A stretch of DNA of 35,632 bases from positions 1 through 35,632 of the forward strand of contig JAQVTF010000015.1 in NCBI GenBank assembly GCA_028700185.1. Reading direction: 5' to 3'. The notes under the pieces are model-generated. The model searched no databases. It saw nothing but the letters and a program-made list of their open reading frames with translations, and was not told the origin of the DNA. Each line of letters opens with the position of its first letter. Position 1 is the first letter of the stretch. Of the stretch, positions 1-35,632 are shown one piece after another. The position numbers and the translations under genes are program-made. This DNA comes from Desulfobacteraceae bacterium. GTDB taxonomy: Bacteria; Desulfobacterota; Desulfobacteria; Desulfobacterales; UBA2174.

Positions 1-389
1 ATGGCCGGACTGTGATGAACCAGGGCGGCGTCTCCTTCGGGAGGGGCGAGGGCGGCCTCCAGGGTCGGATCCTCCCGCAGGTAGGCCGCCTCCAGAAGCA
101 GGGCATGCCGCACGGGGTTCTCTCCGAGGGAGGCGTCTCCGGCCGAAGCGGCGAGGATATCGGCGGCAGAGGATACCAGCATCTGGAGCAGGTGCCGATG
201 CAGGAAGCTGTCCATGGGGCGCTGACGCAGCCATTCCAAGAGGGTATCGAAAGCGGGCTCACCTTCCGGTTGCGGGGCGAAAAACCCCGTTCCGTCGGCG
301 GTGCCGGTCCACTGCAGGATATAGCGCAGTTCTGGCACCGGGCTGGCGCTGCTACCATGGGCCGATTGAGGAAAGCGACCGTCAATCAC
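1..389 (-). CDS. Hypothetical protein downstream of tatC, 3' end outside the window
   Basis: A frame open from a GTG at 389 to the window edge gives about 129 residues without a stop. The GTG overlaps the tatC stop codon by 8 bases, the usual arrangement of translationally coupled genes, and GC is enriched at third codon positions, so I take this as the third gene of a tatB-tatC operon. The visible part is a soluble, Leu/Ala-rich, probably helical protein with no signal peptide, no membrane segment and no motif I recognise. It begins VIDGRFPQSAHG and contains PELRYILQWTG. A plus-strand frame over the same bases is read as its shadow. Function unknown. Confidence 0.55.
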   Translation of the reverse strand, partial: MIDGRFPQSAHGSSASPVPELRYILQWTGTADGTGFFAPQPEGEPAFDTLLEWLRQRPMDSFLHRHLLQMLVSSAADILAASAGDASLGENPVRHALLLEAAYLREDPTLEAALAPPEGDAALVHHSPA

Positions 390-1134
390 TAGCCTGGTCC
401 GGGGCTTGAGTCGGCTTGCGGCCGAAGATCCGGGCGCCGACGATACTCAGTTCATAGAGCAGCATCAGGGGAACGGCCATCAGGACTTGGCTGACCACGT
501 CCGGTGGCGTGAGAATGGCCGCCGCCACGAAGAAGAGCAGGAGGGCGTAACGCCGGTGCTTCTTGAGAAACGCCACCGAAACCAGCCCCAGGCGGGCCAT
601 GAAAGTGATCACCAGGGGGAGCTCGAAGGCCAGTCCAAAGGCGATGAGCAGCTTGGTGGCAAAGCCCAGGTACTCCCTCATGGCCGGCAGGGGACGGATG
701 GTTTCGTTGGCAAAGCCGAGGAAGAACTCGAAGCCGAGGGGAAACACCACAAGGTAGCCGAAGATCCCGCCGCCGAGGAAAAACAGCACCGACAGGGCCA
801 CGATGGGGGCCAGCATCCGGCGCTCCTTGCGGTAGAGCCCCGGAGCCACGAACATCCAGAACTGGTAGATGATCACCGGCGAGGCCAGCACGCAGCCGGC
901 CAGGAACGCGATTTTCAGGTAGGTGAAGAAAGCCTCGGGCAAACCGGTGAAAACCAGCTTGTCACCGGTTTGCATGGCGCCGATGAGGGGGGCGGCCAGA
1001 AATTGGAAAAGGCGTTCCTTGAAGGCATAGCAGAGGGCAAAGCCGATGCCCACGGCGATGAAAGAAACGATCAACCGGTGGCGCAGCTCCTCGAGATGCT
1101 CGGTGAAAGGGACTTTGTCGTCAACTTCGAGCAT
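382..1134 (-). CDS. tatC: Twin-arginine translocase subunit TatC
   Basis: TatC is the multispanning inner-membrane core of the Tat pathway. It binds the twin-arginine signal peptide of folded, often cofactor-bearing proteins together with TatB. The 250-residue length is typical and the protein shows the expected six hydrophobic spans. The N-terminal signature PFTEHLEELRHRL lies at about residues 9-21 and contains the conserved Glu that contacts the RR motif. I chose the ATG at 1134, which begins MLEVDDKVPF, because residues encoded further upstream do not resemble TatC and only extend into tatB. The start overlaps the 3' end of tatB by 14 bases. In an anaerobe the likely cargo is periplasmic hydrogenases and other metalloenzymes (inference). 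Confidence 0.96.
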   Translation of the reverse strand: MLEVDDKVPFTEHLEELRHRLIVSFIAVGIGFALCYAFKERLFQFLAAPLIGAMQTGDKLVFTGLPEAFFTYLKIAFLAGCVLASPVIIYQFWMFVAPGLYRKERRMLAPIVALSVLFFLGGGIFGYLVVFPLGFEFFLGFANETIRPLPAMREYLGFATKLLIAFGLAFELPLVITFMARLGLVSVAFLKKHRRYALLLFFVAAAILTPPDVVSQVLMAVPLMLLYELSIVGARIFGRKPTQAPDQASD

Positions 1135-1522
1135 CGCCGCTCTCCCGGTCCGGCGGAAGATTCTGCTCCGGAGCTGTGTCTTCGGGGGCCCCGGCATCGG
1201 CGGGCGTTTCGGTGTCGGCGGACGGTGGCGGCGGCTGGGGGGATGAACCGGCTTGGGTTTCGGGTCGGCTTTTCGGCTTGTCGCCGAAGGTGGCGGCCGA
1301 GAGGGTCGACTTCAGATCGGCGTTCATTTCGTTGAAGCTGCGTCGAACGTCGCTCAGGTCATCCTCGATGTCCAGGGACGACTTGAACTCGCTGGTGGCC
1401 TTGCGAAACTCTTTCAGGGCTCTTCCCAAACTGCGTCCCAGGTCCGGCAGCTTGCGCGGACCGATCACCACCAGGGCGATGGCGAGAATCATCAAGATTT
1501 CAGGCATTCCCATACCGAACAT
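1121..1522 (-). CDS. tatB: Sec-independent translocase TatA/TatB family subunit, probably TatB
   Basis: This 133-residue protein has the TatA/B architecture: a short periplasmic N-terminus, one membrane helix (about residues 5-21, ILMILAIALVVIGP), the hinge GPRKLP, an amphipathic helix (LGRSLGRALKEFRKA) and a long acidic, Pro-rich cytoplasmic tail from about residue 90. The long tail and the Gly-Pro hinge favour TatB over TatA, but the two families are hard to separate by eye. The start at 1522 is supported by GGGGAG eight bases upstream. It is followed by tatC with a 14-base overlap. If a separate tatA exists it is not in this window. An upstream promoter candidate lies at 1619-1645. Confidence 0.9.
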   Translation of the reverse strand: MFGMGMPEILMILAIALVVIGPRKLPDLGRSLGRALKEFRKATSEFKSSLDIEDDLSDVRRSFNEMNADLKSTLSAATFGDKPKSRPETQAGSSPQPPPPSADTETPADAGAPEDTAPEQNLPPDRESGDARS

Positions 1523-1618
1523 ACGTTCATCTCCCCGCATGCCCATCGGCACGCTGAAGTCGGCACAGGGTTTTTCCCGTCGGCGGAAGGAACTTTGGAA
1601 CCCTGCGGAATGGTTGCT

Positions 1619-1645
1619 AGTATAGATTTTCCAGGAGCCTGTCAA
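1619..1645 (-). promoter_or_regulatory. Candidate sigma-70 promoter for tatB-tatC
   Basis: On the minus strand a perfect TTGACA (1645-1640) is followed after 15 bases by TATACT (1624-1619), five of six matches to the -10 consensus. The spacer is shorter than the optimal 17. Transcription would start near 1612 and leave about 90 bases of leader before tatB. The position between mnmA and tatB implies tatBC can be transcribed independently of mnmA. Confidence 0.4.
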
Positions 1646-1699
1646 GGCGGCGCCGGAAGTGGTCCGTGGCAATAGTGTAACCGGGCTTGGCGCCGGCGC

Positions 1700-2761
1700 C
1701 TATCCCCGGGCCAGGGGGGATTCGATCCAGCCGGAACCGAGAACTTCCCGGCCGTGGTAAAAGACGGCGCATTGGCCCGGTGTGACGGCGGCCAGGGGGG
1801 CGTCGAAGCGCACCGTGGCCGCTTTTTCGCCTTCCATGGTCACCCGGGCCGGCTGCTCGACGCTGCGATAGCGAAGCCGCACCGAAACACGCAGGGTATC
1901 GCCGGCCGGTGGCTGGAGCCAACGCAGATCCGATACCCGGCACCCGCCGGTCATCAGGTCCCCGGCGCTGCCCACCACCAGGGTGTTGCGGGCTGCATCG
2001 ATGCGGACCACATAGTAGGGCGCCGGACCGGGGCAGTTGATGCCACGGCGTTGCCCGATGGTGAAGGCGTGCAGTCCGTGGTGCTGCCCCAGGGGGCGCC
2101 CTGCCACATCCACGATGGGGCCGGGAAGGGGGGCCAGTCGGCCGGTTGCGGTGAGAAACGCCGCGTAATCGCCCCGGGGGACGAAACAAATGTCCTGGCT
2201 TTCCCGGGGGGGGCGCAGCATCAGGGCGGCTTCGGCCGCCTGGCGCTGGACCTGGGCCTTGGTGACGGCGCCGAGGGGAAAAACCGTCTTTTCCAGTTGG
2301 GCCTGGTTCAGGCGGGCCAGAAAGTAGGACTGGTCCTTGCGTCCATCGATTCCCTTGTAGAGGTGGAAGCCACCACCGCTGTCTCGCCCCTTGAGGGCGT
2401 AATGACCGGTGGCCAGGCGGCTGGCCCCCAGATTCAGGGCCTGCTGGAGGACCACGCCGAACTTGATGCGCGCATTGCAGCGCACGCAGGGGTTGGGGGT
2501 GCGGCCCAGGCGGTAGCTGTCGACAAAATTGTCCACCACCTCGCGCTGGAACGCCTCGCGGCAGTCGATGATGGCCAGCTCCACCCCCAGACGGGCCGCC
2601 AGACGCTCCAGGCGGTGGCGTTGATCGCCCACCTGGTCGACGGGTTCGTATCCGGTGATGAAATGCAGGGCCAGCAGCTTCTCGCCGGCGGCCTTGAGGC
2701 GCAGGGCGGCCACGGCGGAATCCAGGCCGCCGCTCAGGGCGATGGCGGTCAGTGCGGTCAT
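1700..2761 (-). CDS. mnmA: tRNA-specific 2-thiouridylase MnmA, Fe-S cluster type
   Basis: MnmA adenylates U34 of Glu, Gln and Lys tRNAs and replaces the C2 oxygen with sulfur. The 353-residue protein has the N-terminal PP-loop SGGLDS (residues 10-15), the signature RTPNPCVRCNARIKF (about 87-101), KDQSYFLARL (142-151) and SQDICFVPRGDY (188-199), followed by the C-terminal beta-barrel domains. Cys92, Cys95 and Cys192 form the CxxC plus distal Cys set. In the well-studied E. coli enzyme the first of these is an Asp (from memory). The three-Cys pattern is that of the 4Fe-4S MnmA described in Thermus. The start MTALTAIALSGG at 2761 was chosen by homology; upstream residues are unlike the family. 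It lies 25 bases after the ferredoxin gene, with no clear Shine-Dalgarno. Confidence 0.93.
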   Translation of the reverse strand: MTALTAIALSGGLDSAVAALRLKAAGEKLLALHFITGYEPVDQVGDQRHRLERLAARLGVELAIIDCREAFQREVVDNFVDSYRLGRTPNPCVRCNARIKFGVVLQQALNLGASRLATGHYALKGRDSGGGFHLYKGIDGRKDQSYFLARLNQAQLEKTVFPLGAVTKAQVQRQAAEAALMLRPPRESQDICFVPRGDYAAFLTATGRLAPLPGPIVDVAGRPLGQHHGLHAFTIGQRRGINCPGPAPYYVVRIDAARNTLVVGSAGDLMTGGCRVSDLRWLQPPAGDTLRVSVRLRYRSVEQPARVTMEGEKAATVRFDAPLAAVTPGQCAVFYHGREVLGSGWIESPLARG

Positions 2762-2787
2762 GGGAGCAGATGGCGGGCCAGGGGCAT
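2758..2787 (-). other. Nine-codon minicistron bridging the ferredoxin stop and the mnmA start
   Basis: The ferredoxin gene ends in TGATG, so an ATG shares its last stop base. This ATG opens a nine-codon frame (MPLARHLLP) whose TGA overlaps the mnmA start as ATGA. mnmA has no visible Shine-Dalgarno, so ribosomes terminating here could re-initiate at mnmA. This is a sequence observation; the coupling role is inference and the pattern could be chance. Confidence 0.3.
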
Positions 2788-3212
2788 CAGAGGAAGGTCT
2801 GCTGGATCGGTCGCACCTCCATGGCCCGGGTGGGGCAGGCCGGGATGCACAGCTCACAGACGCTGCAGCGTTTTTGCTCGAAGTGCACCTTCATGTCCGG
2901 CCGTGAGATGCTCAAGGCCCCGGTGGGGCAGACTGCCGTGCAGGCACCGCAATGGGTACACTTCTTGTTGTCGCGTCTGACTTCCTGGCTGGCATACTGA
3001 ACCTGGACCCCCTGCGCCTTCAGGTAGCGCACCCCTTCTTTGAAATTCTTGCGCGATCCGCTCAACTCCAATACCAAAATGCCTTCCTGACGCGGAAGGA
3101 TGGTGGCGTTGAGAATATTGAAGGTCAGGTCGTAATCCTTCGCCAGATAGCAGACGACGGGTTTTTTGGCCTCCGTTTCCGAAAACCGGAGGATCAGAAT
3201 CTTGGAGTACAC
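2787..3212 (-). CDS. NIL-domain protein with 2x[4Fe-4S] ferredoxin
   Basis: The 141-residue protein joins an N-terminal NIL domain (about residues 1-75, an ACT-like fold first seen in methionine ABC importers) to a bacterial-type ferredoxin. The eight cluster ligands are Cys85, 88, 91, 95 and Cys116, 119, 122, 126 in two CxxCxxCxxxCP motifs. Such proteins in methanogens and sulfate reducers are linked to sulfur assimilation and homocysteine formation. Here the gene sits directly before mnmA, so an electron- or sulfur-transfer role in tRNA thiolation is a reasonable inference. The start is a GTG with a perfect AGGAGG five bases upstream. A promoter candidate is at 3257-3285. Confidence 0.88.
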   Translation of the reverse strand: MYSKILILRFSETEAKKPVVCYLAKDYDLTFNILNATILPRQEGILVLELSGSRKNFKEGVRYLKAQGVQVQYASQEVRRDNKKCTHCGACTAVCPTGALSISRPDMKVHFEQKRCSVCELCIPACPTRAMEVRPIQQTFL

Positions 3213-3256
3213 CGCGGCCTCCTGAAAATTCCTTTATTTTTAACGAGTGAAAAAAT

Positions 3257-3285
3257 AAACTACCGGTGATTCAAGCAACTGTCAA
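3257..3285 (-). promoter_or_regulatory. Candidate sigma-70 promoter for the NIL-ferredoxin/mnmA operon
   Basis: On the minus strand TTGACA (3285-3280) and TAGTTT (3262-3257) are separated by exactly 17 bases. The region is locally AT-rich and ends in the AGGAGG that precedes the ferredoxin GTG. The -35 is perfect, the -10 weak. Confidence 0.5.
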
Positions 3286-3299
3286 CCGGCCACCGCCGC

Positions 3300-3319
3300 C
3301 CGGGGGACGCGTCCCCCGG
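3300..3319. repeat. 20-base perfect GC-rich palindrome
   Basis: A perfect inverted repeat is centred on ACGCGT between positions 3309 and 3310 (left arm CCGGGGGACG, right arm its complement). It lies between two divergent genes. There is no T-run on either side, so it is not a standard intrinsic terminator. It may be a dispersed extragenic palindrome or an operator; only one copy was noticed in this window. Confidence 0.6.
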
Positions 3320-3354
3320 CCCCCGTCGGTCCCTTTGCGCGAGGCGTTGTTGCC

Positions 3355-5418
3355 ATGAACCGAAACGCCTACATGACCACCGCCCTGGCCATCAAGGCCC
3401 TCTCGGGCCTCTCCGGGACCAAGGTGCGCCTGCACGGGGTTGATCAGGTGCCCTCGGGCGGGGTGATTTTTGTCCCCAACCAATTCACCCGGCTCGATAT
3501 GTTGCTGGTGCCTTACCATCTTTTTCAGCTCACCGGCAAACCGGTTTGGTCCCTGGCCGAAGGGGAAGAATTCAACGGTGCGTGGGGGGCCTTTCTCAAC
3601 CGGCACGGGGGCCAATCCCATCAAGCGCCGGACCGGGACCGGGTCATGGTCAAAACCCTGCTCACCGGGGAAGCCTCCTGGATCGTTTTTCCCCCCCGAA
3701 ACAATCAGACCGATCGGCCGCCGGCTCCCGCCGCGACCCTGGCCCTGCGCACCGAGTTTTACCGCCAGCGGATCCGCGAGATGAACCGGGTGATCCCCGG
3801 GGAGGCCCGTCGCTTGGCCCAGCGCTACGGCCTGCTCTCCCCGGAAGCGGTGGCCGCGGCATCCACTTTCGTGGTGCCGGTCAACCTGACCTACTACCCC
3901 CTGCGGGGCCGAGATACCGTTCTCGGTGAACTGGCCAAGGGGCTGGTGGAGGGGCGCGGTGAGAGCCATCTGGAGGAGATCCTGGTTCAGGGAAGCCGAT
4001 TGCTGGCCGGCGTGGACCTCGACCTGCGGTTCGGCGCCCCGATTCCGGTGGCCGGATACCTCCAGAGCCGGGTGGTGCGCGCCGACATCACCGCCCGGCG
4101 GGCCATTGATTTCGACGATCCCATCGCCTCGCGGGGCATGTTGCGCAAGACGGCCCATCGGATCATGGCGCGTTGTCAGGGGGTGATCTGCCGCCTGACC
4201 ACCGTCAACCATGATCACCTCTTTGCCGCCATGCTTCGACGCCATCCCGCCAATGCCATGGAGGCTTCGGACCTGAGGCGCCGCGTATTTCTCGCCGCTT
4301 CGACCCTGCCCTTTGAAAAGATGGCGGTTCATCGACATCCGGCCCTCCTGGAGAACCAGGTGGATCTGCTCACCGATGATCATCGCGGCCGGACGGCGGA
4401 TTTTCTCGCCCTGGCCCTGGCCCGGGGAAGCGTCCGTCAGGAGACCGACGGTTGGTTGGTGAAGACGGCGGAAGCACCGCTGGACGAAATATGTCGCGAC
4501 ATCAAGCGGCTGGGAGGATTGACGGCCGGACTCAGCGAAATCGCCGAGCAGCCCGAGCTGCGGGTACGCTACCGGGTGGGGCGCTGGCTGCGGGAACGGG
4601 CCGAGGCCGCTTACGAACGCGATTGGCACCGGTTCGACCAGGTGCCCGATCGGACGCCCAAGAACGTTGGGCGGCCGTGGTTTGCCCGCTCCGCCGCCCG
4701 CCGGCCGGGCGTTCTCCTAATCCATGGCTACATGGCGGCGCCGCTGGAGGTGGCCCAACTGGCCGCTCGCCTGGCCGCCGACGGCTACTGGGTGTATGCG
4801 CCACGGCTCAAGGGTCACGGGACGGCCCCGGAAGACCTGGCCGACTGCTCCCGCCACGACTGGATCGCCTCGGTGGACGAAGGGTATGCCATGCTGGCCA
4901 ACTGCTGTCCCCGGGTGGTGGTGGGCGGTTTTTCCACCGGAGCCGGTCTCGCCCTGGACCTGGCGGCCCGGGGGTTGGCGGTTGCCGGCGTGTTCGCCGT
5001 TTGCCCCCCCTTTGTTCTCCATGATGGCGCCAGCCGCCTGGTGCCGGCGGTGGATGCGTGGAACAAGCTGCTGGACCGGGTCCGTGTCTCGACGGGCAAG
5101 ATGGAGTTTGTTGAAAACCGTCCCGAAAATCCTCACATCAACTACAAGCGGAATCCCGTTCGAGGGGTGCGGGAGTTGTCACGCCTGATGGACGGCCTGG
5201 AGGACCGATTGGCCCGGATTACCGCGCCGGCTCTGGTGGTCCAGTCCCTGGGAGATCCGGTGGTGGATTACCGCGGCACCTGGCGTCTGTTCGACCGTCT
5301 CGAAACCGCGGACAGGGAATTTTTCCTTTTTCACTTCAATAGGCACGGGATTCTGTTGGGTGAAGGCGCCGATCGGGTCCACCGGGTGGTGGCCGAGTTC
5401 GTGGCCCGGGTGGCCTGA
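3355..5418 (+). CDS. Fused degenerate glycerolipid acyltransferase and alpha/beta-hydrolase
   Basis: This 687-residue protein has two parts. Residues about 10-260 resemble the PlsC/LPLAT acyltransferase fold, with VIFVPNQFTRLDMLLVP near 37-53 and a VPVNLTYYP segment. The usual NHxxxxD motif reads NQxxxxD (Gln43, Asp48), and the FPEGxR motif appears as FPPRNN, so catalysis is probably lost or altered. Residues about 460-687 form an alpha/beta-hydrolase of carboxylesterase/monoglyceride-lipase type: oxyanion region HGYMAAP, KGHGTAPEDL, nucleophile Ser527 in GFSTG, acid Asp634 or Asp638 in GDPVVD, and His664 in NRHGIL. The gene stands alone, with no signal peptide or membrane span. A role in acyl-lipid turnover or transfer is inference; the true substrate is unknown. 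ATG 3373 is an alternative start. Confidence 0.75.
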   Translation: MNRNAYMTTALAIKALSGLSGTKVRLHGVDQVPSGGVIFVPNQFTRLDMLLVPYHLFQLTGKPVWSLAEGEEFNGAWGAFLNRHGGQSHQAPDRDRVMVKTLLTGEASWIVFPPRNNQTDRPPAPAATLALRTEFYRQRIREMNRVIPGEARRLAQRYGLLSPEAVAAASTFVVPVNLTYYPLRGRDTVLGELAKGLVEGRGESHLEEILVQGSRLLAGVDLDLRFGAPIPVAGYLQSRVVRADITARRAIDFDDPIASRGMLRKTAHRIMARCQGVICRLTTVNHDHLFAAMLRRHPANAMEASDLRRRVFLAASTLPFEKMAVHRHPALLENQVDLLTDDHRGRTADFLALALARGSVRQETDGWLVKTAEAPLDEICRDIKRLGGLTAGLSEIAEQPELRVRYRVGRWLRERAEAAYERDWHRFDQVPDRTPKNVGRPWFARSAARRPGVLLIHGYMAAPLEVAQLAARLAADGYWVYAPRLKGHGTAPEDLADCSRHDWIASVDEGYAMLANCCPRVVVGGFSTGAGLALDLAARGLAVAGVFAVCPPFVLHDGASRLVPAVDAWNKLLDRVRVSTGKMEFVENRPENPHINYKRNPVRGVRELSRLMDGLEDRLARITAPALVVQSLGDPVVDYRGTWRLFDRLETADREFFLFHFNRHGILLGEGADRVHRVVAEFVARVA

Positions 5419-5550
5419 CGGCACCGCGGGAACGATTTTTTACCGGTTTTCGGGATGTGGCAAGCTGTCTGACCGGGGGTTTGAAAAAAGCAGCGGGTAT
5501 GGTATTCAATTCAGGTTGCAATCAGGGACATCACGGGGCGGGGAAAGGGT

Positions 5551-5627
<77 letters not shown>

Positions 5628-5751
5628 CAAGCGCATGAAAATGTGCCCCATGGTTAGCACAGGGGCGGGCTGCTGTGCAATACTTGATCGAAATTGGACA
5701 TGATTTTCGGGAAACGGCGGCGGGCGGTCCGACCGGTTCCATGAACAGGCG

Positions 5752-6672
5752 ATGACGAGAAAAAAAACCAAAGAAGAAACGGCGGCGGCCGACGAAAAGG
5801 CGGTTGTCCGGTATGATCCGCTGCAGCGCTACCTGGCCGAGATCAGCCGTCATCCGCTGTTGACCCGGGAGCAGGAACTGGATTTGGGCGCGCGGGTTCA
5901 CGATGACAACGACCCCGAGGCGGCTTACCTGCTGGTGACGTCCAACCTGCGGCTGGTGGTCAAGATCGCCCTGGAATTCCAGCGGGTCTGGATGCAGAAC
6001 CTCCTCGACCTGATCCAGGAGGGAAACATCGGCCTGATGCAGGCGGTGAAGAAATTCGACCCCTACAAGAACGTGAAGTTTTCCTACTACGCCTCCTTCT
6101 GGATCAAGGCCTACATCCTCAAATTCATCATGGACAACTGGCGTCTGGTGAAGATCGGCACGACCCAGGGGCAGCGAAAGCTTTTTTTCAAGCTCAAGAA
6201 GGAAAAACAGCGCCTCATCGACCAGGGCTTCGATCCCAAGCCCAAGCTGCTCAGCGAGCGGTTGGGGGTCTCGGAACGCGAGATTGTCGACATGGACCAG
6301 CGCCTGGACGGATGGGACGTGTCCCTGGACGCGCCGCTGAAAGACGATTCGGACACCGAACGCATCGAGTTCGTCAGCAACGAGGAGTCGGCTTCGGTGG
6401 AAGACGAGGTGGCGAAAAAACAAATGGCCTCGCTGTTGCACGAGCGCATCGCCGAGTTTCGCAAGGAAATGACCGAAAGAGAACTGGAGATTTTTGACCA
6501 GCGGATTTTTTCCGATTCTCCGGCCACCTTGCAGGACATCGGCGACCGCTATGGGATTTCCCGGGAGCGGGTGCGGCAGGTGGAAAAAAATATCATTCGC
6601 AAGATGCGAGCTTATTTCAAGCAGGAGATTCCTGATTTTGAAGCCTATTCGGAAGAAGACATCGGCGACTGA
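5752..6672 (+). CDS. rpoH: RNA polymerase heat-shock sigma factor RpoH (sigma-32)
   Basis: A 306-residue group 3 sigma-70 family factor. Region 1.2 is DPLQRYLAEISRHPLLTREQE. Region 2 carries NLRLVVKIA, DLIQEGNIGLMQAVKKFDP and FSYYASFWIKAYI. The RpoH box is seen as TTQGQRKLFFKLKKEK (about residues 139-154). Region 4.2 ends with the helix-turn-helix SRERVRQVEKNIIRKMR. The RpoH box and length separate it from RpoD and RpoS. It directs transcription of chaperone and protease genes after protein-folding stress. It starts a plus-strand run; the next gene begins within 40 bases or overlaps its end. Its Shine-Dalgarno is weak and I could not identify a convincing promoter in 5628-5751. Confidence 0.95.
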   Translation: MTRKKTKEETAAADEKAVVRYDPLQRYLAEISRHPLLTREQELDLGARVHDDNDPEAAYLLVTSNLRLVVKIALEFQRVWMQNLLDLIQEGNIGLMQAVKKFDPYKNVKFSYYASFWIKAYILKFIMDNWRLVKIGTTQGQRKLFFKLKKEKQRLIDQGFDPKPKLLSERLGVSEREIVDMDQRLDGWDVSLDAPLKDDSDTERIEFVSNEESASVEDEVAKKQMASLLHERIAEFRKEMTERELEIFDQRIFSDSPATLQDIGDRYGISRERVRQVEKNIIRKMRAYFKQEIPDFEAYSEEDIGD

Positions 6673-6709
6673 GCTCCGACCGGCGCTGGCCCGCTCCGGG
6701 GTTCTCTGG

Positions 6710-8398
6710 ATGTTGGCGGGGGTCTGGCTCCTGGCGGCGGCCTGCGGCCGGCCGGCTTTCTCCGCCAACGTGACCCGGCCGGAAATGAAGCCGTCCATCG
6801 ACTGCACGGGCAAGTATTTCAACTATATGCTTGCCCAGCAGGAGGAAAGGCGCGGCAATTGGAAACAGGCGGTGGCGTTTCTCCAGAAGGCCATCGTCTG
6901 TGACCCGGATTCCTCATACCTCCGTCGCGAGCTGGCCATGGTGCGCGTGCACCAGAAGGATCTGCCCGGCGCCGTGCAGGTGTTGGAAGATCTGCTCCAC
7001 CGTGACCCGAAAGACGAGGCCGCGTGGATGCTGCTGGCGCGGATCCAGCAGCAGGCCGGAGAACAGGCCGCGGCCCGGTCTTCCCTTGAACGGGCGCTGG
7101 CGCTGGACCCGGAGCGGCGCGATGCCTATCTGTTGCTGGGCCACATGTATCTGGAGGATGAAAACTGGACAGCGGCTCAGGCGATTTTTGAGCAGTTCGT
7201 GGAGCGGTTTCCCGAGGTGTTCGCCGGTCATTTTTTCCTGGCCCGGATCTACGAGACCCAGGGGCGCTTCGCCGACGCCCTGGCCACCTACCAGCGCAGC
7301 ATCGAGCTGGATCCATCCGAGGAAGAGGCCCGTTACGCGTTGATCCGGCTATACCAGCGGATGGAAAAGGGCGACGAGGCGGTCGGCCAGTATCAGAAAC
7401 TGTTGGCCGACAATCCCCACAACGCCCGTGCTGGACTGGCCCTGGCCCTGCATTACCACCGCGAGGGCCTCGGTGAGCAGGCCGCCGATCTCATGGCGCG
7501 CTTCGGTCGGCGCAGCCTCGATGACCCGGAAGTCATCGGCGTCCTGGTCCGTTTCTACCTCGAAGACGACGCTGATCCCCGGGAGGCACAGATCCTGCTC
7601 GACGGGATGCTGGCTGTGGCGCCCGAAAGTTCCGATTTGCATTATCTGTCCGGAATCGTGAATGATCGGCTCGGAAAAGACGACGATGCGATTCACCATT
7701 TCAAGCAGGTCAATCCCCAGTCGCAGTTCTACGAAGATGCCGCGGTCCAGTTGGCCTATCTCTTCCAGAAGAACCAGCGCACGGCCGAGGCGGTGGATTT
7801 CATGACCGAGGCGATTCAACACTACCCTGAAAACACCTATTTCCGTCTTTATCTCGGTGGGTTCTACGAGGAACTGGAGCGGTATGCCGAGGCGGAAAAG
7901 ACCCTGTTGGAGGCCCTGGCCCTGGAGGCCGAGAACGTCCGAATCCTCTTTCGTCTCGGGGTGGTCTACGACAAGTGGGGCCGGCGGCCCGAGTGCATCG
8001 AGCGCATGAAGCAGGTGATTGCCCTGGATCCCCAACACGCCAATGCCCTCAACTACCTGGGCTATACCTACACCGAGATGGGGGTGCAACTCGAGGAGGC
8101 CGAGCAGTTGATCCAGCGGGCCCTGGCCCTCAAGCCCGACGACGGGTATATCACGGACAGTCTTGGATGGGTCTATTTTAAACAGGGTCGTTTTCAGGAA
8201 GCCTTGACGGTGCTTGAACGCGCCAGCCGGCTGGCCCCCGAGGACCCGGTCATTCTCGAGCACGTGGGCGATGCCCATCGCCAGGTGGGGCAGGTCCAGG
8301 AGGCGGTGGAATACTACCGCCGGGCCCTGGAGCGCAAAACCACCCAACGCCAACCACTGATCGACAAGCTGCGGGAGCTGGGAGTCGATGCATCCTGA
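6710..8398 (+). CDS. Tetratricopeptide-repeat protein, probable secreted lipoprotein
   Basis: From ATG 6710 the product has 562 residues: a hydrophobic leader (MLAGVWLLAAAC) with a possible lipobox Cys12, then about a dozen or more TPR units to the C-terminus (for example the unit ending in ALALDPERRDAYLLLGHMY). TPR solenoids bind partner proteins; exported TPR lipoproteins often act in outer-membrane or envelope assembly. The ATG leaves a signal peptide with no basic residues. An in-frame TTG at 6638, preceded by AGGAG at 6623-6627, would add a basic n-region containing KPIRKK and overlap rpoH, so the true start is uncertain. The 3' end overlaps the LolB-like gene by 11 bases, suggesting coupled expression and a joint role in the envelope (inference). 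Confidence 0.82.
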   Translation: MLAGVWLLAAACGRPAFSANVTRPEMKPSIDCTGKYFNYMLAQQEERRGNWKQAVAFLQKAIVCDPDSSYLRRELAMVRVHQKDLPGAVQVLEDLLHRDPKDEAAWMLLARIQQQAGEQAAARSSLERALALDPERRDAYLLLGHMYLEDENWTAAQAIFEQFVERFPEVFAGHFFLARIYETQGRFADALATYQRSIELDPSEEEARYALIRLYQRMEKGDEAVGQYQKLLADNPHNARAGLALALHYHREGLGEQAADLMARFGRRSLDDPEVIGVLVRFYLEDDADPREAQILLDGMLAVAPESSDLHYLSGIVNDRLGKDDDAIHHFKQVNPQSQFYEDAAVQLAYLFQKNQRTAEAVDFMTEAIQHYPENTYFRLYLGGFYEELERYAEAEKTLLEALALEAENVRILFRLGVVYDKWGRRPECIERMKQVIALDPQHANALNYLGYTYTEMGVQLEEAEQLIQRALALKPDDGYITDSLGWVYFKQGRFQEALTVLERASRLAPEDPVILEHVGDAHRQVGQVQEAVEYYRRALERKTTQRQPLIDKLRELGVDAS

Positions 8399-9224
8399 CC
8401 GCACCATGCCCGTCCGTCCACAGGCGGTTGCGTCCCGTTCCCGGCCGGGATCCCGGTCCCTGTGGCCGGCGATGATCACCGGGATCGCCGTGCTGGTCTG
8501 GATGACGGGATGCGCCGTTCGACGGCCCGCGACGCTTCCGCCCCCCATACCGTCAGAGAGCGCCGAAACGGTTCTCGCCCGGGCCCGGGGAATCAATCAA
8601 GGCCTGGAGGCCTTCAAGGGGGTCGGCCGGCTGGAGATCGAGACCCCCGAGTTTCGCCGTGCCGGGCGGGCCGCCTGGGCCGGCCGTCTGGCGGGACCGA
8701 AGTTCCGGCTGGACCTCATGGGGGCCGGGCTGCCCGCGGCCAGCCTCTCCGGGGACGGCCAACGCCTCTACTGGCGCCAATCCGCCGATGGAGACGTGCA
8801 GTCGCAGGCGGCCACCAATCCCCGCCTGGACGATCTGCTGGGGTTGCCGCTGACGGTTTCCGACCTGTTGCATGCCATGGCCGGTCGCCTGCCCGAGATG
8901 CCTTATCAGCGGACCAGTGTTCACCCCGGCGCCTCGGCGGATCGGTGGCACCTGGTGTTCTACGACCACTTCGGCACCCCCCGGATCCAGGCGGCCCTGG
9001 AAGACGAGGGGCGGCAAATCCGCCGATTGGCCCTTTACCGCACCGATGGCAGCCTGGGCTACCGGGTCGATTATCAGGACGAACAAGTGGCCGGTGCCTA
9101 TCGACTCCCCCATCGGATCGAAGTGGGCGACGGGCAAAGCACCTGCCGGATCCAGGTGGACCGCTGGTGGCCCGATGCCGCGTTGAACGATGGGGTTTTC
9201 GTCCTCGCTCCGGCGCGTCCTTAA
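8388..9224 (+). CDS. LolB-like outer-membrane lipoprotein (DUF4292-type)
   Basis: A 278-residue protein with a basic N-terminus, a hydrophobic span and a lipobox-like VWMTGC with Cys42, pointing to a lipoprotein. The mature part resembles the LolB/DUF4292 half-barrel: VGRLEIETPEFRRAGRAAWAGRLAGPKFRLDLMG followed by a predominantly beta C-terminal region ending in NDGVFVLAP is like the closing strand of that fold. LolB accepts lipoproteins from the periplasmic carrier LolA and inserts them in the outer membrane. The assignment is by pattern, not strong identity, so a different lipid-binding half-barrel role is possible. ATG 8388 has GGGAG just upstream; ATG 8406 is an alternative. It overlaps the TPR gene. 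Confidence 0.72.
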   Translation: MHPDRTMPVRPQAVASRSRPGSRSLWPAMITGIAVLVWMTGCAVRRPATLPPPIPSESAETVLARARGINQGLEAFKGVGRLEIETPEFRRAGRAAWAGRLAGPKFRLDLMGAGLPAASLSGDGQRLYWRQSADGDVQSQAATNPRLDDLLGLPLTVSDLLHAMAGRLPEMPYQRTSVHPGASADRWHLVFYDHFGTPRIQAALEDEGRQIRRLALYRTDGSLGYRVDYQDEQVAGAYRLPHRIEVGDGQSTCRIQVDRWWPDAALNDGVFVLAPARP

Positions 9225-9249
9225 CCCTTCAATTTCCCGAAGATCGATC

Positions 9250-10461
9250 ATGGCCCCAACCCTTCTCTCGCCCCTGGAGGCGCGGCTTCGAGACATCCGA
9301 CGCCAACTGGATGATTCGGAACGGCACCGTTTTTCCGCTCTGGCGACCTCCAGTGACCAGGCCCGGCGCCGTTGCCATGAAGCGCGCCTGGATCACGATT
9401 ACCGGCAGGCCTTCGCCGTGGACGTCGATCGCATCCTGCACTCCCGCAGTTACACCCGTTACATCGACAAGACCCAGGTTTTTTACCTCATCCGCAACGA
9501 CCACATCACCCACCGGGTGCTGCACGTGCAGCTCGTCTCCAAGATCGGCCGTACCATCGGCCGTTTTCTCCGGCTCAACGAAGATCTCATCGAGGCCATC
9601 GCTCTCGGTCACGACATCGGCCACGCCCCCTTCGGTCACGACGGGGAACGGATCCTCTCGGAGCTGTGCCTGGCCCATGGGATCGGCCATTTCTTGCACA
9701 ACATCCAGAGCGTCCAGTTCCTCGAACGCGTGGAGCGCAAGGGGCGTGGGTGGAACCTGACCCTTCAGACCCTCGACGGGATCCTGGCCCACGATGGGGA
9801 AGTCCACGATCAGCACCTGACCCCCTGCGGCGCCAAAAGCTTAGATGATCTCGAAACCGAAATGGCCGCCAAGCGCCTTCAGCCGGAGCGGCGAATCACG
9901 CCTATGACCATGGAAGGGTGCGTGGTGCGCATGGCGGACACCATCAGCTACGTCGGACGCGACATCGAGGATGCCATCCGGTTGGGGGTGGTGGCGCGGG
10001 AAGAGATCCCGGAGGAGTGCGCCCGGGTGCTGGGACGCACCAACGGGGCCATCGTTTACAGCCTGGTGACCGATATTCTGGCCAACAGCCACGGCCAACC
10101 CTATCTGAGTTTCAGCGGCGAAGTCTCAGCGGCCTTGAAGCGTCTGAAGGCGTTCAATCTGGAGCGGATCTACCTCAACCAACGGATCAAGTGCCACGGC
10201 CGTCGCATCGCGGAGCTTTTTCACCTGCTCTTCGAGCGTTATCTGTCCGATATCCTTCAGGAGCGTCGTGATTCGGTCATTTTTCGCAGTTTTTTGCACG
10301 ACATGGCACCGGAGTATCTGACCCGGCATCGGCCGGCGGAGATCGTCCGGGACTTCATCGCCGGGATGACCGATCGCTATTTTCTGGCGCAATGCCCGCC
10401 CGAGCTGCGGCCGGAGCCCGTCACCTGGCCGGTGGGGCGCCCCGAAACGGCGGCGGACTGA
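9250..10461 (+). CDS. dGTPase-like HD-domain triphosphohydrolase
   Basis: A 403-residue member of the Dgt/dNTP triphosphohydrolase family, which hydrolyses dNTPs to deoxynucleosides and triphosphate. Metal ligands of the HD domain are visible as His88 (THRVLH), His121-Asp122 in HDIGHAPFGHDGE, and Asp230 in VRMADTISYVGRDIEDA. The N-terminal pattern around SYTRYIDKTQVF is close to the family's RLxxKTQVF. The start MAPTLLSPLEARL at 9250 is preferred over an upstream ATG lying inside the previous gene. The gene begins 25 bases after the LolB-like gene and ends 5 bases before the UPF0280 gene, so it is probably co-transcribed. The nucleotide specificity cannot be told from sequence alone. Confidence 0.9.
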   Translation: MAPTLLSPLEARLRDIRRQLDDSERHRFSALATSSDQARRRCHEARLDHDYRQAFAVDVDRILHSRSYTRYIDKTQVFYLIRNDHITHRVLHVQLVSKIGRTIGRFLRLNEDLIEAIALGHDIGHAPFGHDGERILSELCLAHGIGHFLHNIQSVQFLERVERKGRGWNLTLQTLDGILAHDGEVHDQHLTPCGAKSLDDLETEMAAKRLQPERRITPMTMEGCVVRMADTISYVGRDIEDAIRLGVVAREEIPEECARVLGRTNGAIVYSLVTDILANSHGQPYLSFSGEVSAALKRLKAFNLERIYLNQRIKCHGRRIAELFHLLFERYLSDILQERRDSVIFRSFLHDMAPEYLTRHRPAEIVRDFIAGMTDRYFLAQCPPELRPEPVTWPVGRPETAAD

Positions 10462-10466
10462 AGGTC

Positions 10467-11243
10467 ATGGAAAGCGCTGAGCGCACCTACCGGCGCATCG
10501 TCAGCGGGACCCTGGCAACGGCTTACCGAGTGGTGGTGTGCGAAACCGACCTGCAGATCTACAGCGGTGCACCGTTGGCCGAAATCGCCCGGGAAACGGT
10601 GCTGGCGCTCAGGGGGCATCTGGAGGGCTATATCCGGCGTCACGCCGATTTTATCCATACCCTGACCCCCTGGCCCCTGGATGATCCGTCACCGCCCGTG
10701 GTGCGGGCCATGATCCGAGCGGGGCGCCGGGCCGGCGTCGGTCCCATGGCGGCGGTGGCCGGCGCCATCGCTCAGGGGGTCGGAGAGGCACTGCTGCAAC
10801 ACGGGCCCGAGGTGATCGTGGAGAACGGCGGGGACGTTTTTCTTCAGACGGCATCTCCGGTGGTCATCGGGTTGTTTGCCGGCGCCAGCCCCCTGAGCCT
10901 CAAGGTGGGACTTCGGCTGCCGGGAGACAACGGTCCCCTGGCGGTCTGCACCTCTTCGGGGACCCTGGGGCACAGCCGCAGTTTCGGCCGGGCCGACGCC
11001 GCGTGCATCCTATGCCCCGATGCCGCCTTGGCCGACGCCGCCGCCACCGCGGTGGGAAACCGGGTCCAGAATCCGTCGGACATTGCTTCCGCCCTCGAAG
11101 CGGCGCGGCGGATCGAGGGGGTCAGCGGCGCGGTGGTGATTTGCGGCGAGCGTATCGGTGCCTGGGGAGCGGTGGAGCTGGTGCCCCTTCACCTTCGTGC
11201 CCCTTCCGGCGACCGTTCAGCCGCCGGGGGAAAAAGGGGTTGA
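10467..11243 (+). CDS. UPF0280 family protein (ApbE-like fold)
   Basis: A 258-residue protein of the UPF0280 family, common in sulfate reducers and methanogens; a Desulfovibrio member has a known structure in the ApbE-like superfamily (recalled from memory). Recognisable parts are ERTYRRI at the start, GVGPMAAVAGAIAQGVGEAL, VIVENGGDVFL and CTSSGTLGHSRSFGRADAACI. The NGGD and T-S-S-G-T-x-G-H-S segments resemble the flavin- and metal-binding parts of ApbE flavin transferases, but catalytic activity is not established for this family. The start MESAERTYRR at 10467 fits the family N-terminus. It lies 5 bases downstream of the HD hydrolase gene. Confidence 0.85.
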   Translation: MESAERTYRRIVSGTLATAYRVVVCETDLQIYSGAPLAEIARETVLALRGHLEGYIRRHADFIHTLTPWPLDDPSPPVVRAMIRAGRRAGVGPMAAVAGAIAQGVGEALLQHGPEVIVENGGDVFLQTASPVVIGLFAGASPLSLKVGLRLPGDNGPLAVCTSSGTLGHSRSFGRADAACILCPDAALADAAATAVGNRVQNPSDIASALEAARRIEGVSGAVVICGERIGAWGAVELVPLHLRAPSGDRSAAGGKRG

Positions 11244-11322
11244 GTTTTACCCTGATAGAAATTAATGTATCGAATTTAAGAGGAGTTCATTCCAACCGAC
11301 CACAGCCGGATGCGGCGGTTGG
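11240..11322 (+). promoter_or_regulatory. Weak promoter and hairpin before the lapA-mutS genes
   Basis: TTGAGT at 11240 and TAATGT 17 bases later make a weak sigma-70-like pair in an AT-rich patch. A hairpin with the 7-base stem CCAACCG/CGGTTGG follows at 11292-11322. It has no T-run, so it may be a leader structure rather than a terminator. Confidence 0.25.
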
Positions 11323-11345
11323 ATCTTATTGAAGGGGGCTTTTGA

Positions 11346-11729
11346 ATGAGAAAAATGAAGATTGTTCTGTGGCTCGTGGTTCTCGCTGTCCTGGCCGTGG
11401 TGGTCTGGCAGAATCAGGCGTTTTTCATGATGCGTCAGAGTTTTCATGTCAATCCCGGGATTGCCGGTCCCTACGTGACCCCCGAGTTGCCCATCGTCGT
11501 CATTTGCGCCGGGTTGTTTCTCATCGGCTTTTTGATCGCCTACATCTACGGGCTGTACGGTTACTTCAAGCAGAACAAGACCATCAAGCATCTCAACGCC
11601 ACGGTGGCCGCCCAGACAGAAGAGATCCAGAATTTGCAGCGCGAACTGGAGGCGCTCCAGCCGCCACCCGTCACCGCTGGCGTCGCCGATCCGACACCGG
11701 CTCCGGAAGCGCCCGCCGCCGATGCCTGA
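11346..11729 (+). CDS. LapA-domain (DUF1049) inner-membrane protein
   Basis: A 127-residue protein with two membrane segments (about residues 5-21 and 47-70), a predicted coiled coil (about 75-103, TIKHLNATVAAQTEEIQNL) and a Pro/Ala-rich tail. This is the layout of the LapA/YciS family, which in E. coli works with LapB in control of lipopolysaccharide synthesis. No LapB gene is adjacent, although the TPR protein at 6710 is in the same run; a link is speculative. An AGGGGG lies about 8 bases before the ATG. Expressed with or just ahead of mutS. Confidence 0.8.
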   Translation: MRKMKIVLWLVVLAVLAVVVWQNQAFFMMRQSFHVNPGIAGPYVTPELPIVVICAGLFLIGFLIAYIYGLYGYFKQNKTIKHLNATVAAQTEEIQNLQRELEALQPPPVTAGVADPTPAPEAPAADA

Positions 11730-11825
11730 TGCGCCGTGAAGCGTCGTGTCGCGCCGGTGTCCGCTGGATGCCGGCGTTGTTTCACCTCTCCTGCCCGTTC
11801 CCGCGCACCGATACCTGAAACCGCC

Positions 11826-14444
<2,619 letters not shown>

Positions 14445-14468
14445 CACCGTGGGCCCTCTGACGGAACC

Positions 14469-16184
14469 ATGATATCATCGATTCCTCCCTATCACCGTTG
14501 CCGCTTCCATGGGCGTTGCCTTCGGAACATGGTCGCCGTGCTGCTGATGCTGGCCCTGATCGGGGTCACGTCGGCGGAGGCCGCCAGCCGGGTCGAAACC
14601 CTCTTTTACGAAGCCGAGGCCTGCCAGAGGGAGTTGAAAGCGGATTCGGCCCGGCAAAAATACCGGCATCACTGGTTGCGGTGTATCGACAAGTTCAAAG
14701 ACGTCTACCGGCAGGATCCCGACGGTAAATGGGCACCGGCGGCCCTGTACCGGGCCGGTGCCCTCTACCTTGAACTGGCGCGGTTCAGCGGCAGCGATGC
14801 CCACGAACGTGAAGGCGTCGACCTGCTTCAACGGCTGGTGCGCCGCTTCGAGCGAAGCGCCTATCGACCCAAGGCGCAAGCCCTCCTCGGCGCTGCCGTC
14901 AAGCCTTCGGCGCCCCGGGCCAAAGAGCCGGCGCCGGCCAAAAACACCAAGCCGGCCCCGGCCCCAGCGCCGGCCCCGGCGAAGGCGCCCGTCACCCGTC
15001 CCGCCAACGGCGCGCCGGCCACGGTGGAGAGCCTGCGTTTCTGGTCCAATCCGAACTACACCCGGGTCGTGGTGGACATGGACGAGGCCACGGCCTATCG
15101 GCATCACCTGCTGAAAAAGGATCCGGAAATCGGCAAGCCCCAGCGGCTGTTCATCGATCTTGAACGCAGCCGGCTCGGCAGAGACCTTCAGCGTCAGATC
15201 CCCATCAATGACGATTTGCTCATGGACGCCCGGGCCGGCCAGTACGATACGGACACCGTCCGGGTGGTGGTGGATATCAAGTCGTTCAAGACCTACAAGA
15301 TTTTTTCCCTCAACAACCCGTTTCGGATCGTCATCGACGTCTGGGGACAAGGGGGAGATGCCTTGGCGACGGCCAAACCGTCCACGGCGGCTCCGGCCCC
15401 GGCGGGATCGGTGGCCCGGATCGCCGATCCCGGCAAGCTGTCCCCCGGGGCGTTGGCCCGGCAGTTGGCCCTGGGCGTGGGGCGTATCGTCATCGATCCG
15501 GGCCACGGGGGAAAGGATTTCGGCGCGCCGGGATACCTCAAAGGGGTTCACGAAAAGCACGTGGTGCTGGATATCTCCAAGCGCCTGGCAAAGAAGCTCA
15601 AGGCACGCCTGGGCTGCGAAGTCATCCTCACCCGCGACACGGACCGGTATCTGACCCTGGAGGAGCGCACCGCCATCGCCAACACCCGCAACGCGGACCT
15701 GTTTGTTTCCATCCACACCAACGCCGCCCGCAATCGCCGCGCCTACGGCATCGAGACGTTTTTCCTCAACCTGGCCACCGATGACGACGCCATCCTGGTG
15801 GCCGCCCGGGAAAATGCCACCAGCGAGAAGAACATCAGCGATCTTCAGAAAATTTTGCTCGATTTGATGCAAAACGCCAAGATCAACGAGTCCAGCCGGC
15901 TCGCCTGCCACGTCCAGGGCGCCCTTTATGGCCACATGAAAGACCGGTACAAACAGGTTCGTGACAAGGGGGTCAAACAGGCGCCCTTCTATGTGCTTCT
16001 GGGCGCTCAGATGCCGGCCGTCCTCGTGGAAACCTCCTTCATCAGCAACCAGCGCGAATGCCAGCGCCTCATCGATCCCAAGTACCAGGATCACCTGTGC
16101 GAAGGGATCGTGGCCGGCATCGAGGCGTACATGCGGGAGACCAACCCGACGGCCTTCCGGCAGCAGTCGGGCAAGAAGGGATGA
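14469..16184 (+). CDS. N-acetylmuramoyl-L-alanine amidase with AMIN domain (AmiC-like)
   Basis: A 571-residue exported peptidoglycan hydrolase that cuts the amide between N-acetylmuramic acid and L-alanine, typically at the division site. In order: a signal peptide (hydrophobic core about residues 21-34, cleavage near AEA-AS), a TPR-like helical part (40-145), an Ala/Pro/Lys-rich linker, an AMIN domain (about 185-295) that targets the septum, a second linker, and a zinc amidase_3 domain (about 335-560). Zinc ligands and catalysis: His346 in DPGHGG, Glu in HEKHVVLDIS, His in SIHTNAA and Glu in VETSFISN. It begins 24 bases after mutS. The N-terminal TPR-like addition is common in Desulfobacterota homologues as far as I recall. 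Confidence 0.93.
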   Translation: MISSIPPYHRCRFHGRCLRNMVAVLLMLALIGVTSAEAASRVETLFYEAEACQRELKADSARQKYRHHWLRCIDKFKDVYRQDPDGKWAPAALYRAGALYLELARFSGSDAHEREGVDLLQRLVRRFERSAYRPKAQALLGAAVKPSAPRAKEPAPAKNTKPAPAPAPAPAKAPVTRPANGAPATVESLRFWSNPNYTRVVVDMDEATAYRHHLLKKDPEIGKPQRLFIDLERSRLGRDLQRQIPINDDLLMDARAGQYDTDTVRVVVDIKSFKTYKIFSLNNPFRIVIDVWGQGGDALATAKPSTAAPAPAGSVARIADPGKLSPGALARQLALGVGRIVIDPGHGGKDFGAPGYLKGVHEKHVVLDISKRLAKKLKARLGCEVILTRDTDRYLTLEERTAIANTRNADLFVSIHTNAARNRRAYGIETFFLNLATDDDAILVAARENATSEKNISDLQKILLDLMQNAKINESSRLACHVQGALYGHMKDRYKQVRDKGVKQAPFYVLLGAQMPAVLVETSFISNQRECQRLIDPKYQDHLCEGIVAGIEAYMRETNPTAFRQQSGKKG

Positions 16185-16249
16185 ATCGAAACCGGAAATT
16201 TGAAACTGGAGCGCTCACCTCCGTAACACGCAACCAAAGGAGTTTTCCC

Positions 16250-17041
16250 ATGGCTTACGACAATCTCATCTATGACGTGTCCGACGGCATCGCCACCGTC
16301 ACCTTTAATCGACCCAAGGCTCTCAACGCGCTGAATCGCGAACTGCTCAACGAGTTCACCGCAGCCCTGGAGCAGACGGCCGCCGACCCGGCGGTGCGGG
16401 TTCTGGTGTTGACCGGGGCCGGTGAAAAGGCCTTCGTGGCCGGGGCCGACATCACCGAGATCGCCCGCTGCACCCCGCTTCAGGCCAAGCGCTTCTCCGC
16501 TCTGGGCCAGGCGGCCATCAACCGGCTCCAGGCCCTGGAGATTCCGGTGATCGCGGCCGTCAACGGCTTCGCCCTGGGGGGCGGCACCGAGATGGCCCTG
16601 GCCTGCGATTTCATCTACGCCTCCGAAAAGGCCCGCTTCGGCCTGCCGGAAATCACCCTGGGCATCATCCCCGGTTTCGGGGGCACCCAGCGTCTGCCCC
16701 GGCTCATCGGGGCCAATGCGGCCAAGGAACTTATCTTCACCGGCCGGATGATCAATGCCGAAGAGGCAATGCGTCTGGGCATCGTCAACCGGGTCTGTCC
16801 TCCCGAGGGGCTGATGGAAGCCGTGCTGGAAACCGCCCGGGCCATCGCCGCCAAGGGCCGCGTTTCCCTGCGAGCCGCCAAGCAGGCCATCAACCGGGGA
16901 TTGAACGTGGACCTGGCCAGCGGGTGCAATCTGGAGGTGGACGCCTTCGCCCTCTGCCTGGCCAGCCCGGATGCCAAGGAGGGAACCAGCGCCTTCTTGG
17001 AGAAGCGCCAAGCTGTTTTTTCCGGTGGATACGAGGACTGA
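16250..17041 (+). CDS. Enoyl-CoA hydratase (crotonase family)
   Basis: A 263-residue crotonase-family enzyme; the likely reaction is hydration of crotonyl-CoA to (S)-3-hydroxybutyryl-CoA. The oxyanion-hole segments AGADITE and NGFALGGGTEMA are present, and both catalytic glutamates are conserved (Glu114 and Glu134, in GGGTE and GLPEITLGIIPGFGGTQRLPR), which favours true hydratase activity. The ATG at 16250 follows AAAGGAG by 7 bases. A 65-base gap separates it from the amidase gene. With the dehydrogenase at 35494 and the glutaconyl-CoA decarboxylase it would supply the steps from crotonyl-CoA toward acetyl-CoA (inference from reactions, not from operon linkage). Confidence 0.93.
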   Translation: MAYDNLIYDVSDGIATVTFNRPKALNALNRELLNEFTAALEQTAADPAVRVLVLTGAGEKAFVAGADITEIARCTPLQAKRFSALGQAAINRLQALEIPVIAAVNGFALGGGTEMALACDFIYASEKARFGLPEITLGIIPGFGGTQRLPRLIGANAAKELIFTGRMINAEEAMRLGIVNRVCPPEGLMEAVLETARAIAAKGRVSLRAAKQAINRGLNVDLASGCNLEVDAFALCLASPDAKEGTSAFLEKRQAVFSGGYED

Positions 17042-17056
17042 GGCCGGAAAAAAGAA

Positions 17057-17086
17057 TTGACAAGAATCGCTGATCCCGGTTATGGA
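17057..17086 (+). promoter_or_regulatory. Candidate sigma-70 promoter of the paaK leader
   Basis: A perfect TTGACA at 17057-17062 is followed after 18 bases by TATGGA (17081-17086). A transcript from here would begin near 17093 and run into the structured leader and two terminators ahead of paaK. Confidence 0.4.
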
Positions 17087-17093
17087 GTTTCGG

Positions 17094-17281
17094 AAATTGG
17101 AACCGCGTTCAGCGGAGGGGCCTAACGCGATGTACTGCACCAGCCGATACTTTACCTTTTATGGCTTTTATGGGTACTTCTTTACGAAGTCTACCCATGG
17201 ACCGGCGCGGTAGCAGAAACGACAGCAAGCCGATACAAGCCATGGGTGGACGCCACACGGTGACTCCCATGGCTTTTTTTT
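17094..17281 (+). ncRNA. Candidate structured leader or small RNA upstream of paaK
   Basis: This stretch has no plausible protein frame but dense secondary structure. A hairpin at 17170-17198 pairs ATGGGTA and CTTC with GAAG and TACCCAT. ATGGCTT at 17161-17167 can instead pair with AAGCCAT at 17237-17243, which is the left arm of the terminator at 17237-17281. The two pairings are mutually exclusive, as in an attenuator. AGCCGATAC occurs twice (17142-17150 and 17228-17236). I see no match to a riboswitch core I know. It may be an attenuating leader for paaK or a stand-alone small RNA of about 190 bases. Confidence 0.35.
17237..17281 (+). terminator. Intrinsic terminator 1 upstream of paaK
   Basis: A perfect 10-base stem, AAGCCATGGG (17237-17246) with CCCATGGCTT (17266-17275), 19-base loop, followed by a run of eight T (17274-17281). 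It ends either the enoyl-CoA hydratase transcript or the leader RNA. Confidence 0.85.
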
Positions 17282-17286
17282 GCTTG

Positions 17287-17321
17287 AAAGGGGCTGCGGG
17301 AACCACCGTAGCCCCTTTTTT
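17287..17321 (+). terminator. Intrinsic terminator 2, five bases after terminator 1
   Basis: AAAGGGGCT (17287-17295) pairs with AGCCCCTTT (17310-17318), extended by a G-T pair and CGG/CCG, with a 6-base loop and a T6 tract. It ends only 36 bases before the paaK start, so any transcript entering paaK from upstream must pass both terminators. Confidence 0.85.
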
Positions 17322-17356
17322 GATGTCTTGCCCATACATCTTGCCAGGAGGAACCG

Positions 17357-18658
17357 ATGATCTACGATGTGGAGTACGAAACCATGCCCCGGGAGGCCCT
17401 GGAAGCCATCCAGCTCCGACGCCTCAAAACGACCCTGGAACGGGTCTGCGCCACGGTCCCCTTCTACCGGGAACGGATGGCCACCGCCGGCATCAAACCC
17501 CGGGACATCCAGCGCCTCGATGACATTCGCCACATCCCCTTTACCACCAAGCAGGACCTGCGCGACAACTACCCCTTCGGCATGTTTGCCGTGCCCATGG
17601 ACACGGTGGTGCGCATCCACGCCTCCTCCGGCACCACCGGCCAGCCCACGGTGGTGGGTTACACAGCCCGGGATGTGAATACCTGGGCCACCTTGATGGC
17701 CCGCGCGCTGGTGGCCGGAGGCGCCACCGCCAACGACATCATCCACAACGCCTACGGTTACGGATTGTTCACCGGCGGGCTGGGGGTCCATTACGGGGCC
17801 GAGAAACTCGGCGCTTCGGTGATCCCGGTCTCCGGCGGCAACACCAGGCGACAGATTTTGATCATGCGCGATTTCAAGCCCACCGTCATCACGGCCACCC
17901 CCAGCTACGTCCTGCACCTGGCCGAGGTGGCCGAGGAAATGGGGGTTTCGTTCAAGGATCTGAGCTTCAAGTTCGGCATTTTCGGCGCGGAACCGTGGTC
18001 GGAGAAGATGCGCCAGGAGATCGAGCGCAAGCTCAACATCACTGCCGTGGACATTTACGGTTTGAGCGAAGTGATCGGCCCCGGGGTGGCCATCGAGTGT
18101 CATGAAGCCAAGAAGGGGTTGCATATCTTTGAGGATCATTTCCTGCCCGAGATCATCGATCCGGCCAGCGGCGAGGTGCTGCCGCCGGGGGAGACCGGCG
18201 AGCTGGTCTTCACCTCCCTGACCAAGGAGGCCTTCCCGGTGATTCGCTACCGCACCCGGGACATCACCAGCCTCAACCCCGAACCGTGTGTTTGCGGCCG
18301 GACCCACGTGCGCATGAACCGGGTGAGCGGCCGCAGCGACGACATGCTCATCATCCGCGGGGTCAACGTTTTCCCCTCCCAGATCGAGAGCATTCTGATG
18401 GAAACCAGCGAGGTGGCACCCCATTACCAGTTAGTGGTGGACCGCGAGGAGAACCTCGACACCCTCACCGTGCGCGTGGAGGTGGGGGAGGGGCTTTTTT
18501 CCGACGAGGTGCGCCAGCTCCAGGCCCTCGAACGCCAGATCAGCAAAAACATCAAGGAGACCCTCGGCGTTTCGGCCAAGGTCAAGCTCGTCGAGCCCCA
18601 CACGATCCAGCGCAGCGAGGGCAAGGCGGTGCGCGTCATCGACAACCGCAAGATTTGA
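17357..18658 (+). CDS. paaK: Phenylacetate-CoA ligase (AMP-forming)
   Basis: The 433-residue protein activates phenylacetate or a related aryl acid with ATP and CoA, the entry step of anaerobic aromatic-acid degradation. Typical PaaK features are the N-terminal [17 protein letters not shown], the ATP-binding [15 protein letters not shown] (about residues 89-103), [39 protein letters not shown] and the C-terminal domain [19 protein letters not shown] with the swivelling catalytic lysine region near the end. The start has AGGAGG 5 bases upstream. It is followed by an ACT-domain protein and Liv transporter genes, the standard company of PaaK in anaerobic Proteobacteria and Desulfobacterota. The tandem terminators upstream suggest conditional expression. 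Confidence 0.95.
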
Positions 18659-18676
18659 GGTAAAAGGAGAGCCGCC

Positions 18677-19108
18677 ATGCATGCACAGCAGATTTCGATC
18701 TTTCTGGAGAACAAGGCTGGCCGTCTGGCCGAGGTGACGGGGATCCTGGCCGCGGCCGGCGTGAACATCCGTGCCCTGGCCTTGGCCGACACGTCGGACT
18801 TCGGCGTGTTGCGTCTCATCGTTGACGACAACCAAAAGGCCGAAAATGCCCTGAAACAGGGAGGCCTCACCGTGAGCAAGACCGACGTGGTGGCCGTGGC
18901 GGTGGACGACCGGCCCGGCGGTCTGCACCACATCCTCGAGTTGCTCCAGAACGCCGGTATCAACGTGGAGTATATGTACGCCTTTGTTCAGCACAGTGGT
19001 GCCAACGCGGTGATGATCTTCCGCTTCGACCAGCCCGACGATGCCCTCAAGGTGTTGACCGCCGACGGGCTGAAGGTGATCGAAGGCCGGCGATTGTACA
19101 CGATGTAA
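18677..19108 (+). CDS. Tandem ACT-domain protein linked to PaaK
   Basis: A 143-residue protein with two ACT domains (about residues 3-68 and 71-140): QISIFLENKAGRLAEVTGILAAAGVNIRALALAD and VAVDDRPGGLHHILELLQNAGINVEYMYAF. ACT domains bind small ligands, usually amino acids, at domain interfaces. Genes of this type lie beside paaK across many anaerobes and probably sense an aromatic acid or amino acid and control the ligase or transporter; the mechanism is not established. Shine-Dalgarno AAAGGAG is present. It starts 18 bases after paaK. Confidence 0.92.
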   Translation: MHAQQISIFLENKAGRLAEVTGILAAAGVNIRALALADTSDFGVLRLIVDDNQKAENALKQGGLTVSKTDVVAVAVDDRPGGLHHILELLQNAGINVEYMYAFVQHSGANAVMIFRFDQPDDALKVLTADGLKVIEGRRLYTM

Positions 19109-19159
19109 CTGCTGTCCCTTGTCCGCGCCGGCCTCGGGGTCGGCGGAAAGGAGAACGCC

Positions 19160-20320
19160 ATGAAGCGCAAACCGTGCCTGAAGTGGAACCCCCGTGGGAT
19201 GTGGACGGTGGTCTTGCTCGCCGTCTTGATCGCCGCGCCGGCCCTGGCGGCGGATGTTTACAGGATCGGCGGGCTTTTTTCCGTCACCGGCCCCGCCTCT
19301 TTTCTCGGCGACCCGGAAAAGCGTAGTCTGGAGATGGCGGTGGCGGAGATCAACGCCGACGGCGGCATCGACGGCAAAATGCTCGAAGCGGTGATCTACG
19401 ATACCGAGGGTGATCCCCAGAAAGCCGTATCGGGAATCAACAAGCTGATCAACAAGGACAAGGTGCTGGCCATCATCGGCCCCAGCACCACCCCGGCAAC
19501 CCTGGCGGTCAAAAATTTCGCCGAGCGGGCCAGGATTCCGCTGATCAGTTGCGCCGCTGGTATCGCCATCACCGAGCCGGTGACGCCCTGGACTTTCAAG
19601 ACGGCCCAGAACGACGCGTTGGCCGTGGCGTCGGTCTATGCCCACATGAAAAACCGGGGCGTGGAAAAAATTGGTTTGCTCACCGTGGCCGATGCCTTCG
19701 GTGAGAGCGGCAAGCAGCAGCTTGAACAACAGGTCGGAAACTACGGCCTGCGGATCGTGGCGGTGGAGAGTTTCGGCGGCAAGGACACCGACATGACGGC
19801 GCAATTGACCAAGATCCGGGCGGCGGGTCCGGACGCCATCGTCTGCTGGGGCACCAACCCCGGGCCGGCGGTGGTGGCCAAGAACATCCGCCAGTTGCAA
19901 ATTGACGTGCCGCTCTACCAGAGCCACGGGGTGGCATCGCCCAAGTTCATCGAGCTGGCCGGGGAGGCGGCCGAGGGCATTTGCCTGCCCACCGGCAAGA
20001 TCCTGGTGGCGGGGCTGCTGCCGGTGGACGATCCCCAAAAGGAGATGCTCAACGACTATATCCTGCGCTACACCGAGACCCAGAAGATGCCTGTCTCCGG
20101 CTTTGGCGGGTATGCCTGGGATGCGATGCATCTGTTGGCCGAGGCGATGCAAGGCGCCGGGGGCGACCGAAACAAGATTCGGGACAACCTGGAAAAAATC
20201 GACCACTTTCCGGCGGTGAGCGGCGTCTTTCGCTTCTCCCCCGACGACCACAACGGACTGGGCCCCGAGGCCTTCGTCATGGTGCGCATCGAGGGGGGCA
20301 TCTGGAGCCTGGAGCGTTGA
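19160..20320 (+). CDS. livK: Periplasmic substrate-binding protein of a branched-chain amino acid-type (Liv) ABC transporter
   Basis: A 386-residue type I periplasmic binding protein. The signal peptide (residues about 1-31, cleavage near ALA-AD) is followed by IGGLFSVTGPASFLGDPEKRSLEMAVAEINADGGIDG, the usual start of the Leu/Ile/Val-binding family, and AIIGPSTTPATLAV. Members beside PaaK are thought to bind aromatic acids or amino acids, not necessarily branched-chain amino acids. Shine-Dalgarno AAAGGAG. It precedes livH with a 126-base gap. Confidence 0.92.
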   Translation: MKRKPCLKWNPRGMWTVVLLAVLIAAPALAADVYRIGGLFSVTGPASFLGDPEKRSLEMAVAEINADGGIDGKMLEAVIYDTEGDPQKAVSGINKLINKDKVLAIIGPSTTPATLAVKNFAERARIPLISCAAGIAITEPVTPWTFKTAQNDALAVASVYAHMKNRGVEKIGLLTVADAFGESGKQQLEQQVGNYGLRIVAVESFGGKDTDMTAQLTKIRAAGPDAIVCWGTNPGPAVVAKNIRQLQIDVPLYQSHGVASPKFIELAGEAAEGICLPTGKILVAGLLPVDDPQKEMLNDYILRYTETQKMPVSGFGGYAWDAMHLLAEAMQGAGGDRNKIRDNLEKIDHFPAVSGVFRFSPDDHNGLGPEAFVMVRIEGGIWSLER

Positions 20321-20446
20321 GGCGTCTTTTCTCCATGGCCTGAGGTGTTTTCCCGTAATTTGTCAATATTCGACCGGTCGAGACGGGTCCGACGGGTCTG
20401 ACCGGCCGGACTGTGAACAATCCGCGACTGAAAAAACGGTTCGCTC
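20321..20446 (+). other. livK-livH intergenic region with short repeats
   Basis: The 126-base gap contains the small palindrome CGACCGGTCG and two closely spaced copies of GACGGGTC, enough to form alternative small hairpins. There is no T-run and no clear promoter. Such gaps between a binding protein and its permease gene often lower permease expression relative to the binding protein. Confidence 0.3.
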
Positions 20447-21322
20447 ATGCAAGAGATCTTGCAATACCTTTTCTCCGGCATCACCAGCGGGGCCATCTAT
20501 GCGGTGATCGCCCTGGGATTCTCGATGCTCTACAACAGCACGGATCTCATCAACTTTGCCCACGGCGAGTTTGTCATGCTCGGGGGGTTAACGCTGGTGA
20601 CCCTCTGGGCCGGCCTGGGGTTGCCGCTGGTGGTGGCGTTGCTGTTGAGTGTGGTCGCCGTGGCGGTGGTGGGCGCCGCGTTCCAGCGCCTGGCCATCGC
20701 CACGGTGAAAAATCCCCATCCCATCGTGTTGGTGATCATCACCGTGGGGACTTCGATTTTGCTGCGGGGGGTGGCCATGGTCGTCTGGGGCAAGGATTCC
20801 CACAGCGTACCGTTTTTCAGTAACCATGCCCCCATCGATATCGCCGGCGCCAAGTTGCTGCCCCAGAGCCTGTGGATTTTCGCCATTGCGGCGGTGATCA
20901 TCGTGGCCTTGCAGTTTTTCTTCAAGGCCACCTTGACCGGCAAGGCCATGGAAGCCTGCGCGGTGAGCCGGCGCGCCGCTTGGCTCACCGGGATTCCCAC
21001 CGGGCGGATGAACCTACTGGCCTTCATCATCAGCACCGGCAGCGGCGCGGTGGCCGGGGCCATCATTGCGCCCATCACCATGTGCAGCTACGACATGGGC
21101 ACCATGCTGGGACTCAAGGGGTTCTGCGCCGCCATGCTCGGCGGCCTGGGAAGCCTCTGGGGGGCTCTGGCGGGCGGTTTTCTCCTCGGCATCCTTGAAG
21201 CCGCCGGGGTGGGGCTGTTTTCCTCCGGCTACAAGGATGCCATCGCCTTCGTGTTGTTACTGCTCATCCTCTACGTGAAACCCTCCGGGTTGCTGGGCAG
21301 CGCCAAGGTGCAGCGGTTCTGA
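20447..21322 (+). CDS. livH: Liv-type ABC transporter permease LivH
   Basis: A 291-residue inner-membrane permease with about eight hydrophobic spans. Family signatures are SGAIYAVIALGFSMLYNSTDLINFAHGEFVMLGG at the N-terminus and LLGLKGFCAAMLGGLGSLWGALAGGFLLG near the C-terminus (the EAA-like loop that contacts the ATPase). It would normally pair with LivM and the ATPases LivG and LivF. None follows: the next gene is a CoA-transferase. The Shine-Dalgarno is weak. Confidence 0.92.
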   Translation: MQEILQYLFSGITSGAIYAVIALGFSMLYNSTDLINFAHGEFVMLGGLTLVTLWAGLGLPLVVALLLSVVAVAVVGAAFQRLAIATVKNPHPIVLVIITVGTSILLRGVAMVVWGKDSHSVPFFSNHAPIDIAGAKLLPQSLWIFAIAAVIIVALQFFFKATLTGKAMEACAVSRRAAWLTGIPTGRMNLLAFIISTGSGAVAGAIIAPITMCSYDMGTMLGLKGFCAAMLGGLGSLWGALAGGFLLGILEAAGVGLFSSGYKDAIAFVLLLLILYVKPSGLLGSAKVQRF

Positions 21323-21527
21323 TTGCTGCTGGAGACCGACCCGTGCCCATCAGGGGCACGCAGGTTGCGGGTAAACAGCTTGCGGCCCCTTTGGCAGGAT
21401 GTTATTTCAATAAAAAATTTTCATGCGCCTGAAACGGTCTCTACTCCGGCGGGCGCTTCTCCGGTGCCCGCCGGGGGAGGCGGTGGCTCCGGTCCGGCGC
21501 CGCCCTTCAACGGACAAAGGATTCTTC
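21323..21527 (+). other. livH-gctA intergenic region with hairpins
   Basis: No gene is seen here. There is a small hairpin (GTGCCC/GGGCAC near 21341-21360), a weak promoter-like pair (TTGCGG and TATTTC, 17-base spacer, about 21378-21406), an AT-rich patch, and a strong hairpin with a 9-base stem at 21446-21474 (CCGGCGGGC and its complement). The hairpin has no T-run, so it is not a standard terminator. No remnant of livM, livG or livF could be recognised. Confidence 0.35.
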
Positions 21528-22481
21528 ATGAAGCTGATGACTGCCGCCGAGGCTGTTCGCACTTTGATCAAGGATGGGGATCAGATTGCCCTGGGAGGGT
21601 TTACGGTCAATCGAAATCCGATGCTGATGGCCCGGGAGATGATTCGGCAGGGCAAACGCCACCTCTATTTGGTGGTTCACTCTCACGGTCAGGCGCTGGA
21701 GCTGCTCGTGGGGGCCGGATGTGTTCAACGGGTCGAGATCGCCTACGGCGGGGTCGGTCGCTTCGCCCCCACCGGGTTTCGTTTCAAGAAGGCCTTTCTG
21801 GAAAAAAAGATCGAGGTCGAGGACTACTCCAACCTCCAGATGACGCTGCGGTTCATGGCCGGCGCCATGGGAATGCCCTTCGTGGTGACCCGATCCGGAC
21901 TGGGCACCGATATCGTTCGGCTTTCCGGCTTTTCCCCCGAAAGCCGCGGCCAGGGCCGGGTCCCGCGGCAGAAGCTCACCCTTCTGAAGGATCCCTTCGA
22001 TCCCGACGGGGCCGACGTCGTGGCGTTGCCGCCGTTGAATCCCGATGTGGCGCTGGTTCACGCCCAGTATGTGGGGGAGGCGGGAACCTGTCGTTTCTGC
22101 GGGTTGACGTTTGCCGACATCGAGCAAGCCAAGGCCGCCAAGACGGTGATCGTGACCTGCGAGGAGATCGTCCCCGAAGCGTATTTGCGGCGGGAGCCGG
22201 ACCGCAACAGCCTGCCGCCTTTTCTCGTCGATGCGGTGGTCGCCGCCCCCTTCGGGGCTCATCCCACCGCCTGCCACCAGTTCTACGATTACGATCCGAA
22301 GCACATGAATCTCTTCAAACAGATCGCCCGGGACGATGATCGGTTCAAGGCCTACCTCGACGAATGGGTCTATCCCTTCGATAGCCAGGAGGCCTATCTG
22401 GAGCGGGTTGGCGTGAGGGATCTGCTGGAAATCCGGGCCAATCCCGGCTGGGGTTATGCCCCCGGCCTCGACAGGCGTTAG
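21528..22481 (+). CDS. gctA: Glutaconate CoA-transferase, subunit A
   Basis: The 317-residue protein matches the A subunit of family I glutaconate CoA-transferase, which moves CoA from acetyl-CoA or another donor to a C5 dicarboxylate. It shares with Acidaminococcus GctA (as I recall that sequence) the segments GDQIALGGFTVNRNP, EDYSN, VALPPLNPDVALVHAQ, AAKTVIVTCEEIVPE and FLVDAVVAAPFGAHPTACHQFYDYD. The start MKLMTAAEAVRTLIKDG at 21528 was picked by homology over an upstream ATG at 21423. GctB follows 10 bases later. The catalytic Glu is on subunit B. The substrate could also be another dicarboxylate or aryl-succinate-like acid. Confidence 0.88.
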   Translation: MKLMTAAEAVRTLIKDGDQIALGGFTVNRNPMLMAREMIRQGKRHLYLVVHSHGQALELLVGAGCVQRVEIAYGGVGRFAPTGFRFKKAFLEKKIEVEDYSNLQMTLRFMAGAMGMPFVVTRSGLGTDIVRLSGFSPESRGQGRVPRQKLTLLKDPFDPDGADVVALPPLNPDVALVHAQYVGEAGTCRFCGLTFADIEQAKAAKTVIVTCEEIVPEAYLRREPDRNSLPPFLVDAVVAAPFGAHPTACHQFYDYDPKHMNLFKQIARDDDRFKAYLDEWVYPFDSQEAYLERVGVRDLLEIRANPGWGYAPGLDRR

Positions 22482-22491
22482 GGATCAGAAG

Positions 22492-23274
22492 ATGGGAATC
22501 TATACCGCAACGGAAATCATGGCGCTCAGTGCGGGCCGGTTGGTGCACAACGGGGACATCCTTTTCGCCGGAACCGGCTTGAGCATGCTGGCGGCGACGG
22601 TGGCCAAACGGATTCATGCCCCGGAATCGGTTGTTTTCTTTGAAACGGGGGGCATCGACCCCCGTCTGGAGGAGCTGCCCCTGACCGTGGCGGACCCCCG
22701 GGTCATGGTGGGCAGCGCCGTCAACTCCGGCCTGGCCGATGCCTTGAGCCTGCTGGGGCATCCCAAACTGAAAACCATCGCCTTTCTTGGAGCGGCTCAG
22801 ATCGACTGCTACGGCAATCTGAACTCGACCCTGCTGGGGACCTATGAACACCCGGAGCAACGGTTTCCTGGATCCGGCGGGGCCTGTGACGCGGCCAGCA
22901 TGGCCTACGGCGTGATTATCTTCATGCAGCACCAGCGTCGGCGGTTCGTGGAAAAGCTCGACTACTTCACCAGCCCCGGATGGCTGGAAGGGGGAGACGC
23001 CCGGCGTCGGGCGGGCTTTCTCCGGGGAGGGCCCATCGCCGTGGTGACCAATTTGGGCGTGATGAAGTTTCATGAACAGACGAAAAGGATGTACCTGGAG
23101 ACTTACTATCCCTTCACCGATCCGGAGAAGATCGTTGCCGAGACCGGTTTTCCCCTCGATGTGTCCTTTGCCACGGTGGCCATCCCCCCCAGTGATGAGG
23201 AGCTGGCGGTGTTGCGCCAGACAGTGGATCCCCAACGGTTGATTCTGGGGCCCCCGGCCGTCGACCCCGCCTGA
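22492..23274 (+). CDS. gctB: Glutaconate CoA-transferase, subunit B
   Basis: The 260-residue B subunit carries the catalytic glutamate that forms the enzyme-CoA thioester: Glu51 in VFFETGGIDP, aligned with Glu54 of Acidaminococcus GctB. Other family segments are GTGLSMLAATVAKR, FLGAAQIDCYGNLNST, FPGSGGA, MQHQRRRFVEKLDYFTSPGW and KTKRMYLETYYP. The catalytic residue being present separates it from the Glu-less IpdB-type ring-opening hydrolases of the same fold. The start at 22492 has only a poor Shine-Dalgarno (tail of GATCAGAAG) and may be coupled to gctA. No intrinsic terminator is visible after it. Confidence 0.88.
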   Translation: MGIYTATEIMALSAGRLVHNGDILFAGTGLSMLAATVAKRIHAPESVVFFETGGIDPRLEELPLTVADPRVMVGSAVNSGLADALSLLGHPKLKTIAFLGAAQIDCYGNLNSTLLGTYEHPEQRFPGSGGACDAASMAYGVIIFMQHQRRRFVEKLDYFTSPGWLEGGDARRRAGFLRGGPIAVVTNLGVMKFHEQTKRMYLETYYPFTDPEKIVAETGFPLDVSFATVAIPPSDEELAVLRQTVDPQRLILGPPAVDPA

Positions 23275-23552
23275 TCACCACCTTCTGGGGTCCTGGGGCC
23301 GGCAGACAAGATTCATCGTGCCCTTGCGCCACCGGTTTCCATCCGCGCCAAACCGCACCCCTTGCCCCACCCCGTTAAGCCACCGGATACGCTGCAGGGC
23401 CAATGCCCGCAGTGCCACGGATCCTGACCGCGCCGTCGACACTTCCTGGGCACCGGGTGGAGGATCCCTCTTCCCCACCCCCATGCGCCGATCTGTATTT
23501 TTTATAAAAATGAAGACAGATTAAACAAATTTATCTCTTATACTGAGTATTC
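23275..23552 (+). other. Non-coding region between gctB and the TRAP promoter
   Basis: The first 200 bases are GC-rich without a credible frame or terminator. The remainder is markedly AT-rich: an imperfect dyad with CTGT and ACAG ends spans 23493-23519 around a run of T and A, and AT-rich sequence continues to the promoter at 23553. It could hold an UP element or a regulator site, for example for the IclR protein encoded at 27485 (inference). Confidence 0.35.
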
Positions 23553-23582
23553 TTGACATGCTGAACGACGTTTGGCTATGAT
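23553..23582 (+). promoter_or_regulatory. Strong sigma-70 promoter of the TAXI-TRAP operon
   Basis: TTGACA (23553-23558, perfect) and TATGAT (23577-23582, five of six) are separated by 18 bases, with AT-rich sequence immediately upstream. The start would be near 23589, leaving a leader of about 115 bases before the receptor gene. This is the best sigma-70 promoter in the window. Confidence 0.65.
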
Positions 23583-23705
23583 GCGATTGTTTTTCCGAAG
23601 CCACGGCGTCGCCTTGCCCACCGATGCGGCCGCCGCCCCGTCCCTTTCACCACCGCCGCAGCGATGGCCTGAGTGCCCTGCGGACCAGAGGCAAAGGAGA
23701 TGACG

Positions 23706-24698
23706 ATGAAAAAAATCAGCCTGGTGGCACTGGCAGTGATGCTTTTTACCGTCAACGGGTACGCCCAGAGCGCCAAGGTGGTTATTGCAACCGGTGGCAT
23801 CGGCGGCGTCTACTATTACTACGGCACCCAGATCAGCGAGATCATCAGCAAACATCATGTCGCCGCCGCCACGGCCATCCAGACCGCCGCATCGGTGGAC
23901 AATATGCTCCTGTTGCGGGACAAGAGCGATCCGGCCAAAAACAGCTATTTCATCGGCACGGTGCTGCCCGACACGGCTTATTTCACCGTAACCGGCAAGC
24001 ATAAAAAATTCGCCGAAAAACCCGCCAAGGCCAACATCCTTTGGATGATGTACCCCAACTACCTGCACATCGTGACCACGGCAGACTCCGGTATCAAGAC
24101 ACTTTCCGATATCGCCGGCAAGCGGGTCTCCACCGGTGCGCCGGGATCGGGCACCGAGTTCACCGCCTTGAACCTGCTTCAGGCGGCCAACATCGATCCG
24201 AACAACTTCAGAAAATGGGAAAAACTGGGCGCCAAGGAGTCGGATGAAGCCCTGGCCAACGGGACTCTGGATGCCTACGCCTGGTCGGGGGGATTGCCCA
24301 CCGGCTCGATCGTTGAGTTGGCCAACACGCTCAAACGCAAGGGAACCGCTCTCTTCTTGGTCCCGTTGCCGGACAGCGATCCCGGGGTGGCGGCCTTCAA
24401 GAAAGCATTTTCCGGGCTGGCCGACAGCCAAACGGTTTCCAAGGAAATCTACGGCACCGCGGCCGATACCCCCACCTTGGCTTTTTGGAACATGTTCGTC
24501 TGCCCCGAATCCCTGCCGGAAGATCTGGCCTACCGCATCACCAAAACGGTTTTTGAAAACCTGGAGACTTTGCATTCCTCGGTGAAGGCGGCCCGGGATA
24601 CCACGGCTGAAAATTCGGGCCGTTTCGTCGGCAAGACCGCGATTCCCTATCACCCCGGGGCCGTGAAGTACTTTACCGAAAGAGGCCTCGTAGAGTAA
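23706..24698 (+). CDS. TAXI-family TRAP transporter solute-binding protein
   Basis: A 330-residue periplasmic receptor of the TAXI type of tripartite ATP-independent transporters, which use an ion gradient to import organic acids. A signal peptide (about residues 1-20, cleavage near YAQ-S) is followed by KVVIATGGIGGVYYYYGTQISEII, the family's N-terminal strand and ligand loop, then IKTLSDIAGKRVSTGAPGSGTE and the C-terminal YHPGAVKYFTERGL. The ATG at 23706 is 6 bases after AAAGGAG; the ATG at 23700 is too close to it. Followed by a DUF1850-like gene and the fused permease. Substrate unknown; the neighbouring CoA-transferase suggests a carboxylic acid. Confidence 0.93.
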   Translation: MKKISLVALAVMLFTVNGYAQSAKVVIATGGIGGVYYYYGTQISEIISKHHVAAATAIQTAASVDNMLLLRDKSDPAKNSYFIGTVLPDTAYFTVTGKHKKFAEKPAKANILWMMYPNYLHIVTTADSGIKTLSDIAGKRVSTGAPGSGTEFTALNLLQAANIDPNNFRKWEKLGAKESDEALANGTLDAYAWSGGLPTGSIVELANTLKRKGTALFLVPLPDSDPGVAAFKKAFSGLADSQTVSKEIYGTAADTPTLAFWNMFVCPESLPEDLAYRITKTVFENLETLHSSVKAARDTTAENSGRFVGKTAIPYHPGAVKYFTERGLVE

Positions 24699-24710
24699 TC
24701 GTCAGACCGA

Positions 24711-25109
24711 ATGACCCGGCGCCATTGGATCATCGTGGTCATGGGGGTGGTCTGCGTTGCGGGCCTTTGCAGACCCGCTGTGATCCGCACCGATGACAAG
24801 ACCCGGCCGGCGCTCTTTCTCAGAGGGCAGTCGGGTCTCATTCGGTTCGTCAATTCCGTAACGGATCAACCCGTCCGCATCGATTTTCGCATCGGCCGCC
24901 GTTTCCACGCGTTCACCGTTTCCACGGACGCGACCACGGAAGCCTACTACACCCATGGGCTCTACGCCATCAACGACCTCGTCTCCGAGGATTCACCCGA
25001 TCATTTACGGTTTTGCTCGGTGAAGGGGATCCATCTGAAAGTCGGATTTTACGAGATTTCCGTGAAAGACGGATGTCTGGAGGTGGAGTTGTTATGGACC
25101 GTCTGGTAA
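24711..25109 (+). CDS. DUF1850-like small exported protein of the TAXI-TRAP operon
   Basis: A 132-residue protein with a hydrophobic N-terminal segment (residues about 5-20; signal or anchor) and a short beta-rich body. IRFVNSVTDQPVRIDFRI resembles the DUF1850 signature in which His-Ser-Val precedes a Pro-Val; here the usual His is Asn. DUF1850 genes are regularly found between TAXI receptors and permeases, which is the position here (12 bases after the receptor, 16-base overlap with the permease). Function unknown; possibly an accessory factor of the transporter. The family assignment is by pattern and context. Confidence 0.65.
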   Translation: MTRRHWIIVVMGVVCVAGLCRPAVIRTDDKTRPALFLRGQSGLIRFVNSVTDQPVRIDFRIGRRFHAFTVSTDATTEAYYTHGLYAINDLVSEDSPDHLRFCSVKGIHLKVGFYEISVKDGCLEVELLWTVW

Positions 25110-27172
25110 AGCGGCTGGTCGCGGTGATCGCCATCATCGGCACCCTCTACCATCTTTACATCGTTATCCACCCCTTCACCCCCTTGGCCAGCCTGAGGAT
25201 ATCGCTGCTGGATCTCACCCAGGTACAGCGGGCCATGCATGTGTTTCTCATCGCCCTGCTCGGATACCTGACCAGTTTCATCCGGCTCCGTGCCCGCCAT
25301 CGTATCGGCGCCCTGCCGCTGGCCTTCATGACGGTGGTGATCCTGGTGGAATTTGTCCGTCTCGATCTTCCGTATTCACTCAAGGGATTTGGTGTGTTGA
25401 TCTGGGCCTGTACCATGTTGCCGACCCTTCTTCCGTCCACCCAGAAATGGTCCAACCTGGCCTGCGCCCTGTTGAGTTTTCTGCCCTTCGTCTACCTGGT
25501 GGTGCATTACGAAGCCCTGATTTACCGGGCCATTATGCCCGAACCCTGGGACCTGGTGATGTCCTTTGCCGAGGTGCTGCTGGTACTGGGCGTGATTTTT
25601 CGTTTGAGCGGGCCGATCATGCCGACCATCGTGATGCTTTTTTTGGTCTACAACCTTCATGGCGACGCCATTGGGGGCCTTTTCGCCAACCCCGGCTTCG
25701 ACTTCGACATGCTTTTGGGAAAGATGTACTGTGAAACCGAGGCCGGTATTTTTGGGTCCATCACCGGGGTTTCAGTCAAGTATCTGATTTATTTTACTAT
25801 TATGGGTGCTATCGTCACCCGGCTCAACTTTGGGCGAATCATCGCCAACATCGCCCTGCTCTTCGTGGGCCGCAGCCCGGCCTCTCCCGGCCGGGCCTGC
25901 TCGATGATGGCGGTACTCATGGGGATGTTTTCAGGTTCCGGCGCCGCCGATACCCAATTCGTGGCGACGCTGACCAAACCGTTATTCGAGAAGGTGCATT
26001 ACGACAAGCTGGTGGCGGCCGGGGTGATCGCCACGGTGGGCTCCGTCGCCTATATCACTCCCCCGGTGATGGGGTCGATCTCTTTTCTGATGGTCGAGTT
26101 GCTCTCGATTCCCTACTCACAGATCATCGTGATGGCCATTGGGCCGATGCTTTTATATCTCTTTGGAATTCTTGTCTATAACGAATTGTATGTGCGCAAG
26201 ATGAACCTGCCCCAGCTCGAGATCTCGGCCCTGATCGATTTCTCCTACTTCAGACGCTACTGCTACGTTTTCATTCCCATCGCGTTTATCATCGCGATGA
26301 TCTACAAGGGCTTTTCCATCAATATCACGGTCACTTTGGCGGCGATTCTCTTTGTGCTGTTCGCCTATATCGATCCGAGTATCCGGCCGCCGTTGGCCAA
26401 TCTGATGAAGGCCCTGGAAGAGGGGATCATCGGTTTGTTGCCCATTGCCAGTGCGGTGATCGCCGCCAACATGATTATGTCCATGATGGTGATGAGTGGT
26501 CTGGCCTCCAAGTTTTCCATCCTCCTGATGCAGATTTCAGGCAGCAGCATCCTGGTGGCCGTCCTGCTCACGGGCTTCTTCAGCCTGGTGCTGGGGATGG
26601 GGGTGCCACCCATCGCCACCTACGTGTTGACGTCCGCCCTCACCGCGCCCACGATTCAAAAACTCGCCATGCTCAACGGGATTCCCGAAGAAGCGGCCCT
26701 CATGGCCACCCACATGTTCCTGTTCTACTTCGCGGTGCTGGCCGAGGTGACGCCACCGGTGGCCCTCTCCGCCTATGCCTCTGCCTCGGTGATGGGAACC
26801 GATCCGATCAAGACCGGGATTTTCGCGGCCCGGGTGGCGTTGCCCAAGTATCTCATCGGACTGACCCTGATTCTCTCGTTGAGTGGTACGGCCCTGCTGA
26901 TCATCCCGGTCCTTCACACCCTCCCCCTGGCCTCGGCGATGGGCCACATCGTCTTCACCTTTTTCTTTACCATCATGGGCATTCTTTGCCTCAATGCCGC
27001 CGTCGTGGGATTCTTTGCAAGGGCGCTATCCTCCGTGCAGCGTTATGTGATCGGGATTTGCGCCATCCTGCTGTTTTATCCCTCCTACTCCCTCAGCATC
27101 ATCGCCGCCGTCATCGCGCTTCCATTGCTGATGCTCAATTTGATCAGGGGACGGACGGCTGTGATGGTCTGA
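25094..27172 (+). CDS. TRAP transporter fused permease (TAXI 4TM-12TM type)
   Basis: A 692-residue membrane protein with roughly 16 or more hydrophobic spans, combining the small (DctQ-like) and large (DctM-like) subunits, as is usual for TAXI systems. The large-subunit signatures are visible: MMAVLMGMFSGSGAADTQFVATLTKP, GVIATVGSVAYITPPVMGSISFLM, LVLGMGVPPIATYVLTSALTAP and FYFAVLAEVTPPVALSAYASASVMGTDPIKTG. The start MDRLVKRLVAVIA at 25094 has GGAGGTGGAG upstream and overlaps the preceding gene by 16 bases. With the receptor at 23706 this is a complete transporter. Confidence 0.95.
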   Translation: MDRLVKRLVAVIAIIGTLYHLYIVIHPFTPLASLRISLLDLTQVQRAMHVFLIALLGYLTSFIRLRARHRIGALPLAFMTVVILVEFVRLDLPYSLKGFGVLIWACTMLPTLLPSTQKWSNLACALLSFLPFVYLVVHYEALIYRAIMPEPWDLVMSFAEVLLVLGVIFRLSGPIMPTIVMLFLVYNLHGDAIGGLFANPGFDFDMLLGKMYCETEAGIFGSITGVSVKYLIYFTIMGAIVTRLNFGRIIANIALLFVGRSPASPGRACSMMAVLMGMFSGSGAADTQFVATLTKPLFEKVHYDKLVAAGVIATVGSVAYITPPVMGSISFLMVELLSIPYSQIIVMAIGPMLLYLFGILVYNELYVRKMNLPQLEISALIDFSYFRRYCYVFIPIAFIIAMIYKGFSINITVTLAAILFVLFAYIDPSIRPPLANLMKALEEGIIGLLPIASAVIAANMIMSMMVMSGLASKFSILLMQISGSSILVAVLLTGFFSLVLGMGVPPIATYVLTSALTAPTIQKLAMLNGIPEEAALMATHMFLFYFAVLAEVTPPVALSAYASASVMGTDPIKTGIFAARVALPKYLIGLTLILSLSGTALLIIPVLHTLPLASAMGHIVFTFFFTIMGILCLNAAVVGFFARALSSVQRYVIGICAILLFYPSYSLSIIAAVIALPLLMLNLIRGRTAVMV

Positions 27173-27484
27173 ATCAGCGTCTCAGGGACGTCCTGGCCTT
27201 GGAAATCACGGGCGGCACTTTCCAGGTTTCTAAATAACGGCTGGCAGAATCGGAAGGTGCGGACGCGGTCAAAGATTCCAGTCTTCCACGGCAGGGTTCG
27301 CTTTCCTGATCGGCTTATGGTCCGCCAAATGGCACCCGCGGGATCGCATTTTTGCGTTGCACTCAAAGAACGCCAAAATCCTGGCGGGTGTCATTGATTT
27401 TTGGTGGGAGATTCAGATTCCGGTTGACAGGCATTGTTTAGGGTGGCATAGAAAAGCGCAAAATATAAAACAGTGTATCATATT
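27173..27484 (+). promoter_or_regulatory. Non-coding region before iclR, with promoter and dyad candidates
   Basis: No gene is seen. TTGACA (27424-27429) with CATAGA 17 bases later (27447-27452) is a possible promoter, and TATAAA occurs close to the iclR start. CCAAAATC (27373-27380) and GATTTTTGG (27396-27404) form an imperfect dyad just upstream of the -35, a plausible autoregulatory operator. No convincing terminator for the TRAP operon was found. Confidence 0.35.
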
Positions 27485-28300
27485 ATGGAACAAGCTGAGC
27501 GTTTTAATTCCATCGAAAAAGCCTTGCGGATTCTGCTCTCCTTCCAGGCCGAGCATCCTTTCTGGGGGGTTCGAGAGCTGAGTGCGCATCTGGGTTTCAG
27601 TCCGGCCACGGTCCAGAGGATTTTACAGGTCCTCAAATCCAATGGCTTCGTGGCCCAAGACCCCGCCACCCGGCAATACCGGCTCGGCGTGGTGTTCTAC
27701 ACGTTTCTGCATGCGCTCAAGGGCGCCTATCCCATCGGTAGGGCCGGCCAGCCCTTCTTGCAGGGGCTGCTGGAAGCCACCGGGGAAACGGTTCACCTGA
27801 ACATCATCGAAGGCGCCGAACGGGTATGTATCGATACCCTGGAGTCGCGCCAGGTCCTCAAGGCGTCCATGCCCGTGGGGAGTCGCTCGCCGCTGTACGC
27901 CGGCGCTTCTTCCAAGTGCCTGCTCGCTTTCAGCGACGAGTCGTTTCGGGAGCGGTATCTGGACAAACTTACCGTCCTGACGCCGTTTACCGAGCGTACC
28001 ATCACCGACTGGCAAGTGTTGCGCCGGGACCTGGAATCCATCGCGGCCCGGGGCTACGCGACCAGCCTCGGCGAGCGCAATCGGGGACTGGGGTCCCTCA
28101 GCGCCCCGGTTTTCGGTCATCGCGGCCAGTTGCTCGGTTCACTGAGCCTGGCCGTTCCTGAAATCCGATACAAAGACAGCGGGTACCGGTCCTTTTGCAT
28201 CGCGGAGTTGTGCCGGCAGGCACAGGTGTTCTCCCGCATGATGGGGTGCGAGATCGGCGATGGGGGCACGGGGCCGGCAAAGCGGGAAAAAGTGGAATAA
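27485..28300 (+). CDS. IclR-family transcriptional regulator
   Basis: A 271-residue regulator with an N-terminal winged helix-turn-helix (about residues 8-65: SIEKALRILLSFQ, VRELSAHLGFSPATVQRILQVLKSNGFV) and a C-terminal effector domain (about 80-250: VHLNIIEGAERVCIDTLESRQ, PLYAGASSKCLLAF, GYATSLGERNRGLGSLSAPVFGHRG). IclR proteins bind carboxylic or aromatic acids and control catabolic operons. Placed between the TRAP operon and gdh, it is the likely local regulator of both (inference). The start could be ATG 27485 or a GTG at 27473; neither has a clear Shine-Dalgarno. Confidence 0.92.
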   Translation: MEQAERFNSIEKALRILLSFQAEHPFWGVRELSAHLGFSPATVQRILQVLKSNGFVAQDPATRQYRLGVVFYTFLHALKGAYPIGRAGQPFLQGLLEATGETVHLNIIEGAERVCIDTLESRQVLKASMPVGSRSPLYAGASSKCLLAFSDESFRERYLDKLTVLTPFTERTITDWQVLRRDLESIAARGYATSLGERNRGLGSLSAPVFGHRGQLLGSLSLAVPEIRYKDSGYRSFCIAELCRQAQVFSRMMGCEIGDGGTGPAKREKVE

Positions 28301-28379
28301 CCGTTGCCGCCTGACACAAACAGGGCGCAATGGCGGGTACGACTTTTATCTTTTTTTTTCGATCACAAGGAGGGTTTCC

Positions 28380-29543
28380 ATGGATTTCAAGTTGTCCAAA
28401 GAGCTGGAGATGTTGCGCGATGCGGTGCGCGAATTCGCCGCCAAGAAGATCGCCCCCAATGCCGACGCCTGGGACGCCGAGCACTACCTGCCCTACAAGG
28501 AAGCGATGAAGCCGATGGGCGAACTGGGGTTCTTCGGCACCGTGATTCCCGAGGAATACGGCGGCGAGGACATGGGTTGGTTGGCGGCGATGATCGTCAC
28601 CGAGGAGATCGCCCGGGCCTCCAGTTCGCTACGGGTGCAGGTGAACATGCAGACCCTGGGGTGCGCCTTCACCATTTTCAACTACGGCACCGAAGAACTG
28701 CGCAAGAAGTACGTGGAAAAGCTGGTGCGGGCCGACTACATCGGCGGCTTCGCCATCACCGAGCCGGACGCCGGCTCCGATGTGATGGCCATCGCCTCCA
28801 CCGCCGAGGACAAGGGGGATCACTGGCTGGTCAACGGCTCCAAGACCTGGATCTCCAACGCACCGGTGGCCGACGTGCTTATCTACTACGCCTACACCGA
28901 CAAGGCCGCCGGCTCACGGGGGTTGTCGGCCTTCGTGCTGGAGCCCAAGAATTTCAACGGGGTCAAGACCTCGGCCCTGGAGAAGATGGGGTCATTTTCC
29001 AGCCCCACCGGGGAGGTGTTCTGCGCCGACACCCGGATTCCCAAGGAAAACATCCTCGGCAAGCCGGGGGACGGCACCAAGATCGTCTTCAGTTCCCTGA
29101 ACCAGACCCGCCTTTCGGCCGCCGCCGGCGCCGTGGGCCTGGCCCAGGCCTGCCTGGACACGGTGACCCGTTACTGCAACGAGCGCAAGCAGTTCGGCAA
29201 GCCCATCGGTACCTTCCAGATGAACCAGGACATGATCGCCCAAATGGTCTGCGAGATCGAGGCGGCGCGACTGCTGGTCTACAAGGCCGCCTGGGGCAAG
29301 GACCAGGGCCGGCTCAACAACGGTCTGGATGTCGCCATGGCCAAGTACATCGCCGGTGAGGCGGTGACCAAGTGTTCGATCTATGCCATGCGCATCATGG
29401 GGGCCTACGGGTATTCCACCGAGTATCCCGTGGCCCGTTACTACCGTGATGCCCCCACGTACACCATGGTGGAAGGCTCGTCGAACATCTGCAAATGGAT
29501 CATCGCCCAGGACCAGCTCGGTATCCGCAAGGCGAACCGGTAG
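28380..29543 (+). CDS. Glutaryl-CoA dehydrogenase, probably non-decarboxylating
   Basis: A 387-residue FAD acyl-CoA dehydrogenase. It has the flavin/substrate segments GGFAITEPDAGSDVMA and WISNAPVADV, NERKQFGKPIGTFQ, and the catalytic Glu365 in YTMVEGSSNICK. As far as I can recall that protein, the sequence is very close to the structurally characterised GDH of Desulfococcus multivorans, which oxidises glutaryl-CoA to glutaconyl-CoA and releases it undecarboxylated; it shares RVQ-N-M in the substrate region and SRGLSAF. The genes that follow encode the separate decarboxylase such an enzyme requires, which strongly supports the non-decarboxylating assignment. AGGAGG lies 7 bases before the ATG. 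A T-rich stretch in the 79-base gap after iclR might be a weak terminator. Confidence 0.88.
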   Translation: MDFKLSKELEMLRDAVREFAAKKIAPNADAWDAEHYLPYKEAMKPMGELGFFGTVIPEEYGGEDMGWLAAMIVTEEIARASSSLRVQVNMQTLGCAFTIFNYGTEELRKKYVEKLVRADYIGGFAITEPDAGSDVMAIASTAEDKGDHWLVNGSKTWISNAPVADVLIYYAYTDKAAGSRGLSAFVLEPKNFNGVKTSALEKMGSFSSPTGEVFCADTRIPKENILGKPGDGTKIVFSSLNQTRLSAAAGAVGLAQACLDTVTRYCNERKQFGKPIGTFQMNQDMIAQMVCEIEAARLLVYKAAWGKDQGRLNNGLDVAMAKYIAGEAVTKCSIYAMRIMGAYGYSTEYPVARYYRDAPTYTMVEGSSNICKWIIAQDQLGIRKANR

Positions 29544-29653
29544 CGGCATTGCCGGCAACCATTTGAGATGCCCGTCACCTGGCTCGGGGAAACCTCCGAT
29601 CGGACGGATACTGGCCTGCCGTGGCGCAAAAAAAGGTTGAGGAGCGCGTTTGC

Positions 29654-30061
29654 ATGAACGATGATGTAGTGGAAAAAACCCGCCAGACGGCGGCTCTCTA
29701 CTTCGAAGGGGTCCAGGATGAGGGACCGTATGCCCTCTGGAAGGCCTTCGACCGGGATTTGGCCAAGGACCTGTCCCTCTTTATCACCGGACAGATGTAC
29801 GCCCGGGAAAAGCTGCCCCACCGGATCCGTCAACTGGTCACCGTGGCGGCCCTGACGGTGCTTTCCCGGCCCGAGGAGCTCAAGCTGCACATCCACGCCG
29901 CCTTGAACGTGGGATGCACGCCGGCGGAGATCGCCGAGACGATGTTCCAGACCTTCATCTACGGCGGGATGCCAGCCACCAACACGGCGTTGAAAACCCT
30001 GCGGACCGTCTTGACCGAGCGTGGGGATTGGCCGCCGGGGCCATCAGCGAAAAGTCAATAG
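29654..30061 (+). CDS. Carboxymuconolactone decarboxylase (CMD)-family protein
   Basis: A 135-residue, all-helical protein of the CMD/AhpD-like family: LSLFITGQMYAREKLPHRIRQLVTVAALTVLSRPEELKLHIHAALNVGCTPAEIAETMFQTFIYGGMPA. It keeps the helix with the H-x-x-A-x-x-x-G-x-T-x-x-E-I pattern but lacks the CxxC of AhpD peroxidase reductases, so it is nearer to the gamma-carboxymuconolactone decarboxylase side. Its position between gdh and the Gcd genes suggests a role in the same pathway, for instance acting on a CoA-ester side product; this is inference. The ATG at 29654 has GAGGAG upstream; a GTG at 29621 is possible. Confidence 0.85.
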   Translation: MNDDVVEKTRQTAALYFEGVQDEGPYALWKAFDRDLAKDLSLFITGQMYAREKLPHRIRQLVTVAALTVLSRPEELKLHIHAALNVGCTPAEIAETMFQTFIYGGMPATNTALKTLRTVLTERGDWPPGPSAKSQ

Positions 30062-30094
30062 ACGGTCGCGGGTTTAGACCGAGGAGGTTTCCAC

Positions 30095-30223
30095 ATGAAC
30101 CAAGCCATGGGAATTTTTGTCGTGGGCATCGGCGGGGTCTTCGTCGGCATGGCCCTGCTGTACATCGCCATCCGGATCATCTCGCTGGTCGTGGATCGCA
30201 TCGGCGCCGGCAAGGAAGCCTGA
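30095..30223 (+). CDS. Small membrane subunit of glutaconyl-CoA decarboxylase (OadG/GcdD-like), 42 residues
   Basis: This short gene encodes [19 protein letters not shown] followed by [14 protein letters not shown] and ends DRIGAGKEA. It has one membrane helix (residues about 6-33) with the Gly-Val-x-Phe pattern typical of the OadG-type small subunits of Na+-transporting decarboxylases, but none of the long hydrophilic tail. A perfect GAGGAGG lies 7 bases upstream, and its TGA is separated from the gcdB ATG by one base. Known GcdD and OadG proteins are about 80-110 residues (from memory), so this is a minimal form. Its expected job is holding the carboxyltransferase and the beta subunit together. 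Confidence 0.8.
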
Positions 30224-30224
30224 C

Positions 30225-31340
30225 ATGGAAAATTTCAGCGAACTGCTCCAGACATCGGGTTTTTTCTTCCTGACCCCCGGCATGCTGGTCATGTGGGTCA
30301 TCGCCTTCGTGCTGATCTACCTGGCCATCGCCAAGAACTATGAACCCTTGCTGCTGTTGCCCATCGGCTTCGGGATTCTCTTGGTCAACCTGCCTTTGGC
30401 CAACCTGATGGCCCCCGGCGAAGGCTTGCTGTGGCGCTTTTACCACTATGGCCTTCAATGGGAGGTGATTCCGCCGCTGATTTTCCTCGGTCTGGGCGCG
30501 TTGACCGATTTCGGCCCGGTACTGGCCAATCCGCGGCTGATTTTTCTCGGTGCCGGGGCCCAGGGCGGCGTTTACCTGACTTTTTTTATCGCCTATTTCA
30601 TGGGGTTTGACCTGAAGGAAGCGGCCACCATCGGGATCATCGGCGGAGCCGACGGGCCCACCACGATTTTTCTGGCCACCAAGATGGCGCCTCAGCTTCT
30701 GGGCAGTTGCGCGGTGGCGGCCTATTCCTACATGGCCCTGGTGCCCATCATCCAACCGCCCATCATGCGCCTGCTCACCACAAAGGAGGAGCGCTGCATC
30801 CGGATGAAGAAGGGCCGCAAGGTCAGCCACTTGGAGAAGATCCTTTTCCCGGTGGTGGCGGCGATTCTGCTCATTCTGCTCGTGCCGCCGTCGGCGCCGC
30901 TGATGGCGATGTTCATGCTGGGCAACCTCTTTCGCGAGGCCAAGGTGGTGGAGCGGCTCACCAACGCCGCCCAGAACGAACTGCTCAACATCGTCACCAT
31001 CTTTCTGGGCTTGCCGGTGGGGGCCACCATGAACGCGGAAAATTTTCTGCAACCCAAAGTGCTGTTTATCTTTTTTCTCGGGCTGTTTGCCTTTATGGTC
31101 AGCACGGCCACCGGGTTGCTGTTGGCCAAGCTCATGAACCTGTTTTTCAAGGACAAGATCAACCCGCTGCTGGGGGCGGCCGGCGTGTCGGCGGTGCCCA
31201 TGGCGGCCCGGGTGGTGCACAAGGTGGGGGCCGAGGCCGACAAGAAAAATTACCTGCTGATGTACGCCATGGGGCCCAACGTGGCCGGGGTGATCGGCAC
31301 GGTGATCGCGGCGGGGATTTTTCTCACCCTGCTCAACTGA
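30225..31340 (+). CDS. gcdB: Glutaconyl-CoA decarboxylase, Na+-pumping beta subunit
   Basis: The 371-residue integral membrane subunit decarboxylates carboxybiotin and couples this to Na+ export. The length is close to Acidaminococcus GcdB and shorter than OadB. Key parts are [16 protein letters not shown], the ion-site loop [16 protein letters not shown] with Asp143 (equivalent to the essential Asp203 of OadB), [17 protein letters not shown] and [18 protein letters not shown]. It starts one base after the small subunit gene. A large hairpin separates it from the biotin-protein gene. Confidence 0.95.
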
Positions 31341-31358
31341 GATGCCCGATCCTGTGCG

Positions 31359-31395
31359 CGACAGCACGCCGGTAAAAACCGGGAGCGTGCTGTCG
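31359..31395 (+). other. Strong hairpin between gcdB and gcdC
   Basis: A 10-base perfect stem (CGACAGCACG at 31359-31368 with its complement at 31386-31395) continues into CCGGT/ACCGG around an AAAA loop, with a three-base bulge. No T-run follows, so termination is unlikely. It may stabilise or process the mRNA and so set the ratio of membrane subunits to the biotin protein and carboxyltransferase. Confidence 0.6.
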
Positions 31396-31455
31396 TGGAA
31401 AATTTAAATATAGAAACCGGTAAGTTATCAACCAACTAGACGCAAGGAGAAAAAA

Positions 31456-31671
31456 ATGGCGGAAAAAATTCTGGCCCCCCTGGCGGGCAAGGTCGTGGCG
31501 GTGAAGATCAACGTCGGTGACAAGGTGGAGGAAGACGACGAGGCCATGGTCATCGAGGCCATGAAGATGGAAACCGAGGTGTTTGTGCCCTGCAACGGCA
31601 CGGTGAAGGAAGTGCTGGTGAAAGAGGGCGCTTCGGTGGAGGAAGACGACGTGCTGGCGGTGATTGAATAA
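31456..31671 (+). CDS. gcdC: Biotin carrier protein of glutaconyl-CoA decarboxylase, minimal form
   Basis: A 71-residue protein consisting of a single biotinyl domain. The biotin-accepting lysine is Lys37 in EAMKMET. The Ala/Pro-rich linker and N-terminal extension found in Acidaminococcus GcdC (about 145 residues, from memory) are absent. It shuttles the carboxyl group from the carboxyltransferase GcdA to the membrane decarboxylase GcdB. AAGGAG lies 7 bases upstream. It is followed after 92 bases by gcdA. Confidence 0.92.
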   Translation: MAEKILAPLAGKVVAVKINVGDKVEEDDEAMVIEAMKMETEVFVPCNGTVKEVLVKEGASVEEDDVLAVIE

Positions 31672-31763
31672 AAGGCCGCAACGTTGAGAGAAAAGAACGC
31701 TGGCGGGTGAGCTGGTTCCCCGCGAGACAGCACCAAGTCTTTGAAGAGCCACAGGAGTCGATC

Positions 31764-33497
31764 ATGAGACCGTATTTTGAGAAGATGCCCGATCTGGGCC
31801 GTGCCCTGAAAAAGGGTGAAATCAAGCGCACCGAAGACAGCGTGCAGACGGTGAAGGATGCCGAGGCCGAGGTGGCTCGGGCCGTTGAAGGGGTGCGCAA
31901 TGCAGGGTTTCCCACCGAAAAAATCAACGCCCGCGGCGAGATGACCGTCTGGCAACGGTTGGAATACCTCGTCGACCCCGGGACCTGGTGCCCGCTGCAC
32001 ACCCTTTTCAATCCGTTGGACAATGAAGAAGGGACCACCAACGTCATCGACGGCCTGGGCAAGATCGGCGGCAAGTGGGCCGTGATCATCGGCTTTGACA
32101 ACAAGGTGATGGCCGGGGCCTGGCTGCCGGGCCAGTCGGAGAATATCCTGCGGGTCACCGATTTGGCCAAGCGCCTCAACGTGCCCCTGGTGTGGCTGGT
32201 GAATTGCAGCGGCGCCAAGCTGCCGGAGCAGGAGAAGTTTTACGCCAACCGCCGGGGGGCCGGCACGCCGTTTTTCCGCCACGCGGAGCTGGAGCAGGCG
32301 GGCATTCCGGTACTGGCGGGCATTTACGGCACCAATCCGGCCGGCGGCGGCTACCAGGGCGTCAGCCCCACCGTCCTCTTTGCCCACAAGAACTGCAACA
32401 TCGCCGTGGGCGGGGCGGGGATCGTTTCGGGAATGGCCCCCAAGGGCTACTTCGATACCGAGATGGCCGAGGGCCTCATCGAAAAAGCGCGGGCATTCAA
32501 GGCCAAGCCACCGGGATCGGTGAAGGTCCACTACGACGAGACCGGGTTTTTCCGCTACATGTACGAGACGGAGGAGGGCGTTCTCGACGGGCTCAAGGAC
32601 TATATGGCCCAGATGCCGGCCTACCATCCGGAATTCTTCCGGGTGGCCAAGCCCGAAGCGCCGGCCTACCCACCGGAGGACATTTATCGGCTGCTGCCCC
32701 TGGAGCCCAAGAAGGTCTACGAGTTCGATCAGATCCTGGCGCGTCTGGTGGATGGCAGCCAGCACATGGAATTTCGGCCCGACTACGGTCCGGAAGTTTA
32801 CACCGGGCTGTGCAAGGTGGACGGGTACCTGGTGGGCTGCATCGGCAATCGTCAGGGGTATCTGGGCAAGGGATACCCGGAGTACGCCGACTACCCGGGC
32901 ATCGGCGGTAAGCTCTACCGCCAGGGCCTGATCAAGATGAACGATTTTGTCACCCTCTGCGGCCGTGACCGGATTCCGGTGATCTGGTTCCAGGATACCT
33001 CGGGGATCGATGTGGGGGATACCGCCGAGAAGGCCGAGTTGCTCGGGTTGGGCCAATCGCTGATCTACTCGATCCAGCAGACCGACGTGCCGATGATGCT
33101 GGTGGTGCTGCGCAAGGGCACCGCGGCGGCCCATTACGTCATGGGCGGCCCCACGGCCAACCGTCACAACGCCTTCACCCTGGGCACGGTGGCCTCGGAG
33201 ATCTACGTGATGCATGGGGAGACCGCTGCCGTGGCCACCTACGCCCGGCGTCTGGTCAAGGAAAAAGACGCCGGAAGGCCCATCGAGCCGGTGATCGAGA
33301 AGATGAACCAGCTTGCCCGGGATTACCACGACAAGTCGCGTCCTCAGTTCTGCGCCCGCACCGGGATGCTCGACGAGATCGTGCCGCTGGGCGAGTTGCG
33401 CCACTACCTGGTGGCCTTCGCCGGGGCGGCCTACCAGAATCCCAAGTCCATCTGCCCCCAGCACCACCTGATTCTGCCCCGCATCATCAAGGGCTGA
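31764..33497 (+). CDS. gcdA: Glutaconyl-CoA decarboxylase, carboxyltransferase alpha subunit
   Basis: The 577-residue subunit transfers the carboxyl group of glutaconyl-CoA to biotin, yielding crotonyl-CoA. It has the tandem crotonase-like carboxyltransferase domains and matches Acidaminococcus GcdA from end to end as I recall it: PLHTLFNP, AGAWLPGQSENILR, VNCSGAKLPEQEK, GGTNPAGGGY-like GIYGTNPAGGGYQG, VGGAGIVSGMAPKG, YDETGFFRYMYETEEGVLDG, GIGGKLYRQGLIKMNDFVTLC, FQDTSGIDVGDTAEKAELLGLGQSLI, LRKGTAAAHYV and AAYQNPKSICPQH. The ATG at 31764 has ACAGGAG upstream. It is the last gene of the operon; a terminator follows at 33511. Confidence 0.96.
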   Translation: MRPYFEKMPDLGRALKKGEIKRTEDSVQTVKDAEAEVARAVEGVRNAGFPTEKINARGEMTVWQRLEYLVDPGTWCPLHTLFNPLDNEEGTTNVIDGLGKIGGKWAVIIGFDNKVMAGAWLPGQSENILRVTDLAKRLNVPLVWLVNCSGAKLPEQEKFYANRRGAGTPFFRHAELEQAGIPVLAGIYGTNPAGGGYQGVSPTVLFAHKNCNIAVGGAGIVSGMAPKGYFDTEMAEGLIEKARAFKAKPPGSVKVHYDETGFFRYMYETEEGVLDGLKDYMAQMPAYHPEFFRVAKPEAPAYPPEDIYRLLPLEPKKVYEFDQILARLVDGSQHMEFRPDYGPEVYTGLCKVDGYLVGCIGNRQGYLGKGYPEYADYPGIGGKLYRQGLIKMNDFVTLCGRDRIPVIWFQDTSGIDVGDTAEKAELLGLGQSLIYSIQQTDVPMMLVVLRKGTAAAHYVMGGPTANRHNAFTLGTVASEIYVMHGETAAVATYARRLVKEKDAGRPIEPVIEKMNQLARDYHDKSRPQFCARTGMLDEIVPLGELRHYLVAFAGAAYQNPKSICPQHHLILPRIIKG

Positions 33498-33510
33498 AGC
33501 ATTCCCGCGG

Positions 33511-33547
33511 CCGGGGAATCGGTGTCATCCGGTTCCCCGGTTCTTCC
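33511..33547 (+). terminator. Probable terminator of the gdh-gcd operon
   Basis: CCGGGGAA (33511-33518) pairs with TTCCCCGG (33533-33540), with an inner CGG/CCG, followed by a short T-rich tract (TTCTT). The stem is strong, the T-tract modest. It lies 14 bases after the gcdA stop. Confidence 0.6.
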
Positions 33548-33643
33548 CGCCGCCCAATTTTCAAGGGCTCATCAGATCTTCCGCTTGCCGCGGCCAGTGT
33601 GTTACCCTCTCTTTGTCGGTTGGATATCAAAGAGGAAAAAAGG

Positions 33644-35062
33644 ATGGCGTCGAAAATAGATAACGCTGAGGATAAGATTCGGGAGGAGGAGTTGTTGACC
33701 TCGATTCCCCAAGACCTCTTGATGGCCTTGCTGGACAATCCGTATGAGTCCATGATCCTCATCGATTCCCATGGCATCGTCCGCTCCATGAGCCGTGCAA
33801 ATGATGGCATTTATCTGTTGTCGCCCGAAGACGCCATCGGTCGTCATATTTCGGAAGTCAGCCCGGGGACGGAAATGCTGCGCGTGTTGGAAACCGGAAA
33901 GGCCGAGATCGGCCGTAGCATGTTACTCAACAACCAGTGGCGGGTTGTGGCCCGGATACCGTTGAATTGGGGCAATCGGATCGTGGGGGTTGTCGGGAAG
34001 CTCATGTTCATGAGCCATGACAAGCTCAAATCGCTTTACCAGCGCATCGACACGCTGGAACAGAATCTGGATTTCTACAAGGAAGAGCTCAACGCGCTGA
34101 ATGGAAGCCGCTACACCTTCGATTCGATCATCGGAGACTCCGAGTTGATCCAGCAGGCCAAGACCCTTGCGCTCCAAGCGGCCGAGAATGATGTTCCCGT
34201 CATTATCGTGGGGGAGTCGGGGACCGGCAAGGAGCTTTTCGCCCACAGCATACACCGGGCGAGCCCCCGCGCCGGAAGCAATTTCGTTCGGGTCAACTGT
34301 GCCGCCATCCCCCACGATTTGATTGAGGCCGAACTGTTTGGCTATGAAGAAGGGGCCTTCACCGGCGCCAATAAGAAAGGCAAGCCGGGAAAATTTGAAT
34401 TGGCGGATAAGGGCACCATATTCTTGGACGAAATCGGGGATATGCCCAGCGATGTACAAGTCAAGTTAATGCGGGTGCTGCAAGAAAAGGAGGTGGAGCG
34501 AATCGGGGGCAGGGGCCCCAAGCCGGTGGATTTCAGGTTGATCAGCGCCACCAACCAGAATCTTGAAAAAATGATCGGCACCGGAATGTTTCGCTTGGAT
34601 CTTTACTATCGCCTGAACGTGATCAGTATCCATCTGCCCCCCTTAAGAACCATCCCCGAGGACATCCCCCTGATTTTCAAGCATGTGATGAAAAGGCTGA
34701 ACGAAACGCGGAAGCAGTCGGTGCATCACGTCAGCGCTCCGGCGCTGGAGGCGATCGGAAACTACCCCTGGCCAGGTAATGTGCGCGAGTTGCGCAATGT
34801 CGTAGAACGGGCCATGATTGTCTGCAAAGAGGGACGAATTGAACTGGCGGATCTGCCGATTTCCGTTCGCGAAACCCCGCCGCATAAAACCCCCGCAGCC
34901 GCCGGGACGTCTTCCCTCAAAGAGATCCTGGACAGCGCGGAGCGCAAGGCGGTGATGTCGGCCCTGGAAAGCTGTGACAACAATCGTGTCCGGGCGGCGG
35001 CTTTGTTGGGAATTCATCGCACTGGGCTCTATCAAAAAATGAAAAAATACGGCATTGGGTGA
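33644..35062 (+). CDS. PAS-domain sigma-54-dependent transcriptional activator
   Basis: A 472-residue enhancer-binding protein. An N-terminal PAS domain (about residues 22-120) likely senses a ligand or redox state; a short coiled coil (about 125-152) follows; the AAA+ domain (about 158-390) has Walker A GESGTGKE (190-197), the sigma-54 contact loop GAFTGA (237-242) and Walker B TIFLDEIGD with Asp262-Glu263; a Fis-type helix-turn-helix ends the protein (about 430-470, NNRVRAAALLGIHRTGLYQKMKKYG). There is no receiver domain, so it is not a standard two-component regulator. The start MASKIDNAEDK has AGAGG upstream. The sigma-54 promoter at 35302 is its probable target. Its lower GC than neighbours hints at different ancestry. 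Confidence 0.95.
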   Translation: MASKIDNAEDKIREEELLTSIPQDLLMALLDNPYESMILIDSHGIVRSMSRANDGIYLLSPEDAIGRHISEVSPGTEMLRVLETGKAEIGRSMLLNNQWRVVARIPLNWGNRIVGVVGKLMFMSHDKLKSLYQRIDTLEQNLDFYKEELNALNGSRYTFDSIIGDSELIQQAKTLALQAAENDVPVIIVGESGTGKELFAHSIHRASPRAGSNFVRVNCAAIPHDLIEAELFGYEEGAFTGANKKGKPGKFELADKGTIFLDEIGDMPSDVQVKLMRVLQEKEVERIGGRGPKPVDFRLISATNQNLEKMIGTGMFRLDLYYRLNVISIHLPPLRTIPEDIPLIFKHVMKRLNETRKQSVHHVSAPALEAIGNYPWPGNVRELRNVVERAMIVCKEGRIELADLPISVRETPPHKTPAAAGTSSLKEILDSAERKAVMSALESCDNNRVRAAALLGIHRTGLYQKMKKYGIG

Positions 35063-35130
35063 TTTTTTTTGGCTTCAATGTGATTCGGGTTCATTAAATG
35101 TATAGAGAGCACGACATGTAGAGGATTCTG

Positions 35131-35146
35131 TTCAACCCTGGTTGAA
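35131..35146. promoter_or_regulatory. Dyad, candidate upstream activator site
   Basis: A perfect inverted repeat TTCAACC-CT-GGTTGAA lies about 160 bases upstream of the sigma-54 -24 element, a normal distance for an enhancer bound by an activator such as the one encoded at 33644. Confidence 0.45.
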
Positions 35147-35301
35147 GTCCGCAAAACCAGCCCCTTGATCCATCCCCCCTCCAAAGACTGTAGCGAAACC
35201 TATACACTTTTGCTTTCCGCAGGGTTTGGCGCCTCGGTGGTTTGGCGCTCTAACTATCTTTAAGAAAACGAAATCCAGATGGATCGGAAAAAAACAACCA
35301 T

Positions 35302-35318
35302 CTGGCAAACTTCTTGCT
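35302..35318 (+). promoter_or_regulatory. Candidate sigma-54 (-24/-12) promoter
   Basis: The sequence CTGGCAAACTTCTTGCT has the invariant GG (35304-35305) and GC (35316-35317) exactly ten bases apart and matches the consensus TGGCAC-N5-TTGCT at all but one position. It directs transcription toward the dehydrogenase gene at 35494, and a sigma-54 activator gene lies directly upstream. Confidence 0.7.
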
Positions 35319-35493
35319 CTGTCCTGGTTTCATCGTGTTTGCACCTCTCTTTTCGGGGGGCGATACGGCGGGCGGATGGAATCCGCGGAGGTTTTCGGCT
35401 GTTCGGCAGCACGCTTGTTTCTTAGGTGATTTGAAAGATATGGCCGCCTTCAAGGCGCGATTCATCGGTGTTCATCATCGCAGGAGGGATCAA

Positions 35494-35632
35494 ATGGAAA
35501 TTCAGAAAGTTATGGTGGTCGGTTCCGGGTTGATGGGAAGTGGAATTGCCCAGGTTTGTGCTCAGGCAGGAATTGACGTTTATCTGAATGACGTCAACCG
35601 CGAGGCATTGGATCGGGCGGTCCAATCCATTT
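35494..35632 (+). CDS. 3-hydroxyacyl-CoA (3-hydroxybutyryl-CoA) dehydrogenase, 5' part only
   Basis: Only the first 46 residues are in the window: MEIQKVMVVGSGLMGSGIAQ, then VCAQAGIDVYLNDVNREAL, the Rossmann dinucleotide-binding motif (GxGxMGxGIAQ, residues 11-21) and the acidic residue ending beta-2 that selects NAD+. The pattern is that of the short 3-hydroxybutyryl-CoA dehydrogenases of butyrate and aromatic degradation, which oxidise 3-hydroxybutyryl-CoA to acetoacetyl-CoA. AGGAGGG lies 7 bases before the ATG. Expression is predicted from the sigma-54 promoter at 35302. The C-terminal domain is outside, so the chain-length preference cannot be judged. Confidence 0.9.
   Translation, partial: MEIQKVMVVGSGLMGSGIAQVCAQAGIDVYLNDVNREALDRAVQSI

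Follow-up and report, generated by a model that had tools for sequence, protein, structure and literature searches.

A putative Phe- and Tyr-responsive attenuator with two tandem terminators precedes a paaK-like gene in Desulfobacterota

How can a gene be transcribed when two strong terminators stand in front of it? The question arises in a stretch of 35,632 nucleotides from a Desulfobacteraceae bacterium (the window hereafter), where an enoyl-CoA hydratase gene ending at 17041 and a PaaK-like gene at 17357-18658 are separated by an interval containing a TTGACA box, a 27-codon ORF with its stop codon, a hairpin and two intrinsic terminators. The leader parts referred to below are the following:

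17057-17085, + strand: promoter read from the sequence, with a -35 box TTGACA at 17057-17062 and a poor -10 box TTATGG at 17080-17085
17130-17213, + strand: leader peptide ORF MYCTSRYFTFYGFYGYFFTKSTHGPAR, from ATG to TAG, 27 residues, stop codon at 17211-17213
17170-17198, + strand: hairpin 1:2 found by folding, in which region 1 (17170-17180) pairs with region 2
17189-17200, + strand: region 2, GTCTACCCATGG, the 5' half of the antiterminator, from alignment and covariation
17240-17251, + strand: region 3, CCATGGGTGGAC, the 3' half of the antiterminator and also the left arm of terminator 1, from alignment and covariation
17238-17281, + strand: terminator 1, with a stem at 17238-17275 (regions 3:4, region 4 being 17266-17273) and a U-run to 17281; -23.2 kcal/mol
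17286-17321, + strand: terminator 2, with a stem at about 17286-17319 (region 5, 17287-17300, against region 6, 17307-17320) and a U-run to 17321; -26.4 kcal/mol

The two strong tandem terminators, already pointed out in a preliminary description of this DNA, are real: both are evident in the sequence, are seen by folding and occur in 15 of 15 aligned sequences, even though a simple consensus terminator scan of the window called neither of them. The U-run of terminator 2 ends 35 bases before the paaK ATG. Folding also reproduced the hairpin at 17170-17198 that the same description had proposed, and the 246 nt from position 17085 reached -104.1 kcal/mol (z -6.47), a value that none of 200 shuffled sequences equalled. 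The suggested upstream TTGACA promoter is likewise supported as regards its -35 box, since 107 of 116 related loci (see below) have a TTGAC motif in the 140 nt that precede the leader start, against 14.8 expected from shuffles. A weak promoter-like site at 17341-17368 overlaps the ribosome-binding site and start of paaK and was given no weight. A further element singled out previously, the repeat AGCCGATAC, is indeed present twice (17142-17150 and 17228-17236, against 0.16 copies expected; none of 100 shuffles had two), but it is not kept in two congeners, and we therefore considered it incidental and dropped it.

Regions 2 and 3 are complementary in the window and can form a 12-bp antiterminator that is mutually exclusive with terminator 1 (3:4). 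A first alignment comprised 15 sequences, the window and 14 homologues retrieved by blastn, in which region 2 reads GTCTnCCCATGG and region 3 CCATGGGnnGAC, with variants. RNAalifold, run on the MAFFT alignment, chose helix 2:3 unprompted, with 12 pairs and all 180 of 180 cells paired; one pair exchanges among A-U, U-A, G-U and U-G, and another changes from G-C to U-A. When extended to 90 loci in an alignment fitted to the structure, 97.5% of cells were paired and 6 of the 12 pairs showed two-sided changes, and in this structure-fitted alignment the covariation score was 0.264, compared with 0.170 after shuffling (0/500 reached it) and at most 0.070 in slid registers. Covariation among homologues, the absence of which had been named as an argument against a structured leader, is thus strong for helix 2:3. 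The conserved partner of the left arm of terminator 1 is 17189-17200, and not the ATGGCTT at 17161-17167 to which its sequestration had earlier been ascribed.

To follow the leader through other genomes, a covariance model was built from the 15 sequences using helix 2:3 only, without regard to the genes nearby. Within the order it produced 97 matches at E <=0.01 in 91 of 389 genomes, and in a draw across the phylum, which overlaps the order draw, 36 of 395 genomes were matched. We read 90 of the 97 order loci (G314, G198, G142, G373, G008, G215 and G231 were left out) and fetched 30 of the 36 phylum matches, four of which (L042, L138, L142 and L155) were already covered, so that 26 further loci were added and 116 were read in all. 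A pattern scan for regions 2 and 3 in one genome per species (84,980 species) yielded 45 stretches, among which 39 had an aromatic-rich leader with paaK or livK downstream and one (L194) had a leader at a contig end. No leader was found in the remaining five (L179, L186, L192, L208 and L211); L179, L208 and L211 carry labels outside the group (Anaerotalea, a Hyphomicrobiales MAG and Dehalococcoidia), and for L192 the script, which keeps one match per locus, seems to have picked the wrong match, the L108 leader being apparently on the same contig. The 40 leader-bearing records are labelled Desulfobacteraceae, Desulfobacterales, Desulfobacteria, Desulfobacterium, Deltaproteobacteria, Syntrophobacteraceae, Desulfacinum or Desulfosarcina, all of which we take to belong to Desulfobacterota. 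Desulfacinum infernum DSM 9756 carries its leader in L174. Searching by blastn with the leader DNA returned close relatives and many chance matches. Three of the loci collected, L005-L007, were dropped as leader homologues, being unrelated terminator-like sequence; in L006 and L007 (a congener, at about 1501-1534) terminators resembling terminator 2 of the window follow a tRNA-end-like sequence.

The preliminary description had missed the ORF at 17130-17213, which proved to be a key part of the leader. The same gene neighbourhood, with an enoyl-CoA hydratase gene on one side and paaK on the other, surrounds the first distant homologue, which comes from a different family of the order and has the leader MNRYFHYFGFFGFFGGFLFRRSAHGPAR*. 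In the 57 nt before region 2 of the 116 loci, one frame contained on average 7.59 aromatic codons (F, Y, W) per 19, as against 4.91 and 4.25 in the other two, and only 18 stops in total as against 135 and 64. Because the covariance model favours T-rich sequence at this place, the comparison between frames is the fair test; the leader frame was the richest in aromatic codons in 93 of 116 loci. An ORF with at least four Phe, Tyr or Trp codons was found in 114 of 116 loci, a count flattered by the choice of the best ORF per locus, the exceptions being L107 and L125. The distance from the start of region 2 to the end of the ORF is 25 nt in 64 of the 116 loci and 22 nt in 9, a placement of the stop codon that fits a ribosome covering region 2 once translation is finished. 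Phe/Tyr-poor leaders that keep regions 2 and 3 occur in L099, L107, L125 and L214 (Desulfosarcina alkanivorans PL12), where the sensor has perhaps decayed or changed. L017/L074 (G102) has no linker between its regions 2 and 3, and the Phe-rich frame continues there without the usual stop.

These features bear on whether the interval could be a small-molecule riboswitch or a stand-alone small RNA, as had been suggested before. The strong structure and the two strong terminators would suit either, but the aromatic codons are frame-specific, and the alignments of the 15 homologues revealed no conserved ligand-binding core beyond the coding frame and the pairing segments, which make up all the conserved parts. 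The earlier statement that no known riboswitch core is recognisable agrees with our Rfam searches: at both gathering and permissive thresholds the window gave only a tRNA and chance matches, leaving the leader unmatched, and a scan of 17 related loci matched no family. We consequently regard both alternatives as very improbable and the two suggestions as unsupported. A T-box, considered on account of a GGGTGGAC motif, was also dropped, as Rfam left it unmatched and the leader ORF explains the conservation.

The other earlier suggestion, an attenuator, was right, given the Phe/Tyr-rich ORF, the chain of complementary segments and the copies before paaK and aromatic-biosynthesis genes. From sequence and folding models, we put at about 0.9 the probability that transcription is attenuated here by a ribosome-mediated mechanism with charged tRNA-Phe and tRNA-Tyr as the sensed signals; it would respond to starvation for Phe and Tyr. 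In the mechanism that we propose, the RNA would start after the promoter near 17057-17085 and a ribosome would translate the 27-residue leader; with no ribosome on the hairpin, 1:2 would form. When Phe- and Tyr-tRNA are plentiful, the ribosome would reach the stop codon at 17211-17213 and cover region 2, so that 3:4 (terminator 1) and 5:6 (terminator 2) would form and transcription would stop. When they are short, the ribosome would stall over region 1, region 2 would pair with region 3 and region 4 would be left free; region 4 and its U-run could then pair with the emerging region 5, neither terminator would form in time and paaK-ACT-liv would be transcribed.

The part of this scheme that concerns the second terminator was looked at separately. 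Of the 116 loci, 109 had a recognisable terminator 1 and 101 a terminator 2 better than -8 kcal/mol; the tail rule of the script misses some terminators (e.g., in L039 and L101), while other loci, such as L119, have no terminator 2. The analyses of the 4:5 duplex, of its core and of folding states are restricted to 101 of the 116 loci, those for which the script returned both terminators. In these loci, region 4 and the U-run behind it show complementarity to region 5, the mean duplex energy being -17.3 kcal/mol. Shuffling region 5 weakened this value to -8.6 kcal/mol, the own duplex being lower in 99%, and swapping region 5 among loci gave -15.0 kcal/mol, with none of 5000 permutations reaching the observed mean (relatedness not corrected). 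An 11-bp core of the 4:5 duplex had 88.5% of its cells paired, against 33-56% in slid registers. Row permutation of this core was not significant (1093 of 5000 reached the observed pairing), because both sides are so conserved.

Folding of the successive states agreed with a scheme of six segments in which 1:2, 3:4 and 5:6 alternate with 2:3 and 4:5, the latter only before region 6 exists. With nothing hidden, 1:2 formed in 80 and 3:4 in 84 of the 101 loci. With region 1 hidden and the polymerase just past region 5, 2:3 and 4:5 each formed in 92 of 101 loci, including the window, and with region 2 hidden, 3:4 and 5:6 each formed in 98. At equilibrium once region 6 has been made, 5:6 formed in 88 of the 101 loci and 4:5 in 11, the window not among these 11, and therefore passing terminator 2 must rest on timing. 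That a single stalled ribosome kinetically defeats terminator 2 as well, in the manner of falling dominoes, is what these models lead us to consider probable, and it would explain tandem terminators that otherwise resemble a dead end.

A simpler arrangement would be a conventional four-region attenuator acting at terminator 1. Terminator 2 would then be a back-up, either unconditional or leaky, by which basal output is reduced, and the complementarity of regions 4 and 5 would be a remnant of terminator duplication. The predominance of 5:6 at equilibrium and the core devoid of significant row covariation are compatible with it, as are the leaders with a single terminator (e.g., L119, L153, L154 and L156); moreover, region 5 resembles region 3, so that the 4:5 complementarity could stem from duplication of the terminator. 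We nevertheless consider this arrangement unlikely: region 5 pairs better with its own region 4 than with those of other loci, in the permutations described above, and the three G at the end of the region 5 core are less variable than their partners in region 6 (a comparison that favours region 5, on which the core was aligned). In addition, a second terminator that was both strong and unconditional would leave the switch without effect, for which reason terminator 2 is expected to be conditional, and the 4:5 pairing recurs in leaders of other sequence located before DAHP synthase genes.

Those leaders came from the window's own genome (G000), which has three DAHP synthase genes with leaders MNPLRSPHRCFFDGRFFFGFRSVHPDV, MSTMQKFFQGGFSGYRGYYFYAYRTGPPRVR and MQMNVTATIDRIWQWRWCIGPRG, whose ORFs are Phe-rich, Tyr/Phe-rich and Trp-rich (L226 (C109), L227 (C148) and L228 (C43)); one of the DAHP synthase open frames also holds a prephenate dehydratase. 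Counterparts of all three leaders were found in 2 of 2 congeners, giving nine leaders. The paaK covariance model scores them only marginally (best 16.6 bits, E 0.16), and hence they differ in sequence. Two successive hairpins were present in 9 of 9, and in 9 of 9 the 4:5 duplex was stronger than with a shuffled region 5, clearly in the Phe set (-20.2 to -25.2 versus -10.0 to -11.1) and narrowly in one Trp leader (-22.5 versus -20.5). Most Phe and Trp leaders have good U-runs, whereas those of the Tyr leaders are poor. For the window's genus, leader composition would thus predict which DAHP synthase answers to which amino acid. A short Trp-containing ORF, MISRYWWWRGRF, before the gene for the alpha subunit of indolepyruvate oxidoreductase (IOR) of the same genome (L230, G000:C142) was not counted as support, because the relatives differ and no U-run was seen after the hairpin; the ORFs before IOR in the congeners are MTSLYWRRWRVPEASHSLR in one and, by our own alignment reading, MMVRCWRWRGVL in the other, both with Trp codons.

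A close parallel in design is the phe leader of enterobacteria, the pheL-pheA attenuator, in which a Phe-rich leader ORF is combined with hairpin 1:2, a 2:3 antiterminator and a 3:4 terminator. All these elements recur in the paaK leader, which differs in having no sequence or Rfam match, in controlling paaK-ACT-liv, and in adding Tyr codons and a second terminator. Six chained segments with alternating pairings are known from the his operon leader as it is presented in part of PMC10989985 (AB, CD and EF versus BC and DE), but there only EF is called the attenuator, whereas in the paaK leader 3:4 and 5:6 are both terminator-like, each with a U-run in the window, and aromatic codons take the place of His codons. 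The Salmonella mgtCBR leader, according to PMC3641672, also houses two attenuation elements, with two ORFs and two signals; in the paaK leader one ORF would govern both terminators. Among the titles and opening lines of abstracts in the open-access literature, we recognised no leader-peptide attenuator before paaK or in Desulfobacterota (subscription papers lay outside this search, and absence from print is not claimed), and the main text of a survey of premature terminators (PMC2965389) contains no occurrence of Desulfo, Geobacter or paaK. Attenuators of this kind are known; what appears to be new is the family itself, together with its distribution across the phylum, the pair of terminators and the association with paaK. 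Such a family of regulatory RNAs, absent from Rfam, would be widespread in a major anaerobic phylum.

What the attenuator controls can be read from the genes that follow it in the window:

17357-18658, + strand: paaK-like phenylacetate-CoA ligase gene, the first controlled gene (TIGR02155, 633.4 bits, slightly under the cut-off of 646.3)
18677-19108, + strand: ACT-domain-pair protein, probably of the same operon (PF19571, E 4.8e-30)
19160-20320, + strand: Liv-type ABC transporter substrate-binding protein, probably of the same operon (PF13458, E 1.1e-58)
20447-21322, + strand: Liv-type ABC transporter permease, probably of the same operon (PF02653, E 6.7e-35)

Across the 116 loci, the first gene downstream was paaK in 85 (74 of 90 order and 11 of 26 phylum loci), a DAHP synthase gene in 16, a gene for a Liv-type binding protein in 11 and one for an ADH synthase, an archaeal-type first step, in 3, with one contig end; these genes were named by tblastn or ORF reading. 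An NCBIfam scan of ten non-paaK downstream proteins, the rest having been named by similarity of reading, assigned L119, L126, L149, L152, L153 (below curated cut-offs), L154 and L156 to DAHP synthases, L116 to ADH synthases, and L098 and, weakly, L159 to Liv-type binding proteins, the last two far below the cut-off of the subfamily model. In G341, paaK-ACT is separated from the Liv-type transporter cluster and each of them is preceded by its own copy of the leader.

A role in aromatic amino acid supply is clear for the genes behind the DAHP and ADH synthase leaders, and for paaK-ACT-liv it may be surmised. An on-switch operated by shortage of Phe and Tyr makes it more likely that PaaK supplies these amino acids, and we are inclined to think, with somewhat better than even confidence, that PaaK is anabolic here and helps to make aromatic amino acids from aryl acids. 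A second aromatic amino acid route, fed by aryl acids and linked to indolepyruvate oxidoreductase, is described for Methanococcus maripaludis (work cited in PMC4162585). As regards that likeness, IOR alpha was matched in 20 of 20 relatives searched here, including the window's genome, with 17 exceeding the cut-off; the difference is that in our case PaaK and leader-peptide control would be part of the route, and that the window's genome also encodes a prephenate dehydratase, so that synthesis from aryl acids would complement another route and not stand alone.

The attenuator could also be real and PaaK catabolic, engaged in breakdown of phenylacetate or Phe, with translation or growth state doing no more than adjusting its expression. 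In denitrifiers, anaerobic degradation of phenylacetate begins with PaaK-type ligases (PadJ), as stated in PMC5109826, and the paaK gene of the window sits between an enoyl-CoA hydratase gene and a Liv-type importer, which would agree with such a role. Leader-peptide attenuators, however, turn genes on at amino acid shortage, which is the wrong sense for breakdown, and the same covariance model also matches leaders of DAHP and ADH synthases. In Desulfococcus multivorans, furthermore, the ligase named as formed on phenylacetate is FadD4, two PadJ (PaaK-type) genes being only noted in the genome in the sections concerned of PMC5109826; this fits an anabolic PaaK without proving it. A catabolic PaaK thus seems to us possible, if doubtful. 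As for anabolic function, the leader would offer a direct handle on what a PaaK usually read as degradative really does. A single reading might even embrace all these observations, and we advance it tentatively, at slightly less than even odds: the two-terminator attenuator would control the aromatic supply of Desulfobacterota, leader codons would sort the DAHP isoenzymes (Phe, Tyr/Phe and Trp), and paaK-ACT-liv would belong to the regulon, PaaK and indolepyruvate oxidoreductase running synthetically to make Phe and Tyr from imported aryl acids.

Some further features of the loci were noted. The Liv permease gene of the window is followed by two CoA-transferase genes (21423-23274), a place taken in other genomes by additional transporter genes. 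In L129 the Liv-type transporter genes are followed by a 427-aa ORF (8330-9613) that starts like another ligase gene of the PaaK type. In L078/L127 (3459-4759) paaK is seemingly split into two overlapping frames, by a frameshift or an assembly error. Lastly, the minus strand of the window carries a tRNA-Arg gene (anticodon tct) at 5551-5627.
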